A DNA stretch of 64,000 nt, from assembly GCF_029714205.1 (NCBI RefSeq), contig NZ_CP121648.1, positions 7,293,501-7,357,500 on the forward strand, in the 5' to 3' direction. This DNA comes from Methylobacterium sp. CB376. Its GTDB lineage: Bacteria; Pseudomonadota; Alphaproteobacteria; Rhizobiales; Beijerinckiaceae. The first letter of the stretch is position 1. Each line of letters opens with the position of its first letter. Position numbers and translations under genes: made by a program. Of this stretch, positions 1 through 64,000 are shown piece by piece. Below the pieces are notes generated by a model. That model saw only the letters and a program-made list of their open reading frames with translations. It was not told the DNA's origin and made no database searches.

Positions 1-479
1 CGCTCGCCCTGCCGGAGGGCGGAGAGCGCGCCTTCCCGTACCGCGACCTCGTGGTGCTCACCGCCTTCGCCGTGGTGCTCGGCACGCTGGTGATCCAGGG
101 CCTCACCCTGCGCCCGCTCCTCGCCTGGCTGGCGCTGCGCGACGACGACCCGGTCGGGCGCGAGGTCGGGCTCGCCCGCGCGGAGGCCTACCGGGCGGCG
201 GTCGCGAGCCTGTCGCGCGAGCGCTCGCCGCACGCGGCGGCCCTGCGCCACGAATTCGCGGCGGTGCTCAACGAGGCCGAGCGCGACCGCGAGGGCCGCG
301 CGCCGGGCAGCCTGCCCTCCGACGCGCCCCGCCGCCGGGCGATCGAGGCCGCCCGCCAGACCATCCTCGACCTGCGCGACAGGGGCGCCATCGGCGACGA
401 CGCCTTCTTCCGCCTGGAGGAGGAGCTCGACTGGGCCGAGCTCAGCGCGACGCCGCGGGAGGAGATCGACCAGATCTAG
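1..479 (+). CDS. Sodium/proton antiporter (CPA1/NhaP type), C-terminal part only
   Basis: The reading frame is open from the window edge, so the start lies upstream. The first part is a hydrophobic helix ending in GLTLRPLL, typical of the last transmembrane segment of CPA1 Na+/H+ exchangers (YjcE/NhaP group). A charged cytoplasmic tail of about 110 residues follows, rich in Arg, Glu and Ala and predicted helical, as in the regulatory tails of this family. The protein would exchange Na+ (or K+) for protons across the inner membrane. Family assignment rests on the terminal membrane motif and the tail only, because the transport core is outside the window. Confidence 0.6.
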   Translation, partial: LALPEGGERAFPYRDLVVLTAFAVVLGTLVIQGLTLRPLLAWLALRDDDPVGREVGLARAEAYRAAVASLSRERSPHAAALRHEFAAVLNEAERDREGRAPGSLPSDAPRRRAIEAARQTILDLRDRGAIGDDAFFRLEEELDWAELSATPREEIDQI

Positions 480-632
480 CCCGAAGGCCCCGGGCGGGGC
501 GGGCCAGGGAGCCGCAAGGGGGTGGGCAAGGGCGCGAGCCTCGGGGTATGGCGGGCACGACGGCCCATCGCGGCGGTGCCCCCGCCGGGACGCCGCGCGA
601 GGAAGCCCCAGAGACCACCCCAGAGGACGCCC

Positions 633-1850
633 ATGAGTTCGACCCGGATGCCGTCGTCGCGGCCGCCTTCCCCGATGTCGCGGTTCTTCTCCTCGGCGCC
701 CGCGACCTGCATCGAGGACCTGCGCGTGCTCGCCGAGCGGCGGGTGCCGCGGATGTTCTACGACTATGCCGATTCCGGCTCCTACACCGAGGGCACCTAC
801 CGGGCGAACGAGGCCGATTTCGCCGCGATCAAGCTGCGCCAGCGCGTCGCCGTCGACATGACGAACCGCACCCTCGCCAGCACCATGGTCGGCCAGCCGG
901 TCAGCATGCCGGTGGCCCTCGCGCCGACCGGCCTCACCGGCATGCAGCACGCGGACGGCGAGATCCTGGCGGCCCGGGCCGCCGCCAAGGCCGGCGTGCC
1001 CTTCACGCTCTCGACCATGAGCATCTGCTCGATCGAGGACGTCGCCGAGAACACCGACCGGCCGTTCTGGTTCCAGCTCTACGTCATGCGCGACCGGGAC
1101 TTCATCAACCGGCTGATCGACCGCGCCAAGGCGGCCGGCTGCTCGGCCCTGGTGCTCACCCTCGACCTGCAGATCCTCGGCCAGCGCCACAAGGACATCA
1201 AGAACGGGCTGTCCACCCCGCCCCGGATGACCCTGCCGAACATCCTCAACCTCGCCACCAAGCCGCGCTGGTGCCTGGACATGCTGCGCACGCAGCGCCG
1301 CACCTTCCGCAACATCGTCGGTCACGCGAAGGGGGTGAGCGACCTCTCCTCGCTCTCCTCCTGGACCGCCGAGCAGTTCGACCCGACCCTCAACTGGGAC
1401 GACGTGAAGCGCATCCAGGACCGCTGGGGTGGCCCGCTCATCCTCAAGGGGATCCTCGATCCGGAGGATGCGGAGCTCGCGGCGCGCAGCGGCGCCCAGG
1501 CCCTCATCGTGTCGAACCACGGCGGGCGTCAGCTGGACGGGGCGCCCTCCTCGATCACGGCCCTGCCGGCGATCGCCGAGGCGGTCGGCAGCCGCATCGA
1601 GGTGCTGATGGACGGGGGGATCCGCTCGGGGCAGGACGTCATCAAGGCGCTGGCGCTCGGCGCCAAGGGCGTCTTCATCGGCCGCGCCTTCCTGTACGGG
1701 CTCGGGGCCGGCGGCGAGGCGGGCGTCACCCAGTGCCTCGACATCATCCGCAAGGAACTCGACACCACCATGGCGATGTGCGGCCTGCGCGACGTCAAGG
1801 CGGTGACCTCGGACATCCTGGCGACGCGCTTCGCGCCCGTCGCCGCGTGA
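633..1850 (+). CDS. lldD: FMN-dependent alpha-hydroxy acid dehydrogenase (L-lactate dehydrogenase type)
   Basis: About 405 residues, normal for the FMN-dependent 2-hydroxyacid dehydrogenase family (LldD, glycolate oxidase, mandelate dehydrogenase), which oxidises L-2-hydroxy acids to 2-oxo acids. Visible motifs are FYDYADSGS near the N-terminus, the FMN-binding PVALAPTG segment, and the catalytic SNHGGRQLDG with the active-site His near residue 296 followed by the substrate-binding Arg. The C-terminal phosphate-binding DGGIRSGQD and GAKGVFIGRAF motifs are also present. The start at 633 is preceded by AGAGGA at 622-627; an in-frame ATG at 675 is an alternative. LldD is the best guess, since substrate choice within the family cannot be read from motifs. 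Confidence 0.85.
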   Translation: MSSTRMPSSRPPSPMSRFFSSAPATCIEDLRVLAERRVPRMFYDYADSGSYTEGTYRANEADFAAIKLRQRVAVDMTNRTLASTMVGQPVSMPVALAPTGLTGMQHADGEILAARAAAKAGVPFTLSTMSICSIEDVAENTDRPFWFQLYVMRDRDFINRLIDRAKAAGCSALVLTLDLQILGQRHKDIKNGLSTPPRMTLPNILNLATKPRWCLDMLRTQRRTFRNIVGHAKGVSDLSSLSSWTAEQFDPTLNWDDVKRIQDRWGGPLILKGILDPEDAELAARSGAQALIVSNHGGRQLDGAPSSITALPAIAEAVGSRIEVLMDGGIRSGQDVIKALALGAKGVFIGRAFLYGLGAGGEAGVTQCLDIIRKELDTTMAMCGLRDVKAVTSDILATRFAPVAA

Positions 1851-1857
1851 CCGGATC

Positions 1858-1884
1858 GCCGCGGAGCGCTCGGGGCTCCGCGGC
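1858..1884. terminator. Bidirectional hairpin between lldD and the Met/His-rich gene
   Basis: GCCGCGGAGC (1858-1867) pairs perfectly with GCTCCGCGGC (1875-1884) around a 7-nt loop. It lies between two convergent genes, immediately after lldD and just before the stop of the reverse-strand gene. No U-tract follows, which is common in very G+C-rich genomes. Confidence 0.55.
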
Positions 1885-1891
1885 GCGCGGC

Positions 1892-2131
1892 TCACATCCG
1901 GTGCATGCGGTGCATGCGGTGATGCATCATCCGGTGGCGCATCATCCGGCGGTGGTGCATCTCGCGGTGCATCATCCGGTGGCGCATCATGCGGCGCTCC
2001 GTGCGGGTCATCTGCACGTAGGCGGTCGGGGCATGGCCCAGCGCCACCTCGGCGGACGCGGCCGAGGCCGAACCGGTGCCGAGGCCGCCCAGCACCAGGG
2101 CGGCGGCCAAGCCCAGAATCGTCTTCTTCAT
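1892..2131 (-). CDS. Secreted Met/His/Arg-rich small protein
   Basis: A 79-residue protein of unknown function. It starts MKKTILGLAAALVLGGLGTG, a clear signal peptide with probable cleavage after ASA near residue 25. The mature part ends in about 35 residues built almost only from Met, His and Arg (RMMHREMHHRRMMRHRMMHH and similar). The DNA of this tail is a degenerate tandem array around GCATCATCCGGTG. The His/Met composition suggests periplasmic copper or other soft-metal binding, but no known chaperone fold is visible. It is convergent with lldD. A ribosome binding site lies upstream of the ATG at 2131. The signal peptide plus biased tail make it a real gene rather than a shadow frame. Confidence 0.7.
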   Translation of the reverse strand: MKKTILGLAAALVLGGLGTGSASAASAEVALGHAPTAYVQMTRTERRMMRHRMMHREMHHRRMMRHRMMHHRMHRMHRM

Positions 2132-2425
2132 CGTCGTCGTCTCTCCTCGGGGTCCCCTCCGGAAGCGGGGAACGGCCTCATCGACGGATGAGCGGGTGGG
2201 AAAGTTTCATCCTGCGGCGGAGGTTCCTCGCAAAAAATCGTTTCGGCCGCGATTGCATCGGGCGCGCCGACGTGCCGGGCGCGGGATCCGCCGACCGGCG
2301 GGACCTCGCGCGGCGGAGTACCGAAAGTGCGGCCGCGCTTGCGACCTTCGCGGCGGCTCGCGCGTTGTGCGCTGGAACGGCCGCGGCGAGGCTTCGCGGC
2401 CGGCAGACGGGAGGAATGCCGCGTC

Positions 2426-2569
2426 ATGGCAGAAGGCATCCGGATCCAGGCCGACGCGGACGGCACCTTCACCCTCTACAGCGACGACCGGGTGATCCTG
2501 CGCGGCCTCACCCGCGCCAAGGCGTACCAGCTCGCGTCGCGGCTCGGCGGCCTCGCCGTCTGCTACTGA
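2426..2569 (+). CDS. Small hypothetical protein (47 aa)
   Basis: Not recognised. The ATG at 2426 is preceded by GGGAGGA at 2409-2415, a strong ribosome binding site, which decides this start over longer upstream frames. The product begins MAEGIRIQADADGTFTLYSD and ends in Cys-Tyr. It looks like a compact beta-hairpin followed by a helix (DDRVILRGLTRAKAYQLASRL). No signal peptide or membrane segment is seen. Small proteins of this kind are common and mostly uncharacterised in Methylobacterium. Confidence 0.6.
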   Translation: MAEGIRIQADADGTFTLYSDDRVILRGLTRAKAYQLASRLGGLAVCY

Positions 2570-2665
2570 AGGGACTGCCCCGCGCCGGGCGCAGCTCTCG
2601 GGCAGGATCCTGGTCCGAAACTTGAAACCGCCTCACCGGATCGGCCCGACCGGCAAGGTGGCAGA

Positions 2666-2782
2666 ATGCAGGCATTCCTCTTCGCGCTGGCGCTCGTCGC
2701 GCTCCTGGTCGCCCTCGGCGTCCTCGCCCGGCACGCCGACCACGCCGCTTCGGCCGCGCGCCGCGACCCTTCGGGCCGCTGA
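2666..2782 (+). CDS. Putative single-pass membrane miniprotein (38 aa)
   Basis: The frame begins MQAFLFALALVALLVALGVL, one uninterrupted hydrophobic helix, followed by a short basic tail (ARHADHAASAARRDPSGR). Size and layout resemble short bacterial membrane miniproteins, or a truncated HIG1-type helix, but no family can be assigned. The stop codon lies inside a 15-bp tandem duplication (2778-2807). A weak AAGGTGG precedes the start. The clean hydrophobic helix is the main support. Confidence 0.4.
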   Translation: MQAFLFALALVALLVALGVLARHADHAASAARRDPSGR

Positions 2783-2807
2783 GGCACGCGCGGCTGAGGC
2801 ACGCGCG
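2778..2807. repeat. 15-bp direct tandem repeat, 2 copies
   Basis: GCTGAGGCACGCGCG occurs twice without interruption and contains the stop codon of the 38-residue frame. Confidence 0.85.
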
Positions 2808-2877
2808 GCCGGGCTCCCGGCCCCGGGGGAGGTTCCCGCGCCGCCCCTGTCCGGAGAGGCGCGGGTGTCCGAGGACG

Positions 2878-3405
2878 CTACTTGTCGAGGTTCTGCGCCA
2901 TCTTCAGGTGCTCGGCGAGCGCCGGCTCGGTCTTGCCCGCCCAGGCCTTCAGCTCGTCGTTGTCGCCGCCCTTGGCGTAGCGCTGGAACAGGTCCACCGC
3001 GTCCTTGTGCGCCTTCACTTGGTCGCTGTGATACTGCTTGGTGAAGTCGGCCCCGTTGAGGCCCTTCAGCTTGTCGAGCATGCTCTGGTGCGAGGAGTCG
3101 AGCGCGGTCGGGATCTCGGCCTTCACCTTGCCGGACTGCACCATGGCCTTCATCTCGGTGCTGGTCTTCTGATGGTCCTCGATCATCTTGGTGGCGAACT
3201 TCTTGGTCGGCTCGTCGGCGCGCTCGGCGGCGAGCTGGCTCGACTGCATCTCGAACATGTCGCTGATCGCCGCCTCCTTGATGAAGTCGGCCGTCGAGGG
3301 TGCGGTCCCGATCAGCGAGTTGAGGCCGCTCTTCTCGCTCAGCGACTGGGCGAGGACGGGGCTGGCGAGCATCAGGCCCGCCAGGACGAGGATGGGGCGT
3401 CGCAT
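2878..3405 (-). CDS. DUF4142 family periplasmic protein
   Basis: 175 residues starting MRRPILVLAGLMLASPVLAQ, a signal peptide with cleavage after LAQ. The rest is all helical with the DUF4142 (ferritin-like four-helix) signature: TADFIKEAAISDMFEMQSSQLAAERA, then KKFATKMIEDHQKTSTEM, and HSDQVKAHKDAVDLFQRYA near the end. DUF4142 proteins are exported and often stress-induced; no enzymatic role is established. The start is supported by GGGAGA just upstream on the reverse strand. A GGAAC-16 nt-AGTT element about 90 bp upstream (3494-3518) resembles an EcfG promoter, which would place it in the general stress response. Confidence 0.85.
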   Translation of the reverse strand: MRRPILVLAGLMLASPVLAQSLSEKSGLNSLIGTAPSTADFIKEAAISDMFEMQSSQLAAERADEPTKKFATKMIEDHQKTSTEMKAMVQSGKVKAEIPTALDSSHQSMLDKLKGLNGADFTKQYHSDQVKAHKDAVDLFQRYAKGGDNDELKAWAGKTEPALAEHLKMAQNLDK

Positions 3406-3493
3406 CGTGATCTCCCTTGAGGTGGGGCAGCCGCGCGGCCGCGGCCGGCTCAGCCGGTCGCGCGGCCGGGCGGCGTCGCGCGTGTGCCGGAGG

Positions 3494-3518
3494 AACTGGC
3501 CGTGACCGCCGGGGTTCC
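3494..3518 (-). promoter_or_regulatory. Candidate EcfG-type promoter for the DUF4142 gene
   Basis: On the reverse strand GGAAC (3518-3514) is followed after 16 nt by AGTT (3497-3494). The EcfG consensus is GGAAC, 16-18 nt, CGTT, so there is one mismatch. It sits 89 bp upstream of the start at 3405. Confidence 0.4.
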
Positions 3519-3520
3519 GC

Positions 3521-3580
3521 GGCCGGGACTTGCGCGGCCGGGACTTGCGCGGCCGGGACTTGCGCCGCCGGGACTTGCGC
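3521..3580. repeat. 15-bp tandem repeat, 4 copies
   Basis: GGCCGGGACTTGCGC is repeated at 3521, 3536 and 3551. A fourth copy at 3566 has one change (CGCC for GGCC). It lies upstream of the secreted protein starting at 3634. Confidence 0.9.
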
Positions 3581-3633
3581 GGCGGCGCCGGGCGCGGGAG
3601 ATGTCGGGGTCGCCATCCGGGTGTCTCGCCCCC

Positions 3634-4074
3634 ATGATCCTGTCCCGCGCCGCCCTCCTGCTCCTCCTGTCCCTCGCCGCGGCCCGGGCCGACGAGTGCG
3701 ACGCCCTCGCGTCCCGGATCGCCGCGGCCACCGGCACCCGCATCGCCCACCGCGAGGGGCCGGGCGTGGACTTCCGAGGGCCGGGCGGGCTGTCGCTCGA
3801 CGTGACCTGCCGGGCCGATCCGATCGTGGCCGCCCGCTCCAGCGAGCGCAGCCCCTCGGCCGCCTATTTCGAGGCCATCGCCCGCGCGGCCGCCCTCGCC
3901 ATCGGCGAGAGCCCCGAGCGGCTGAGCGCCGCCTTCCGCAGCGCCTACGGCGAGGCCCAGGGCCGGCCGAATGGTGGCGTGGTGCGCGAGAACGGATGGC
4001 AGGCGAGCTGCTACGTCGATCCGCGCGGCAGCGTGCGCACCTTGTGCTCGGCCGGGCGCATCCCGCGCGAGTGA
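3634..4074 (+). CDS. Secreted hypothetical protein with conserved-looking cysteines
   Basis: Not assigned to a family. The chosen start gives MILSRAALLLLLSLAAARAD, a signal peptide ending before DECDAL, and a protein of 146 residues. Longer in-frame starts would place the 15-bp repeat array in the coding sequence and bury the signal peptide, so they were rejected. The mature protein has three Cys (ECDAL, LDVTCRAD, SCYVD) plus a fourth near the end (RTLCSAG), so two disulfides are possible. It is probably periplasmic. The neighbouring genes give no functional hint. Confidence 0.6.
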   Translation: MILSRAALLLLLSLAAARADECDALASRIAAATGTRIAHREGPGVDFRGPGGLSLDVTCRADPIVAARSSERSPSAAYFEAIARAAALAIGESPERLSAAFRSAYGEAQGRPNGGVVRENGWQASCYVDPRGSVRTLCSAGRIPRE

Positions 4075-4189
4075 CCGAGTGATCCGGCGAGTGACTCGGG
4101 TCGGAAGGCTCGGATCGCACCGCCGGCCCGGCCCTTTCCGGATCGCGGCGGCACTCTACCTCAGGTCGCCCATTGAGGAGATCACAGCC

Positions 4190-4369
4190 ATGGCGACCAA
4201 GGCCCGTCGGCGTCCATCCTGGAAGAAGCCCAGGAATCGCAAGCCCGAGAACCGCAAGCCCGAGGCGGAGACGCGGAGCGTCGCGCGGGCGATCGCCGAC
4301 ACGGCCGCGCAGGTGGCCGGCAGCGTGCGGGAGGCGGTCGGGGGCGTGGTGGGCCGGGTGACGGGCTGA
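4190..4369 (+). CDS. Small basic hypothetical protein (59 aa)
   Basis: The ATG at 4190 follows GAGGAG (4175-4180). The first half is strongly basic (MATKARRRPSWKKPRNRKP). The second half is an amphipathic Ala/Val-rich helix (RAIADTAAQVAGSVREAVGG). The layout suggests a nucleic-acid- or membrane-surface-binding peptide, but nothing specific can be claimed. It ends 4 bp before the stop of the convergent SDR gene. Confidence 0.5.
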   Translation: MATKARRRPSWKKPRNRKPENRKPEAETRSVARAIADTAAQVAGSVREAVGGVVGRVTG

Positions 4370-4373
4370 CCGG

Positions 4374-5435
4374 TCAGAGCCGGTACGTCACCCCGGTCAG
4401 CGCCTCGGAGTCGCGCCAGAGCCGCGCCGCCGCCTGCGCGTCGCGGGCCTGCGCGGCGACCTGCGCCGGGGCCGGATGGCCCCGCGCCTCCCAGATCCCG
4501 TCCGGGCCGTAGTAGCGGCCGCTCTCCGCCTCCGGCGCCGTCGCCGCGTAGAGGAGCGGCCAGGCGCCCTGGGCCGCGCTCTGGCCGATCACCGCGAAGA
4601 TCGCCCGGCCGGCGAATTGCTGGATCGCGCCAGCCCGGTCGCCGCGCCGGAAGATGTCGGTGCGCGCGATGCCGGGATGGACCGGGATCGCCCGCATCGG
4701 CGAGCCGGCCGCGCGCAGACGCCGGTCGAGTTCCAGCCCGAACATCAGCATGGCGAGCTTGGACTGCCGGTAGGCGTCCTGCGGGCCGTAGCCCTGCCGG
4801 CGCTGGAGGTCCTCGAAGTGGATCCTCGCCTGCCGGTGGGCGAGGCTCGCGACCGGCACGATCCGCGCGGCCGGGGCCTCCCGCAGCCAGGGCAGGAGCA
4901 GCCCGGTGAGCGCGAAATGCCCGAGATAGTTGGTGCCGAGCTGCCGCTCGAACCCGTCCGGGGTCTCCTCCCGGGTGGGCACGGCGGCGATGCCGGCGTT
5001 GAGGATGAGGCCGTCGATCCCCAGGCCCCGCGCCTGCCAGCGCTCCGCGAAGGCGCGCACGGAGGCGAGCGCGGCGGTGTCGAGGGGCTCGACGGCGAGG
5101 TCGGCGCTCGGGGCGGCGGCGCGGATCGACGCGACGGCGCGCTGCGCCTTGGCCTCGTCGCGGGCCGCCAGCACGACCCGCGCCCCGGCCCGCGCCAGGG
5201 CGAGCGCCGCCTCGTAGCCGATCCCGCTCGTCGCCCCGGTGACGACGACGAGTCGGCCGGTCTGGGGCGGGATGGCGGCGGGGGTCCAGGCATTGGCGGG
5301 CAAGGACGGCTCGGGCATGGAACTCTGAGGCATGGAACTCTGAGGCATGGCCGACCAATCCGCCGGCGCCGCGGACGTTCCGTCCGCGGGCGGCGCGCCC
5401 CGCCCGCCCCGCGCCGCGTTGTCCGCGTTGATCAC
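4374..5435 (-). CDS. Short-chain dehydrogenase/reductase (retinol dehydrogenase/WWOX-like)
   Basis: Classical SDR of NAD(P)H-dependent oxidoreductases. The cofactor motif TGATSGIG is near residue 67, followed by the DTAALASVR segment, LNAGIA (the NAG motif) and the catalytic YRQSK pair. The VHPGIARTDIF sequence and the overall length match the retinol-dehydrogenase/WW-domain-oxidoreductase branch; the natural substrate is unknown. The frame opens at GTG 5435. ATG codons at 5348, 5333 and 5318 are possible starts and are spaced 15 bp apart, because the N-terminal stretch MPQSSMPQSSMPEPS is encoded by a 15-bp tandem duplication. The start is therefore uncertain. Confidence 0.8.
   Translation of the reverse strand: MINADNAARGGRGAPPADGTSAAPADWSAMPQSSMPQSSMPEPSLPANAWTPAAIPPQTGRLVVVTGATSGIGYEAALALARAGARVVLAARDEAKAQRAVASIRAAAPSADLAVEPLDTAALASVRAFAERWQARGLGIDGLILNAGIAAVPTREETPDGFERQLGTNYLGHFALTGLLLPWLREAPAARIVPVASLAHRQARIHFEDLQRRQGYGPQDAYRQSKLAMLMFGLELDRRLRAAGSPMRAIPVHPGIARTDIFRRGDRAGAIQQFAGRAIFAVIGQSAAQGAWPLLYAATAPEAESGRYYGPDGIWEARGHPAPAQVAAQARDAQAAARLWRDSEALTGVTYRL
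5316..5345. repeat. 15-bp tandem duplication in the SDR N-terminus
   Basis: CATGGAACTCTGAGG occurs twice (5316-5330 and 5331-5345) and begins a third time with CATGG. Each copy supplies an in-frame ATG on the reverse strand, encoding a repeated MPQSS. Confidence 0.9.
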
Positions 5436-5474
5436 CCAACTCTCAGTGGATCACCCCACGCTCAGGAGACGGCC

Positions 5475-5678
5475 GTGACGGACGTGCCCGACGACCACCT
5501 CGACCACTACACCCTCGGCTACTTCGCGCCGACCAAGGGCCTGAGGCGGGAGGATTGCCCCTACGCCGCCGGGACCCCGGCGAATGCCCTCTGGCTCGCG
5601 GGCTACGACGCCGCGCGGGCGGGAGAGGCCCCGCCGGAGCGCCCGGCGCCTCCGCCGGGCGAGGCCGGCGGGCGCTGA
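5475..5678 (+). CDS. Ribosome modulation factor (RMF/CrpP)-like small protein
   Basis: 67 residues from a GTG start at 5475, preceded by AGGAGA (5464-5469). The segment YTLGYFAPTKGLRREDCPY, ending in LWLAGYDAAR, follows the RMF pattern: a Gly-Tyr pair, a basic loop, the CPY motif, then a Trp/Leu-rich helix ending in a small acidic turn. RMF of gammaproteobacteria dimerises 70S ribosomes in stationary phase; short RMF-domain relatives occur in alphaproteobacteria. The last 20 residues are a Pro/Glu tail. It starts 39 bp from the SDR gene and is divergent from it. The assignment rests on motif resemblance only. Confidence 0.5.
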   Translation: MTDVPDDHLDHYTLGYFAPTKGLRREDCPYAAGTPANALWLAGYDAARAGEAPPERPAPPPGEAGGR

Positions 5679-5685
5679 CGGGGGC

Positions 5686-5916
5686 TCAGCCGCGCCGGGA
5701 CTTCCTCGCCATCGCGCTCCGGCAGGCCGGGCTGAGGCTGCGGCGGTTCTGGCGCAGGCAGGCCGCCACGCGCTGGGGATCGCTCCCGGCCGAGCTGCAC
5801 AAGCGCTGCGCATCGGGCGAGCAGGCCTGCCGCGCCGCGTCCGACTGGGCGAAGCTCTCGCTCGACGCGACGCAGGTCATCAGGGTGAAACAGGCGAAAA
5901 TGGCCACTCGTCCCAC
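5686..5916 (-). CDS. Secreted cysteine-rich repeat small protein
   Basis: The GTG at 5916 is preceded on the reverse strand by AGGGAGG with a 6-nt spacer. This decides the start over an ATG 84 bp upstream. The product (76 aa) begins with a signal peptide (VAIFACFTLMTCVASSESFA). The short mature domain has Cys spaced as CSPDAQRLC, then ACLRQ and PACRS, which matches the cysteine-rich repeat of the Golgi-apparatus-protein-1 type found in many proteobacterial periplasmic miniproteins. Function is unknown. It is convergent with the RMF-like gene. Confidence 0.55.
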   Translation of the reverse strand: MGRVAIFACFTLMTCVASSESFAQSDAARQACSPDAQRLCSSAGSDPQRVAACLRQNRRSLSPACRSAMARKSRRG

Positions 5917-6159
5917 GGAAAGCCTCCCTGTCTTTCGCCGAATCTGCGGCGTGATCAAGATACGCGGTGTCGTCACTGAATCCAGCGCCGAATTCGCCAA
6001 GTCACGCGGGACTCCCGGCCGGCCCGGCGGGGCCGCCGCGCGCGGCCTGGCGCTCCGCTCCGGGGCGTGCTCGGGTCCAGGCCGCCCGCCGCGCGGGTTC
6101 GGGCGCGGGTTCGGGAACGCGGGCGGCGTCCGCGCTTTGCGTCACGACGGGAGGCCGGC

Positions 6160-6531
6160 ATGGAAGCGAAGCTCGTCAGCCTGATCAGGGCGGCCGCCGG
6201 GGCGGCGCGGGACCGGGCGCGGATGCATCCGGGCGCCCTCACGCCGGACCAGCTGCCCTGGGCGGTGATCAAGGCCTGGGACGACGACGTGCGCGGCCAC
6301 GTGGAGCGGGATCCGCGGATCGAGGATGCCCGCGACCACGTGCTGATCACCGCGGTCGACTTCGCCGAGACGCCGCCCGAGACCGAGCCGGAGCGGGTCG
6401 GCCCGGCCCGCGACCGGCTCCTCGCCGCGATCGACCGGCTCGAGCGGACGGTGCTGCGCCTCGGGATCGTCAATCGCCGCGCCGCCGCCCTCGGCTACGG
6501 CGAGGCCGGGCAGCGCCTCGACGAAGGGTGA
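6160..6531 (+). CDS. Hypothetical cytosolic protein (123 aa)
   Basis: Not recognised. The ATG at 6160 follows GGGAGG. The product is helical and charged (MEAKLVSLIRAAAGAARDRA, then DQLPWAVIKAWDDDV and DRLLAAIDRLERTVLRLG) with no signal or membrane segment. It sits 72 bp upstream of the DUF808 gene on the same strand. Confidence 0.55.
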   Translation: MEAKLVSLIRAAAGAARDRARMHPGALTPDQLPWAVIKAWDDDVRGHVERDPRIEDARDHVLITAVDFAETPPETEPERVGPARDRLLAAIDRLERTVLRLGIVNRRAAALGYGEAGQRLDEG

Positions 6532-6603
6532 AGGGCGCCGCGTGGCGCCGCTTCGGGCTCCGCGCGTTATGCTCCCGGTTCTCTCCACCACGCGGGACAC
6601 CCG

Positions 6604-7629
6604 ATGGCGACCGGCCTGATCGCGCTCCTCGACGACATCGCCGGCCTGGCGAAGCTCGCGGCCGCCTCCCTCGACGACGCGGCCTCGCAGGCCACGCGGG
6701 CCGGCGCCAAGGCGGTGGGGGTCGTCATCGACGACACGGCCGTCACGCCCCGCTACGTCACTGGCTTCTCGGCCTCGCGCGAATTGCCGATCATCGGCAA
6801 GATCGCGCTCGGCTCGCTTCGCAACAAGCTGCTCTTCCTGCTTCCCGGCGCGCTGGCGCTGAGCTTCCTGGCGCCCTTCCTGCTCACCCCGCTGCTGATG
6901 CTGGGCGGCGCCTACCTGTGCTTCGAGGGGGCCGAGAAGGTGGTGGAAGCTCTGTGGCCCCACGGCGGGGGCGAGGAGGCCGAGCCGGCGACCCCGCGGG
7001 ACGCCGGGGCGGTGGAGGACCAGAAGGTCGCGAGCGCCATCAAGACCGACTTCATCCTCTCGGCCGAGATCATGGCGCTCACCCTCGCGGGCGTGGCGGA
7101 GGCCGGGCTCGCCACCCAGGTCTTCGTGCTGGCGGCGGTGGGCATCGGCATCACCGGACTCGTCTACGGGGTGGTGGCGCTGATCGTGAAGGCGGACGAT
7201 GTCGGGCTGGCCCTCGCCCGCGAGGAGCGCCCGGCCTCGACCCTGTTCGGCCTGCGCGCGCCTTCGGGGCCCGCCCCGACCCCGGGCGACCGGCGGCTTC
7301 GCCCGCTCACCCGGGCGGTCGGGCGCGGGCTGGTCCGCCTGATGCCGGCGCTGCTGCGCGGGCTCGGGATCGTCGGCACGGCGGCCATGATCTGGGTCGG
7401 CGGCGGCATCCTGGTGCACGGTCTGGAGGGGTTCGGCCTCGCCGCGCTCGGCCACGGCATCGCGCATGCCGCCGAGGCGGTCGGCGATCGGGTGCCCTTC
7501 GGCGAGGCCGTGGCCGAGTGGGTGGTGACGGCCGCGCTCTCGGGCGTGGTCGGCCTCGTCGTCGGCGCGCTGCTGATCCCGGTCGCCCGCCACCTCGTCA
7601 CGCCGGCCCTCGCCAGCCTGCGGGCCTGA
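6604..7629 (+). CDS. yedI: DUF808 family inner membrane protein (YedI-like)
   Basis: 341 residues. The N-terminus (MATGLIALLDDIAGLAKLAAASLDDA) and the YVTGFSASRELPIIGKIALGSLRNK segment are diagnostic of DUF808. Several hydrophobic helices follow: two around residues 80-110, then 150-200, and three in the last third. The function of the family is unknown. A 10-bp hairpin (7633-7663) follows the stop. Confidence 0.85.
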   Translation: MATGLIALLDDIAGLAKLAAASLDDAASQATRAGAKAVGVVIDDTAVTPRYVTGFSASRELPIIGKIALGSLRNKLLFLLPGALALSFLAPFLLTPLLMLGGAYLCFEGAEKVVEALWPHGGGEEAEPATPRDAGAVEDQKVASAIKTDFILSAEIMALTLAGVAEAGLATQVFVLAAVGIGITGLVYGVVALIVKADDVGLALAREERPASTLFGLRAPSGPAPTPGDRRLRPLTRAVGRGLVRLMPALLRGLGIVGTAAMIWVGGGILVHGLEGFGLAALGHGIAHAAEAVGDRVPFGEAVAEWVVTAALSGVVGLVVGALLIPVARHLVTPALASLRA

Positions 7630-7632
7630 CGG

Positions 7633-7663
7633 GCCGCGCCGGGCCGCCCTACGCCGGCGCGGC
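7633..7663. terminator. Hairpin between convergent yedI-like and ybdK-like genes
   Basis: GCCGCGCCGG (7633-7642) pairs with CCGGCGCGGC (7654-7663) around an 11-nt loop. It overlaps the 3' end of the reverse-strand gene and could serve both genes. Confidence 0.5.
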
Positions 7664-8791
7664 GCCCTCGCGTCCCTCCGTCTCGCGGGCGAGCAGGTCG
7701 ACCACGGCCGCGAGGGCCGCCTCCTCGCTCGCCCCGGCGCCGCGGGCGGCCTCGTAGGCGGCCACCTGACGGTCGGCGCTCGTCCCCTGCGCCAGGATCC
7801 GCCGCGGCCCCTCCAGCGCCTCGGGGCAGCCGAGCGCCTCGGCATCCTCCGCCACCAGGGCGAGGACCGCCTCCAGGGCCTCCGCGAACGGCACCGCGGC
7901 CTCGCGCGCCTCGTCGATCAGCGCGGCCCGCGCGCCGTCCGCCTGCGCCCGCCAGAGGTTCTCCCGGGCGAGCGCGCGGGAGACGCCGTCGAGGTCCGCG
8001 TTCAGGTCGGGGCGGCGCTCGACCGCGCGCACCAGGCAGCGGTAGAGCGCCGCCACCGCGAGCGCGTCGTCGAGGCGCGGGATGCTGTCGGCGACCCGCA
8101 ATTCCAGCGTCGGGTAGCGCAGGGACGGCCGCAGGTGCCACCACAGGAAGCTCGCGTCCCGGATGGCGCCCGCCCGCTCCATGATCCGAATGTAGCGCGC
8201 GTAGGCGTCCGGCCCGGCGAAGAAGTCGGGCAGCCCGGTCCGGGGCAGCTCGCCGAAGACGCTGAGCCGGTAGCCCGCGAGGCCGGTCGGACGGCCCTGC
8301 CAGAAGGGCGAGGAGACCGAGAGCCCGAGGAGCAGGGGCAGGAAGGGCGTCAGCCGGGTCAGCAGGTCGATGCGGGCCGCCGGATCCGCCACCTCCACGT
8401 GGACGTGCAGCCCGCTCACCACGCTGCGCCGCCCGACCATCCGCACCGCGTCGAGGATCGTCCGGTAGCGGGCGCCGTCCGTCGGCCGCTGCCGCTCCCA
8501 GGCGGCGGTCGGGTGGGTGCCGGCGGCGAGGACCAGGAGCCCGTGCACCCGCCCGATCTCGGCGAGGCCCCGGCGCAGGCCGGCGAGGGAGGCGCGGGCC
8601 GCCGCGGCCTCGGTCGCGGGCGGCGAGGCGATCTCGACCTGGCTCTCCAGCAACTCGCGCTCGGCGGCGGGCAGGAGCGCGCGGGCGGCGGCGTGGAAGC
8701 CCGCCACGCCCTCGCCGGGCGTGCCGCGGGTCGCCGCGTCGGCGAGGAAGAACTCCTCCTCGATGCCGAACGGGTAGGCGTGGTCGCGCAT
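7649..8791 (-). CDS. ybdK: Carboxylate-amine ligase, YbdK/glutamate-cysteine ligase type 2 family
   Basis: 380 residues with the GCS2 fold signature: YPFGIEEEFFLAD at the N-terminus, LESQVEIASPP, and HVHVEVAD near residue 135. The central FLWWHLRPSLRYPTLELRVAD block carries the conserved substrate/metal residues. YbdK of E. coli has weak gamma-glutamylcysteine synthetase activity; the physiological substrate is not known. The start (MRDHAYPFG) aligns with the family N-terminus. It lies 20 bp downstream of the sigma-1.1-domain gene and is probably co-transcribed with it. Confidence 0.85.
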   Translation of the reverse strand: MRDHAYPFGIEEEFFLADAATRGTPGEGVAGFHAAARALLPAAERELLESQVEIASPPATEAAAARASLAGLRRGLAEIGRVHGLLVLAAGTHPTAAWERQRPTDGARYRTILDAVRMVGRRSVVSGLHVHVEVADPAARIDLLTRLTPFLPLLLGLSVSSPFWQGRPTGLAGYRLSVFGELPRTGLPDFFAGPDAYARYIRIMERAGAIRDASFLWWHLRPSLRYPTLELRVADSIPRLDDALAVAALYRCLVRAVERRPDLNADLDGVSRALARENLWRAQADGARAALIDEAREAAVPFAEALEAVLALVAEDAEALGCPEALEGPRRILAQGTSADRQVAAYEAARGAGASEEAALAAVVDLLARETEGREGAAPA

Positions 8792-8811
8792 CGCAGCCTC
8801 GTGTCGAGCCG

Positions 8812-9240
8812 TCAATGGGAGAGCGCGGCGGCGATGAGCAGCCCGAGGACGATCGCGCCGAACCCGGCGAGCGCGATCGCCCGATCCTCCCGGGCGGCGG
8901 GCCGGGCCGGCCCCGGCCGGGGTGCGGCGGCGGGGGGGGAGGCCGCGCCGGCGTGCGCCGCCGGGCCGGGCGGGGCCGCCCGCGGCACCTCGCGCCCCGC
9001 CGGCAGCTCGGCGGCCGGCGGCGGCGCGGCGGAGAATCCCCGCCCCGGCGCGAGCAGGTCCTCCTCCAGCTCGACCGGCACGCCGGCCTCCTCGAGTTCG
9101 ATCAGCACCAGGGCGATCGCGTCCGGGCTCATCCCCGAGATCGGAAGCGCGGCGCGCAGGTCCGCGCTGGTGAGTTCGCCCCGCTCCCTGCCTCGGGCGA
9201 TCAGCCGGTCGAGGGTCGCGCGGTCGATGGCGGGCTGCAT
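8812..9240 (-). CDS. Sigma-70 region 1.1-like domain with C-terminal membrane anchor
   Basis: 142 residues in three parts. Residues 5-62 (LDRLIARGRERGELTSADLR, then SGMSPDAIALVLIELEEAGVPVELEED) match region 1.1 of primary sigma factors (RpoD), including the spacing from LxxLIxxGRERG to the acidic end. Residues 65-117 are a Pro/Ala-rich linker. Residues 120-140 (RAIALAGFGAIVLGLLIAAALS) form a single hydrophobic helix that would anchor the protein with the sigma-like domain in the cytoplasm. No other sigma regions are present. The start is supported by GGAGGA. In RpoD, region 1.1 is an acidic, DNA-mimicking, autoinhibitory domain. The role of a free, tethered copy is unknown. Confidence 0.7.
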   Translation of the reverse strand: MQPAIDRATLDRLIARGRERGELTSADLRAALPISGMSPDAIALVLIELEEAGVPVELEEDLLAPGRGFSAAPPPAAELPAGREVPRAAPPGPAAHAGAASPPAAAPRPGPARPAAREDRAIALAGFGAIVLGLLIAAALSH

Positions 9241-9572
9241 GGAATCCTCCTCGCGGCGACGGTCCGTCCCGGGCAGGGTCTCCCGTCCCGGGCGGTCCTG
9301 AGTGAACCGCGGGCGGGCGCCTCCCCGCGCGCCCGGCCGCCGCGGCGCGGAGCATCAACGTGGCGCGCGCCCGGGCGTTGCGTCCGCGCGGCCACGCTGC
9401 CGCCCAGGTCTGCCCGCAAGGACGGGGCTCGGTCGCCCGGGGCCTTGATGCCGGCCCACCGGGTGACGAGGTTCAGGAGCGCGCCGCGACCCGGGGCGCG
9501 GGGCGCCCTCGCGGGCGCCGGAGCGCCGCTGGGCGCGCAGGCGCCGCTTCGGGCGCGGAGGACGGCCGAGCC
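9241..9572. other. Intergenic region between divergent genes
   Basis: 332 bp separate the sigma-1.1-domain gene (reverse) from the P450 gene (forward). Both promoters should lie here, but no consensus element, repeat or small gene with a ribosome binding site was found. Confidence 0.5.
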
Positions 9573-10964
9573 ATGACCGCGCAACCGACGCTCCCGCTGG
9601 ACTGGCCGACGACGGCCCGCCTCGACCCGCCCGAGGCCCCGCTCGCGCCCCTGCGCTACATCCGCACCGTGGTGCGCAACCCGGTCGAGACCTGGCCGCG
9701 CGCGGTCTACCGCGACCGCGTCTACCAATCGACCTTCCTGGGCCGCGCGACCCTGTTCGTGATGGATCCGGGCCTCGTGCGGACGGTGCTGGTCGATCGG
9801 GCCGAGTCCTTCGAGAAGTCGGAGGTGCTGCGCCGCTCCCTCTCGCCGGCCCTCGGCGACGCGATCCTGACCGCGGACGGGGCGCGCTGGCGCTGGCAGC
9901 GGCGGGCGGCGGCGCCGATCTTCCGCAACGAGCGCATCCTGGGCTTCCTGCCGGCCATGATCGCCGCCGCCGAGCGCACCCGCGAGGCGCTAAAGGGCCT
10001 GCCGCCCGGCACCGAGGCCGACCTCGCCCAGGTGATGATGCGCACCACCTTCGACATCATCGCCGCCACCATGCTCTCCAGCCACGGCCGCATCGACGTG
10101 GCGCGGGTCGAGCGCGGCATCACCGACTACCTCGAATCGACCAGCTGGATCTTCGCCCTGACCCTGCTGCGGGCGCCGGCCTGGATGCCCTTCCCGGGCC
10201 GGCGGCGCTCCGAGGCGGCGCGGACCTACCTGCGGGACGAGCTCCTGCGCCTCGTGGCCGAGGGCCGGGCCGGCGGCGTCGAGGGCCGGGACGACCTGCT
10301 CAGCCTGCTCGTCGCCGCCCGCGATCCGGAATCCGGCCGGGCGATGGACGACCGCGACGTCGCCGACAACCTGCTCACCTTCGTCACCGCCGGGCACGAG
10401 ACCACGGCGCTCGCCCTCGCCTGGACCCTCTACCTCCTGGCCCTGCATCCCGCGATCGAGGCGCGGGTCGTGGCGGAGGTCGAGGCGGTGACGGGCGGCG
10501 GGCCCCTGGCGCCGCACCACGTCGAGGCGCTCGGCTTCACGCGCCAGGCCATCCAGGAGGCGATGCGCCTCTACCCCCCCGCCCCCGTCCTGGTGCGGGC
10601 GGCGCTGGAGGAGGTCGATGTCGGCGGCCACCGGATCGGCCCCGGCACCCCGGTGACCGTGCCGATCTACGCCATCCACCGCCACGCCCTGCTCTGGGAC
10701 GAGCCCGACCGCTTCGACCCGGACCGCTTCGCCCCCGAGGCCGCCAAGGCCCGCGACCGCTACGCCTACCTGCCCTTCGGGGCGGGGCCGCGCATCTGCA
10801 TCGGCATGAGCTTCGCGCTCATGGAGGCGGTGGCGATCCTGGCGGTGCTGATCCGCGACCTGCGCTTCGCCCTGCGCCCGGGCTTCGTGCCGACGCTCAA
10901 GCAGCGCATCACCCTGCGGCCGGCCGAGGGCATGCCGATGCGGGTGGCGCCGCGGGCGGGGTGA
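9573..10964 (+). CDS. Cytochrome P450
   Basis: 463 residues, soluble type without an N-terminal membrane helix. The I-helix oxygen-activation motif is AGHETT, the K-helix ExxR is EAMR, and the heme-ligand loop is FGAGPRICIG with the axial Cys about 50 residues before the end. The DRFDPDRF segment before the Cys loop is also typical. It inserts one oxygen atom from O2 into an unknown organic substrate and needs an external ferredoxin or reductase, not encoded next to it. The start ATG at 9573 was chosen because homology-like sequence (MTAQPTLPLDWP) begins there. The long upstream extension of the frame is low-complexity. Confidence 0.9.
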   Translation: MTAQPTLPLDWPTTARLDPPEAPLAPLRYIRTVVRNPVETWPRAVYRDRVYQSTFLGRATLFVMDPGLVRTVLVDRAESFEKSEVLRRSLSPALGDAILTADGARWRWQRRAAAPIFRNERILGFLPAMIAAAERTREALKGLPPGTEADLAQVMMRTTFDIIAATMLSSHGRIDVARVERGITDYLESTSWIFALTLLRAPAWMPFPGRRRSEAARTYLRDELLRLVAEGRAGGVEGRDDLLSLLVAARDPESGRAMDDRDVADNLLTFVTAGHETTALALAWTLYLLALHPAIEARVVAEVEAVTGGGPLAPHHVEALGFTRQAIQEAMRLYPPAPVLVRAALEEVDVGGHRIGPGTPVTVPIYAIHRHALLWDEPDRFDPDRFAPEAAKARDRYAYLPFGAGPRICIGMSFALMEAVAILAVLIRDLRFALRPGFVPTLKQRITLRPAEGMPMRVAPRAG

Positions 10965-11043
10965 CGCCTCGGGCGCGGCGCCTTCATTCCCCTGTCATCG
11001 AAGCCCCCGATGACGGCGCCGTCGACGGTTTCGGCGGATCCCG

Positions 11044-11967
11044 GTGTCGCAGGCGCTCGAACAGACGCGGACCAGTGCTCCGGCGGCTCCCCCGCCGCGG
11101 ATGCGGCCGTCGCTCCGCCCGCTCCTGCCCTACGGGCTCCTGCTCCCCTCGCTGATCTTCCTCGCCCTCTTCACCTACTGGCCGGTCGCCGAGGTGCTGT
11201 GGGACGCCACCCACGCGGTCTCGCGCCGGACCACCCGCTTCGTCGGGCTCGACAATTTCGCGGCGCTGTTCGCCGATCCCTCGTTCCGGACCTCGCTCCT
11301 CCAGACCGGGCTCTACGCCCTCCTGACAGTGGTCCCGAGCCTCGTCCTGGCGGTCGCCCTCGCCCTCGCCCTCGACGGCGGCGGGCGCCTGCGGGCGCTC
11401 CTGCGCGCCGCGTTCTTCCTGCCGGTGATGATCCCGCTCGTCGGCGCGGCGGCCCTGTTCCTGTTCCTGCCCGGCACCGGGCTGATCGACTACCATCTCG
11501 CCAAGCTCGGCCTCTCGGGCGCCAACTGGCTCGGCGACCCGGACCTCGCGCTCCTGTCGATCGCCGCCCTGACGGTGTGGAAGAACGCCGGCTACTACAT
11601 GCTCTTCGTCCTGGCGGGCCTGCAGGCGATCCCGGCGGAGCTGCGCGAGGCCGCGCTCCTCGACGGGGCGGGGCCCTGGCAGCGCCTGCGCTTCGTCATC
11701 CTGCCCGCCCTGCGGCCGACGCTCGCCTTCGTCCTCGTCATCGCCCTCCTCAACGTGGTGACGCAGGTCGACCACGTCTTCGTGCTCACCAGGGGCGGGC
11801 CCTCGGACGCCACCAAGCTCTTCCTGTTGTACATCTACGAGCAGGCCGTGGAGCGCTACGACGGCGGCCGGGCCGCCGCCGCGACCGTTGTGATGCTGGC
11901 GATCCTGATCGCGCTCACCGCCGCCTCCCTGCGCCGGGTCGAGCGCCGGTCGGAGGAGGCGCCGTGA
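11044..11967 (+). CDS. ugpA: Sugar/glycerol-3-phosphate ABC transporter permease (UgpA/MalF type)
   Basis: 307 residues from a GTG start. Six transmembrane helices are visible, the first at YGLLLPSLIFLALFTYWPV. The cytoplasmic EAA loop reads ELREAALLDGAGPWQRLRFVILPALRPT, the site that docks the ATPase. The sequence resembles UgpA-type permeases of the carbohydrate uptake family 1. It overlaps the next permease by 4 bp (GTGA), so translation is coupled. Together with the next two genes it makes an importer for sn-glycerol-3-phosphate or a related polyol/sugar ester; the exact ligand is inferred. Confidence 0.8.
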   Translation: MSQALEQTRTSAPAAPPPRMRPSLRPLLPYGLLLPSLIFLALFTYWPVAEVLWDATHAVSRRTTRFVGLDNFAALFADPSFRTSLLQTGLYALLTVVPSLVLAVALALALDGGGRLRALLRAAFFLPVMIPLVGAAALFLFLPGTGLIDYHLAKLGLSGANWLGDPDLALLSIAALTVWKNAGYYMLFVLAGLQAIPAELREAALLDGAGPWQRLRFVILPALRPTLAFVLVIALLNVVTQVDHVFVLTRGGPSDATKLFLLYIYEQAVERYDGGRAAAATVVMLAILIALTAASLRRVERRSEEAP

Positions 11968-12788
11968 CCCGGGAGCGCCTCCCCGCCCTCGGGCGCGCCG
12001 CGACGGGGCTCCTCGCCCTCGTCTGGGTGATCCCCTTCCTGTGGATGGGGGTCGCGACCCTGCGCCCGCCCGGGGCCGCGGGCGCCGCGGCCTCCCTGGT
12101 GCCGGGTGGGGCGCCCAGCCTCGCCAACCTCGCGGAGGCCTGGGCCTCGGCGCCCTTCCCGCTCTACGCCCTCAACACGCTGCTGATGTGCGCCGGCATC
12201 TTGGCGCTGCAGCTCGTCACCGCCTCGCTCGCCGCCTACGCGTTCGCGCGCCTCGACTTTCCCGGCCGCACGGCCCTGTTCTACGCCTTCCTGGTCCAGC
12301 TGATGCTGGTTCCGGTGGTGCTGATCGTCCCCAACCTGAAGACGGTGGCGATGCTCGGCCTCTACGACACGCTGCTGGGCGTGATGGCGCCCTACTGCGC
12401 CACCGCCTTCGGGACCTTCCTGCTGCGCCAGAGCTTCCGCGAGGTGCCGCGCGAACTCGAGGACGCCGCCCGCATCGACGGGGCCGGCCTCCTCCAGCGC
12501 ATCCGCCACGTCTACCTGCCGCTGACCAAGCCGACCCTGATCGCCTTCTCGATCGTCTCGGTGACGACCCACTGGAACGAGTTCGTCTGGCCGCTGATGG
12601 TCGTCACCTCCCCCGACCGGCGGCCGCTCACCCTCGGCCTCGCCACCTTCACGCTCAGCGCCGAGGGCACCCAGGCCTGGGGCGTGATCGCGGCCGGGAC
12701 GCTCCTCGTCAGCACGCCGCTCCTCGTCGCCTTCCTGCTGTTCCAGCGCCGCTTCGTGAACAGCTTCCTCGCCTCCGGCCTCAAGTGA
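11964..12788 (+). CDS. ugpE: Sugar/glycerol-3-phosphate ABC transporter permease (UgpE/MalG type)
   Basis: 274 residues from GTG 11964, preceded by GGAGGAG and overlapping ugpA's stop. Helices at ATGLLALVWVIPFLW, ALQLVTASLAAYAFARL and following match MalG/UgpE permeases. The EAA loop is ELEDAARIDGAGLLQRIRHV and the C-terminus (FVNSFLASGLK) is the usual end of this family. It partners the preceding permease in the membrane. The stop is followed at once by a 16-bp triplicated sequence leading into the binding-protein gene. Confidence 0.82.
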   Translation: MTRERLPALGRAATGLLALVWVIPFLWMGVATLRPPGAAGAAASLVPGGAPSLANLAEAWASAPFPLYALNTLLMCAGILALQLVTASLAAYAFARLDFPGRTALFYAFLVQLMLVPVVLIVPNLKTVAMLGLYDTLLGVMAPYCATAFGTFLLRQSFREVPRELEDAARIDGAGLLQRIRHVYLPLTKPTLIAFSIVSVTTHWNEFVWPLMVVTSPDRRPLTLGLATFTLSAEGTQAWGVIAAGTLLVSTPLLVAFLLFQRRFVNSFLASGLK

Positions 12789-12836
12789 TGAGGAGGGCAA
12801 GTCATGAAGAGGAAAAGTCATGAAGAGGGCAAATGA
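12789..12836 (+). repeat. 16-bp tandem triplication carrying ribosome binding sites and starts
   Basis: Three 16-bp units (12789, 12805, 12821) of the form TGARGAGGGCAAGTCA run from the ugpE stop into ugpB. They repeat the GAGG motif and the ATG. As a result an 11-codon frame (MKRKSHEEGK, 12804-12836) precedes and overlaps the true ugpB start at 12820. Confidence 0.8.
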
Positions 12837-14178
12837 TCGCGCGCAAGCGCGTGCCGCGACCTCCTGGTGGAGGGCCGCGCGCCTCGCGGCCGCACTCCTC
12901 CTCGGCGGCGCGGCCGGCGCGGCGGCGGCGGACCTCGACCTGTTCTTCCCGGTGCCGGTCGACGGGGCCCTGGCCAGGACCATGACGGGGCTGGTCAAGG
13001 AGTTCAACGAGGCCCATCCCGGCACCCGGGTGACGCCCGTCTTCACGGGCTCCTACGACGACACGCTGCTGAAGACCCGGGCGGCGATCAAGGCCGGCAA
13101 GCCGCCGGGCGCCGTCATCATGTCGGCGAACTTCCTCACCGACCTCGCCATCGAGCGCGAGATCGCGCCCTTCGACGACCTGATCGCGGCCGAGGGCGGG
13201 ACCCCGGACGCCTTCATGGACCAGTTCTTCCCGGCGCTGAAGGGCAACGCCGTCGTCGAGCGCAAGGTCTACGGGGTGCCGTTCCACAACTCGACCCCCC
13301 TGCTCTACTACAATGTCGAGCAGTTCCGCGAGGCCGGCCTCGACCCCGACGCGCCGCCGCGGACCTGGGACGCGCTCGCCGCCGCCGCCCGCAAGCTCAC
13401 GCGGCGCGAGGGCGGCCGGGTCACCCGCTGGGGGATCATGATGCCGTCCAACTACGATTACGGCGGCTGGATCCTGCAGGCGCTCACCCTGTCGAATGGC
13501 GGGCGCTGGTACAACGAGGAGTATGGCGGCGAGGTCTACTACGACACGCCGACGGTGCTGGGCGCCCTGAGCTTCTGGGCCGACCTCGTGCACAGGGCCA
13601 AGGTGCATCCGGCCGGCGAGATCAAGGGCCCGGCGGTCACGGCCGCGTTCCTGTCGGGCCAGGCCGCGATGATGATCATCTCGACCGGTTCCCTCACCTT
13701 CATCCGCGACAGCGCCAAGTTCCCGTTCCGGGTCGCCTTCGTGCCGATGAACGTGCGCCCGGCGGTGCCGATCGGCGGCGCCTCCCTGGTCCAGCCGACC
13801 GGCCTCGACCCCGAGACCCGCAAGGCCGGCTGGACCCTGATCCGATGGCTGACCTCGCCGGCGATCTCGGGCCGCTGGAGCCGGGCGACCGGCTACTTCG
13901 CGCCGAACCGGGCCGCCTACGACCTGCCCGAGATGCGGGCCTTCCTCGCCGGGAACCCGGACGCGAAGATCGCCGTCGACCAGCTCGCCAACGCCAAGCC
14001 CTGGTTTGCCACCTACCGCACGGTGCCGGTGCGCAAGGCGATCGAGGACGAGCTGCAGGCGGTGCTCGCCGGCAAGCGCCAGCCGAAGGAGGCCCTCGCC
14101 GCCGCCCAGACGAGCGCCGACGCGATCCTGCGCCCCTACGTCGAGGACACGGCGCTGCGGCTGCCGGGCGCGGAGTGA
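12820..14178 (+). CDS. ugpB: Extracellular solute-binding protein of the Ugp/sugar ABC importer
   Basis: 452 residues. A long basic N-terminus leads into a hydrophobic signal (ARLAAALLLGGAAGAAAAD). The mature protein has family-1 binding-protein landmarks: LVKEFNEAHPGTRVTPVFTG, YGVPFHNSTPLLYYNVEQFR, and TWDALAAAARKLT. The FHNSTPLLYYN and RWYNEEYGG segments resemble UgpB of glycerol-3-phosphate importers. It acts in the periplasm, delivering ligand to the two permeases upstream. The start at 12820 fits the reading frame after the tandem 16-bp repeat; MKRANDRAQ is a slightly unusual hydrophilic lead. No ATPase gene follows, so the ATPase must be shared or lie elsewhere. Confidence 0.85.
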   Translation: MKRANDRAQARAATSWWRAARLAAALLLGGAAGAAAADLDLFFPVPVDGALARTMTGLVKEFNEAHPGTRVTPVFTGSYDDTLLKTRAAIKAGKPPGAVIMSANFLTDLAIEREIAPFDDLIAAEGGTPDAFMDQFFPALKGNAVVERKVYGVPFHNSTPLLYYNVEQFREAGLDPDAPPRTWDALAAAARKLTRREGGRVTRWGIMMPSNYDYGGWILQALTLSNGGRWYNEEYGGEVYYDTPTVLGALSFWADLVHRAKVHPAGEIKGPAVTAAFLSGQAAMMIISTGSLTFIRDSAKFPFRVAFVPMNVRPAVPIGGASLVQPTGLDPETRKAGWTLIRWLTSPAISGRWSRATGYFAPNRAAYDLPEMRAFLAGNPDAKIAVDQLANAKPWFATYRTVPVRKAIEDELQAVLAGKRQPKEALAAAQTSADAILRPYVEDTALRLPGAE

Positions 14179-14182
14179 GCCG

Positions 14183-15010
14183 ATGCTGATCGCCCAGATC
14201 ACCGACCTGCACCTGCGCCCCCGCGGGCGCCCGGCCTACCGGGTGGCCGAGACCAACATGCTGGTCGAGCGCGCGGTCGACGCGCTCGCCAGCCTCCAGC
14301 CCCGCCCGGACGTGGTCCTGGTCACCGGCGACCTCACCGATTGCGGGCTGCCGGAGGAGTACGCGCTGCTGCGCGGCCTGCTCGGGCGGCTGCCGCTCCC
14401 GGTCTTCGTGGTGCCGGGCAACCACGACCGCCGCGAGGCGCTGCGCGCCGCGCTCCCGGCGGCCTGGCTGCCCGGCGCGATGGAGGAGTTCGTCCAGTAC
14501 GTCGTGGACGACTGGCCGGTGCGTCTGATCGGCCTCGACACGCTGGTCGCGGGGGCGAGCCACGGGGCGCTCTGCGCGCGCCGCCTCGCCTTCCTGGAGG
14601 AGGCGCTGGCGGCGGGCGGCGACCGGCCGACGCTCGTGTTCCTGCACCACCCGCCCTTCGCGTGCGGGATGGAGGGCATGGACCGCATCCGCCTCCTCGA
14701 CGGGGAGCCGCGCTTGCGCGCCCTGATCGAGGCGCATCCCAACGTCGAGCGGATCCTCTGCGGCCACCATCACCGGCCGATCCAGGTGCGCTACGCCGGG
14801 ACCATCGCGCAGGTGGCGCCGGGCGTGGCGCATCAGGTCGCCCTCGACCTGAATCCGGGCCGGGAGAGCGGCCTCGTGCTGGAGCCGCCGGCCTTCCAGC
14901 TCCACCGCTACGCGCCCGAGACCGGGATCGTCTCCCACATGGTCTACGTGGAGCGCTATCCGGGGCCGTTCCCCTTCGTGCTGGACCCGGACTATCCGGG
15001 CCAGGCCTGA
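14183..15010 (+). CDS. Class III cyclic nucleotide/glycerophosphodiester phosphodiesterase (CpdA/GpdQ family)
   Basis: 275 residues of the dinuclear-metal phosphoesterase fold. The metal motifs are in order: DLH near residue 8, GDLTD near 50, GNHDR near 80, HHPPF near 155 and GHHHRP near 195. The family includes CpdA (cAMP) and GpdQ (glycerophosphodiesters). Since it starts 4 bp after ugpB, a glycerophosphodiester-related substrate is the better guess: the importer would bring in the substrate and this enzyme would cleave it. Its TGA stop codon is the first triplet of a dispersed REP-like hairpin (15008-15046). Confidence 0.8.
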   Translation: MLIAQITDLHLRPRGRPAYRVAETNMLVERAVDALASLQPRPDVVLVTGDLTDCGLPEEYALLRGLLGRLPLPVFVVPGNHDRREALRAALPAAWLPGAMEEFVQYVVDDWPVRLIGLDTLVAGASHGALCARRLAFLEEALAAGGDRPTLVFLHHPPFACGMEGMDRIRLLDGEPRLRALIEAHPNVERILCGHHHRPIQVRYAGTIAQVAPGVAHQVALDLNPGRESGLVLEPPAFQLHRYAPETGIVSHMVYVERYPGPFPFVLDPDYPGQA

Positions 15011-15180
15011 TCCGGGATCCGGGTGATCGCAGCGGATCCCGGATCACGAGCCCGCGCGGCGCCTGAGCGAGGCCGACATGCCAAGCCCGCGCGGCGCTTG
15101 AGCGAGGCCGACATGCCAAGCCCGCGCGGCGCTTGAGCGAGGCCGAGATCCGCATGGCCGAAATCGGAGATGGCGAAGCC
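15008..15180 (+). repeat. REP-like hairpin plus 35-bp tandem tail (copy A)
   Basis: TGATCCGGGATCCG (15008-15021) pairs with CGGATCCCGGATCA (15033-15046) around an 11-nt loop. It is followed by a conserved tail CCCGCGCGGCGCYTGAGCGA that is tandemly repeated with a 35-bp period (15051, 15086, 15121). The tail then runs into GATCCGCATGGCCGAAAT, also seen at copy B. The hairpin can terminate transcription of the preceding operon. The rest of the gap to 15282 shows nothing else. Confidence 0.85.
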
Positions 15181-15282
15181 ATCAACCGGATGCCGGATGA
15201 CGGGCGGGAGCGCCGCGCTCGTCCGCGGCGCGCGCCCGTCGGCCTCGGCTCGCCCCGCGGGGCCGGCGGGGTCACCGCCGGC

Positions 15283-17832
15283 TCAGCGCGGACGGAAGTA
15301 GAAGGCCTCGCCGGGGAGCGACCCGTAGGTGAAGGGCTCCTGCGCGCGGTTGGTGGCGGCGTAGACCTCGTCGCGCACGCGGCGGAACAGCATGTTGATC
15401 TCCAGCCCCGGCTCCATGACGTTCTTGACGAACGAGGCCGCGAAGGGGCTGTTGCTGCCGGTGCCGTCCTGCGCCACCTGCCCGTCGCGGGCCGCGAAGG
15501 CGACCAGGGTGCCGCCCTCCGGCTCGATCTTGGCGAGACCCCGCCCGATCGCGCGCGTCGCCACTTGGCGGCGCATCCGCGAGATGAAGGGGTTGTCCCG
15601 GCAGGCATCGAGCACGATCAGCCGCAATTTGCGCGCCCGCTCGGTGGCGGTGAGGATGCGCTCCACCGTCACGGCCTCGTCCTGCACGTCGCGGTCGGCC
15701 TTGAGGGAGGCGTCGACCGGGATGACGTAGTTCATGCCCCCGACCTCGAGCCCGTGGCCGGCGTAGTAGATCACCGCCCAGTCGGCGGTCTCCACCTCGT
15801 CCTCGAAGGCGCGCAGGGCCTTGATGAAGCCGGCCCGGTCGAGGTCGCTGTGGGCCATCACGGTCTGGAAGCCGAGGCGCCGGAACGCCTCGGCGACCGC
15901 CTGGGAATCCCGCCGCGGGTTGATGAGGGGCGAGAAATCCCGGTAGGCGGCGTTGCCGACCACCAGCGCCACCCGCCGGCCCGGATCCGCGGGAGCGGGC
16001 GGCGGCGGCGCCTCGGCCAGCTTGCTCTTGAGCTTCTGGAGCACCTTGCGGGCCTCCGCCTCGGCCGCGCGGGCGCGGTTCTCGGCGGCGTCGGCGCTGC
16101 GGCGGGCGGCCTCCTCGGCGAGCCGGGCGCGCTCGGCCTCCGCGCGGGCGCCGGCGAGCGCGGTGTTCGAGGCCGCGATCTGCGCCAGCAGGTCGGCCCG
16201 GGCCGCGGCCTCGCGCTCGGCCTTGCGCCTCACCTCCTCCTCGGCGGCGATGCGCGCCCGCGTGGCGGCCTGCACCGCCTCGGCGGCGGCGGCCCGGGCC
16301 TGCGCCGCCTCGGCGAGCGCCGTCTTGCGGTCCTGGTCGGCCGACCGGATCCGGGCCAGGGCCTCGGCCCGCGCCTCGGCCTTCGCCCTGGCCTCGAACT
16401 CGGCCCGGGCCCGGCTCTCCGCCTCGCTGCGGGCCTGCGCCTCGGCCTCCGCGCGCAGGCGGGCGTCGCGGGCATCCTCGGCCGCCTGCGTGGCGGAGGC
16501 GCGCTTGGCCGATTCCTCGGCGATCCGCGACTCGGCGGCCCGCGTGGCGCCGCGCGCCCGCTCGGCCTGGAGGCTCGCCAGCGCGGCGATGCGCTCGTGG
16601 GCCAGCGCCTGGGCGGGCCGCGCCAGGGCGGCGTCGCGGTCCGGCGAGAGGCCCATCGCCCGCTCGAAATCCGCGCGGGCGAGGGAGGCCTCGCCGCGCT
16701 GCTCGCGGGCGAGGCCGCGCCCCGCAAAGGCCGCCACGAAGTCCGGCACGGCCCGCAGCGCCTCGTCGTAATCGGCGATGGCCCGGTCGGGCTGGCCCGC
16801 CTGCCGGTAGGCGTCGCCGCGGAAGGTCAGGGCGACGGGCGATTTCGGGTTGAGGGCGATCGCCCGGGTCAGGTCGTCGATCGCCCGGCCGACCTCGCCG
16901 CGCAGGCGCAGGATCTCGCCCCGGTTGGCCAGCGCCAGCGCGAAGCGCGGATTGTGCAGCAGCGCCTCGTCGCAATCGGCCAGCGCCCTGTCGAGCTGCC
17001 CCGTCTGTTTGAGCACCAGCGCGCGGTTGGTGTAGGCCTCCGGGGTCCGGCCGAGCTCCACCGCCCGGTCGTGGTCCGCCAGCGCCCGCTGCACCTCGCC
17101 CTTGAGCCGCCACGCCTCGCCCCGCTGGCTATAGGCCTGCCAGTTGCGCGGGCGCAGGCGGATCGCCGTGTTGTAATCGGCGATCGCCCCGTCGAACTCG
17201 CCCCGGTCGATCAGCAGGGCGGCGCGGTTCTCGTACCCGATCGGCTCGTTGGGCTGCAGCCTGATCAGGGCGTTGAAGTCGTCGAGGGCCCGGTCGAGCT
17301 GGCGCTTGGCGAGGTGCGCGAGGCCGCGATTGGCGAAGGCACGGAAGAAGCCGGGCTCGCGGGCGATGGCGGCCGTGAAGTCGGTGATGGCGCGGTCGTA
17401 CTCCTCCTTGCTGAGGAGGGCGGCGCCGCGGGCGTTGAGCGTCGCGGCCGAGCGCGGGTCGAGCCGCAGCGCCTGGGTGAGGTCCGCGACCGCCCGGTCG
17501 TAATCCCCCAGCATCTGCCACGCGATGCCGCGGTTGCGCAGGGCGTCGAGGAAGCCGGGCTTGCGGTCGAGGGCGCGGGTGAAGTCCTCCACCGCGCCGC
17601 GCTGGTCGCCCGCCTGCACCTTCGCGACGCCGCGGTTGTTGTAGAGCCCCGGAACGACCTCCGGATTGCGCTCCTGGTCCAGCAGCCGGGTGCAGGCCGG
17701 GATGCCGGCATTCGGGTCCGCCATCGACCGGTTGCAGCTCTCCCGGTCCCCCGCGGCCGCGGGGCCGGCGAGGCTCCCGGCCAGCCCCGCGAGGAGCAGC
17801 ACCCAGCAAGTCAACCGGCGGTTAAGAGACAT
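15283..17832 (-). CDS. Secreted TPR/coiled-coil protein with C-terminal caspase (orthocaspase) domain
   Basis: 849 residues. A signal peptide (RRLTCWVLLLAGLAGSLAGP) is followed by about eleven tetratricopeptide repeats (residues 60-420, recurring LNNRGxAxxxxGxxxxAIxDF pattern). Next comes a long Ala/Glu/Arg coiled coil (about 430-590), then a peptidase C14 p20 domain starting GRRVALVVGNAAYRD. The catalytic dyad is intact: His in YYAGHGLE near residue 690 and Cys in LDACRDNPF near 743. The S1 pocket Asp precedes the Cys. Bacterial orthocaspases cleave after basic residues. The signal peptide predicts a periplasmic role, with the TPR/coiled-coil part as the protein-binding scaffold. The gene is divergent from the barrel protein, sharing a 221-bp gap. 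Confidence 0.82.
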   Translation of the reverse strand: MSLNRRLTCWVLLLAGLAGSLAGPAAAGDRESCNRSMADPNAGIPACTRLLDQERNPEVVPGLYNNRGVAKVQAGDQRGAVEDFTRALDRKPGFLDALRNRGIAWQMLGDYDRAVADLTQALRLDPRSAATLNARGAALLSKEEYDRAITDFTAAIAREPGFFRAFANRGLAHLAKRQLDRALDDFNALIRLQPNEPIGYENRAALLIDRGEFDGAIADYNTAIRLRPRNWQAYSQRGEAWRLKGEVQRALADHDRAVELGRTPEAYTNRALVLKQTGQLDRALADCDEALLHNPRFALALANRGEILRLRGEVGRAIDDLTRAIALNPKSPVALTFRGDAYRQAGQPDRAIADYDEALRAVPDFVAAFAGRGLAREQRGEASLARADFERAMGLSPDRDAALARPAQALAHERIAALASLQAERARGATRAAESRIAEESAKRASATQAAEDARDARLRAEAEAQARSEAESRARAEFEARAKAEARAEALARIRSADQDRKTALAEAAQARAAAAEAVQAATRARIAAEEEVRRKAEREAAARADLLAQIAASNTALAGARAEAERARLAEEAARRSADAAENRARAAEAEARKVLQKLKSKLAEAPPPPAPADPGRRVALVVGNAAYRDFSPLINPRRDSQAVAEAFRRLGFQTVMAHSDLDRAGFIKALRAFEDEVETADWAVIYYAGHGLEVGGMNYVIPVDASLKADRDVQDEAVTVERILTATERARKLRLIVLDACRDNPFISRMRRQVATRAIGRGLAKIEPEGGTLVAFAARDGQVAQDGTGSNSPFAASFVKNVMEPGLEINMLFRRVRDEVYAATNRAQEPFTYGSLPGEAFYFRPR

Positions 17833-18053
17833 GCTCTACCCCTTCAGACTCGATTTACCATAGCACGGCGGCGCAGGCCGCGACCTTGCTTCGCACCGCG
17901 CGCCCTGCCCGGACGTGCCGTCCCGCACTTGTGCTGCGGGCCGGTCCGTGCCGCGCGCGGGCGTCCGGCCGCACGCCGTCGCCGCGAGTTGCCAAGCCGT
18001 CACAGCCAAGGTTCGGCGCAGCATCTACGGTCCTGGCTCGGTGGGGAAAACGC

Positions 18054-19820
18054 ATGATTCGGCCAGCTCATCCACTTGTCGGCTCCGCGCTGCTCGGCGC
18101 GACGGCGCTTCTGCTGGTGCAGGCGGCGCCCGCGCAGGCCCAGCGGGCCTTCTGCCCGACCGTGGTGGCGGGCACGGCCGGCACGCCGGACCAGGCCGGC
18201 TTCGCCCTCGACAACGGCGCCTGCACCAACGGCACGATCGGCGCCTTCTCGGGCGCGGCGCTCGGCAGCCAGGCGCTCAGCAACCTGTCGCAGACCTCGA
18301 CCCAGGAGACCTCCCGGGCCACCACGGACGCGATCGGCGCCCGGCGCAACGCCGAGGCGCAGCGCGACCGCTCGCCCGCCGCCCGCCAGGGCAGCCGCGA
18401 GCCGGATTCGTCGCAGCGCGCCGCGGAGCGCGGCCAGCGCGAGGGCGGCCGCGACCGGACCACCGCGGAGCGCGGCGAGCGCTCGCCCGCGACGCGCGGG
18501 CGCGAGCGGGACGCGGCGCGCAGCCCATCCTCCCGCCGCGGCGCGGCGGCCGGCCCGCGCGCCCGGGCCGACGGGAGCGCCGAGCCTCGCGCGCGCGGGC
18601 CGGCCGCCGCCGAGCGCGAGGAGGCGGCGCCGTCCCGCCGCGCCGAGCGGCGGCCGCCGCCCCGCCGGGCCGGCGCGCCGGCGCGCGCGGAGACCGATGC
18701 GCAGATCCTGGAGCGGCGCGGGGCGCCCCGCCGGCCCGCGCCGGAGCCGCGGCAGGAGCCCGTCTTCGCCGAGCCGGCTCCCCGCCCCGCCCGGGTCGTG
18801 AAGGGCTACGACGCGCCCCTGCCGGTCGAGGCCGTGCCCCTGCCGGAGGGACCGCGCTACGCGGCCTGGGCCCTCGGCTTCGGCGATTACGAGGAGCGGT
18901 CCGGCCGGGGCCAGAACAACATCAATTGCTGCACCAATGCGGCGCCCGGCGGCTTCCCGACCCCGCTCTTCATCTCGATCGAGAGCCGCACCACCAGCGC
19001 GGGCTTCGTCGGCGGCGTCGACGTGACGCTGCGCGACGTCGGGCGCTCCGGCGACGGCGTCATCCTCGGCCTCCTCACCGGCTACACCTCGGCCTCGGTC
19101 GACATCACCAGCCGCGCCCTCTCCTCCAATACCGGGCAGGTGCCGAACGGCGCGGGCTCCCTGCGGGCGAACCTCGCCGGCCCCTCGGTCGGCGCCTTCG
19201 CGACCTACTTCGACGGCCCCTTCTCGGCCGACCTGACCGTCAAGGCCGACCTCTACGCCCTCGACGAGCGCTTCCTCGACCAGCTCGGCTTCTCGGCCAA
19301 CATCATCGGCGGCGTGCTGCGCCCGCCGAGCGTGGTGCCCTTCGCGGGCAGCGCCTCCACGGGCCTGACCAACACCTCGGTGATCGCCAACGCCAATTAC
19401 CGCATCCCGGTCGGCGTCGACATCTGGCTCGAGCCGACCGTGGGCCTGCGCTACACGGCCTCGGTCTACGACCGGAACGCCCTGGCGCTCGGCCTCGACG
19501 ACGGCCACCTGCTGCGCGTGCAGGGCGGCCTGCGCCTCGGCACCGACATCCTGTTCGGGCCGACCACCCGGCTCACGACCACGCTCACCGGGCTCGCCTA
19601 CTCGGACGTGATCGTCACCGGCGGGTTCATCCCGGGCGCGGGCTTCGTGGCCGCCGACATCCTGGCGCGCTCCGACGAGGGCAAGCTGCGCGGCCAGGGC
19701 ATCCTCGCGGCCGATCTCGACTTCGGCAACGGCGTCTCGACCTTCCTGCAGGGCGAGGTGCGCGGCGGCGAGAACCTGTTCGGCGTCGGCGGCAAGGGCG
19801 GCGTCCGCGTCCGGTGGTGA
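18054..19820 (+). CDS. Outer-membrane beta-barrel (autotransporter-like) protein
   Basis: 588 residues. A signal peptide (LLGATALLLVQAAPAQAQ) is followed by an N-terminal segment with Cys (RAFCPTVV, DNGACTNG). Residues 90-260 are extremely rich in Arg, Glu, Ala and Pro (many ER/RD repeats) and look disordered. The C-terminal 330 residues have alternating hydrophobic strands (FVGGVDVTLRDVG, GVILGLLTGYTSASVDI, DIWLEPTVGLRYTASV) and end in VRVRW, an aromatic C-terminus as in outer-membrane barrels. A surface or porin-like role is likely; the ligand is unknown. The start was set at ATG 18054 because the signal peptide begins there. It overlaps the next gene's GTG by 4 bp. Confidence 0.7.
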   Translation: MIRPAHPLVGSALLGATALLLVQAAPAQAQRAFCPTVVAGTAGTPDQAGFALDNGACTNGTIGAFSGAALGSQALSNLSQTSTQETSRATTDAIGARRNAEAQRDRSPAARQGSREPDSSQRAAERGQREGGRDRTTAERGERSPATRGRERDAARSPSSRRGAAAGPRARADGSAEPRARGPAAAEREEAAPSRRAERRPPPRRAGAPARAETDAQILERRGAPRRPAPEPRQEPVFAEPAPRPARVVKGYDAPLPVEAVPLPEGPRYAAWALGFGDYEERSGRGQNNINCCTNAAPGGFPTPLFISIESRTTSAGFVGGVDVTLRDVGRSGDGVILGLLTGYTSASVDITSRALSSNTGQVPNGAGSLRANLAGPSVGAFATYFDGPFSADLTVKADLYALDERFLDQLGFSANIIGGVLRPPSVVPFAGSASTGLTNTSVIANANYRIPVGVDIWLEPTVGLRYTASVYDRNALALGLDDGHLLRVQGGLRLGTDILFGPTTRLTTTLTGLAYSDVIVTGGFIPGAGFVAADILARSDEGKLRGQGILAADLDFGNGVSTFLQGEVRGGENLFGVGGKGGVRVRW

Positions 19821-20836
19821 GGGCGGCGCGGGCCGCCGCCGCGATGGGGCGGGCGGCCCGCCTCGCCCTCGTGGCGCTCGCCCTGACGGGGGTGGGGGGC
19901 GCCGAGGCGGCCTGCGGCGGACGCGACCTCTTTCCCCGCATCCGCGCCGAGGCGCCCGGGCTCTGGGCGACGATCGAGGCCGGGCGCGGCCTGCCCCACG
20001 CGGGCGGCCTCCTGTTCCGGCTCAGCCGGCCCGGCCGGGCGCCCTCCTACCTGCTCGGAACCCTTCACCTCAACGATCCGCGGGCCGTCGCCGTCCCGCC
20101 GGCCCTCGCCGGGATCTGGCCGGGCCTGCGCCGGGTGGCGCTCGAACTCGCCGAGACGCCGGCCGCCCTGCGCGCGCGCCGCGCCGCCCGCGTCCCGGCG
20201 GCGTTCGCGGCGCCAGCCGGCCACCGGGCCGCCCGGCTCCTGCCGCGGGCCGACCTCGCCCGCCTGCGCCGCCTCGTGGCCGAGCGGGGCTTCCCGGTCG
20301 AGACCGCCCTGGCGCTGCGCCCGGCGGTGCTGGCCCTGATGCTCGACCTTCCCGCCTGCGCGCGGCCGGCCGCGGACGGGAGCGGCGCCTACGCGGAGCA
20401 GGTCCTGGCCGCGCAGGCCGGGCGGGCCGGGATCGCGGTGGTGGGGCTCGAGACCCTGGAGGAGCAGGTCGGCGCGGTCGCCCGGCTGCCCGTGCCGGTC
20501 GAGCGGGCCCTGCTGCGCGCCGTGCTGCGGCAAGCCCCCGCCGCCGAGGACATCGTGGAGACGACGCTCGCCCGCTACGCCGCGCGCGACACCGGGGCGC
20601 TGCTCGCCTGGATGCGCGCGCCCGCGCTCCTGCCGGGCGATCCCGCGACCCGGCTGCCGCCCGCCTTCCTCGACCGGCTCCTCGACGGGCGCAGCCGCCG
20701 CATGCACCGGCGGCTGCGGCCCCTCCTCGACCAGGGCGGGATCCTGGCGGCGGTCGGCGCCGCGCATCTGCCCGGGCCCGCGGGCCTGCTCCGGCTCCTG
20801 GAGCAGGACGGCACGCTGGTCGAGCGCATCGAGTGA
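19817..20836 (+). CDS. TraB/GumN family protein
   Basis: 339 residues from GTG 19817 (GTGA overlap with the barrel gene); ATG 19844 is the alternative. The signal peptide is ARLALVALALTGVGGAEAACG. The TraB/GumN fold is indicated by LLFRLSRPGRAPSYLLGTLHLND near residue 70, the mid-protein GLETLEEQVGA, and the closing AVGAAHLPGPAGLLRLLEQDG. These are the conserved GT(L/I)H and GAxHLxGxxGL motifs. TraB-like proteins share the Tiki metalloprotease fold, with the His residues as likely metal ligands. It is probably periplasmic or membrane-attached; co-transcription with the barrel protein suggests a joint envelope role. Confidence 0.78.
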   Translation: MRAARAAAAMGRAARLALVALALTGVGGAEAACGGRDLFPRIRAEAPGLWATIEAGRGLPHAGGLLFRLSRPGRAPSYLLGTLHLNDPRAVAVPPALAGIWPGLRRVALELAETPAALRARRAARVPAAFAAPAGHRAARLLPRADLARLRRLVAERGFPVETALALRPAVLALMLDLPACARPAADGSGAYAEQVLAAQAGRAGIAVVGLETLEEQVGAVARLPVPVERALLRAVLRQAPAAEDIVETTLARYAARDTGALLAWMRAPALLPGDPATRLPPAFLDRLLDGRSRRMHRRLRPLLDQGGILAAVGAAHLPGPAGLLRLLEQDGTLVERIE

Positions 20837-20870
20837 GGCCGGCGGCGGGCGAGGGGCGCGGTCGCCCGCG

Positions 20871-22271
20871 TCAGCGCTCGTGCCCGAATTCCTTCCAGCC
20901 GGCCAGGACCGGATCGACGAGGAACGCGATCACCCGGCGACGGCCGGTCATGATGTCGGCCTGGACCGCCATGCCGGAGCGCAGGGCGACGGCACCGCCC
21001 TCCGTCGGGACGCTCGCCCGGTCGAGGCTGACGCGCACCCGATAGGCGCTCTCCTCACCCGCGCCGCTCCCCCGCGGCTCCTCCCCCGGGCGCGTCGGCA
21101 TCGCCCCGCCCTGCGCGCTCGCCTCGCGGCCCACGAGGCGCACCGTGCCCCCCACCGTCCCGTAGCGGGTGAACGGGAAGGCTTCGAGCTTCACCTCCGC
21201 CCGCTGACCCTCCCGCACGAAGCCCATCTCGCGATGGGCCACCGATGCCTCCACCTCCAGCGGCATGTCGTCCGGGACGAGGGTCAACAGGGTCTCGGCG
21301 GCGCTCACGACTCCGCCCAGCGTGTGCACTTTCAGGTCCTGGATCGTGCCGGACACGGGTGCCGTCAGGTGCCGCTCCGCTTCGCGCTCGCGCTCCTTGC
21401 GCAGGGTCTGGTCGGCCACCGCCACCTTCCGCAACGCCGTCACCCGCTGCTCCGCCGCCTCCTTCAGGAAATCCGCCCGCGCCTGTGCCAGCTTCTGCTC
21501 CAGCCCGGCGATCTCCGCCTGCAGCTGGCGGGCCTGCTCCGGCAGCGCGCGCGCGTCCGCGCGCTTGTCGATCAGGTCGACCTCGGCCTGAAGAAGGGTC
21601 AGCTTCGACGTGTTGCCCCGCGCGAACAGATCCTTCTGGGTCGCGAAGCGGTCCTCGGCGAGCGGCACGAGCTCCGCGTTCCGGCTCTCCTCCACCCGCT
21701 TCGACGCCAGCGCCGCCTGCTTGTCGGCGATCTCGCTGCGCAGCGCGCCCATGGTCGCGCGGTGCGCCGCCACCTGCAGGCGGAGCTGGACCTGCGTCGC
21801 CCCCTGCAGCGCCTCGTCCACCTCGGGCAGGCGCGGGATCACCGGATCCTCCGCCTCGCTCAGGAGGAGCCGCGCCGCCTCCGCGTCGAGCAGGGCCTGC
21901 ATGCGCTCGGTGCGCGTCGCTTCGAGATCGGCGGAGACTTCCGTCGGGTCGAGGTCGATCAGCCTCTGGCCGGCCGCCACGTGGTCCCCCTCCGCGACGT
22001 GGATGCCCCTGACCACGCTCGTCTCCAGGGGCTGTACCACCTTCACCTCGCCCACCGGGACGAGGCGGCCGGGCGCGGTCGCGACGATCTCGATCTCGCT
22101 CCCGCAGGCCCAGGCGACCGTTCCCGCCACCAGCGCGATCAGCGTCCAGGCCGTCGCCCGCAGGGTCGGCGAGGGCGGCGTCTCCAGCAATTCGAGCTCG
22201 GCCGGCAGGAAGGCCCGGTCCAGGCTCCTGCCCCGGGGCGCCGCCGGGGCGAGCGCGGTCACCTCAGCCAT
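20871..22271 (-). CDS. Type I secretion membrane fusion protein (HlyD family)
   Basis: 466 residues. The N-terminal cytoplasmic part ends in one membrane helix (ATAWTLIALVAGTVAWACGS, about 40-60). The periplasmic part has the biotinyl-lipoyl half-motifs (ATAPGRLVPVGEVKVVQPLE and HLTAPVSGTIQDLKVHTLGG) flanking a long helical hairpin (about 120-310). The C-terminal HlyD barrel ends in LRSGMAVQADIMTGRRRVI. It would bridge the ABC exporter to the outer-membrane TolC-like channel, which is not in the window. Its ATG overlaps the exporter's stop by 8 bp, showing translational coupling. Confidence 0.88.
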   Translation of the reverse strand: MAEVTALAPAAPRGRSLDRAFLPAELELLETPPSPTLRATAWTLIALVAGTVAWACGSEIEIVATAPGRLVPVGEVKVVQPLETSVVRGIHVAEGDHVAAGQRLIDLDPTEVSADLEATRTERMQALLDAEAARLLLSEAEDPVIPRLPEVDEALQGATQVQLRLQVAAHRATMGALRSEIADKQAALASKRVEESRNAELVPLAEDRFATQKDLFARGNTSKLTLLQAEVDLIDKRADARALPEQARQLQAEIAGLEQKLAQARADFLKEAAEQRVTALRKVAVADQTLRKEREREAERHLTAPVSGTIQDLKVHTLGGVVSAAETLLTLVPDDMPLEVEASVAHREMGFVREGQRAEVKLEAFPFTRYGTVGGTVRLVGREASAQGGAMPTRPGEEPRGSGAGEESAYRVRVSLDRASVPTEGGAVALRSGMAVQADIMTGRRRVIAFLVDPVLAGWKEFGHER

Positions 22272-24542
22272 GGCCGTTCGCCCCCCGGACCAGCGCCGCG
22301 TAGAGCCCGTCGGGAAGACCCGCGAGGTCCTGGTGCCGGCCCTCCTCGGCGATGAGGCCGCGGTCCATCACCAGGATCCGGTCGGCGCCCCGCACCGTCG
22401 AGAGGCGGTGGGCCACGATCACGACCGTGCGGCCTCGGCAGATCGCCCGCATGTTGGCCTGGATCGCCCGCTCCGACTCGTAGTCGAGCGCGCTCGTCGC
22501 CTCGTCCAGGATGAGGATGCGCGGGTTCGTCGCGAGCGCGCGGGCCAGGGCGATGCGCTGGCGCTGCCCGCCCGACAGGTTGGCGCCCCGCTCCTCCAGC
22601 ACGGTGTCGTAGCCCTGCGGCAGGTCGAGGATGAAATCGTGCGCGCCGGCGAGGCGCGCCACCGCGATCACCCGCTCCAGCGGCAGGGACGGGTCGGCGA
22701 GCGCGATGTTCTCGCGCACGGAGCGGGCGAAGAGCACGTTCTCCTGCAGCACCACGCCGACCTGCCGGCGCAGCCAGGCCGGTTCGATCAGGGCGAGGTC
22801 GATCCCGTCCACCAGCACCTTGCCGCGCTCCGGGACGTGGAGCCGCTGGATCAGGCGGGTCAGCGTCGACTTGCCGGAGCCCGAGCGCCCGACCACGCCC
22901 ACCACCTCGCCGGGCCGGATCGCGAGATCGATGCCGCGCAGGATCTCGGGGCCGTCCGGCCGATAGCGGAAGCGGACGCCCTCGAATCGGATCGCGCCCG
23001 CGAGCGCCGGCAGGTCGAGGCGGGGTGCGGCGAGCGCCGTCTCGGCGGGGGTGTTCAGGATGTCGCCGAGCCGCTCGACCGAGAGGCGGAACTGCTGGAA
23101 ATCCTGCCAGAGCTGGGCGAGCCGCAGCACCGGCTGGTTGACCTGGCCGGCCAGCATGGTGAAGGCGACCAGTGCCCCGATCGAGAGGCCGCCCTCCATG
23201 ACCGTCCGCGCGCCGAACCAGAGCACGGCGGCGGCGGTGAGCTTGGCCACGAGCTGGATCGCCTGGCTGCCGGCGGCGGCGAGCGCGACCACCCGGAACG
23301 AGGCGGCGATGTAGCCGGCCAAGCCCTCGTCGAAGCGGCGGCGCGCCTGCGGCTCGACCGCCATGGCCTTGAGGGTCTCGATGCCCGCGAGGGTCTCGAC
23401 GAGGAAGGATTGCTGCGCCGCGCCGTAGCGGAACTTCGCGTCGACCCGCGCGCGCAGCAGGGGCGTGAGCGTCAGGCTCAGGCCGACATAGAGCGGCAGC
23501 CCGAGCGCCACGATCAGCGTGAGGGACGGGCTGTAGGCGAGCATCGCCGCCAGGAACAGGCCCGAGAAGACGAGGTCGACCGTCAGCGTCATGGCCGAGC
23601 TGGTCAGGAATTGGCGGATCGTCTCCAGCTCGCGTAGGCGGGCGACGGTCTGGCCGGTCGGCCGCGCTCCGAAATAGGCGATCGGGAGCGCCAGCAAGTG
23701 CCGGAAGACCTGCGTGCCGAGGAGGGAATCGAGCCGGCTGGTCGTGTGCGCGAACAGGATCGTGCGCAGGTAACCGAGCAGCGCCTCGCACGTGGTGACG
23801 GCGACCAGGGCCAGCACGAGGACGTCGAGGGTGGTGAGGCCCCTGTGGACCAGCACCTTGTCGACGACGACCTGGAAGAACAGGGGCGTGACGAGACCGA
23901 GGACCTGGAGGACGACGGAGATGACCAGCACCTCGCCGAAGAGCCCCTTGAAGCGGGCCGCGCTGGGCAGGAACCACGCGGGACCTGGAGGACGACGGAG
24001 ATGACCAGCACCTCGCCGAAGAGCCCCTTGAAGCGGGCCGCGCTGGGCAGGAACCACGCGAGGCCGAACCGGCGTCCCTCGGTCCCGGGCGCGGCGTCGC
24101 GCGGGGTCAGGAGGATGAGGTCGCCGGTCCAGGCATCGGCCAGTTCCGCCTCGCCCCACACGCCGGGCGCCTGACCGGGCCGCTGGATCAGCGTGCGGCC
24201 GGGCTGGTGCCGGGCGAGGACGAAGAAGCGTCCCTCGCGGTCGCGGCCGATGGCCGGCAGGGGCAGCCTGAGCAGGCGGGCGGGCCCGACGCGCACGGCG
24301 CGGGCGCGAAAGCCGGCGCGGCGCGCGGCGAGCACCAGTTCGTCGCGCGAGAGCGGCTCACCCGGGCGCCCGTTCTCGTGGGCGATGCGGGCCCCGTCCA
24401 CGGCGCGCTGGCACAGGGCGGCGATCAGGACGAGGGAGGCGACCCCGGTATCCAGGGCCTGCGGGGGCTCGGTGCCGTCGCCGGCGGGGCCGTGCGGGGG
24501 AGTGGCGGAGGGGTGCAAGGCAGGCTCGCGCGGGAGTGGCAT
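22264..24542 (-). pseudogene. Type I secretion ABC exporter (HlyB/LapB type), frameshifted by an 80-bp duplication
   Basis: Domains in order are an N-terminal C39 peptidase-like domain lacking the catalytic Cys (DTGVASLVLIAALCQRAVDG), a membrane domain beginning at LPSAARFKGLFGEVLVISVV, and an ATPase. The ATPase has GRSGSGKST, LSGGQRQRIALARAL and ILILDEATSALD intact. A perfect 80-bp tandem duplication (23901-24060) repeats the codons of WFLPSAARFKGLFGEV and shifts the frame by two. From the N-terminus translation therefore runs out of frame and stops at 23604. Removing one copy restores one 730-residue protein. The exporter is non-functional as written, unless the duplication is an assembly artefact or reverts by slippage/recombination. 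Confidence 0.85.
23901..24060. repeat. Perfect 80-bp tandem duplication in the ABC exporter gene
   Basis: Bases 23901-23980 and 23981-24060 are identical, each starting GGACCTGGAGG and ending GAACCACGCG. Since 80 is not a multiple of 3, the reading frame is broken. Confidence 0.97.
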
Positions 24543-24641
24543 GGGCCGTCGCGCCGGCGCGGCCGGGTGGGGCCGTCGCCTCGCACGGGGTGGCGCGGCC
24601 GGCCCTGCCGGAAGGCGGGCCGGCCGGTCGCGAGGCGCGGC

Positions 24642-27464
24642 TCAGGCCGCGAGGCGCATCGGCGGGTGCAGGGTGGGATCCACGGCCAGGGAAGGCGCCG
24701 GCGGCGGGACCGAGGCGGCCGGGCTCGTCGCGCCCGCTGCGCCCGCCCCGAAGCCCGCCATCGCGGCGGCCAGCCGCGACACGTGGCCGGCGAGGGAGGA
24801 CGGGGACGCGTCCGCGGTGCCCTGAGACGAGACCTCCGGGGCGATGCGCAGGGCGACCCCCGCGAGGCTGCCGGCTTTGCCGTCGCGCCAGTGGAACTGG
24901 CTGTCGTCCAGGATCAGGTTGCCCTGGTCGACCCGGCGGTTCGGGGTGGCGTTGACGTCCAGCGAGGCGATGCCGAGGTCGGAGAGCGAGACGAGTTGGC
25001 CCTGTCCGGGATCGGCGTGGCCGGTCGGGTCGATCCAGACCTTCAGCTCGGCATAGGCCGGGTCGTGCGCGTCGACGCGTCCGTCGCCGTTGGCGTCGAG
25101 GCGGCGCAGGGCCATGAAGCTGGGGACGAGGTCGGCGTCCTGGGTCACGGCCTGCTTGCCCGGGGCGAGGTGGACGAGGTAGCCCTCGCCGGGAGTCCCC
25201 CAGCCGAGCGCGACCTTGCGGCCGTCGTCGCGCGCGTCGAATCGGGCGCCGGCCTGCGCGGCGGCGACGGTGCGCACGGGTTGGCCGCTCAGGTTGAGCA
25301 CGATGGGATCGTCCCAGCCGCCGCCCTCGTCCCAGCCGCCGTCGTCCCCTTCGCCGTCCCATTCGCCGTTGTCGCCGGAGCCGCCGATGTAGCGCCCGTC
25401 CTCGAAGACGGAATCGTCGTCGCCCCAGAAGCGGTCGCCGTAGGTCGGTCCGTCGATCTCGATGTCGCCGTTGCTGATGTTGATGGTCTCGTTGTGGCCG
25501 GCGAAGGTGATGACGTTCTGACCCTGGACTCCGGTGATGGTGTCGAAGGAGCCGCGAACGCTGCCCCTGTCGGCCTGGGCGAAGTTGATGGTGCCGTCGT
25601 CGCCCGCGACGGTCTCACCGGCCTGGCCGGGGAGCATGTCGGTGGTGAAGCCGCCATCGGTGAGGGTGAGAGTCTGGTTGCTGTCGCAGAGGCCGACATA
25701 GCCTCCGCCGGACACCGTGGCCGAGGTGCCGTTGCCGCCGAGGTTGACGGTGTCGTTTCCGGTGTCGCCGGTGACGGTCTGGTTCTGTCCGTAGACGCCG
25801 GCATAGTCGCCCGCGTTGGGGTTGAGGTGGATGGCGTCGCCGTTGCCGCGGATGTTGGCGCTGGCATTCGCCCCGTAGCCGATCGTGGAGTTGCTGGCGG
25901 TGACGCTCTCGCCGGTGACGTTCGCGGCGGTCTGGGCGGTGGAGCCCCAATCGGCGAGGGTGAGGGTCTGGCTGCTGCCGCAGAGGCCGACATAGCCTCC
26001 GCCGTAAACCGTGGCGGAGGTGCCGTCGCCGCCGAGGTTGATGGAGTTGTTGCCGCTGTCTCCGGTGACAGTCTGGTTCTGGCCGAAGACGCCGGCGTAG
26101 TCGCCCGCGTTGGGGTCGAGGTGGATGCCGTCGCCGGCGCCGCGGATGTTGGCAGTGGCGTTGGCACCGAAATTGACGGTGGAGTTCGTCGCCGTGACGT
26201 CCTCGTCCGTCACGCCCGCGGCGGTCTGGGCGGTGGAGCCCCAATCGGCGAGGGTGAGGATCTGATGGCTGCCGCAGAGGCCGACATAGCCTCCGCCGGA
26301 CACCGTGGCGGAGGTGCCGTCGCCGCCGAGGTTGATGGAGTTGTTGCCGCTGTCTCCGGTGACAGTCTGGTTCTGGCCGAAGACGCCGGCGTAGTCGCCC
26401 GCGTTGGGGTCGAGGTGGATGCCGTCGCCGTTGCCGCGGATGTTGGCGCTGGCATTCGCGCCCAGAGTGAGATCGGCTCCGCCGGCGGAGATGGTCTCGC
26501 CTGTGAAGCCTTCATAGACAGTGACGCGGTTTCCGGTGTTCTCGAAGGTGAGATACTGGTTGGAGCCGTAGAGGCCGACGCTGACATCTCCGTTGACAGT
26601 GGCAGAGGAGCCATTTCCATTGATATTGACGAGATTTGAGGCGTCGTCGTTGCCGATAGCCTCCCCGGTGCCCTGAATGCCGACAAAACTCCCGGAACCG
26701 AGGAAACCAATCGAGTCGTTGGATCCAGCGACATTCAAGCGCCCGCCTGATCCGATACTGAAGACATCCCTGTTGCCACAAATTGAACCAGAATAATTGT
26801 CAGTAATAGCTATCTTTGAATCATTGTCGCTCAGATTTAGATTCTTTCCACTCGCGACGTCGGTATAAGAACCGTCGGCGTTTTCTTCGAATGAGAGGGC
26901 ATGATACATAATGCCGTTTTTTTTCAGTTCTTCAAGGAGGTCCTGTGTGGAGCGGTAATCAGCAAGATAATTTGGGTCGAGTAGATCCTTATCAATGGCG
27001 GGTGCCAAATAGATATCATCCTTAGCAGCTTGAGGTATGGAAAATCCGTCCGCTTTCAATATTGTTCCAATTACCGAATTACTATTGCGCACAAACCGAG
27101 AATAGCTCAAGTGTTCGCTTTCGATTTGGTCAAGTCTCGCGTAATACTGTTGTAGTATGCTTTTAACGTCATCAATATTTCCGTTAAACAGTGTATAACC
27201 TCGGTCGTCTCCATCAAACACGTGCGGGTTATAATCTCTGGTGCCGTTTTTGTACTCACCATGATCCGTTACAATGTATCAAAATACTCCTGGACCTGTG
27301 GGCGGACCTGTCCTCGCCGCCTCCGGGCCGCCGCGCGAGTACCCAATAACATGTCCATCGTCGTCGCGGTATACGATATATGCATGACTAGCGAGACCGA
27401 CACCGTTGCCGGCACCAGCGCTCGACGATGTTGCTGCTTTGAAGTGAAGCTCAATGCTTGCCAT
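24642..27464 (-). pseudogene. Repeat-rich putative type I-secreted surface protein with an in-frame stop
   Basis: The gene opens MASIELHFKAATSSSAG at 27464 (GGAG 8 nt upstream) and is interrupted by TGA at 27279-27281 after 61 codons (GPGVF, stop). It then continues in the same frame (YIVTDHGEYKNGTRDYNP) to 24642 for about 880 more codons. The body has three 98-residue repeats rich in Gly, Asn and Asp (GANASANIRGNGDGIHLDPN at each start). An acidic Gly/Asp/Trp linker follows. Near the C-terminus is a calcium-binding EF-hand-like loop (LDANGDGRVDAHD) with the LVSLSDLGIASLDV context seen in RTX-type secreted proteins. The neighbouring ABC/HlyD genes make it the likely cargo. The N-terminal third is A+T-rich, suggesting acquisition by transfer. 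Confidence 0.75.
25581..26462 (-). repeat. Three 294-bp (98-residue) coding repeats
   Basis: Units span 26462-26169, 26168-25875 and 25874-25581 on the reverse strand. Units 1 and 2 are nearly identical; unit 3 diverges in its last 30 residues. Each contains AGDYAGVFGQNQTVTGDSGN-like and SATVSGGGYVGLC-like blocks. Confidence 0.9.
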
Positions 27465-27478
27465 ATTATCGTCTCCGC

Positions 27479-27976
27479 TTAGAGTCCTGATCCGTTTACA
27501 AGAGCTACACCGATTCGAGTCAGATTAGTCTTTTCTCTATTAGAATATTCGAAATAAAATACAAGCTTGTCCTCATAACCGAATTTATTGCTATAACATT
27601 TGAGCGCTAAACCACTAACAAACGCTGCGTGATTGTATACAACAGTTGTCATGTTATTTACGAGTGCGCCAGTTACTCTATTGTCTCGACCAATCATATA
27701 TAGCCTGTCATTAATATATTTTTCAAAATCGGCGATGCTGCCAGGCAAGTATATCGGTGCAAAGTACTCGCTGAAATCAAGATCGTACGGATTATATTTG
27801 CTATTATAAGTTTCTGCAATAGACATTATTGCCTGATCGAACAGTTTATCTTTGTCCGGATACGTAGTTGCTTTGATTGTTGTTGCAGCAGTGTAGCAGG
27901 AGAGAGCCTTCAGTAGTATGGTGACCGAATATGCTACGGTAAGAAATAGCAGAGCGCCGGTTAGAAACCGCTTCAT
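27479..27976 (-). CDS. Small membrane-anchored hypothetical protein upstream of the secreted protein
   Basis: 165 residues, not recognised. The start MKRFLTGALLFLTVAYSVTI is supported by AGAGGG; a start 30 bp upstream is also open. One N-terminal transmembrane helix or uncleaved signal is followed by a periplasmic domain rich in Tyr, Asn and Lys (YNSKYNPYDLDFSEYFAPIY). Base composition is strikingly A+T-rich compared with the surrounding genes. It ends 14 bp before the secreted-protein start, so it is the first gene of the type I secretion operon. A role as chaperone or assembly partner is speculative. Confidence 0.65.
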   Translation of the reverse strand: MKRFLTGALLFLTVAYSVTILLKALSCYTAATTIKATTYPDKDKLFDQAIMSIAETYNSKYNPYDLDFSEYFAPIYLPGSIADFEKYINDRLYMIGRDNRVTGALVNNMTTVVYNHAAFVSGLALKCYSNKFGYEDKLVFYFEYSNREKTNLTRIGVALVNGSGL

Positions 27977-28633
27977 GATTTGTGGCCCTCTGATCCGGTG
28001 ATGCACTATCTACATAGACATCCTGTCTCTAGTCTATCTGGCATAAATCGTCTTCTCGATACGTTAGCTCTGATCGCCACGTTGTTGGCGCGCACGTATC
28101 GGCGTTCGCAACGAGGAACATAGATTTTCATCGTAATATGACGAAAGAAGAGCAATATCTGCTCTTTCAAGTCTACTGACTCACTCGTGTTTTACTTGAA
28201 TTCATCGGCACAACGTCGAGCCGGCAACGCTTTACCCAGTTCAATCTATGTATTCCATGAGAGGTAAATCCCAAAGATCTGCGCTCTCCTCAACATCGCT
28301 AGATGACGTTAGGTCATTCCGACACTTGCGGTCAAGTGAACGGACGAACCAAAAGTGTTTCCAGAGTGTCTCTCTGCCGTGTCTGAACAACCGCTGCTTG
28401 GTCCGGGACGGCCATGACGCGGCCACGTCGATCCCTCCGACCCGCGCGACGTGGAGCGGGCGGTCTGCCTCACCCCGCCTCCGCCCGCGCCCATCGCGCC
28501 GCCCGGCGCGGTTGCCCGCGCGCGGCCGCGATCCCATATCGGACGAGAGGGTGAGACCCGCGCGGGGCCGGAGGGTGTCGCCGAGCCGGTCGTCGCTCGC
28601 CCGTCCCGCCGCCCCATTCCCCGGGTCTCCCCC
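27977..28633. other. A+T-rich intergenic region
   Basis: About 650 bp between the divergent secretion operon and rnr. Bases 27977-28430 are A+T-rich like the operon's first gene and then switch abruptly to the usual composition. No tRNA, integrase remnant or clear repeat was seen. A long open frame from GTG 28451 joins rnr but encodes only a Pro/Arg-rich stretch and lacks a ribosome binding site. Confidence 0.5.
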
Positions 28634-30922
28634 TTGGCCAAACGCTCCTCCCCGCCCTCCGACCACGCCGCCCTGCCCTCCCGCGAGGCGGTGCTGGCCT
28701 TCATCGCGGAGGCGACCACCAAGGTCGGCAAGCGCGAGATCGCCAAGGCCTTCGGCCTCAAGGGCGCCGACAAGGTCGAACTCAAGCGGATGCTCGCCGA
28801 GCTGAAGGACGAGGGCGCGGTCGAGAAGGACCGGGCGGGCCTGCGCAAGGCCGGCCGCCTGCCGCCGGTCCTCGTCGCCGAAATCGACGCCCGCGACCGC
28901 GACGGCGAGCTCCTCGCCCGCCCCGCCCAGTGGGACCCGGAAGCCGGCCCGGCCCCGAAGATCCTCGTGATGGCGCCGCGCGGCCGGCGGACCGGCAGCC
29001 TGCCCGCGCCCGGGATCGGCGACCGGGCGCTCCTGCGCGTCGAGCCCGACCGCGAGGCGCCGGGCCGCTATCTCGGCCGCGTCGTCAAGGTGATCGGCCG
29101 CAACAAGGCGGAGATGCTCGGGATCTACCGCGCCCTGGAGAAGGGCGGCGGGCGCGTCCTCCCGGTCGAGAAGCGCGCCCAGGGCCGCGAGATCGAGATC
29201 CCGCCCGGCGAGGAGGGCGAGGCCCGCGACGGCGACCTCGTCAGCGTCGCCCTCACCCGCGACAGCCGCCTCGGCCTGCCCCGGGGGCGGGTCAAGGAGC
29301 GCCTCGGCGCCGTCGCCTCCGAGAAGGCCGTGAGCCTGATCGCCCTCCACGCCCACGGCATCCCGCACGTCTTCCCCCCCGCGGTGCTGGACGAGGCCGC
29401 GCGGGCGCGGCCGGCCGGGATGGAGGACCGCGAGGATTGGCGCGACGCCCCCCTCCTCACCATCGACCCGCCCGACGCCAAGGACCACGACGACGCCGTG
29501 ATGGCGCTGCCCGACCCGGACCCCGCCAACGCGGGCGGCTTCGTGGTCACGGTCGCGATCGCGGACGTCGCCGCCTATGTCCGGCCCGGCAGCGCCCTCG
29601 ACCGCGAGGCGCTGCTGCGCGGCAACTCGGTCTACTTCCCCGACCGGGTCGTGCCGATGCTGCCCGAGCGCATCTCGAACGACCTCTGCTCCCTGCGCCC
29701 CGGCGAGGACCGCCCGGCCCTCGCCATCCGCCTCGTCATCGGCGCGGACGGCCGCAAGAGGCGCCACAGCGTCCACCGGGTGATGATGCGCTCGGCCGCC
29801 AAGCTCGCCTACGCGCAGGCCCAGGCCGCGATCGACGGGCAGCCGGACGCCGTCACGCAGCCCCTCCTCGACCCCGTCCTGCGCCCGCTCTGGGCGGCCT
29901 ACCGGGTGCTCGCCGCGGCCCGGGACGCCCGCGGCCCCCTCGCCCTCGACCTGCCCGAGCGCAAGGTCGTCCTCGACGCCGAGGGTCGGGTCGACCGGGT
30001 GGTGGTGCCCGAGCGCCTGGAGGCGCACCGCCTGATCGAGGAATTCATGATCCAGGCGAACGTCGCCGCCGCCGAGACCCTGGAGGAGAAGGCGCAGGCC
30101 CTGATCTACCGGGTCCACGACGAGCCCTCGCTCGACAAGATGCGGGCGCTCGGCGAGGTGCTGGCCTCGATCGGCATCAAGCTGCCGAAGGAGGGCGTGC
30201 TCCGGCCCTCCCTGTTCAACCGCATCCTCGGCATGGTCCAGGGCACCGAGCACCAGACCTTCCTGCACGAGGTGATCCTGCGCGCGCAGGCCCAGGCGGT
30301 CTACGCGCCGGAGAATGCCGGGCATTTCGGGCTCGCCCTGCGCCGCTACGCGCATTTCACCTCGCCGATCCGGCGCTACGCCGACCTCGTCGTCCACCGC
30401 GCCCTGATCCGGGCGCTGCGGCTCGGGCCGGACGGGCTGCCCGACATGGGCGCGGCCGAGCTCGCCGAGATCGGCCAGCAGATCTCCAACGCCGAGCGCC
30501 GGGCCATGGCGGCCGAGCGCGAGACCATCGACCGGCTCATCGCCCAGCACCTCGCGGACCGGGTCGGCGCCAGCTTCGCGGGCCAGATCTCGGGCGTGAC
30601 CAAGTCGGGGCTGTTCGTGAAGCTCACCGAGACCGGGGCGGACGGCTTCGTGCCGGTCTCGACGCTCGGGGCCGACTATTTCCGCTACGAGGAGGGCCGC
30701 CACGCCCTGGTGGGCGAGCGCAGCGGCGAGACCTTCCGGCTCGGCGACCGCGTCACCGTGCGCCTGGTCGAGGCCGCGCCCGTGGCGGGCGCCCTGCGCT
30801 TCGACGTGGTATCGGAGGGGACGCGGTCGAGCCCGGCGCCGCGGCGCGGCGGCCCGCGCAAGGGCCGCCCGGCGGCCGAGCGCCGCGAGGGCCTCACCAA
30901 GCGGAGGGGGAAGCGGGCGTGA
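28634..30922 (+). CDS. rnr: Ribonuclease R
   Basis: 762 residues from TTG 28634. The frame stays open to GTG 28451, so the start is uncertain; the conserved part begins at LPSREAVLAFIAEA. In order there are an N-terminal winged-helix domain (KVGKREIAKAFGLKG), cold-shock domains, the catalytic RNB domain with metal ligands in TIDPPDAKDHDDAV and the FTSPIRRYADLVVHRAL block, an S1 domain (GQISGVTKSGLFVKLTETGADG), and a basic tail. It degrades structured RNA 3' to 5'. It overlaps the DUF983 gene by 4 bp, part of a conserved alphaproteobacterial rnr-DUF983-NUDIX-rpmG order. Confidence 0.92.
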   Translation: MAKRSSPPSDHAALPSREAVLAFIAEATTKVGKREIAKAFGLKGADKVELKRMLAELKDEGAVEKDRAGLRKAGRLPPVLVAEIDARDRDGELLARPAQWDPEAGPAPKILVMAPRGRRTGSLPAPGIGDRALLRVEPDREAPGRYLGRVVKVIGRNKAEMLGIYRALEKGGGRVLPVEKRAQGREIEIPPGEEGEARDGDLVSVALTRDSRLGLPRGRVKERLGAVASEKAVSLIALHAHGIPHVFPPAVLDEAARARPAGMEDREDWRDAPLLTIDPPDAKDHDDAVMALPDPDPANAGGFVVTVAIADVAAYVRPGSALDREALLRGNSVYFPDRVVPMLPERISNDLCSLRPGEDRPALAIRLVIGADGRKRRHSVHRVMMRSAAKLAYAQAQAAIDGQPDAVTQPLLDPVLRPLWAAYRVLAAARDARGPLALDLPERKVVLDAEGRVDRVVVPERLEAHRLIEEFMIQANVAAAETLEEKAQALIYRVHDEPSLDKMRALGEVLASIGIKLPKEGVLRPSLFNRILGMVQGTEHQTFLHEVILRAQAQAVYAPENAGHFGLALRRYAHFTSPIRRYADLVVHRALIRALRLGPDGLPDMGAAELAEIGQQISNAERRAMAAERETIDRLIAQHLADRVGASFAGQISGVTKSGLFVKLTETGADGFVPVSTLGADYFRYEEGRHALVGERSGETFRLGDRVTVRLVEAAPVAGALRFDVVSEGTRSSPAPRRGGPRKGRPAAERREGLTKRRGKRA

Positions 30923-31431
30923 TCGAGATCGACGGGCGGGACGCCCCCGCGCAGCCCCCAGCCGAGGTGCCCTGGCACCTCGCGATGCTGCGGGGCTTTC
31001 GCAACCGCTGCCCCCATTGCGGCGAGGGCCGCCTGTTCGGGCGCTTCCTGAAGGTGCGCGAGGCCTGCGAGGCCTGCGGCACCGAACTCCACCATCACCG
31101 GGCCGACGACCTGCCGCCCTACCTGGTGATCTTCATCGTCGGCCACGTGGTCGGGCTCGCCATCCTGGAGAGCCAGATGCGCCTCGACGAATTGCCGCTC
31201 TGGTTCGAGCTGACCTTCTGGCCCGCCGTGACCCTGATCATGGCGCTCGCCCTGCTGCAGCCCGTGAAGGGCGCGGTCGTCGGGCTGCAATACGCCCTTG
31301 GCATGCACGGCTTCTCCGCGATACGCCGCGCACGCACCGGGACCGGACAGGGCGGGGAGGCACGGGATGGCGCGCGCGACGGCGGGGACGATCGAGAGCG
31401 GGGCCGCGCCCCCGGCCTCCGCGGCGCCTGA
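30919..31431 (+). CDS. DUF983 family membrane protein
   Basis: 170 residues from GTG 30919 overlapping the rnr stop. An N-terminal zinc-ribbon-like motif (RNRCPHCGEGRLFGRFLKV, then EACEACGTEL) is followed by two hydrophobic helices (PYLVIFIVGHVVGLAILE and LTFWPAVTLIMALALLQPV). This is the standard layout of DUF983. The function is unknown. The last about 30 residues are low-complexity and overlap the NUDIX gene by 65 bp. Confidence 0.88.
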   Translation: MIEIDGRDAPAQPPAEVPWHLAMLRGFRNRCPHCGEGRLFGRFLKVREACEACGTELHHHRADDLPPYLVIFIVGHVVGLAILESQMRLDELPLWFELTFWPAVTLIMALALLQPVKGAVVGLQYALGMHGFSAIRRARTGTGQGGEARDGARDGGDDRERGRAPGLRGA

Positions 31432-32122
31432 GCGCAGACCCGCGCTGAGGCCGCGGAACGCCGCGACCCTGATCATCCTCGACCATGCCGGCCGGACCCC
31501 GAAGGTGCTGATGGGCCGCCGCCACGACGGCCACACCTTCATGCCGGGCAAGTACGTCTTCCCGGGCGGCCGCATCGAGCTCGCGGACCGGCACATGCCC
31601 GTCGCCGGCACCCTGAACGACCGCGCCGAGGCCGCGCTCGCGGCGCGCGTCTCCCGGCCGCCCCACCATCTCGGCCGGGCGCTCGCCCTCGCGGCGATCC
31701 GCGAGACCTACGAGGAGACCGGCCTGATGATCGGGACCCGGGATTACGGGCCGCCCGAGACCGCCCCCGACGGGCCATGGGCCGCCTTCCGCGAGGCCGG
31801 CGTGATGCCCGACCTGGAGGCCGTGCAGTTCATCGCCCGGGCCATCACGCCCCCCGCCCGGCCCAAGCGCTTCGACACCCGCTTCTTCGCGGTGACCCGC
31901 GACGCCGTCGCGGGCGAGACGCCAGGCATGGTCGGGCCGGAGGCGGAACTCACCGAACTCGCCTGGGTGAGCCTCGCCGAGGCGCGCCGGCTCGACCTCC
32001 CCCGCATCACCCACATCGTCCTCGACGAACTGGAAACCCGCCTCGCGGCCGGCTTCAGCCCCTTCCTGCCGGTGCCGTTCTTCCGCGAGATCCGCGGCCG
32101 GCACACCCGCGAGGAGATCTGA
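31367..32122 (+). CDS. NUDIX hydrolase
   Basis: 251 residues from ATG 31367, which has GGGGAGG just upstream; a start at 31298 is possible but lacks one. The NUDIX fold is marked by FMPGKYVFPGGRIE and the split Nudix box ending AAIRETYEETGL. About 45 residues are inserted between the PGG motif and the RETYEE helix, as in the NUDT19/RD-type subgroup. A nucleoside-diphosphate or CoA-type substrate is plausible; none can be fixed. The TGA stop codon is the start of REP-like copy B. Confidence 0.85.
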   Translation: MARATAGTIESGAAPPASAAPERRPALRPRNAATLIILDHAGRTPKVLMGRRHDGHTFMPGKYVFPGGRIELADRHMPVAGTLNDRAEAALAARVSRPPHHLGRALALAAIRETYEETGLMIGTRDYGPPETAPDGPWAAFREAGVMPDLEAVQFIARAITPPARPKRFDTRFFAVTRDAVAGETPGMVGPEAELTELAWVSLAEARRLDLPRITHIVLDELETRLAAGFSPFLPVPFFREIRGRHTREEI

Positions 32123-32240
32123 TCCGGGATCGGCTCGATCGCAGCGGATCCCGGATCACCAGCCCGCGCGGCGCCTGAGCGACGCCGACATCCGCATGGC
32201 CGAAATGCGAGATGGCGAAGCCATCACCCGGATGGCGCAT
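32120..32240 (+). repeat. REP-like hairpin with tail (copy B)
   Basis: TGATCCGGGATC (32120-32131) pairs with GATCCCGGATCA (32147-32158). The shared tail CCCGCGCGGCGCCTGAGCGA and CATCCGCATGGCCGAAAT then follow, ending at GGCGAAGCCATCACCCGGATG. The TGA stop codon of the NUDIX gene is its first triplet. Confidence 0.85.
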
Positions 32241-32573
32241 GAGCCGCCGCGCCCGCGGGCAAACGCCGGTCCGGCGGCGAAGATCGGGCGCGGCCGAGGG
32301 CCTAGATAAACTCGCCGAAACAAGTTCCGCCCGCGCTCACGTCGCGGTCAAGCGGATTAGGCCACCCGAGATCGGCCAATAGAACAGCATAACATATGTT
32401 TATCCGAGGTCTCTAAGTCGGGAAGATAGCCGTCAGAACTGTGATGTACTCACGGATTTCGACGAAAGCGGTGAGAAACAGGAAAGAACCGGATGTCAGA
32501 ACGGCGGTGATCAGACGTGGGCGGCCGGGCGCAGCGGCGCGCACGTGCTTCGCCCGCCTGCGCCGGATCCGCC
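32241..32573. other. Intergenic region upstream of the chemoreceptor
   Basis: 333 bp with a somewhat A+T-richer centre (32330-32500, including AACAGCATAACATATGTTTATCC). This probably holds the chemoreceptor promoter. No gene, repeat or structured RNA was recognised. Confidence 0.45.
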
Positions 32574-34259
32574 ATGCGCCCCACGCTCAAGTCCATCCTG
32601 GTCGGCCTGTTCGCGCTGACCGCCGCGATCTCGGCCGTGCAGGGCACCATCGGCCTCGTCAAGCTCGCGACGATCCGCGCCGAGATCGACCAGATGGCGA
32701 CGAACTGGCTGCCCTCGGTCGACCTCGTCCACCAGCTCAACACGGCCTCGCGGGAGTACCGCGTGCGGGTCTACCGGCTGATCGTCGCCTCGGACGGGCC
32801 GGCCGCCCTGGCGGAGAACAAGGCCGCCCTGGCGGCGGTGAGCGAGACGATCGGGCGGCTGCGCCGGAGCTACGAGCCCCTGATCTCGCCCGGCGCGGAG
32901 CGCGCCGCCTACGACGCCTACGCCTCCGTCTGGGAGAGGTACATCGCCGCGCAGGCGCCGCTCCTGGCGGCGGTGGAGGCCGGCCGCCGGGACGAGGCCC
33001 TCGCCCTGGTGGCGCGGCCCGGCATCGCCGAACTCGGCGGGGAGATCTCCCGGCAGCTCCAGTCCCTGGCGGAGTTCAACAAGCGGGAAGCGTCCGAGGG
33101 CGCCGAGACCGGGCGGCGCAGCGCCGAGGCCGCGACCGAGACCGCGTGGCTGGCGATGGCCGCCTCGCTGGTCACCTCGGTCGGCGCCATGCTGTTCGGG
33201 CTGTTCGGCATCTCCCGTCCGCTCGCCGCGACGGCCGGCGCCATGCGGCGGCTCGCGGAGGGCGACGCCGCGGCCCCGGTGCCGGGGCTCGGGCGCCGCG
33301 ACGAGATCGGCGCGATGGCGGCGGCCCTGGAGGTGTTCAAGGCCAACCTCCTGCGCAGCCGCGACCTCGAGGCCCAGGCCGAGGCCGCCCGCGCCGAGAC
33401 CGAGACCCGGCGCCGGGCCCTGCTGCGCGAGATGGCGGCGGGCTTCGAGCGGGCGGTCGGCGGCATCGTCGGCACGGTCTCGTCCGCCGCCACCGAGTTG
33501 CAGACGACCGCGCAGACCATGAGCGGCGTGGCGGGCGAGGCCGCGCAGCGGTCGCGGGGGGCGGCGAACGGCGCGGCGCAGGCCGCCGCCAATGTCGGGA
33601 TGGTCGCCGCCGCCGCGGAGGAGCTCGGCACCTCCGTGCGCGAGATCGGCCGGCAGGTCGACGGCTCGGCGGAGCTCGCCCGGGCCGCGGCCGAGGAGGC
33701 CGTCGAGAGCGCCGCGCTCGTCGGACAGCTCAACGACGCGGCCGCGCGGATCGGCGACGTGGTCGGGCTCATCGCCTCGATCGCGAGCCAGACCAATCTC
33801 CTGGCGCTCAACGCGACGATCGAGGCGGCGCGGGCCGGCGAGGCGGGCCGCGGCTTCGCGGTGGTCGCCGCCGAGGTCAAGGAACTCGCCAACCAGACCG
33901 CCAAGGCGACGGGCGAGATCGGCGCCCAGATCGACCGCATGCGCGGCTCGACCGACCGGGCCGTGACGGCGATCGGGACCATCACCGGGCGCATCCAGGA
34001 GATGAGCGGCGTGGCGACCTGCATCGCCGCGGCGGTGGAGCAGCAGGCGGCGGCGACCCAGGAGATCGTCCGCAACGTGACCGAGGCCGCCGACGGCACC
34101 ACGCAGGTGAACGGCCACATCGCGGGCGTCGCCTCCGCCACCGAGGAGACGGGCGCGGCCGCCGCGCAGGTGCTGGCCTCGGCCTCCGACCTCTCGCGCC
34201 AGGCCGAGCAGCTGCGGGCGGAGGTGGAGCGCTTCCTCTCCGGCGTCCGGGCCGCCTGA
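32574..34259 (+). CDS. Methyl-accepting chemotaxis protein
   Basis: 561 residues. The first transmembrane helix is at about 8-30. A periplasmic four-helix ligand domain (30-190, TarH-like, helical with [15 protein letters not shown]) follows, then a second helix ([21 protein letters not shown]), a HAMP domain ([17 protein letters not shown], then [18 protein letters not shown]) and the signalling coiled coil. The coiled-coil hairpin tip, [25 protein letters not shown], is intact and is where CheA/CheW bind. The start at 32574 places the first helix at the N-terminus. No chemotaxis kinase genes are adjacent, so it is an orphan receptor set between the NUDIX gene and rpmG. Confidence 0.92.
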
Positions 34260-34364
34260 CTTCGGCGGGCGCGCCCCTCGGGTGCGCCCGCCGCGGCCGC
34301 GCCCTGGCCCCGGCGGTCCCGACGCGCCATATCGGGGCGCCCGACGGCAGCCGGCAGGGACAGG

Positions 34365-35531
34365 ATGGACGCGGTCACGACGGAGTTCGGCAGGAGCGAG
34401 GTCGCCTCGATCGGGGCGGCCATCACCTGTGTGGCGGTGGTGGGGATCGGCCTCAGCCTGTCGATCCCGCTCCTCTCCCTGGAGATGGAGCGGATGGGCG
34501 TCTCCAACACGATGATCGGCGTCAACACCGCCGTGGCCGGGGTGGCCAGCATCGCGGTGGTGCCCTTCGTGCCTCGGATCGCCGCCCGGCTCGGCGTCCT
34601 GCCGCTCCTGCTCGCGGCGATCGCGGTCGGGGCCGTCTCGCTCCTCGGCTTCAAGCTCCTGTTCGATCTCGCCTGGTGGTTCCCCCTGCGCTTCACCTTC
34701 TCGGCGGCGCTCGGGGTGCTGTTCGTGCTCTCGGAATTCTGGATCAACCAGGCGGCGCCGCCGGCCCGGCGGGGCCTCGTGATGGGCGTCTACGCGACGA
34801 TCCTGGCCCTCGGCTTCGCGGTCGGCCCGGCGCTGCTCGGCCTCCTCGGCACCGCCGGCTGGCTCCCCTACCTCGCCGGGGCGACCCTGTTCGGGGCGGC
34901 CAGCATCCCGCTCCTCCTCGCCCGCGGCCTGTCGCCGGAGATCCCCCGCAAGGGCGGGCGGGGCTTCCTCGGCTACCTGCGGGTCGCGCCCTCCGCGACT
35001 CTCGCGGCCCTGGTCTACGGCGCCGTCGAGACCGGGGGCTTCGCCATCCTGCCGATCTACGGCCTGCGGCTCGGCCTCACGCCCGAGGCGGCGGCGGGCC
35101 TCGTGAGCCTCGCGGCCCTCGGCAACGTCCTGTTCCAGATCCCGGTCGGCCTGCTCTCGGACCATGTCGACCGGCGCAAGGTGCTGCTCGCGGCCGGCGC
35201 CGGCGGGGCGCTCGGCGCCCTGCTGCTCCCCGCCGGGGCGGGGCAGCCCTGGCTGCTCGGCACGATCCTGTTCGTCTGGGGCGGGATCGCCGGCACGCTC
35301 TACACGGTCGGGCTCGCCCATCTCGGTGCGCGCTTCGAGGGGGCGGCGCTCGCCGGGGCGAACGCGGCCTTCCTGGTGCTCTACAATGTCGGCCTCGTCC
35401 TCGGCCCGCCCCTCGTCGGCGGCGGCATGGACCTCGCCTCCCCGCACGGCTTCGCCTGGGCCCTGGCGGGGCTCTTCCTCGCCTACCTGGCGGTGGTCGG
35501 GGCCCGGGTGATCCGCCCCTCCCCGGCCTGA
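34365..35531 (+). CDS. MFS transporter
   Basis: 388 residues with about twelve hydrophobic helices. The cytoplasmic loop DHVDRRKVLL matches the MFS D-x-x-x-R-R motif between helices of the second half. LGFAVGPALLGLLG is the helix-5 motif-C-like segment seen in exporters. It resembles YcaD/YfkF-type permeases of unknown substrate. An AGGGACAGG lies upstream of ATG 34365. A 19-bp tandem repeat covers the stop codon. Confidence 0.82.
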   Translation: MDAVTTEFGRSEVASIGAAITCVAVVGIGLSLSIPLLSLEMERMGVSNTMIGVNTAVAGVASIAVVPFVPRIAARLGVLPLLLAAIAVGAVSLLGFKLLFDLAWWFPLRFTFSAALGVLFVLSEFWINQAAPPARRGLVMGVYATILALGFAVGPALLGLLGTAGWLPYLAGATLFGAASIPLLLARGLSPEIPRKGGRGFLGYLRVAPSATLAALVYGAVETGGFAILPIYGLRLGLTPEAAAGLVSLAALGNVLFQIPVGLLSDHVDRRKVLLAAGAGGALGALLLPAGAGQPWLLGTILFVWGGIAGTLYTVGLAHLGARFEGAALAGANAAFLVLYNVGLVLGPPLVGGGMDLASPHGFAWALAGLFLAYLAVVGARVIRPSPA

Positions 35532-35562
35532 CCGGTCCCGCCCGGCCTGACCGGTCCCGCCC
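35525..35562. repeat. 19-bp tandem repeat, 2 copies
   Basis: GGCCTGACCGGTCCCGCCC occurs at 35525 and 35544, followed by GGCTTGAC. The first copy contains the MFS stop codon. Confidence 0.85.
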
Positions 35563-35677
35563 GGCTTGACGCCGCCCACGCCTTCGGGCAGGAAGGCGGC
35601 GCGTTTCGGCCGGGGTCATCCCGGCCCTTTTGCGTTTCGGTCACCCGGACGCATCCCCAGCCCAACGAGGTCGCGTC

Positions 35678-35845
35678 ATGGCCAAGGCCGTCACCGTCAA
35701 GATCAAGCTCGTCTCGACCGCCGACACCGGCTACTTCTACGTCACGAAGAAGAACTCGCGCACGCAGACCGACAAGCTGTCGTTCAAGAAGTACGACCCC
35801 GTGGCGCGCAAGCACGTCGAGTTCAAGGAAGCCAAGATCAAGTGA
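35678..35845 (+). CDS. rpmG: Large ribosomal subunit protein bL33
   Basis: 55 residues, [20 protein letters not shown] with [20 protein letters not shown], typical of alphaproteobacterial bL33. It is the form without the zinc-binding Cys pairs. ATG 35678 follows ACGAGG. It is the last gene of the conserved rnr-to-rpmG block and is followed by a strong hairpin. Confidence 0.97.
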
Positions 35846-35900
35846 GCGGCGCGGCGGCCCGCGGCCGCCGGCCGGTTCTGCGGGCGGCCGAGGGCCGCCG

Positions 35901-35925
35901 GAAGGCCGCCCCCGGGGCGGCCTTC
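35901..35925 (+). terminator. Hairpin terminator after rpmG
   Basis: GAAGGCCGCCCC (35901-35912) pairs perfectly with GGGGCGGCCTTC (35914-35925) around one base, followed by GTCGTC. It also lies just past the 3' end of the convergent gene at 35946. Confidence 0.7.
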
Positions 35926-35945
35926 GTCGTCTCGGCCGAGTCGTC

Positions 35946-36410
35946 TCACCCCAGCAGGTACAGGAGCCCCGGCAGGGCCGCGACCCCGGCCGCGCAGCCA
36001 TAGGCCAACCACAGGCCCGGGCGCTTGGCCGCGAGGCGGCGCAGGCGGCGGGCGGTGGCGGAGCCGGTGACGCTGCGGCCGTTCACGCAGGAGCAGAGCA
36101 GGTGGTGGGCCTCCCCGGTGCTCAGCTCGAAGAAGCGGCGCGCCTCCCCGAACGTGTCGCCCGCGAGCCCGCTCGCCCGCAGCACCGGGTCCGCGTAGGC
36201 GTAGGCGAGCGGGGAGTTGTCGGCCCGGATCGCCGCCCGCATCCGGCGCGGCACGAACTCGATCTCCTCGAGCGTGGTGAAGGCCCGGGTCGGTTCGCGG
36301 TCGAGGATCTCGGCCCAGCGTTCGAGCCGGGCGCGCCGGCCTTCGAGCAGGCCCGGGACCGGCTCGACGTCGGCGATGTCGCGGAGGTGACGGAGCGGCT
36401 GATGTTCCAT
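35946..36410 (-). CDS. Hypothetical protein with C-terminal membrane helix
   Basis: 154 residues from ATG 36410, preceded by AGGA at 8-nt spacing. The frame extends upstream but without such a site. The protein is mostly helical and charged (MEHQPLRHLRDIADVEPVPG, then REPTRAFTTLEEIEFVPRRM). Two Cys occur in HHLLCSCVNGR and a C-terminal hydrophobic helix in LWLAYGCAAGVAALPGLLYLLG. It looks like a tail-anchored cytoplasmic protein. No family was recognised. Confidence 0.6.
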   Translation of the reverse strand: MEHQPLRHLRDIADVEPVPGLLEGRRARLERWAEILDREPTRAFTTLEEIEFVPRRMRAAIRADNSPLAYAYADPVLRASGLAGDTFGEARRFFELSTGEAHHLLCSCVNGRSVTGSATARRLRRLAAKRPGLWLAYGCAAGVAALPGLLYLLG

Positions 36411-36662
36411 GCTGAGCATCCTGTCGATGCGCGGCTCTTTTCTCGCGCGCTGCGATCGAAGCAGGATGCAACAGACTTCGCGACGATGCATTCGCGAAGA
36501 TCGACGCCGATTTACGCGGTTTGACTGCCAAGGTTGGCGGATCATCGGCGCCAAGACATGGCCGAAATCAACGGCCTGCAGCCTGGCCGCGGGCCTGTCG
36601 GCCGAGCGCCGGGACCGCTCCCGGCTCGTTCTGCGTCATTCTGCCGCAGCTCTCGGCCGGGT

Positions 36663-38036
36663 TCAGGCCGCGGCCGCGACGACCCGGTTGCGCCCCTCCT
36701 GCTTGGCCCGGTAGAGCGCCACGTCGGCGCGCTTGAGGAGGTCGGCGGGGAGTGCGTCGTCCGGGTGGCGCACCGCCAGGCCGATCGAGACCGTGACGTC
36801 GATTCCCCGCGTGCCCCCGTGCACCAGGAAGGGCGTCGCCTCGATCCGTTCGCGGATGCGCTCGGCGACCTGGCCGGCGCCGTCGAGCCCGGTATCCGGG
36901 ACCACGACGACGATCTCCTCGCCGCCGAAGCGGGCGACGATGTCGATGCCCCGGGTATGGGCGCGGATCCGGTCGGCGAACTGGCGCAGCACCTCGTCGC
37001 CCGCGTCGTGGCCGAAACTGTCGTTGATCGCCTTGAAGCGGTCGATGTCGAGGAGGAGCAGGGCGAGCGGCCGCCCGCGCAGGGAGGTCTCGCGGAACAG
37101 CCCGGCGAGGTGGCTGTCGAAGTAGCGGCGATTGTGCAGGCCGGTGAGCCCGTCCGTGACGGCGAGCTCCATCGAGGCCTGGACGGATTCGCGCAGGGAA
37201 TGCGCGAAGCGCCGGCGCCGCACCTGGGTGCGCACCCGGGCGACGAGCTCGTTGCGGTCGATCGGGCGCACCAGGTAGTCGTGCACGCCGAGGTCGAGCC
37301 CGCGCATGATCCGGGCGCGGTCGCCCGCGTCGGCGAGCATCACCACCTGCATGCCGCGCGTCCGGTCGAGGGAGCGCAGCTGGCTGCACAGGCGCAGCCC
37401 GTCGAACCCGTCGAAGTCGAGGCTGACCAGCGCCACGTCGAAATTGCCCTCGGTCGCGGTCTCCAGCGCCCGGTGCGGATCGGCCACCACCTCGACGCAA
37501 TGGGACTGGCTCAGCGCCGCGGCCATGCGCTCGGCCGAGGCGCGGCGGTCATCGGCGATCAGCAGGTGGGCGTTGAGCCCGGTCTCGGCGGCCGCCGCCG
37601 CGAGCGGGTCCGCGAAGCCGAGGTCCCGCGAGGCGAGTGCGCGGTTGCGCAGCTCGTCGGTCATCGCCTTCAGCCGCACGAGGCTGCGCACCCGCGCGAG
37701 CAGGGCCGTGTCGTCGATCGGCTTGGTCAGGAAATCGTCGGCCCCGGCGTCGAGGCCGCGCAGGCGGTCGCTCGGCTGGTCGAGGGCGGTCACCATCACC
37801 ACCGGCAGATGCGCCGTGGTCGGCGTCGTCTTCAGCCGCCGGCACACCTCGAACCCGTCCATGCCCGGCATCATCACGTCGAGGAGGACGATGTCGCACA
37901 GGCCCTGCTCGCAGATCGCGATCGCGTCCGGCCCGTTCATGGCCGAGATCACGTCGAAATACTCCAGCGACAGCTTGGTCTCGAGGAGCTTGAGGTTCGG
38001 GAAGAGGTCGTCGACGATGAGCACGCGTGCCGACAT
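36663..38036 (-). CDS. pleD: PleD: response regulator with diguanylate cyclase domain
   Basis: 457 residues, REC-REC-GGDEF as in Caulobacter PleD. The first receiver has the phospho-acceptor Asp near 53 (LLDVMMPGMDGF) and Lys in TKPID. The second receiver is degenerate. The cyclase domain carries RFGGEEI at the active site and RGID five residues before it, an RxxD inhibitory site for c-di-GMP. It makes c-di-GMP from two GTP and drives the polar cell-cycle switch when phosphorylated by PleC/DivJ. It starts 12 bp after divK, the usual operon. Confidence 0.93.
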   Translation of the reverse strand: MSARVLIVDDLFPNLKLLETKLSLEYFDVISAMNGPDAIAICEQGLCDIVLLDVMMPGMDGFEVCRRLKTTPTTAHLPVVMVTALDQPSDRLRGLDAGADDFLTKPIDDTALLARVRSLVRLKAMTDELRNRALASRDLGFADPLAAAAAETGLNAHLLIADDRRASAERMAAALSQSHCVEVVADPHRALETATEGNFDVALVSLDFDGFDGLRLCSQLRSLDRTRGMQVVMLADAGDRARIMRGLDLGVHDYLVRPIDRNELVARVRTQVRRRRFAHSLRESVQASMELAVTDGLTGLHNRRYFDSHLAGLFRETSLRGRPLALLLLDIDRFKAINDSFGHDAGDEVLRQFADRIRAHTRGIDIVARFGGEEIVVVVPDTGLDGAGQVAERIRERIEATPFLVHGGTRGIDVTVSIGLAVRHPDDALPADLLKRADVALYRAKQEGRNRVVAAAA

Positions 38037-38048
38037 GGAGGGGGGCCC

Positions 38049-38429
38049 TCAGCTCTGGCGCTCGTCGCCGAGATAGGTCCTGACGGTGGCGAGGAACTTC
38101 GCCACCGAAATGGGCTTCGACAGATAGGCCTCGCAGCCGCCCTCCCGGATGCGCTCCTCGTCCCCCTTCATGGCGAAGGCGGTGATCGCGATCACCGGAA
38201 TGCTCTTGAGTTCGTCGTCCTCCTTGATCCACTTGGTGACCTCGAGTCCCGACACTTCCGGGAGCTGGATGTCCATGAGGATCAGGTCGGGGCGGTGCCG
38301 GCGCGCGAGCTCGATCGCCTCGATCCCGTTGGCGGTCTTCAGGGTCGCGTAGCCATGCGCCTCCAACAGGTCGTTGAAGAGCTTCATGTTGAGCTCGTTG
38401 TCCTCGACGATGAGCACGGTCTTCGTCAT
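38049..38429 (-). CDS. divK: DivK: single-domain cell-cycle response regulator
   Basis: 126 residues, one receiver domain: acidic pair VEDN, phospho-Asp near 53 in LMDIQLPE, Thr in AITAFAM and Lys in LSKPIS. There is no output domain. It tunes the DivJ/PleC/DivL-CckA phosphorelay controlling CtrA. It is first in the operon with pleD. Confidence 0.95.
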
Positions 38430-38509
38430 GGCTCACTGTCTCCGGCGCCGACGAGACGCATCCGAACCTCCGACGACGCCTGCCCGTCCCGTTTAAGCGG
38501 CACAAGTTG

Positions 38510-38890
38510 ATGAAACGCAAATCGCCGAGTTTTACCAGAGGGAAGCCTCCCCAGCGAGGATTACCGAGTCGCAGCGAGGCCGAGGGGATCGCCGCCGCGG
38601 TCTTCGCCTTCGTGACGGCCGATCCGGGGCGCCTGATGCGCTTCATGGAGGGGGCGGGCCTGAGCCCGTCCGCCCTGCGGGAGGCGGCCGAATCGCCCGA
38701 GCTGATGCTCGGCCTCCTCGACCACGTGGTGTCGGACGAGGATCTCCTCCTCGCCTGCGCCCGGGCGGTCGGGGAGCCGCCCGAGCGGATCACGCTGGCG
38801 TGGCGCCGCCTCGGTCCCCCGGATCCGGATTCCTTCGGCGCGGATCCCTTCGGCGCGGATCCCTTCGACGCGGATCCCTTCGACGCATGA
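38510..38890 (+). CDS. DUF3572 family protein
   Basis: 126 residues. The core (EAEGIAAAVFAFVTADPGRLM, then RFMEGAGLSPSALREAA and LGLLDHVVSDEDLLLACARA) matches DUF3572, which in alphaproteobacteria commonly sits beside dinB. The last 20 residues (FGADPFGADPFDADPFDA) are encoded by a 15-bp tandem repeat and look like a recent extension of the usual C-terminus. The stop overlaps the dinB start (ATGA). TTG 38507 is an alternative start. Confidence 0.85.
   Translation: MKRKSPSFTRGKPPQRGLPSRSEAEGIAAAVFAFVTADPGRLMRFMEGAGLSPSALREAAESPELMLGLLDHVVSDEDLLLACARAVGEPPERITLAWRRLGPPDPDSFGADPFGADPFDADPFDA
38834..38890. repeat. 15-bp coding tandem repeat, 3.8 copies
   Basis: TTCGGCGCGGATCCC occurs at 38834 and 38849, TTCGACGCGGATCCC at 38864, and a partial unit at 38879 ends in the stop codon. 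It encodes repeated F-G/D-A-D-P. Confidence 0.92.
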
Positions 38891-40194
38891 GCGCGGGCGC
38901 CCCGGCGCTCTGCCGCGACTGCGCCCGGCTCACCGGCGGGGGCGCCGCCCGCCCGGGCGGCCCGAGGCGCTGCGCCGCCTGCGGCTCGCCCCGCCTCGTC
39001 GCGCACCCCGAGCGCGACGCGCTCAGCATCGCGCACGTGGATTGCGACGCCTTCTACGCGGCGATCGAGAAGCGGGACGATCCCTCCCTGCGCGACCGCC
39101 CCGTCATCGTCGGCGGGGGGCGGCGCGGCGTGGTCGCGACCGCCTGCTACCTCGCCCGGACCCGCGGGGTGCACTCGGCCATGCCGATGTTCAAGGCCCT
39201 GCGGGCCTGCCCGGACGCCGTGGTGATCCGGCCCGACATGGAGAAGTACGCCCGGGTCGGGCGCGAGGTGCGGGCGATGATGCGCGCGCTCACCCCGCTC
39301 GTCGAGCCGGTCTCGATCGACGAGGCCTTCCTCGACCTCTCCGGCACCGAGCGCCTGCACGGGGCGAGCCCCGCCGTGACGCTGGCGCGCTTCGCGCGGG
39401 CCGTGGAGGCGCAGCTCGGCATCACGGTCTCGATCGGGCTCGCGCCGAACAAGTTCCTGGCCAAGATCGCCTCGGACCTGGAGAAGCCGCGCGGCTTCTC
39501 GGTGATCGGCCGGGAGGAGGCGCGGGCCTTCCTGGCGCCGCGGCCGGTCGGCATCCTGCCGGGGGTCGGGCAGGCGGCCGCCGGGCGGCTCGCCGAGATC
39601 GGGATCCGCCGCGTCGGCGACCTCGCGCGGGCGGATCCGGCCCGGCTCCGGGCCGCCCTCGGCCGCGACGCGGCCCGGCTCGCGCGCCTTGCCGGCGGCG
39701 AGGATCCGCGCCCGGTCGAGCCGCACCGCGCGGCCAAGAGCGTCTCGGGCGAGACCACCTTCGCGGAGGACCTGCGGGATTTCGCGGCCCTGCGCCCGAT
39801 CCTGTGGCGGCTGTGCGAGACGGTGGCGCGGCGCCTCGTGCGGGCCGAGCTCGCGGCGGCGAGCGTGACCCTGAAGCTGAAGGATGCCGGGTTCCGCCTG
39901 CGCACCCGCACCCGGTCGGGCCTCGCGCCGACGCAGCTCGCCGAGCGCCTGTTCCGCCCCGCCGAGGCGATGCTGCGCGAGGCCTGCGACGGCACCGCCT
40001 ACCGGCTGATCGGGGTCGGGGCCGGCGACCTCTGCGCCTCCCTCCACGCGGATCGCGGCGACCTCGCCGACCAGGGCGCGCGGCGCGAGGCGAGCCGGGC
40101 CGCGGCGGTCGACGCCCTGCGCGCCCGCTTCGGCGAGGCCGCGATCCAGCGCGGCCTCGCCTTCACGCCGGCGGACAAGGACGCGAAGGGGTGA
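38887..40194 (+). CDS. dinB: DNA polymerase IV (Y family)
   Basis: 435 residues from ATG 38887 (ATGA overlap). A zinc-ribbon-like N-terminal extension (CRDCARL, then RRCAACGSPRL) precedes the palm/finger domain. Catalytic motifs are HVDCDAFYAAIE and SIDEAFLDLSG. The helix-hairpin-helix thumb (GILPGVGQAAAGRLAEIGI) and the little-finger domain follow. It performs error-prone translesion synthesis. The TGA stop codon is the first triplet of REP-like copy C. Confidence 0.93.
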   Translation: MSAGAPALCRDCARLTGGGAARPGGPRRCAACGSPRLVAHPERDALSIAHVDCDAFYAAIEKRDDPSLRDRPVIVGGGRRGVVATACYLARTRGVHSAMPMFKALRACPDAVVIRPDMEKYARVGREVRAMMRALTPLVEPVSIDEAFLDLSGTERLHGASPAVTLARFARAVEAQLGITVSIGLAPNKFLAKIASDLEKPRGFSVIGREEARAFLAPRPVGILPGVGQAAAGRLAEIGIRRVGDLARADPARLRAALGRDAARLARLAGGEDPRPVEPHRAAKSVSGETTFAEDLRDFAALRPILWRLCETVARRLVRAELAAASVTLKLKDAGFRLRTRTRSGLAPTQLAERLFRPAEAMLREACDGTAYRLIGVGAGDLCASLHADRGDLADQGARREASRAAAVDALRARFGEAAIQRGLAFTPADKDAKG

Positions 40195-40300
40195 TCCGGG
40201 ATCCGGTCGATCCAAGCGGATCCCGGATCACGCGCCCGCGCGGCGCCTGAGCGAAGCTCTCATCCGCCATCCCGAAGGGATCGATCGGATCTGGGATGAG
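40192..40300 (+). repeat. REP-like hairpin with tail (copy C)
   Basis: TGATCCGGGATCCG (40192-40205) pairs with CGGATCCCGGATCA (40217-40230) around an 11-nt loop. The tail CCCGCGCGGCGCCTGAGCGA follows and then diverges from copies A and B. The dinB TGA stop codon is its first triplet. Confidence 0.85.
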
Positions 40301-40347
40301 ACCCGACCGGCGCCCGCGGGGGCGGCTCGTCCGCCCGGGGGCACGGC

Positions 40348-41205
40348 TCAGGGCTTGCACTCCTTGCTCTCGCTGCCGAGGTCGATCCGCGACAGGTCGC
40401 CCTTGAGGGTGAAGTCCCCGTAATCGAGGCGCAGAGCCCCGCTCACCCCGTTCTCGTAGAGGTCGAAGGACAGCACGTAGATCGGCGTGCGCTCCCCCTC
40501 GCCGGTGGAGAAGTAGCTGAGCGTCACCGGCCAGCGCGGCATCGCCGCCATCGCCCCCTCCTGCAGCGGGGGCTCGGCCCGGGGCGCCCCGTCCTTGCCG
40601 GCCTCGGCGCTCGCCGGGACCGCCTTGCGCGGGCCGATCACCGCGAGCGTGTCGTAGATCTTGCGGCCGTCGTCGGACCCGTCGAACACCTTCACCGAGA
40701 CGGTGTGCTCGCCCGCCTGCGCCGCCTCGATCAGGCGGCGCATGTGCGCGGCCGGGAACAGCACCTCGCCCGGCGCGCTCACCCGGGCCCGCTGCGGCTG
40801 CTTGAGGGTGACGGCGAGGCCCTTCTCGTCGCGCTCGGCATCGCCCGCCACCGCCGGCTGCTCGCTGCCGTTCAGGTCGGATTGCGTGCGGAAATGGAAG
40901 GCCTTGCCGTCGCCGCTCTCGAAGGTGTTGTTGCGCAGGTCCGAGGTGCGCGCGCCGCTCTCGGCGCTCTCCAGCACCGTCACCTGACGGTACTGGAGCG
41001 CCCAGCCCTTGCAGGGATCCCCGGAGAAATCGAAGACGATGCGCCCGCGCGCGCTCTCGACCGCGCGGGCGCCGGTGCTGCGCAGGAGCGAGAGGTCGTA
41101 GACCGCCCGGTGCGGGGCGAGGCGGATCCCCCCGGCCGGCTCCGCCGCGAGACCGGTGGGCAGGAGAACGACGAGCGGCAGCAGGGACGCGAGGAGTGTC
41201 CGCAT
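40348..41205 (-). CDS. eipB: EipB (DUF1849) periplasmic envelope-integrity protein
   Basis: 285 residues with a signal peptide (MRTLLASLLPLVVLLPTGLA). The DUF1849/EipB signature begins APHRAVYDLSL and continues GRIVFDFSGDPCKGWALQYRQ. Two Cys, in DPCKGW and at the extreme C-terminus (SKECKP), match the conserved disulfide of EipB. In Brucella EipB is a beta-spiral protein needed for envelope integrity. The start was chosen at the signal peptide; the frame extends 71 codons upstream without a leader. Confidence 0.88.
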   Translation of the reverse strand: MRTLLASLLPLVVLLPTGLAAEPAGGIRLAPHRAVYDLSLLRSTGARAVESARGRIVFDFSGDPCKGWALQYRQVTVLESAESGARTSDLRNNTFESGDGKAFHFRTQSDLNGSEQPAVAGDAERDEKGLAVTLKQPQRARVSAPGEVLFPAAHMRRLIEAAQAGEHTVSVKVFDGSDDGRKIYDTLAVIGPRKAVPASAEAGKDGAPRAEPPLQEGAMAAMPRWPVTLSYFSTGEGERTPIYVLSFDLYENGVSGALRLDYGDFTLKGDLSRIDLGSESKECKP

Positions 41206-41722
41206 GGAATTTCCCGTGTCGGGCACGCGCGGCCCGGGGCGGAACCATAGGTGCAGGGCGCCGCCCGGGCAACGCGACCTCTCGCACGGGATGCAGCGTG
41301 GCGCGGATGCCACTCTGTCCCGCTCGCCCTCGCCCGGGGCGGGCCCTCCGGGGCCGCCCGCGGAGTGCGCGGCGGCCGCCTCGGGGCGCCGGCGCGCGCC
41401 CGCCCCGGCGCGTGACAAGCTGTTGATACGCTGTGGATTTCCTGGCCTCGCCGCCCCCCCGGAGGGGACCCCGCCGGGCGCCTCTCCCCCCAGTCCGCGG
41501 CCCTGCGCGAACCCGGCCCGGCGCGGGGAAAACGGGTCCGGCGGGGCCGTGGGACTCTTGCGCGGAGAACGGCCGCTCCTGTAGGTTCACCCCCGTCGCA
41601 AGCGCTGTCACGAAGCGGCGATCATCAGCAGCAGAGAGGCACTGGACGCGCGGTCGCACGGCCGAACGCAGACGGCTGCGTGCGTCCTTGCCGCTGATGG
41701 GTGGGGGAATTCGGAGGCGGCG
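41206..41722. other. Intergenic region between eipB and gcrA
   Basis: 517 bp separating divergent genes. One GANTC site (GACTC, 41553-41557), the CcrM methylation target, lies 166 bp before gcrA, and the segment around 41415-41440 (AGCTGTTGATACGCTGTGG) is less G+C-rich. Both promoters are expected here. No small gene was found. Confidence 0.4.
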
Positions 41723-42250
41723 ATGACGGATGCGGGCCCGAGCTGGACGAAGGAACGGGTCGAACTCCTGAAGCGGCTGTGGGGAGAGGGGCGCAGCGCG
41801 AGCCAGATCGCGGCCGAGATCGGCGGCGTCTCGCGCAATGCGGTGATCGGAAAGGTGCATCGGCTCGGCTTGGCCGGCCGGGTGCTGAAGTCGAACGGGG
41901 CGCCCGCGCCGGTGCCGCGCAGCCGCGCGCCGAGCGAGGAGGAGCGCCCGCCCGCCCAGGCGCCGGTCCCGACCATGGTGGCGCCCGCGCCGGCCTCGCT
42001 GGCGCTGGTGCGCGCCGAGCCCCCGCCGTCGGCGGAGGCGGCGCTGCCGCTCTCGGAGCGGGTGACGATCATGGAGCTGCGCGAGTTCATGTGCCGCTGG
42101 CCCATGGGCGACCCGGCCTCGCCCGATTTCCGCTTCTGCGGCGCCCGCTCGATCACGGGCCTGCCCTACTGCACCCACCACGCGCGCATCGCCTACCAGC
42201 CGGCGACCGAGCGCAAGCGCAGCGACCGGCGGGTCGTGGCCTTCCGCTGA
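41723..42250 (+). CDS. gcrA: GcrA cell-cycle regulator
   Basis: 175 residues. The N-terminal helix-turn-helix (SWTKERVELLKRLWGEGRSA, then SRNAVIGKVHRLGL) is diagnostic of GcrA. A Pro/Ala-rich linker leads to the C-terminal sigma-interaction domain with Cys (EFMCRWPMGDP, FCGARSI, YCTHHARIAY). GcrA binds sigma-70 and activates promoters, many with CcrM-methylated GANTC sites, controlling division genes such as the fts cluster further along. Confidence 0.95.
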   Translation: MTDAGPSWTKERVELLKRLWGEGRSASQIAAEIGGVSRNAVIGKVHRLGLAGRVLKSNGAPAPVPRSRAPSEEERPPAQAPVPTMVAPAPASLALVRAEPPPSAEAALPLSERVTIMELREFMCRWPMGDPASPDFRFCGARSITGLPYCTHHARIAYQPATERKRSDRRVVAFR

Positions 42251-42342
42251 GCCCCGTTCGCCGAACCCGTCACCGGTTCGGCGGCGACGACCCGGCGGCG
42301 AGGCCCCGGCGGGCCTGCGCGGCGCGATCCTGCCGGGATCGC

Positions 42343-42370
42343 GTCCTGGGAGGGTCGTCCTGGGAGGGTC
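42343..42370. repeat. 14-bp tandem repeat, 2 copies
   Basis: GTCCTGGGAGGGTC occurs at 42343 and 42357 in the gap between the convergent gcrA and phoB genes. Confidence 0.85.
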
Positions 42371-42463
42371 AAGCGTGCCGTCGCCGCGCGCAGGGCGGAC
42401 CCTCGCGGCCGACGCCGCCGCGATGCCGTCCGCCGATGCCGGGCCTCGATGCGGCCGGGGCGC

Positions 42464-43168
42464 TCAGGAGGCGCCGTTCGCGAACATCTCGTCGAAGGAG
42501 TAGCCCGAGCCGCGCACGGTGCGGATCGGGTCGGGGCGGCGCGGCCGGTTGATCGCCTTGCGCAGCCGGCCGATATGCACGTCGACCGTGCGCTCGTCGA
42601 TGTAGACGTCGTGGCCCCAGACGCCGTCGAGGAGCTGCTCGCGGGAGAAGACCCGGCCCGGGCTCTGCATCAGGAATTCGAGCAGCTTGAACTCGGTCGG
42701 GCCGAGATGCAGCTCCCGCCCCTCGCGCCGCACCCGGTGGCTGACCCGGTCGAGCTCGATGTCGCCCGCCACCAGGAGATGCGCCACGTGGGCCGGCTTG
42801 GCGCGGCGCAGCAGCGCCCGCACCCGCGCCAGCAGCTCCGGCACCGAGAAGGGCTTCACGATGTAGTCGTCGGCGCCGGTGGCGAGGCCGCGCACCCGGT
42901 CGCCCTCCTCGCCGCGGGCGGTGAGCATGATGACCGGCAGCCGCTCGGTCTCCCGGCGCGCCCGGATCCGGCGGCAGAGCTCGATGCCCGACAGCCCCGG
43001 CACCATCCAGTCGAGGAGGACGAGGTCCGGCACCTGCTCGCGCAGGCGGATATCCGCCTCGTCGCCGCGGGCCACGGCATCCACCGTGAAGCCCTCGGCT
43101 TCGAGGTTGTAGCGGAGCAGGAGCGTCAGCGGCTCCTCATCCTCGACGATCAGGATCCTCGTGCTCAT
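42464..43168 (-). CDS. phoB: PhoB phosphate regulon response regulator
   Basis: 234 residues from ATG 43168; ATG 43174 is 6 bp upstream. The receiver domain has VEDEE, phospho-Asp near 53 (LLDWMVPG) and Lys in VKPFS. The winged-helix OmpR/PhoB domain has ERTVDVHIGRLRKAI as recognition helix. Activated by PhoR, it binds Pho boxes such as the one before pstS. It is last in the pst-phoU-phoB operon. No phoR lies in the window. Confidence 0.93.
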   Translation of the reverse strand: MSTRILIVEDEEPLTLLLRYNLEAEGFTVDAVARGDEADIRLREQVPDLVLLDWMVPGLSGIELCRRIRARRETERLPVIMLTARGEEGDRVRGLATGADDYIVKPFSVPELLARVRALLRRAKPAHVAHLLVAGDIELDRVSHRVRREGRELHLGPTEFKLLEFLMQSPGRVFSREQLLDGVWGHDVYIDERTVDVHIGRLRKAINRPRRPDPIRTVRGSGYSFDEMFANGAS

Positions 43169-43192
43169 CGACAATGCGGGTCTCCGGTCCGG

Positions 43193-43915
43193 TCACGCCT
43201 CCGGCGCCGGCGGCGCCACCGTGGCGAAGCTCGACCGGTCGTTCTTCGGGCGCTCGGTCGGCAGCGTCTCGCCGCTGACGAGGTAGTGGATCGTCTCGGC
43301 GATGTTGGTGGTGTGGTCGCCGATCCGCTCCACGTTCTTGGCGCAGAACAGGAGGTGCGTGCAGAAGCTGATGTTGCGCGGATCCTCCATCATGTAGGTG
43401 AGGAGCTCGCGGAACAGGGACGTGTAGAGCGCGTCGATGCCGCCGTCGCGCGCCCAGACGTCGAGGGCCACGGCGACGTCCTGGGTCGCGTAGGCGTCGA
43501 GCACGTCCTTGAGCTGCTCCTGCACGAGGTCGCTCATGTGCTGGACGCCGACCACCACCTTCTGGAGCTGGGGCTGATCGCTGATCGCCACCACCCGCTT
43601 GGCGATGTTCTTGGCGAGGTCGCCGATCCGCTCGAGGTCGCCGGAGACGCGGATCGCCGAGATCGTCTCGCGCAGGTCGATCGCCATCGGCTGGCGCTTG
43701 GCGATGAGCAGGATCGCCCGCTCCTCGATCTCGCGCTGGAGCCCGTCGAGGCGGGCATCCGCCGCGATCACGCTCTGGGCCAGGGTGCCGTCGCGGCGCA
43801 CCAGGGCGGTCGCCGCATCCGCCATCATCTTCTCGGCGATCCCGCCCATCTCGGCGATGCTGCGGCGCAGGTTCTGCAGGTCCGCGTCGTAGGAACTGAC
43901 GATGTGATCCGACAT
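43193..43915 (-). CDS. phoU: PhoU phosphate signalling protein
   Basis: 240 residues, two PhoU three-helix repeats, each with the metal-binding motif (DARLDGLQREIEERA and ARDGGIDALYTSLFRELL), plus NVERIGDHTTNIAE near the C-terminus. It links the Pst transporter to PhoR and represses the Pho response when phosphate is plentiful. It lies 24 bp upstream of phoB. Confidence 0.95.
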   Translation of the reverse strand: MSDHIVSSYDADLQNLRRSIAEMGGIAEKMMADAATALVRRDGTLAQSVIAADARLDGLQREIEERAILLIAKRQPMAIDLRETISAIRVSGDLERIGDLAKNIAKRVVAISDQPQLQKVVVGVQHMSDLVQEQLKDVLDAYATQDVAVALDVWARDGGIDALYTSLFRELLTYMMEDPRNISFCTHLLFCAKNVERIGDHTTNIAETIHYLVSGETLPTERPKNDRSSFATVAPPAPEA

Positions 43916-43944
43916 GGCGCTCGTCCTGCTCGCAAGGGGGAGGG

Positions 43945-44757
43945 TCAGCCGAACCGGCCGGTGATGTAGTCCTGGGTCTGGCGCTTGGTCGGAGTCATGA
44001 ACAGCCGGTTCGTCGGCCCGAACTCGATCAGCTCGCCGAGATACATGAAGGCCGTGAACTGCGAGATGCGGGCCGCCTGCTGCATGTTGTGGGTGACGAT
44101 CGCGATGGTGAATTCCCCGCGCAGCTGCTCCAGCAGCTCCTCGATGCGGCCGGTCGAGATCGGGTCGAGGGCCGAGGTCGGCTCGTCGAACAGGATCACC
44201 TCGGGCTTTTGGGCGACCGTGCGGGCGATGCAGAGGCGCTGCTGCTGGCCGCCCGACAGGCCCATGCCGGATTGCTTGAGCTTATCCTTGACCTCGTCCC
44301 AGAGGGCGGCCTTGCGCAGGGCCTCCTCGACGCGCTGGTCGAGGTCGGCCCTGCCGAGCCGCTCGTAGAGCCGGATGCCGAAGGCGATGTTGTCGTAGAT
44401 CGACATCGGGAAGGGCGTCGGCTTCTGGAACACCATGCCGACGCGGGCGCGCAGCTCGTTCAGGTCGATCGCCGGGTCGAGGATGTTGCGCCCGTCGAGC
44501 AGGATCTCGCCCTCCGCCCGCTGGTCGGGATAGAGCGAGTAGATCCGGTTGAAGGTGCGCAGCAGCGTGGACTTGCCGCAGCCCGACGGCCCGATCAGCG
44601 CGGTGACCTGCCGGTCGTGGAAGTCGAGGTTGATGTTCTTCAGGCCCTGGAAGGTCCCGTAGTAGAAGTTGAGGTTCTTGACCGCGAGGCGGACCGGGGC
44701 GGTCTCGTCGGCCGCGCCGGATTTGACGACCGGTGCGGCGGTGGCGGAGGCGCTCAT
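43945..44757 (-). CDS. pstB: Phosphate ABC transporter ATPase
   Basis: 270 residues. Walker [10 protein letters not shown] is at 56-64. The Q-loop is [15 protein letters not shown], the signature [16 protein letters not shown], Walker [13 protein letters not shown] and the switch His in THNMQQA. The PTPFPMSIY sequence is specific to PstB. It powers phosphate import through PstA/PstC. Confidence 0.97.
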
Positions 44758-44798
44758 CGGGGTTCTCCGGAGGATCGTCGGCGGGGGGCGGCGCGGTC

Positions 44799-45713
44799 TC
44801 AGCGGCCCCTGCCGCCGCGCAGGAACAGGCGGGCCGCGATCGACAGGCCCAGGATGGTCACGGTGATCAGCAGGGCGCCCGCCCAGGCGAGTTGGCGCCA
44901 GTTCTCGTAGGGCGAGAGGGCGAATTGGTAGATCATCACCGGGAGGTTGGCGACGCCGCCCATCAGGTTGGGGCTGAACCAGGAATTGTTGTTGAGCGCC
45001 GTGAAAAGGAGCGGCGCCGTCTCGCCCGCGATGCGCGCCAGGGCGAGCAGGATGCCGGTGACGATGCCGGCCTGCGCGGCCTTCCAGGTGACGGCGCGGA
45101 TCACGATCGAGGGCGGCGCGCCCAGGGCCGCGCCGGCCTCGCGCAGGGAGCCCGGCACGAGGCGCAGCATGTCCTCGGTGGTGCGCACGATCACCGGCGT
45201 CGCGATGATGGCGAGCGCCACGCCGCCGGCCCAGCCCGAGTAGCCGCCCATGGTGCGCACCATCACCGTGTAGACGAAGAGGCCGATCAGGATCGAGGGC
45301 GCCGAGAGCAGGATGTCGTTCAGGAACCGGATCGCGTCGGCGAGCTTGGCCGTGCGCCCGTACTCGGCGAGGTAGGTGCCGGCGAGCACCCCGACCGGGG
45401 TCGCCACCACGATGCCGATCAGCGTCATGACCAGGCTGCCGAGGATGGCGTTGGCGATCCCGCCCCCCTCCGAGCCGGGACCCGGCGTCACCTCGGTGAA
45501 CAGGGTCGGCGAGAGGCCGCGCAGGCCCTCGACGATCAGCATCAGCAGGATCGAGCCCAGCACGATCGCGCCGAGCGCCGTCGCCGCCGTGCAGAGGATG
45601 ATCAGCAGCCGGTCGGCGGTGCGCCGGCCGGCGCGGACGCGGCCCCAGGCTTGGCGCGCCGGTTCGGCGGTCGCGGCCTGGCCTGCCGTGGCGAGGGTGG
45701 TCCGGGCGTCCAT
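44799..45713 (-). CDS. pstA: Phosphate ABC transporter permease
   Basis: 304 residues with six membrane helices, the first at [38 protein letters not shown] and the EAA loop [20 protein letters not shown] (approximate) are typical of PstA. The N-terminal 30 residues are an unusually long Ala-rich cytoplasmic extension. It pairs with PstC. Confidence 0.94.
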
Positions 45714-45738
45714 GGCATCAGAGCTCCGTCGGGCGGGA

Positions 45739-46713
45739 TCAGGCGACCTTCACGCGGCGCACGAGCAGCCGGGCCACGATGAGGACGATGAAGGTGACGA
45801 CGAACAGGATGCAGCCGAGCGCCAGCAGGGCGTGCAGCTGCATCCCGTCCGCCTCGTTGAACTCGTTGGCGATGCGCGACGCGATGGTCGAGCCCGGGTC
45901 GAAGATCGAGGGCGACAGGCGGTTCGCGTTGCCGATCACGAAGGTCACCGCCATGGTCTCGCCGAGCGCCCGGCCGAGCCCGAGCATGATCGCGCCGATG
46001 ATCGAGACCGAGGCCTGCGGGACCAGCACGTGGCGCACGACCTCCCAGGTGGTGCAGCCGATGCCGTAGGCGCTTTCGCGCAGGACGGTCGGGATCTGGT
46101 CGAGCATGTCGCGGGTGATCGAGGCCACGAAGGGCACGATCATGATGGCCAGGATGATGCCGGCGGTCAGGATGCCGACCCCCGAGGGCACCTGCGCGTA
46201 GAGCAGCGTGCCGACGACAGGCAGGCCCTCGACGAGGTTCGAGACCGGCACCTGCACGAAGCGGGCGAAGAGCGGGGCGAACACGAACAGGCCCCACATG
46301 CCGTAGATGATGCTCGGCACCGAGGCGAGCAGCTCGATCGTCATCGCCACGGGCTTGCGCGCCCAGCCGGGGCAGAGCTGGGTGAGGTAGATGGCGATGC
46401 CGAGGGAGATCGGGACGCCGATCACCAGGGCCAGGAAGGCCGAGACCAGGGTGCCGATGATGGCGACGAGGGCTCCGTACTCCTCGCGCCCGACATTCCA
46501 GGCGCTCGAGGTGATGAAGCCGGGCCCGAAGGCCTGGAAGGCCGGCCAGCCGCCGTAGACGATCGAGGCGAGGATGCCGGCGAGCACCAGCAGCACCAGC
46601 AGCGCCGAGCCGAAGGCGGCGGCCTGGAAGAGGCGGTCCGCCAGGGGGCTCGGCGCGCCGCGCGCGGCCTTGGGGGCGGTGGCGAGAGCGAGGTGTTCGG
46701 ACAACGCGACCAT
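45739..46713 (-). CDS. pstC: Phosphate ABC transporter permease
   Basis: 324 residues. Helices start at [21 protein letters not shown]. The PstC-specific [18 protein letters not shown] and the cytoplasmic loop [22 protein letters not shown] are present. It partners PstA in the inner membrane. Confidence 0.95.
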
Positions 46714-46776
46714 CCGGATTTCCCTTCAGTGAGCCGCCTGTAGCGCGCGGAGCCGCCCGACGCGAGCCGTCGATGG

Positions 46777-46812
46777 GGCGCCCCCTCCGGCGCGAGGGCC
46801 GGAGGGGGCGCC
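46777..46812 (-). terminator. Strong hairpin between pstS and pstC
   Basis: GGCGCCCCCTCCGG (46777-46790) pairs perfectly with CCGGAGGGGGCGCC (46799-46812) around 8 nt, 11 bp after the pstS stop. As in other pst operons it probably attenuates or stabilises the mRNA, so that PstS exceeds the membrane components. Confidence 0.7.
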
Positions 46813-46822
46813 GGGTTGCGGC

Positions 46823-47863
46823 TCACATGCCGAGGACCGGCTTGCCGTCCTTGCCGGTGACCTTCTTCCACTCGTCCTGGATCAGGCCGACGACGGCGTC
46901 GGGCAGCGGCACGTAGTCGAGGTCGCTGGCGAGCTTGTCGCCGTTCTTGTAGGCCCAGGAGAAGAACTTCAGCACCTCGGCGGCGCGGGCCGGGTCGCTG
47001 GGGCTCTTGGGCACCAGGATGAAGGTGGCGGCGGTGATCGGCCACGCCTTCTCGCCGGCCTGGTTGGTCAGCGCGATGCCGAAGCCCGGGGCGGACTTCC
47101 AGTCGGCGTTGGCGGCGGCGGCCTGGAAGGCCTCGTCGCTCGGCTCGGGGAACTTGCCGGCCTTGTTCTGGAGCAGCGCCACCGGCAGCTTGTTCTGCTT
47201 GGCGTAGGCGTACTCGACGTAGCCGATCGCGTTCGGCACCTGCTTCACGACGGCGGTGACGCCCTCGTTGCCCTTGCCGCCCTGGCCGGCCGGCCAGCTG
47301 ATCGTCGTCGAGGCGCCGAACTCCTTCTTCCAATCGGCCGACACGTCCGACAGGTAGGTCGTGAAGATGCTCGTCGTGCCGGACGCGTCGGAGCGGTAGA
47401 CCGGCGTGATCACCGCGTCGGGGAGCTTCACGCTCTCGTTCAGCTTGGCGATCCTGGGGTCTGACCACTTCTTGATCTTGCCGGCGTAGATCTCGGCGAG
47501 GAGCTCGCCGGTGAGCTTCACCTCACCCGACTTCACGCCCTGGATGTTCACGACCGGGACGACGCCGCCCATCACGGTCGGGAACTGCACGAGCCCGTCC
47601 TTCTCGAGGGCCTCGCCCTTCAGGGGCGCGTCGGTGGCGCCGAAATCGACCGTGCGGGCCTGGATCTGCTTGATGCCGCCGCCGGAGCCGATCGACTGGT
47701 AGTTCAGGCCGACGCTGGCCTCCTTGCGGTAGGCCTCGGCCCACTTCGAGTAGACCGGGAACGGGAAGGTGGCGCCGGCGCCGGTGATGTCGGCCGCGAG
47801 GGCGGCGGTGGCGATCTGGGCGGTCGCGAGCCCGATGGCGAGCGCGGTGGCGAATCGTTTCAC
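46823..47863 (-). CDS. pstS: Periplasmic phosphate-binding protein
   Basis: 346 residues from GTG 47863, with GGAGAG upstream; longer frames lack a site. The signal peptide is FATALAIGLATAQIATAALA. The mature protein begins ADITGAGATFPFPVYSKWAE and has the phosphate-contacting SIGSGGGIKQI, DFGATDAPL and RSDASGTTSIF segments of PstS. It binds phosphate in the periplasm and delivers it to PstCAB. A triple Pho box lies 107 bp upstream. Confidence 0.96.
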   Translation of the reverse strand: MKRFATALAIGLATAQIATAALAADITGAGATFPFPVYSKWAEAYRKEASVGLNYQSIGSGGGIKQIQARTVDFGATDAPLKGEALEKDGLVQFPTVMGGVVPVVNIQGVKSGEVKLTGELLAEIYAGKIKKWSDPRIAKLNESVKLPDAVITPVYRSDASGTTSIFTTYLSDVSADWKKEFGASTTISWPAGQGGKGNEGVTAVVKQVPNAIGYVEYAYAKQNKLPVALLQNKAGKFPEPSDEAFQAAAANADWKSAPGFGIALTNQAGEKAWPITAATFILVPKSPSDPARAAEVLKFFSWAYKNGDKLASDLDYVPLPDAVVGLIQDEWKKVTGKDGKPVLGM

Positions 47864-47969
47864 GAAAGCTCTCCGTGTTCCGTCAATCTGACGCGCGGTC
47901 TGGGTCTCGCCTCGGGGCGAGAGGCTGTCCATCGCGGCGCGAGCGGTAGCCCCGCACGACGCCGCCCCT

Positions 47970-47998
47970 ATGACGGTTGCATGACGGTTGCATGACAT
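47970..47998 (-). promoter_or_regulatory. Triple Pho box upstream of pstS
   Basis: On the reverse strand three half-sites (TGTCAT, CGTCAT, CGTCAT) recur with an exact 11-bp period, joined by GCAAC. This matches PhoB direct-repeat operators. It lies 107-135 bp before the pstS start. Confidence 0.8.
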
Positions 47999-48033
47999 CG
48001 CCCTCGCCCTCCGCTCGAAGTCGCCGGGAGCAT

Positions 48034-48059
48034 GGGACGGTCCGGGGGGCTCGCGCGTT
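48034..48059 (+). promoter_or_regulatory. Candidate EcfG-type promoter for the 85-residue gene
   Basis: GGGAC (48034-48038), 17 nt, CGTT (48056-48059). There is one mismatch to the GGAAC -35 element. It lies 41 bp before the GTG at 48100. Confidence 0.35.
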
Positions 48060-48099
48060 ATCCTGCCATGGCAAGCTGGGAGCAGGTGAGGACCCCGCC

Positions 48100-48357
48100 G
48101 TGCAGGAGGCATCGACGACCGGGAGCGGGAACGGGCACGATTCGGAGCGCGCGGCGCTGCTCGCGCTGCATGCGGAGCGGGAGGGGCTGGAGCGCCGGCT
48201 CGCCCTCGCGCGCCAGCAGCGGCTCTACCTGTCCGATCCGGAGGCGATCGCGGCGGCCGAGGCGGAGGAGCGGGACCTCCTGGTGGACCTCGACCGGCTC
48301 CTGACGCGGATCCGGGCGGCGGAGTACCGGCGCCGGCCCGGCGGCCGGCCCTGGTAG
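48100..48357 (+). CDS. Small coiled-coil hypothetical protein (85 aa)
   Basis: GTG 48100 is preceded by GTGAGGA. The product is a single charged helix pair (ERAALLALHAEREGLERRLA, then ARQQRLYLSDPEAIAAAEAEERDLLVDLDRLL) ending in a basic tail. No family was recognised. It lies upstream of the EcfG gene on the same strand with a candidate EcfG promoter, so a stress-linked role is possible but unproven. Confidence 0.5.
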   Translation: MQEASTTGSGNGHDSERAALLALHAEREGLERRLALARQQRLYLSDPEAIAAAEAEERDLLVDLDRLLTRIRAAEYRRRPGGRPW

Positions 48358-48415
48358 GAGCGCCTCGGGGGATCCGGCCCGGCAACGAGCCCGGCTCGGG
48401 CGAGAGTCCGGCTCG

Positions 48416-48441
48416 GGAACCTTGGCCGTGCTTCGGCCGTT
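48416..48441 (+). promoter_or_regulatory. EcfG-type promoter upstream of the NepR-EcfG gene
   Basis: GGAAC (48416-48420), 17 nt, CGTT (48438-48441), an exact match to the EcfG consensus. It lies 223 bp before the start at 48665, consistent with autoregulation. The rest of the 307-bp gap (48358-48664) holds no supported gene. Confidence 0.6.
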
Positions 48442-48664
48442 GCCCCGGCGCGAGGCCAGGTTGCGGCCTCGCGCGTCACACGGGGTAGAGGAGGAGCCGA
48501 TGGCGATCGAGCAGGCGGGAGGCGCGGCGAGGGGCGGGCCCGGGGGGACCGCGCCGGAGACCGCTCGCGGCGGCGACCGGCGCCCCGGGCGCGCCTGACC
48601 TCCCCGCCCCCTCGTCCCCGGGCGGAACCGTCCGCCCCCGCCCCTCCCAGCGAAGAGTCCCCCC

Positions 48665-49387
48665 ATGCTCTACCCGAATGCCGCCACCCTCGCCCCGGCC
48701 GAGCCCAAGCCCTCCCTGCCCTCCACGGTGCAGCAGCACCTCGGGCGGCAGCTGCGGGAGGCCTACGCGGCGATCGAGACCGCCACCCCGGACACGGTCC
48801 TGGCGCTGATCGAGCGGCTCGAAGCCGCGCTCGCCGCCCAGGGGCGCAGCGTCGAGCCGGAGTTCCGCGACGGGCTCCTCTCCGCCCTGCCCTCGCTGCG
48901 GGCCTTCGCGCTCTCGCTCACCAACAATTCCGCCCGGGCGGACGACCTCGTGCAGGACACGATCCTGCGCGCCTGGCAGAACCAGCACCGCTTCCAGCCG
49001 GGCACGAACCTCAACGCGTGGCTGTTCACCATCCTGCGCAACGCCTTCTACTCGGAGCAGCGCAAGCGCATGCGCGAGGTGCAGGACGAGGACGGGACCT
49101 ACGCGGCGCGGCTGTTCTCGGCCCCCGACCAGGGCCACCGCCTGGACGTGCAGGACCTGCGCGCCGGCCTCGCCAAGCTGCCGCCGGACCAGCGCGAGGC
49201 GCTGATCCTGGTCGGGGCCGAGGGCCTGTCCTACGAGGAGGTCGCCCGGATCTGCGGCGTGGCGATCGGGACCATCAAGAGCCGCGTCAACCGCGCCCGC
49301 AACCGGCTCGCCGACCTCCTCGGCTACACGGAGGACGACCTCAACGGCGACCGGATGATCCAGTCCGCCATGGGCGAGGGCGCCTGA
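48665..49387 (+). CDS. ecfG: NepR-EcfG fusion: general stress ECF sigma factor with N-terminal anti-sigma-like domain
   Basis: 240 residues. From about residue 75 it is an ECF15/EcfG sigma factor: region 2 has ALSLTNNSARADDLVQDTIL, RAWQNQHRFQPGTNL and AWLFTILRNAFYS; region 4 has LPPDQREALILVGAEGLSYE and EVARICGVAIGTIKSRVNRA. Residues 20-58 (VQQHLGRQLREAYAAIETAT, then PDTVLALIERLEAAL) match the two-helix core of NepR (IGxxLRxxYxxV, then PDRFLxLLExL). NepR normally is a separate anti-sigma factor that holds EcfG until phosphorylated PhyR removes it. No start codon lies between the two parts, so they form one polypeptide. PhyR is not in the window. Confidence 0.85.
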   Translation: MLYPNAATLAPAEPKPSLPSTVQQHLGRQLREAYAAIETATPDTVLALIERLEAALAAQGRSVEPEFRDGLLSALPSLRAFALSLTNNSARADDLVQDTILRAWQNQHRFQPGTNLNAWLFTILRNAFYSEQRKRMREVQDEDGTYAARLFSAPDQGHRLDVQDLRAGLAKLPPDQREALILVGAEGLSYEEVARICGVAIGTIKSRVNRARNRLADLLGYTEDDLNGDRMIQSAMGEGA

Positions 49388-49388
49388 C

Positions 49389-49436
49389 GCCGCGCCCGAG
49401 GGGTGCCGCGCCCGAGGAGTGCCGCGCCCGAAGAGC
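49389..49436. repeat. 16-bp tandem repeat, 3 copies
   Basis: GCCGCGCCCGAGGGGT, GCCGCGCCCGAGGAGT and GCCGCGCCCGAAGAGC follow one another directly after the ecfG stop codon. Confidence 0.85.
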
Positions 49437-49447
49437 GCCACGGCCGC

Positions 49448-49483
49448 GAAGCCCCTCCGTCCCGGCCGGGACGGAGGGGCTTC
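49448..49483 (+). terminator. Perfect 18-bp hairpin after ecfG
   Basis: GAAGCCCCTCCGTCCCGG (49448-49465) is followed directly by its exact reverse complement (49466-49483). It is a very strong intrinsic hairpin between convergent genes. Confidence 0.8.
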
Positions 49484-49498
49484 GTCGTATCATCCGAA

Positions 49499-49620
49499 AT
49501 CCGACGAATTGCGTCGCAATGCGGATTTCGGCTTCGCTCAAGCGCCGCGCGGGCTCGTGATCCGACGAATTGCGTCGCAATGCGGATTTCGGCTTCCCTC
49601 AAGCCCGCGCGGCGGGGTGC
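49499..49620 (-). repeat. REP-like element, reverse orientation, duplicated unit (copy D)
   Basis: A 36-bp unit starting TCCGACGAATTGCGTCGCAA and ending GGATTTCGGCTTC occurs at 49500 and 49561, holding the palindrome ATTGCGTCGCAAT. Between and after them lie CTCAAGCGCCGCGCGGGCTC and CTCAAGCCCGCGCGG, the reverse complement of the tail found at copies A-C. It follows the stop of the NepR-like gene. Confidence 0.8.
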
Positions 49621-49621
49621 C

Positions 49622-49822
49622 TCACCGCGTGCGCTGCAACTCGCGCTCGCGGTGCCGCAGGTGCAGCAGCAGCTGGATCTGGTCGGCGGGCAGCGGCAGC
49701 CCGTCCGTCGTCTTCTCGTAGAAGGCCCGCAGAACTTGACCGAGCCGTTTCTGAATCTCGGCACCCAGTCGAGGCAGCCGGCGGTCGGGCGTCATGTCCG
49801 GCGTCACGGCGTCCTGCTCCAT
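49622..49822 (-). CDS. NepR-like small protein, candidate anti-sigma factor
   Basis: 66 residues from ATG 49822, preceded by AGGGGGA. The stretch LGAEIQKRLGQVLRAFYEKT, then TDGLPLPADQIQLLLHL, follows the NepR pattern (IQxxLGxxLRxxYxxV, P/D, LLxxL). It faces the EcfG gene across a terminator and a repeat. If it is a true NepR, this locus holds one fused and one free copy. An alternative is an unrelated short helical protein. Confidence 0.45.
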   Translation of the reverse strand: MEQDAVTPDMTPDRRLPRLGAEIQKRLGQVLRAFYEKTTDGLPLPADQIQLLLHLRHRERELQRTR

Positions 49823-50023
49823 CGCGATCCCCCTGCGCGCTCAGGGGCCCCGGCAACGGGGCGCCCCGCGAGCCGAGAGGATCGGCCCCCATGGTTAAGG
49901 AAAGGTTAACTTTCAGACTTCGTTCACCATGCCGGCGCCCGGAAGCGGGGCGGCGCGACTCCGCTCACCCGAGCTTAACCATCGCCGCCGGGCTGTCCAG
50001 GGCGGGAGCCCGGCGAGCCCGCC

Positions 50024-51697
50024 TCAGGCCTCGGCGGCCTGGAGCAGCCGCGCCGCGGCGGCGCGGGCCTCCTCGGTGACGGTGGCGCCCGCGAGCATGC
50101 GGGCGATCTCCTCGCGGCGGGGCGCCTCGGCGAGGCGCGTCACCCGGGTGGCGACGCGGTCGGAGCCCTTCACGGCCTCCTTGGCGATCAGGAAGTGGCT
50201 GGCGGCGCGGGCGGCGACCTGCGGCGCGTGGGTGACGGCCACGACCTGAACCCGGTCGGAGAGCCGGGCGAGCCGAGCCCCGATCGCGTCCGCCACCGCG
50301 CCGCCGACCCCGGTATCGATCTCGTCGAAGATCAGGGTCGGGGCGGAGCCCTTGTCGGCCAGCACGACCTTGAGGGCGAGCATGAACCGCGACAGCTCGC
50401 CGCCCGAGGCGACCCTCATCATCGGCCCGGGGCGGGTCCCGGGATTGGTCTGGGCCCAGAACTCGACCCGGTCGAGGCCGGCGGGATCGCGGCTCGCCTC
50501 GTCGGTGGCGATCTCGGTGAGGAAGCGGGCGCGCTCGAGCTTGAGCGGCGGCAGTTCCGCCTGCACGGCCTTGTCGAGCTTGCCCGCCGCCCTGCGCCGC
50601 CCCTCGCTGAGGGCGCGGGCGGCCTTCAGGTAGGCCGCCTCGGCGGCGGCGAGGTCGGCCTCAAGCCGCCCCAGGGTCTCCTCCCCGGCATCGATCGCCG
50701 CCACGTCCGCGGCGTAGCGCTCGCGCAGGGCCGCGAGGTCGTCCGCCGCCACGTCGTACTTGCGGGCGGCCGCCCGCAGGGCGAACAGGCGCTCCTCCAC
50801 CCGCTCGAGCTCGCGGGGATCGAATTCCGCCGCCTGCAGGGCGTGTTCGAGGGCGTCGCGGGCCTCGTCGAGGGCGACCAGGGCGGCGTCGAGGGCGGTC
50901 ACGCAGGGATCGACCAGGGCCGGCGCCTGCGCGGCCCGGCGCTCCAGCTTGCGCAGGGCCGCCGAGAGGTGGGCGGCGGGGGAGCCCTGGCCGCCGACCG
51001 CGTCGAGGGCCTCGTTGAGGTCGCGGGCCACCTTCTCGCCCTGCTGCATGGCGGTGCGGCGCTCGGCGAGGTCGGCCTCCTCGCCGGGCTTCGGCGCGAG
51101 CGCGCCGAGCTCCTCCACGGCGTGGCGCAGGAAATCCGATTCCTTGCGGGCGGCCTCGACCCGGACGCGGTGCTCGGCGAGGCGCGCGCGCGCCTGCCGC
51201 ACGCCCCTCGACGCCTCCGCCACCGCCGCCTGCCGCTCCTGCAGGTTGCCGAAGGCGTCCAGTATGGCGCGGTGGGTGGTCGGGTCGGCGAGCGCCCGGT
51301 CGTCGTGCTGGCCGTGGATCTCGACGAGGGCCGCCCCGATGGCGCGCAGCACCTGCACGCCCACCGGCTGGTCGTTGACGAAGGCGCGGGTGCGCCCGTC
51401 CGCGACCTGGACCCGGCGCAGCACGAGGTCGCCCTCGGTGTCGAGGTCGGACGCGGCCGCGATGGCGCGGGCCGGGTGGTCGAGGGGCACGTCGAAGACG
51501 GCGGTGACCTGCCCCTGCGCCTCGCCGTGGCGCACGAGCCGGCCGTCGCCGCGCCCGCCCAGGGCGAGCGTGAAGGCGTCGAGCAGGATCGACTTGCCGG
51601 CCCCCGTCTCGCCGGTCAGCACGCTGAGGCCGTCGCGGAAATTCAGCTCGAGCTTGTCGATCAGGACGATGTCGCGGATGGCGAGCTGAACCAGCAT
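50024..51697 (-). CDS. recN: DNA repair protein RecN
   Basis: 557 residues from MLVQLAIRDIVLIDKLELNF (ATG 51697). Walker A is GETGAGKSILLDA and the N-terminal VEIHGQHDDRAL motif is RecN-specific. A long coiled coil is at about 150-370. The signature is RVASGGELSRFMLALKVVL and Walker B is LIFDEIDTGVGG. This SMC-like ATPase acts in double-strand break repair. It is the last gene of the dcw-lpxC-bamD run. Confidence 0.95.
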   Translation of the reverse strand: MLVQLAIRDIVLIDKLELNFRDGLSVLTGETGAGKSILLDAFTLALGGRGDGRLVRHGEAQGQVTAVFDVPLDHPARAIAAASDLDTEGDLVLRRVQVADGRTRAFVNDQPVGVQVLRAIGAALVEIHGQHDDRALADPTTHRAILDAFGNLQERQAAVAEASRGVRQARARLAEHRVRVEAARKESDFLRHAVEELGALAPKPGEEADLAERRTAMQQGEKVARDLNEALDAVGGQGSPAAHLSAALRKLERRAAQAPALVDPCVTALDAALVALDEARDALEHALQAAEFDPRELERVEERLFALRAAARKYDVAADDLAALRERYAADVAAIDAGEETLGRLEADLAAAEAAYLKAARALSEGRRRAAGKLDKAVQAELPPLKLERARFLTEIATDEASRDPAGLDRVEFWAQTNPGTRPGPMMRVASGGELSRFMLALKVVLADKGSAPTLIFDEIDTGVGGAVADAIGARLARLSDRVQVVAVTHAPQVAARAASHFLIAKEAVKGSDRVATRVTRLAEAPRREEIARMLAGATVTEEARAAAARLLQAAEA

Positions 51698-51878
51698 GCC
51701 GCCTGGCCGGGTCTCTCTGAGTGCGGAACCGCGCGTCTCTACAGGAGGACGGGCCGCGGCGCGAGGGGGACGCGCGGCCGCACGCGCGGCCATTCGCCCG
51801 AGCGCCGGGCGCGAGCGGCGGTGGGCCGGCCCGGGATCCGGGACCCGCCGGCGGCGCGCCGCCGGCGGTCGCTTCCGC

Positions 51879-52784
51879 CTACTGCGCCTCGGCGGTCTCG
51901 ATCCCCACGATGCCGCGGAAGGCCTTGCTGATCCACGAGGACTTCTCCTCGCGGGGCTCGACGCCGCCCGATTGCAGCAGCGCGTAGGCGTCCTTGTACC
52001 AGGGCGAGTCGGGGAAGTTGTGGGCGAGCACGGCGGCGGCGGTCTGGGCCTCGGCCACGATGCCGAGCGCCATGTAGGCCTCCGCCAGGCGCTCCAGCGC
52101 CTCCTCGGCGTGGCGGGTCGTCTGGTACTTGCTCACCACCTCGCGGAAGCGGTTGATCGCGGCCGGGAAGTTGCGCCGATCCAGGTAGTAGCGGCCGACC
52201 GTCATCTCCTTGCCGGCCAGCTGGTCGCGGGTGATCTGGATCTTGGCCTTGGCGTCCGCCGCGTATTCCGAGGTCGGGTACTTCTGCACCAGCTCCTGCA
52301 GGGCGGCGAGCGCGCGCTCCGAGCGCTCCTGGTCGCGGGTCACGTCCGGGATCTGCTTGTAGTGCGACATCGCCAGGATGTACTGGGCGTAGGCCGCGTC
52401 CTTGCTGCCCGGATGGCGCTGCAGGTAGCGCTTCGCCGCCGTGATCGCGTCCTCGTACTTGGCGCCCTCGTAGTTCGCGTAGGCCGTCATCAGCACGGCT
52501 TTGCGCGACCAATCCGAGTAGGCGTATTCCTTGTCGAGGTTCTGGAACCGCTTGACCGCCTCGTCGTAGTCGTGGTCCTCGAGCTTGGCGAGGCCCTCGC
52601 TGTAGATCTTGTCGGCCGGGCGGCGCTCGATCACCTCCGGCTTGTACTTCTCCGGTCCGAACGGATTGATCGAGTCGAGCGCGTCGCAGGCGCTCAGGCC
52701 GGCGCCGCAGGCCGCGAGCAGCGCGACGCGAAGAACGGCACCCTTCGCACCGCGAAGCGAGGAGGCGAGAGGCATACGGTTCAT
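51879..52784 (-). CDS. bamD: Outer membrane assembly lipoprotein BamD
   Basis: 301 residues. The lipobox is GLSAC with the lipidated Cys at 33. Five TPR-like repeats follow (KIYSEGLAKLEDHDYDEAVK, then RFQNLDKEYAYSDWSRKAVL; later RRNFPAAINRFREVVSKY). It is part of the BAM complex that inserts beta-barrel proteins. A 30-residue C-terminal extension follows the last repeat. It lies downstream of lpxC, as in other Hyphomicrobiales. Confidence 0.95.
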   Translation of the reverse strand: MNRMPLASSLRGAKGAVLRVALLAACGAGLSACDALDSINPFGPEKYKPEVIERRPADKIYSEGLAKLEDHDYDEAVKRFQNLDKEYAYSDWSRKAVLMTAYANYEGAKYEDAITAAKRYLQRHPGSKDAAYAQYILAMSHYKQIPDVTRDQERSERALAALQELVQKYPTSEYAADAKAKIQITRDQLAGKEMTVGRYYLDRRNFPAAINRFREVVSKYQTTRHAEEALERLAEAYMALGIVAEAQTAAAVLAHNFPDSPWYKDAYALLQSGGVEPREEKSSWISKAFRGIVGIETAEAQ

Positions 52785-53022
52785 CCTCAGGCAGGCGGCC
52801 CGCGCGGGCGCCGCGTTTGTCGATCCACTCCGCCCGCGGGTCCTTGACGGTCCGAGGCGCGGCGTCGACCTGTGCGGGGTGATTTGGGCGCGAAAACGGC
52901 GCGGTCCCCGCAGGGAAGGCCGGTCGGCAGGGCGGCGCGGGGTCAGGTCCGGCGGAAAGCTGCGCGCTGTGGCTTCGGTGCCACCTTCGGCCGCCAGGGC
53001 CGGTTGCGCGGAAGGGGCTGCC

Positions 53023-53970
53023 TCAGAGATCGGGGGCGTAGGCTGCCGCGCCGAGGCCGACGCCGAATTCGGCGAGGACGGGCTCGCGGCGGCTGCCGGC
53101 CGCCTCGACCACCGCGTAATTGGCGCGGTCCGCGAAGAGGGCGTCGAGGACGGCGACGTTGAGCCCGTGGCCGCCGCAATAGGATTGGTAGGCGCCGAGG
53201 ATCGGCAGGCCGGCGAGGGCGAGGTCGCCCACCGCGTCGAGGAGCTTGTGGCGGACGAACTCGTCCGGGTAGCGCAGGCCCTCGGGATTGACGACGCCGC
53301 CGTCGCCGACCGCGACGGTGTTCTCCAGAGAGGCGCCCAGCGCGAACCCGGCTTTCCAGTAGCGCTCCACGTCGCGCATCATCCCGAAGGTGCGGGCGCG
53401 GGCGATCTCGCGGCGATAGGCGGCCGGGGTGAGGTCGAGGGCCTTGCGGCTGCGGCCGATCACCGGGCTCTCGAAGTCGATCTCGACGTCGAGGCGGAAG
53501 CCGCGCTCGTAGGGACGAAGCTCCGCGAAGGCGCGGCCCTTCTCGGCCCGTACCGGTTTCAGGACCTTGATGAAGCGGCGCGGGGCGCCGCAGGAGACGA
53601 GGCCGACCGAGTCGATGGCGGTGACGAAGGGGGCGCTCGACCCGTCGAGGATCGGCATCTCGGGCCCGTCGATCTCGACGAGGGCGTTGTCGACCCCGAG
53701 CCCGCGCAGGGCGGACATCAGGTGCTCGATCGTGGCGACCGCGCCGCTGTGGCGGTCGCCGATCACGGTGCAGAGCTCGGTGGCGGAGACTTGGCTGTGG
53801 TGGGCCTTGATGATGCGGTCGAGGCCGGTCGGCATCCCGGTCCGGAGGAACTCGATGCCCTCGTGGGACTCGCGGGGGTGGAGCGTGACGGTGACGGGGT
53901 TGCCGGAATGGACGCCGATGCCGGAAAGGCTCACGGCTGAGCGGAGGGTCGTCTGCTGACTCGATCTCAT
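53023..53970 (-). CDS. lpxC: UDP-3-O-acyl-N-acetylglucosamine deacetylase
   Basis: 315 residues. The first zinc ligand is in TIEHLMSAL (His about 83); the second and third are in DEFVRHKLLDAVGD (about 240-250). The active-site GGHGLN stretch is near the end. It performs the committed step of lipid A synthesis in the cytoplasm. Confidence 0.96.
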   Translation of the reverse strand: MRSSQQTTLRSAVSLSGIGVHSGNPVTVTLHPRESHEGIEFLRTGMPTGLDRIIKAHHSQVSATELCTVIGDRHSGAVATIEHLMSALRGLGVDNALVEIDGPEMPILDGSSAPFVTAIDSVGLVSCGAPRRFIKVLKPVRAEKGRAFAELRPYERGFRLDVEIDFESPVIGRSRKALDLTPAAYRREIARARTFGMMRDVERYWKAGFALGASLENTVAVGDGGVVNPEGLRYPDEFVRHKLLDAVGDLALAGLPILGAYQSYCGGHGLNVAVLDALFADRANYAVVEAAGSRREPVLAEFGVGLGAAAYAPDL

Positions 53971-54225
53971 TCTTCAGCCCCCGGACGCGATCCACCGTCG
54001 CGTCCCGCTTGGGAGACACGCTCGAGTGAGACCCATCCGCTGTTCGAAGCCCCTTGGGCGCTTCGGCCCGTCTGCGGCCCGCGCCCCTGCTTTGCTGTTG
54101 GGACACCTATAGTCGCGCTCGAAAGCGCGGCCAAATCACGGTTTCTTACGCTCTGTAACAACGCGGCGGCCCCGTTTCGGTCCCTGATTCGCTTTATATC
54201 ACAGTGCTTTAGACAAGCGCCTAAG

Positions 54226-54248
54226 CCCCGGGACAGCGGGTCCCGGGG
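54226..54248 (-). terminator. Hairpin downstream of ftsZ (distal)
   Basis: CCCCGGGAC (54226-54234) pairs with GTCCCGGGG (54240-54248) around 5 nt. Confidence 0.55.
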
Positions 54249-54340
54249 TGTGTCCGAAACACCTCAATGGCGGGTCGGGATGGCGTCCGTGCGGCGCCAT
54301 CGCGGCCCTCCCGGGGCGCGTTCGTCCCGGTGCGGAACGG

Positions 54341-54363
54341 CCCCGTCCCGTTCCGGGACGGGG
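54341..54363 (-). terminator. Hairpin downstream of ftsZ (proximal)
   Basis: CCCCGTCCCG (54341-54350) pairs with CGGGACGGGG (54354-54363) around 3 nt, 11 bp past the ftsZ stop codon. It marks the end of the division operon. Confidence 0.7.
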
Positions 54364-54374
54364 CGCGTCGGGGC

Positions 54375-56225
54375 TCAGTTCGCCTGCCGGCGCAGGAAGG
54401 CCGGGATCTCGAGCTGATCGTCGTCCATCATGCGCGGGGCGGGCGCGGCCCGGCCCTGCGGGTCGAGGTTGCCCTGGGCCGGCCGGTAGCCCTGCGGCTG
54501 CGCCGCGTAGCTCTGCGGCGCGGGGGCGCGCGGCGCCGGCGGAGCGAGCGGGGCCTGCGGGGCGCGGGCGACCGGCGGCTGCGGCGCAGGCGCGTGCAGG
54601 CCTTGAGCGTGCAGGCCTTGAGCGTGCATGCCTTGGGCGTTCAGACCTTGGGCGTGGTGCATCGCCGGGGCCTGCATGGCCGGTGCCTGGGGCGCCGCGG
54701 CCGGTGCCTCGTCGGCGCGCAGGCCTCCGAAGCCGACCGTGGCGAGGCGGCGCAGCAGCGAGGTGCGCTTGGCGTCCGGGGCGGCCTGCTGGGGCGCGGG
54801 CTCCTCGCCACGGCTGGCGCGGATCTGGGCCTGGGCCGGCAGCGGCAGGTCCTGGACCCGCGGCATCCGCGGCGCCCGCACCACCGCCGGGGACGGCGGG
54901 ATGAAGGGGGCGGAGGCCGAGACCATCGGCTGCTCGACCTGGGGCGCCGGGGCCGGCGGCTCGTAGGCCGGCATCGCCCGCGGCTGGGCCGGGGTGATCT
55001 GCACCTCGTCGTGGATCAGGGCCGGCGCCATCTCGGCGCGGGGCGCCTCGGCCATCGGGGCCGCCATCGGGGCGACCGGCTCCGGCGCCGGAGCCGGGCG
55101 CGCGGGCGCCGGCTCGGCCGCCCGGTAGGCGCCGGCCGCGGGGGCCTGAGTCTGGTTGGCGCGGGCGCGGGCCTCGGCGCGCAGCCGGTCGGCGACTTCC
55201 GCGATGCGCTGCTCGGTCTGGGCGAGGTCGGGGGCGTTCACCGCGTGGGCGGTGATCAGGGCCGGCTCGATGCCGGTCGCCACCACCGAGACCCGGATGA
55301 TGCCGTCGAGGCTCTCGTCGAAGGTGGCGCCCAGGATGATGTTGGCGTCCGGATCGACCTCCTCGCGGATGCGGGTCGCGGCCTCGTCGAGTTCGTAGAG
55401 GGTGAGGTCGTTGCCGCCGGTGATCGAGATCAGCAGGCCGCGGGCGCCCTTCATCGAGACGTCGTCGAGGAGCGGGTTGGCGATCGCGGCCTCGGCGGCG
55501 CGGTTGGCGCGCTTCTCGCCCGACGCCTCGCCGGTGCCCATCATCGCCTTGCCCATGCCGCGCATGATCGCCCGCACGTCGGCGAAGTCGAGGTTGATCA
55601 GGCCTTCCTTCACCATCAGGTCGGTGATGCAGGCGACGCCCGAGTAGAGCACCTGGTCGGCCATCGCGAAGGCGTCCGCGAAGGTCGTCTTCTCGTTCGC
55701 CACCCGGAACAGGTTCTGGTTGGGGATGACGATCAGCGTGTCGACGGCGGCCTGGAGCTCGGAGATGCCCGCCTCGGCGGTGCGCATCCGGCGCACGCCC
55801 TCGAACTGGAAGGGCTTCGTCACCACGCCGACCGTCAGGATGCCCATGTCGCGGGCGGCCCGGGCGATCACGGGCGCCGCGCCCGTGCCGGTGCCGCCGC
55901 CCATGCCGGCGGTGATGAAGCACATGTGGGCGCCCGAGAGCTGGTCGCGGATCTCGTCGATCACCTCCTCGGCGGCGGCGCGGCCGACCTCCGGCTGCGA
56001 GCCGGCGCCCAGGCCCTGGGTGACGCCGATGCCCATCTGGATCACGCGCTCGGCCTTGGAGGAGGTCAGCGCCTGCGCGTCCGTGTTGGCGACCACGAAC
56101 TCGCAGCCGAGCAGCCCCGACTCGATCATGTTGTTGACGGCGTTGCCGCCGGCCCCGCCCACGCCGAAGACCGTGATGCGCGGCTTGAGTTCCCGGATGT
56201 CCGGCGCTTGGAGACTGATGGCCAT
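54375..56225 (-). CDS. ftsZ: Cell division protein FtsZ
   Basis: 616 residues from [10 protein letters not shown]. The tubulin-like GTPase domain has [13 protein letters not shown], the nucleotide loop GGGTGTG at 109-115 and [12 protein letters not shown] very long Pro/Ala/Gln linker (about 330-600) follows, then the conserved tail [14 protein letters not shown] that binds FtsA and other partners. The linker contains a 15-bp repeat encoding HAQGL units. It polymerises at mid-cell to build the Z ring. Confidence 0.97.
54592..54651 (-). repeat. 15-bp coding repeat in the FtsZ linker, 4 copies
   Basis: GCGTGCAGGCCTTGA at 54592 and 54607, then two diverged copies at 54622 and 54637. On the reverse strand it encodes [20 protein letters not shown]. 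Confidence 0.9.
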
Positions 56226-56326
56226 GATGCGCGTGCCCCTTGTGGTGTCGTGAGCGCCGACCGGCGCCGGTGTGTCGTCCCGCTCGCCCCCGGGGCCTGT
56301 TCGAGCCCGGCCGGGCGCTCGATTGC

Positions 56327-57652
56327 TCAGAAGCTCTCCCGAATCCAGCGCCCGACGCGCTCGATGTAGGTCGAGTCCGTGTGTCCCTTGCTCCCGTGGT
56401 GCCCCTTCGGCTCGAAATGCTCGACGTGGGAGACCTGCGGGTAGACGAGGAGCCCCACCGCCGCCGAGAAGGCCGGCCCCTTGGCGGCCTCCGGCAGACC
56501 CTTGATGCCGAGCGGCCGGCCGATGCGGACCTGCCCCTGCAGGATGCGGCGGGCGACCTCCGGCAGGCCGACGAGCTGGCTCGCCCCGCCCGTGAGCACC
56601 ACCCGGCGGCCGGCCTGGGCGGCGAAGCCCGCATTGCGCAGCCGGTCGCGCACCAGCTCCAGCACCTCCTCGACCCGCGGCCGGATGATGCGCACGAGCT
56701 GCGATTTCGGGATGTGATGCGGCAGGTCGCGCTCGTCCTCGTCGACGCCGTGGACCGCGATCATGTCGCGCTCGTCCGAGGCGGTGGCCATGGCGGCGCC
56801 GTAGAGCGTCTTCAGCCGCTCGGCGGCCGCCACCCGGGTCGAGAGGCCGCGGGCGATGTCCATGGTGACGTGGTGGCCGCCGACCGCGACCGCGTCCACG
56901 TGGACGAGGTGGCCGCCCGAGAAGACGCCGACGCTGGTCGTGCCCCCGCCCATGTCGACCACCGCGACGCCCATCTCGGCCTCGTCGTCGACCAGGGCCG
57001 AGAGGCCCGAGGCGTAGGGCGTGGCGATCACCGCCTCGACCCCGAGATGGCAGTTCTCGACCGCCAGCATCAGGTTGCGCGCGGTGGCGATCTCCGAGGT
57101 GACGACGTGCAGGTCGACCCCGAGGGTCTCGCCGATCATCCCCGAGGGATCGACCACGGCGCTCTGCTGATCGAGGGAGTAGCCGGTCGGCAGGGCGTGC
57201 AGGACGGCGCGGCCGGGACTGACGCTGTGCGTGCTCGCCGCCTCCAGCACCCGCTGCACGTCCGAGCCGGTGACCGGGCCGGTGCGCACCGGCACCCGCG
57301 CCTCGAAGTGCTGCGAGCCGAGCCGCCCGCCCGACAGGTTCACGATGACGGATTGCACCTCGCACTTGGCCATGCGCTCGGCGGCGTGGACCGCGTGCCG
57401 GATGGCGTTCTCGGCGGCTTCGAGATCCACCACTGCCCCGCCCTTCAGGCCGAGGGAGCGCTGGTGCCCGATGCCGATGATGCGCGCGAGGTGCGTGCGG
57501 CCGCGCAGGGTCGACAGGGTCTCGACCGGCAGGAGCTCGGCCACGAGGCAGACGACCTTGCTGGTGCCGACGTCGAGCACCGACAGGGTCGCGCTGCGCC
57601 GCGCGGAGAGCGGCTTCAGGCGGGGCGTGAGGCCGTGCTGGAGGAGACTCAT
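56327..57652 (-). CDS. ftsA: Cell division protein FtsA
   Basis: 441 residues of the actin fold. [20 protein letters not shown] is the phosphate-1 loop, [14 protein letters not shown] phosphate-2 and [13 protein letters not shown] the adenosine motif. The SHS2 (1C) domain lies between about 95 and 175, and the C-terminal amphipathic helix (VGRWIRESF) attaches to the membrane. It tethers FtsZ to the inner membrane. It starts 52 bp after ftsQ. Confidence 0.96.
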
Positions 57653-57704
57653 GACGCAACGCCCGCGCGGACAGCTGGGATGGGGAGGGAGGGGGCGGAG
57701 CGCG

Positions 57705-58679
57705 TCATGTCTCGGTCCCCTTCGCCTTCGGCTTCTTCCTCATCGCCTCCTGGCGGGCGGCGGCGCCCTCCTCGGTCAGGCGCACCACGACCCGGTCGGG
57801 CATCCGCAGGTCGACCGCGATGATGTCCTTCTCCAGGAGGCGCGACTCCGCCTCGATCCGCACGAGGCGGGCCATCGCCTCCCGGGCGCCGCTCTCCGGC
57901 AGGCGCACGTCGATGCCGTCGAGCTTGAGCGTCCAGCGCCGGCCCGAGACCAGGGTCCCGGCGCGGATGCGCTCCCGCAGCGGGCCGGCCGCGTCGAGGA
58001 GGTCGAGGTATTCCTTGGTGCGCAGGTTCGCCTCGTCCCCGACCACCAGGGGCAGGGTCGCGAAGCGCCCGTCGCGCATGCGGTCGATCACGGTGCCGTC
58101 CGCCGAGATCACCGAGATCTCGCCGTTGCGCTGCCACAGGGCGCTCGGCTCGCGCTCGGCGAGCGTGACCACCAGTTCGTGCGGGTAGATCTTGCGCACC
58201 GAGACCGAGCCGATCAGCGGCACCTCGGCCAAGCGGTCGCGCACCGCCACCACGTTGAGGAAGGGCAGCGAGTTGCGCCGGTCGATGCCCGCGGCGTGCA
58301 GGATCTCGGCCGGCTGCAGCTGCACGAGCCCGGCGATCGTGACCTTGTCGAGGCCGAACCCGGCCGCGCGGGCGACGATGTCGAGGGGCGTGCCGGAGCG
58401 CGCCACCATCTCGGCATAGGCGCCGCTCGCGACGAAGCCCGCCGCGCCGACGAGGCCGAAGAAGCCGAAGACGAGGCTCGTCCCGACGAGATGCGGCAGG
58501 CGCTGCTCGGCCGGGATCGCCACCGAGGCGCGACGCGGCCGCAGGAAGCGCGGCAGGTAGCGGCTCAGATCCCCGGGCAGCCCCCTTCCGGCCGGAGCCG
58601 CGGCGGGGGCGCTGCCGGCCGCGCCGCCGGCGGGGCCGGCGGCGATCGGCGGTTCAGGAAAGCGTCCTCCACCATCCAT
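57705..58679 (-). CDS. ftsQ: Cell division protein FtsQ
   Basis: 324 residues. A basic cytoplasmic N-terminus with an Ala/Pro stretch is followed by one membrane helix (LVGTSLVFGFFGLVGAAGFV, about 65-85). The POTRA domain (GLDKVTIAGLVQLQPAEILH) and the FtsQ beta domain (SVRKIYPHELVVTLAEREPS, then ALW) follow. It links the early and late divisome in the periplasm with FtsB/FtsL. Confidence 0.94.
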   Translation of the reverse strand: MDGGGRFPEPPIAAGPAGGAAGSAPAAAPAGRGLPGDLSRYLPRFLRPRRASVAIPAEQRLPHLVGTSLVFGFFGLVGAAGFVASGAYAEMVARSGTPLDIVARAAGFGLDKVTIAGLVQLQPAEILHAAGIDRRNSLPFLNVVAVRDRLAEVPLIGSVSVRKIYPHELVVTLAEREPSALWQRNGEISVISADGTVIDRMRDGRFATLPLVVGDEANLRTKEYLDLLDAAGPLRERIRAGTLVSGRRWTLKLDGIDVRLPESGAREAMARLVRIEAESRLLEKDIIAVDLRMPDRVVVRLTEEGAAARQEAMRKKPKAKGTET

Positions 58680-58982
58680 GGGGCGAGTTCACCGAAACTG
58701 GACCCGACGCGGGCGATCTGATCCGACGCGGACGGCCCCCGGTCCCCTGGATCCGGCGTGCCGGCGGCTCCACCTCCCGCCTCGCGCCGGGGCGTGAACC
58801 CCGACGGTCGCGGATCGCTGGAGGCCGGCACGCCGCTGCCCGGGCAGCCGAGTGCTTGATGCGCCGTTAACGCCGACTCTCGAACCAGCTGGTAAATTTT
58901 CGGTTTAATTTCGCCGGCAGACGAGGTGGCGATCCACTGGTCGCGCCGGCCGTCGCGCCCGCGCAACGCCCCGCCCCGGAGC
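58680..58982. other. Spacer between ftsQ and murB; no ddl gene
   Basis: 303 bp without a supported gene. In many alphaproteobacteria ddl (D-Ala-D-Ala ligase) occupies this position. The segment around 58870-58920 is less G+C-rich (GCTGGTAAATTTTCGGTTTA) and may hold an ftsQ promoter. Confidence 0.5.
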
Positions 58983-59897
58983 CTAGGCCGGAACACCGAT
59001 CCGTTTGATTTCCCAGTGCAATTCGACGCCCGACTGCGCCCTCACCCGCGCCCGGACCTCCTCGCCCAGCCCCTCGATCTCGGCCGCGCTGGCGCCGCCC
59101 GTATTGATTAAGAAGTTGCAGTGCATCTCCGAGACCTGGGCGCCGCCGCGGCGCAGGCCGCGGCAGCCGGCCGCGTCGATCAGCTGCCAGGCCTTGCGGC
59201 CTTCCGGGTTCTTGAAGGTCGAGCCGCCGGTGCGCTCCCGGATCGGCTGGGCCGCCTCGCGGGCCGCCGTCACCCGGTCCATCTCGGCGAGGATCGCCGC
59301 CCTGTCGCCCGGCCGGCCGCGGAAGAGCGCGCCCGTGAAGACCACGCTCTCCGGCACCGCGGCGTGGCGGTAGGAGAAGCCCATCTCGGCATGGCCGAAG
59401 CGGCGGATCTCGCCCTCCCGGGTGACGCCGCGCGCCTCGACCAGCACGTCGGTCGTCTCGCCGCCATGGGCGCCGGCATTCATGCGCAGCGCCCCCCCGA
59501 CCGAGCCCGGGATGCCCCGGTAGAAGGCCATGCCGTCGAGTCCGGCCTCGGCCGCGGCGCGGGCGAGCCGCACGTCCGGCACGGCGGCGCCGGCGCGGAC
59601 CGTGTCGCCTTCGATCTCAATGCTCCCGAAGGCGCGGCCGCCGAGGCGGATCACCAGCCCCCGCACGCCGCCGTCGCGCACGATCAGGTTCGAGCCGAGC
59701 CCGATCACGGTGACCGGCACCTCGGCCGGCAGCGCCCGCAGCGCGGCCGCGAGATCCTCCTCGTCGGCGGGGGTGAAGAGGAGGTCGGCGGGGCCCCCGA
59801 CGCGGAACCACGTCAGGTCGGCGAGCGGGTGGTCGGGCAGGAGGCGTCCGCGCAGGCCGGCGGGCGCGAGGAGCGCGAGGAGGTCGTGGGAGGTCAT
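58983..59897 (-). CDS. murB: UDP-N-acetylenolpyruvoylglucosamine reductase
   Basis: 304 residues from [20 protein letters not shown]-binding motifs are [16 protein letters not shown] and [34 protein letters not shown] and the catalytic GSTFKNPEG (Ser) are followed by the closing Glu region. It is a type IIa-like MurB and makes UDP-MurNAc in the cytoplasm. It is separated from murC by the toxin-antitoxin-like pair on the other strand. Confidence 0.96.
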
Positions 59898-59940
59898 GGA
59901 TCCATCCGCGCTCGACACGGGGTGCCGAGCGGTCTCAAGT

Positions 59941-60405
59941 GTGATTGACGCGGCGTCGGTGGGTCGGACCGTGGTCTTCTCGCGCGCCGCCGCCCGCGCG
60001 CTCGGCCGCTTGCCGGGCAACGTCGAGGCCCTCATCCGGGAGAAGCTCGACCCCCTCGCGGCGGAGCCGCACGCGCTGACCGACAACGTCGCCGCGCTGC
60101 GGGGACAGGCCGGCGACCGGCTCCGGGTCGGGCCTTGGCGGATCCTCTTCACGGCGGAGGGCGATCGCATCATCGTCCACGCGGTCGGGCCGCGCGGCTC
60201 GGTCGACGAGTCGGATCCGGCGCATGACCATCGTCCGCACCAAGCCCCCGGCCGGCGAGCCCCTCGCGATCCTGTCCGAGGAGGCGTTCGAGCGGCTGCG
60301 CAGCCTGCCCGAGGAGACGGAGGACGGCCGCGTCGTCGCGGCCTCCAGGGCGCGGCTCGAGGCCGGGATCCCGGCGCGCCGGCCGGCCGCGATCGAGCGG
60401 GATGA
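59941..60405 (+). CDS. RelE/ParE-type toxin with an over-long C-terminus
   Basis: The frame starts at GTG 59941; GTG 59959 and 59971 are alternatives. Residues 10-85 follow the RelE fold: [58 protein letters not shown] and [12 protein letters not shown]. RelE toxins cleave mRNA at the ribosome; ParE relatives target gyrase. Typical members stop just after this point, at the start of the antitoxin gene. Here the frame runs on for about 60 low-complexity codons across the antitoxin start, which suggests a small indel near 60200-60225. It is divergent from murB. Confidence 0.6.
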
Positions 60406-60490
60406 AGCCGTCGCCGACATCGAGGTGGATGCTAGGCTGGCGCGGGCGCCGCGGATCGACGTCGAGGATCTCGTCCGGCAAGCCGGATGA
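60224..60490 (+). CDS. Antitoxin-like partner protein (88 aa)
   Basis: ATG 60224 opens [20 protein letters not shown], then [25 protein letters not shown]. This N-terminal pattern is common to antitoxins paired with RelE toxins. The usual C-terminal helix-turn-helix is absent; the remainder ([20 protein letters not shown]) is acidic-helical. The order toxin then antitoxin is that of the HigBA type. If genuine, it should bind and neutralise the preceding protein; the missing DNA-binding part would alter autoregulation. Confidence 0.5.
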
Positions 60491-60560
60491 GCCCGCGCGC
60501 GGTCGCGGGCGGGCACCGCGCCGGTTGGCGCCCGGGGCCGCGCAGGCCTCGCGGGGCCGC

Positions 60561-61976
60561 TCACGCCGCCTTCTCGCCGAGCGCCGAGAGCTCGCCCGGC
60601 AGCGCGTAGGCCCATTGCGTGATGTTGCCGGCGCCCAGGCACACGACGTAGTCGCCGGGGCCGACGAGCCCGTTGACCAGGCCGGCGAGATCCTCGCTGC
60701 GCTCCAGCGCCACCGCGTTGCGGTGGCCGCGCGACTTCAGGCCCGCCACCAGCGTGTCGCGGTCGAAGCCCTCGATCGGCGCCTCGCCGGCCGCGTAGAC
60801 CGGGGCCACGATCACCGTGTCGGCGTCGTTGAAGCAGGTGCAGAAATCGTCGAACAGCGAGGCGAGCCGCGTGTAGCGGTGCGGTTGCACCACCGCCACC
60901 ACATTGCCCTCGGTCGAGGCGCGGGCGGCCTTCAGCACCGCCTTGATCTCCACCGGGTGGTGCCCGTAATCGTCGAAGATCTGCGCGCCGTTCCACTCGC
61001 CCGTGCGGGTGAAGCGGCGCTTCACCCCGCCGAAGCCGGCGAGCGCCCGGCGGATCGCCTCGGGCGCGACGCCGAGCTCGTGCGCCACCGCGAGGGCCGC
61101 GGTGGCGTTGAGCGCGTTGTGCTTGCCCGGCATCGGCAGGACGAGATCCTCCATCTCCAGGCGGAAGCCCGGCCGGCGGTCGCGGATCATCACCCGGAAG
61201 CGGCTCTGGCCCCCCCTCAGGTCGACGTCGATCAGGCGGACATCCGCCTGCGGGTTCTCGCCGTAGGTGATGATGCGGCGGTCCTCGATGCGCCCGACGA
61301 GGTCCTGCACGGTCGGGTGATCGATGCACATCACCGCGAAGCCGTAGAACGGGATGTTGTCGATGAAGGCCCGGAACGCGTCCTTGATGGCGTCGAAGGA
61401 GCCGAAATGGTCGAGGTGCTCCGGGTCGATGTTGGTCACGATGGCGATGTCGGCGGGCAGCTTGAGGAAGGTGCCGTCCGATTCGTCGGCCTCCACCACC
61501 ATCCACTCGCCCTCGCCCATGCGGGCATTCGTGCCGTAGGCGTTGATGATGCCGCCGTTGATCACCGTCGGGTCGAGCCCGCCGGCGTCGAGCAGCGTGG
61601 CCACCAGCGAGGTCGTGGTGGTCTTGCCGTGCGTCCCCGCCACCGCCACGCAGGACTTGAAGCGCATCAGCTCGGCCAGCATCTCGGCCCGGCGCACCAC
61701 CGGCAACCGGCGCTCGCGGGCCATCGCCAGTTCCGGGTTGTCGCGGCGGATCGCCGTCGAGACCACGACGAGCTCGGCCTCCGCGAGGTTCTCCGCCCGG
61801 TGGCCGACGAAGGTGCGGATGCCCTTCTCGGCAAGGCGCTTGACGTTGTAGTTGTCGGCCGCGTCCGAGCCCTGCACCGTGTAGCCGAGATTGTGCATCA
61901 CCTCGGCGATGCCGGACATGCCGATGCCGCCGATGCCGATGAAGTGGATGGGTCCGAGCTTGTTCGGCAGCTTCAT
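60561..61976 (-). CDS. murC: UDP-N-acetylmuramate--L-alanine ligase
   Basis: 471 residues. [20 protein letters not shown] is the N-terminal Rossmann motif. [14 protein letters not shown] near 115 binds [15 protein letters not shown] and the [16 protein letters not shown] motif of Mur ligases, and [16 protein letters not shown], are also present. It adds the first amino acid of the peptidoglycan peptide. Confidence 0.97.
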
Positions 61977-62000
61977 GGGTCGGGTGTCCTTGGCGAACGG

Positions 62001-63119
62001 TCAGCGGGTCGAGGCCGCGATCGCGGTCTCGACCACCAGGGCGGCGAGGCGCTCGGCGGCGTCGGGGATCCCGGTCCTGCGGGCGGCGGCCGCGGCGGCG
62101 GCGAGCCGCTCGGGCGCGCCGAACAGGGCCTCGAGATCGGCCGCGAGCCGCTCAGGAATGAAGTCCGTTTGTGGTCGGGGAAAGGCAGCGCCCGCCGCGC
62201 CGAGCACGGCCGCGTTGGCCGCCTGGTCCTGGTCGAGGGAGCCCGGCAGCGGCACCAGGATGGCGGGCCGGCCGATCACCGCGAGTTCCGCCACCGTCGA
62301 GGCGCCCGAGCGCGCCACCACCAGGTGGGCGGCGGCCATCCGGGCCGGCAGGTCCTTGAAGAAGGGCGCGACCGAGGCCGAGGCGAGCCCGGCGCGGCCG
62401 TAGATGGCCTCGGCCCGGGCGAGGTCCTCGGCCCGGGCCTGCTGCACCACGTGCAGCCGGGCGCGCAGGGGGGCTGGCAGGCGGGCGACCGCCTCGGGCA
62501 CGACCTCGCTCATCACCCGGGCGCCCTGGCTGCCGCCGAAGGCCAGGAGGTTGAGCGGGCCGTCCGGCGACAGTGCCGGGTACGGCGTGTCCGCCGCCGC
62601 CAGCACCGCCGGGCGCACCGGGTTGCCGGTGTGGACGCGCCGCGCGCCCGCCCGCGCGGGCACGCCGCGCACCTCGGAGAACCCGGTCGCGATCACCGAG
62701 GCGCCGCGGGCGAGGAAGCCGTTCGCGCGGCCCATGACGGCGTTCTGCTCGTGCAGGAGGGTGGGCACCCTCAGCATCTGGGCGGCGAGGAGCGGCGGCA
62801 CGGTCGGGTAGCCGCCGAAGCCCACTACCACCGCAGGGTTGAGCCGCCGCACCGCCCGGATCGCCGCCGCGAAGCCGCGGCCGAGCGTCAGGAAGGCCGC
62901 CCCGCGGGCGAGCGGCGAGCGCCCCGAGGGGGTGGCCGAGGGGATCGACACGATCTCGGAGGCCGGGAAGCCGCCCGAGAGCGCCTCGACCCGGCCGTCG
63001 CTGGCGAGCACCACCCGGATGCCGCGGTCGCGCAGGCGCAGCGCCAGGGCCTCCGCCGGGAAAAGGTGCCCGCCGGTGCCGCCGGCGGCGAGGAGGACGA
63101 GGGGTTGCGCGACCGTCAT
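62001..63119 (-). CDS. murG: Lipid II synthase (UDP-GlcNAc transferase)
   Basis: 372 residues. LLAAGGTGGHLFPAEALALR is the acceptor-side glycine loop. VVGFGGYPTVPPLLAAQ, LLHEQNAVMGRAN, LLAFGGSQGARVMSEVVPEA, and ARSGASTVAELAVIGRPAIL with a Q-rich loop (DQDQAANA) complete the GT28 fold. It acts on the cytoplasmic face of the membrane. It starts 24 bp before murC. Confidence 0.97.
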   Translation of the reverse strand: MTVAQPLVLLAAGGTGGHLFPAEALALRLRDRGIRVVLASDGRVEALSGGFPASEIVSIPSATPSGRSPLARGAAFLTLGRGFAAAIRAVRRLNPAVVVGFGGYPTVPPLLAAQMLRVPTLLHEQNAVMGRANGFLARGASVIATGFSEVRGVPARAGARRVHTGNPVRPAVLAAADTPYPALSPDGPLNLLAFGGSQGARVMSEVVPEAVARLPAPLRARLHVVQQARAEDLARAEAIYGRAGLASASVAPFFKDLPARMAAAHLVVARSGASTVAELAVIGRPAILVPLPGSLDQDQAANAAVLGAAGAAFPRPQTDFIPERLAADLEALFGAPERLAAAAAAARRTGIPDAAERLAALVVETAIAASTR

Positions 63120-63224
63120 GGCGGGCCTTCCATCTCCGATGCCGGCCGCTCTTTAGGCAGGTTCGGCCGCAAGATCACCCCCGGGTTGCGTCCCTTCGGG
63201 GGCGCGCGCGCCGGCGGGCCTGCC

Positions 63225-64000
63225 TCACCGCGCAAGGCCCTCGTCGCGGTTGAGGAGGGCGGTGCGCGGGCGGCGCCGGGTGAGCGCGACCAGGAACCCC
63301 ATCCCGAGGGCGAGCGAGATCAGCGACGAGCCGCCGGAGGAGATGAAGGGCAGCGTCATGCCCTTGGCCGGCATCAGGCGGACATTCACCAGCATGTTGA
63401 TGCAGGCCTGCAGTCCGAACAGCGTCGTCAGGCCCGTGATGGCGAGCCGGCAGAAGATGTCCTCGCTGCGCCGCGCCAGCGTCAGCCCGCGCATCACGAT
63501 GAAGGCGAAGAGCAGGACGACGCCGATGCAGGCCAGGGTGCCGAACTCCTCGCCCGCCACCGAGAAGATGAAGTCGGTATGCGCGTCCGGCAGGTGGCGC
63601 TTGGCCACCCCCTCCCCCGGGCCGGTGCCGAACCAGCCCCCCATCAGGAAGGATTCCTTCGACCAGAAGCCCTGGAAGTTCTCGGTCGGCTCCTTCTCGA
63701 GGAAGCGGTGGATGCGGTCGCGCACGTGCGGCAGGAACTGGTAGGCGGCCCCGACGCCGAGCAGGCCCGCCCCGCCGAGGCCCCCACCCAGATCCAGTGC
63801 AGGCCGGCCACGAACACCATGCAGCACCACACCATGGTGAGCAGCATGGTCTGGCCGAAATCGGGCTGCAGGATCAGCGGCACGATGGTCATCGGCAGCA
63901 GCATCACCGCGAGCGTGCCGCCCGGCATGTCCCGGCGCCGCGCTCCCTCGGCGAAGGCCCAGGCGGCCAGCACCACGAAGGCCGGCTTCACGAATTCGGA
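63225..64000 (-). CDS. ftsW: Lipid II polymerase FtsW, 5' end outside window and frame broken
   Basis: Two overlapping reverse-strand frames carry one SEDS protein. The upstream part, open at the window edge, reads FVKPAFVVLAAWAFAEGARR to VFVAGLHWIWVG, with LILQPDFGQTMLL. The downstream part resumes GLGGAGLLGVGAAYQFLPHV in another frame and ends 63225, with GTGPGEGVAKRHLPDAHTDF and FISSGGSSLI, the conserved SEDS motifs. The shift falls in a five-G run at about 63781-63785. FtsW with FtsI builds septal peptidoglycan and is essential, so a sequencing indel is the more likely reason. It precedes murG in the dcw operon. Confidence 0.85.
   Translation of the reverse strand, partial: RIREAGLRGAGRLGLRRGSAAPGHAGRHARGDAAADDHRAADPAARFRPDHAAHHGVVLHGVRGRPALDLGGGLGGAGLLGVGAAYQFLPHVRDRIHRFLEKEPTENFQGFWSKESFLMGGWFGTGPGEGVAKRHLPDAHTDFIFSVAGEEFGTLACIGVVLLFAFIVMRGLTLARRSEDIFCRLAITGLTTLFGLQACINMLVNVRLMPAKGMTLPFISSGGSSLISLALGMGFLVALTRRRPRTALLNRDEGLAR

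Follow-up and report, generated by a model that had tools for sequence, protein, structure and literature searches.

The window, by which we mean the whole 64,000-nucleotide stretch of Methylobacterium sp. CB376 DNA analysed here, contains a gene in which a NepR-like segment and an EcfG-type sigma factor are joined as one protein. NepR is the ‘brake’ protein that normally restrains EcfG, the sigma factor of the stress response. With its NepR-like N-terminus of ~55 residues, the gene belongs with the NepR–EcfG fusions of the Methylobacteriaceae, a kind already described; both the fusion and the NepR origin of the segment are nearly certain. The reading that we favour, at roughly even odds (a probability of about 0.5), is that the tethered and weakened NepR segment occupies the site at which NepR would bind the attached sigma factor, shielding that factor from stand-alone NepR; combined with an EcfG-type promoter, this would make the protein a stress amplifier. 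Features of the locus are collected in Table 1.

Table 1. Features of the fusion gene and its immediate surroundings, in window positions
Feature	Position	Strand	Basis
EcfG-type promoter GGAAC-N17-CGTT, 223 nt before ATG	48416..48441	+	pattern search; predicted
32-codon remnant in the csbD position	48500..48598	+	start region resembles CsbD of L026/L033 by eye
NepR-like/EcfG fusion gene, 240 aa, ATG start	48665..49387	+	open frame; orthologues found
NepR-like two-helix segment, residues 20–58	48722..48838	+	custom HMM, AlphaFold2 helices; Pfam below cut-off
Linker, residues 59–66, without internal start codon	48839..48862	+	codon reading
Sigma region 2, residues 75–137	48887..49075	+	Pfam PF04542 (Sigma70_r2), 61.9 bits, above cut-off
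Sigma region 4, residues 164–215	49154..49309	+	Pfam PF08281 (Sigma70_r4_2), 62.1 bits, above cut-off
66-aa ORF facing ecfG, NepR-like first helix	49822..49622	-	NepR HMM 13.7 bits, 0/200 shuffles

Reading along the gene from its 5′ end, we see in-frame start codons at codon 1 (ATG), codon 22 (GTG) and codon 96 (GTG). The second of these falls within the first NepR-like helix, and codons 23–95 are free of any start; in agreement with the first-pass annotation, which had held that no ATG, GTG or TTG separates the NepR part from the sigma factor. As no start codon separates the NepR-like core from region 2, the product is a single polypeptide. Neither a stop nor a frameshift interrupts the frame of the extension in any of 13 loci (the window plus L023–L034, all from named Methylobacterium records, with the sequence of L023 masked at its end), and third-position GC across the extension lies between 0.94 and 1.00. 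On both counts we reject a frame error or a mis-called start as the source of the fusion; the frame error in other strains that had been named as a danger to the claim is found in none of these loci.

The sigma factor itself is of the EcfG/ECF15 type, as judged from regions 2 and 4 (Pfam), from the NCBIfam model NF009199 (235.3 bits against a cut-off of 219) and from its closest solved relative in a PDB search, 5uxx_A (E = 8e-54)—a Bartonella quintana sigma factor crystallised with NepR—an assignment made from these three sources rather than with an ECF15 group model.

That residues 20–58 correspond to the two-helix core of NepR had been proposed from sequence pattern, with a search against the Pfam NepR family (PF18557) as the suggested check. 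Run on residues 1–71, this search returns an E-value of 0.00077 at 19.5 bits, which is below the curated cut-off of 25.7 bits; run on the whole fusion protein, it aligns residues 23–55 (E = 0.0048, 16.9 bits). At neither length does the window copy reach curated membership of the family, and an NCBIfam search of residues 1–71 gave no NepR match. Sub-threshold matches of this sort are no proof on their own, because a genome-wide PF18557 search at E up to 1 also finds matches in eight of 14 control genomes, above the cut-off in one. Among relatives of the protein, PF18557 scores above the cut-off for orthologue P0003 (92% identical; 28.5 bits) and for fusion P0029 (35.4 bits), and below it for orthologue P0004 (23.0 bits). 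With an HMM built from 26 stand-alone NepRs, the extension scores 33.3 bits; none of 200 shuffles scores as high, the best reaching 10.5 bits. (The seeds were 25 ORFs found near ecfG in the order but outside the genus, plus the genome's own canonical nepR at L001; L041, L043 and L049, as ORFs of at least 200 aa, and the fused L037 were omitted.) Homology to stand-alone NepR extends across both helices, as seen from this HMM and from AlphaFold2, which places helices at residues 20–35 and 43–58 of the fusion protein and at 26–44 and 50–65 of P0029. The proposed NepR core is thereby upheld by the custom HMM and by P0003, with the protein's own Pfam score falling short.

Compared with stand-alone NepR in complex with EcfG (PDB: 5uxx) or PhyR (PDB: 3t0y, 4qic, 2lfw), the segment has the same two-helix core and hydrophobic positions, but is fused in cis instead of forming a small separate protein encoded beside ecfG, scores below the Pfam cut-off, and lacks the Arg and Phe of the NepR ‘PDRF’ motif, which are replaced by Thr44 and Val45. 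Each of these two motif residues is present in 77% of the 26 stand-alone NepRs; across extension-bearing rows (97 filled of 98) the Arg is kept in 65% and the Phe in 60%. Eight positions of the NepR scaffold are 93–99% conserved over the 98 rows, all of which were chosen for having the extension.

Whether such fusions had already been described in Methylobacterium was left as a query by the first-pass annotation, and the answer is yes. PMC4814048 (2016), cited throughout from the sections drawn on here, presents a NepR-like extension on the EcfGs of M. extorquens as a probable ancient fusion confined to the Methylobacteriaceae, credits the observation to Francez-Charlot et al. 2009, and gives as not known whether the extension adds features to the sigma factors. 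The same sections report that NepR bound only truncated EcfG1 (in vitro and by two-hybrid) and, weakly, truncated EcfG5 (by two-hybrid); that NepR is pulled down in vivo by full-length EcfG1, which also complements a sextuple mutant; that HA-tagged EcfG1 and EcfG2 complement the same mutant; and that EcfG2 of strain AM1 seems constitutively active. Two NepR homologues of AM1, META1p1275 and META2p0735, co-precipitate PhyR, with no binding to EcfG detected (PMC4814048). EcfG1–EcfG6 of Methylobacterium (Methylorubrum) extorquens AM1 are like the window gene in carrying a NepR-like N-terminus of ~55 residues on an EcfG, in occurring as several paralogues, and in a phyR locus without ecfG. They differ in number and in control: AM1 has six ecfG genes, none of them preceded by an EcfG-type promoter according to the cited sections (PMC4814048), whereas here there are 11, one of which is plain, with a conserved promoter on the window copy. 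A sigma factor and an anti-sigma part also share one polypeptide in IutY/ECF243 and in ECF36, although these involve transmembrane parts and proteolysis in place of a short N-terminal NepR segment (PMC8999054, in part). The sections of PMC8103513 and PMC8999054 drawn on here discuss other ECF factors with fused regulatory parts and make no mention of the NepR–EcfG fusion.

Eleven EcfG paralogues are found in the 7.69-Mb genome (E below 1e-54, with two weaker ECF matches excluded from the count). Ten are positive with the NepR HMM, at 14.4 to 33.3 bits; the eleventh, L017 (C1:5902179-5902712), is negative and is the sole paralogue without a NepR-like extension. Secondary loss of the extension from L017 was considered and rejected, as this copy groups with the plain EcfGs of other genomes in the order.

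Moving outwards from the genus, 62 of 121 genomes drawn from the order (our own included) match at an E-value of 1e-40 or better, and outside the genus most alignments start at residues 48–69; that is, without the extension. Earlier starts are seen without an intervening stop in G068 C26 (at residue 32), G092 (37) and G052 (41), and across stops in G104 (18), G105 (22), G099 (24), G068 C12 (26), G073 (38) and G030 (39). At two loci, L039 and L054, nepR ends in TGA and TAA respectively and is followed by ecfG in the same frame, with one stop codon between the two genes. By eye, L047 (the G068 C26 locus, cut at the contig end) has an ecfG frame without a NepR part and a separate NepR ORF. Such a separate NepR ORF is present in all 28 loci fetched outside the genus (L038–L065, out of 60 matching genomes), seven of which had supplied seeds of the search model; a regular-expression search for NepR upstream of ecfG had recovered it in seven of 29 loci, where the HMM gave 28 stand-alone copies plus the fused L037. 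In a draw from the family, 126 of 149 genomes match at E 1e-45, with unbroken alignments to residue 19 or lower in seven of seven genomes of the genus and in at least two other genera (g113, g117). Public names among the listed homologues include Microvirga, and several fusions are publicly annotated as ‘NepR family anti-sigma factor’.

A tree of 55 sigma-domain sequences was built from 32 proteins chosen among the 120 listed of 7998 scored homologues (P0053 and P0105 being dropped) and from 27 chosen loci (L046, L050 and L057 being dropped), with absence of the anchor motif as the ground for dropping in each case. One side of its 93/83 branch, which is not among the starred branches, holds 22 plain EcfGs, L017 included; the opposite side holds all 30 rows scored as fused together with three labelled plain. 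If the scored labels are taken at face value, four changes are needed on the tree, and its starred branches force four, not one. Of the three plain-labelled rows, P0010 proves to carry a diverged extension (3.8 bits), P0087 resembles a metagenome chimera and P0098 is a short record of 173 aa; it is only because these rows were re-read that we arrive at one origin. A single origin, with plain EcfG ancestral, is therefore our reading of the sequences rather than the raw count. It fits what is seen at L039 and L054: an ancestral nepR–ecfG operon, with both genes in the same frame, would have lost its intervening stop, most simply once, and the fused gene would then have multiplied to give the ten copies in this genome. 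The in-frame operon state and the tree lend sequence-based support to the fusion origin proposed in PMC4814048. As a separate observation, the metagenome proteins P0087 and P0105 resemble assembly chimeras of two sigma genes, of a sort that would mimic loss of the extension if counted uncritically.

Upstream of the fusion gene we find the exact GGAAC-17-CGTT element reported in the first-pass annotation. The pattern GGAAC-N16/17-[CG]GTT occurs twice in the window on both strands combined, against 0.57 expected under a first-order Markov model, and 203 times genome-wide against 90 for the reversed pattern; a same-strand element within 600 nt of the match start is found for only one of the 11 paralogues, the window copy. 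All 13 of the 13 orthologous loci have GGAAC-N16/17-CGTT upstream of ecfG; paralogue L035 has no such element upstream. In 12 of 12 aligned loci the stretches GGAACCT and CCGTTG are invariant, with variable surroundings. Between promoter and ecfG, L026 and L033 have an intact csbD (Pfam CsbD, 58.7 and 64.3 bits), a gene listed as a direct stress-response target in Sphingopyxis granuli (PMC7083833, in part); no CsbD is found at this place in the other nine aligned loci, and the 32-codon remnant in the window has no Pfam match. From that remnant we take csbD to have been lost rather than inserted. That the promoter persists in loci lacking csbD is best accounted for by its now serving ecfG; the promoter in this orthogroup seems, on comparison of these loci, to have been inherited from csbD. 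For the stress-induced second EcfG of Caulobacter and Sphingomonas, too, the main EcfG is expected to drive the paralogous gene (PMC4814048), but this second EcfG is not described in the cited sections as NepR-fused, and the apparent csbD origin of the promoter sets the window copy apart from it. As far as our searches show, what is new in detail is the conserved promoter of this orthogroup with its link to csbD, along with the tally of 11 paralogues; a literature search found no titles or abstracts dealing with how the orthogroup came by its promoter or with its csbD. In the leader, an Rfam search of 48000–50100 at E up to 0.1 gave no match to a known structured RNA.

CsbD-like ORFs are also seen in L024, L028, L029 and L031, some 1.0–1.3 kb after the ecfG start and on the other strand, and in L011, beside an ecfG paralogue. 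These are 33–44% identical to the CsbD of L026 (tblastn), such that csbD occurs near ecfG in several different layouts.

How might the fused protein work? In the reading that we favour, the weakened NepR segment, on a tether of ~8 residues, would lie across the surface of the attached sigma domains where NepR docks, keep stand-alone NepR off them, and be displaceable by RNA polymerase. Since an EcfG-type promoter is retained in the orthogroup, synthesis of the protein is expected once the general stress response has been switched on, and the fusion sigma so produced would act as a feed-forward or positive-feedback amplifier. We infer occlusion in cis, displacement by RNA polymerase and the amplifier role; the first of these fits, by analogy, with the finding that NepR bound EcfG1 and, more weakly, EcfG5 only when these had been truncated (PMC4814048). 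Occlusion would have to be incomplete, because full-length EcfG1 both complements and pulls down NepR in vivo (PMC4814048); together with the seemingly constitutive EcfG2, this also indicates that the extension is no tight lock in every copy. Against the favoured reading stand the lack of a clamp in predicted structures (see below), Thr44 and Val45 in the PDRF motif, a constraint on the segment much weaker than that on sigma2 and sigma4, the 223 nt between putative promoter and ATG, and the four changes forced by starred branches of the tree. If the extension does shield the sigma factor from NepR, then a fused anti-sigma part would free its sigma from the brake, the opposite of what its name implies. 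The orthogroup makes a clean test case in combining a fused sigma factor, a conserved self-type promoter and, in the same genome, the plain EcfG paralogue L017.

Among other readings, one that we consider possible though unlikely is that the segment mainly binds phosphorylated PhyR, either tethering the sigma factor or acting as a PhyR ‘sponge’, and does not cover its own sigma. The behaviour of META1p1275 and META2p0735, which co-precipitate PhyR and for which no EcfG binding was detected (PMC4814048), is in keeping with this, as is the presence elsewhere in the genome of phyR with a canonical nepR. These last two are neighbours at L001, where the PhyR domains score above the cut-off and the stretch separating the genes carries EcfG-type elements on both strands; this 3.1-kb locus contains no EcfG match of the genome, as in AM1. 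Saying that, the window copy lacks the Arg and Phe of PDRF, and the cited sections of PMC4814048 hold no PhyR-binding test of an EcfG extension.

A similarly tentative view would have the segment as the leftover of an old fusion, without any part in regulation and kept only since translation or folding would suffer from its removal. In 66 pairwise comparisons among 12 orthologues (the near-identical L023 being omitted), pN/pS is 1.00 for residues 1–17 and 0.36 for residues 18–57, falling to 0.20 in the linker and to 0.05 and 0.03 in regions 2 and 4, respectively; the NepR-like segment is thus constrained, but far less so than the sigma domains. A value about seven times that of sigma2 is what a vestige might show, and full-length EcfG1 works while AM1 EcfG2 looks constitutively active (PMC4814048). 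A vestige sits less easily with the drop from 1.00 in the adjoining leader to 0.36 in the segment, or with the conserved hydrophobic scaffold of the 98 rows selected for the extension.

The AlphaFold2 model of the fusion protein (pLDDT 79, pTM 0.43) holds sigma2 and sigma4 apart, at 24 Å rmsd to NepR-bound 5uxx and about 9–11 Å to RNA polymerase-bound SigH; that of P0029 (pTM 0.45) lies at 13.8 Å to 5uxx and about 19 Å to RNA polymerase-bound SigH. The two models differ in domain arrangement and neither matches the NepR-bound one, in comparisons from Foldseek tables that give no residue ranges and, for the first model, from VIA-align rows of similar outcome that mostly cover residues 56–225, contacts of the extension being judged indirectly. 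The clamp in cis across regions 2 and 4, envisaged in the first-pass annotation as holding the sigma factor off until PhyR~P displaces the extension, does not appear in either model, a result that by the annotation's own criterion counts against it, though only weakly at such pTM values. Although such a clamp could draw on the NepR homology of the segment and on the masked NepR site of EcfG1 and EcfG5, the activity of full-length EcfG1 in vivo, complementation by HA-tagged EcfG1 and EcfG2, and the seemingly constitutive EcfG2 (all PMC4814048) make strict release by PhyR~P improbable.

Returning to the shielded amplifier that we favour, a further step, which we regard as doubtful, would be that, with csbD lost, its EcfG promoter came to stand before an EcfG shielded by NepR, such that the response sustains itself after the signal ends. 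A stress-induced sigma factor would then no longer be switched off by stand-alone NepR.

A second NepR-like gene had been reported to face the fusion, and this holds in part: the facing 66-aa ORF scores close to the weakest fused paralogue (14.4 bits) with the NepR HMM and none of its shuffles equals it, but the score is weak and there is no Pfam match. Its homologues in L033 and L026 reach 14.7 and 14.2 bits (0/200 shuffles each). By tblastn the ORF is found in three of 12 orthologous loci, at 100% (L023), 60% (L033) and 46% (L026) identity; a match in L031 (E = 0.003, 34% over 41 aa, on the other strand) was set aside as chance. From these scores, the facing ORF is plausibly a diverged NepR paralogue. 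Elsewhere, L007 has an 88-aa frame with a NepR-like first helix (19.2 bits, PF18557 positions 1–20 only) that may be a decayed nepR.

A 36-base element occurs in two exact copies, at 49500–49535 and 49561–49596, in the interval from ecfG to the facing ORF. Genome-wide there are 23 copies with up to three mismatches (control, 0), several of them paired ~61–68 bases apart. Before the fusion gene, at 43945–48000 on the other strand, we see phosphate ABC transporter-like genes that by eye are PstB-, PstA-, PstC- and PstS-like.
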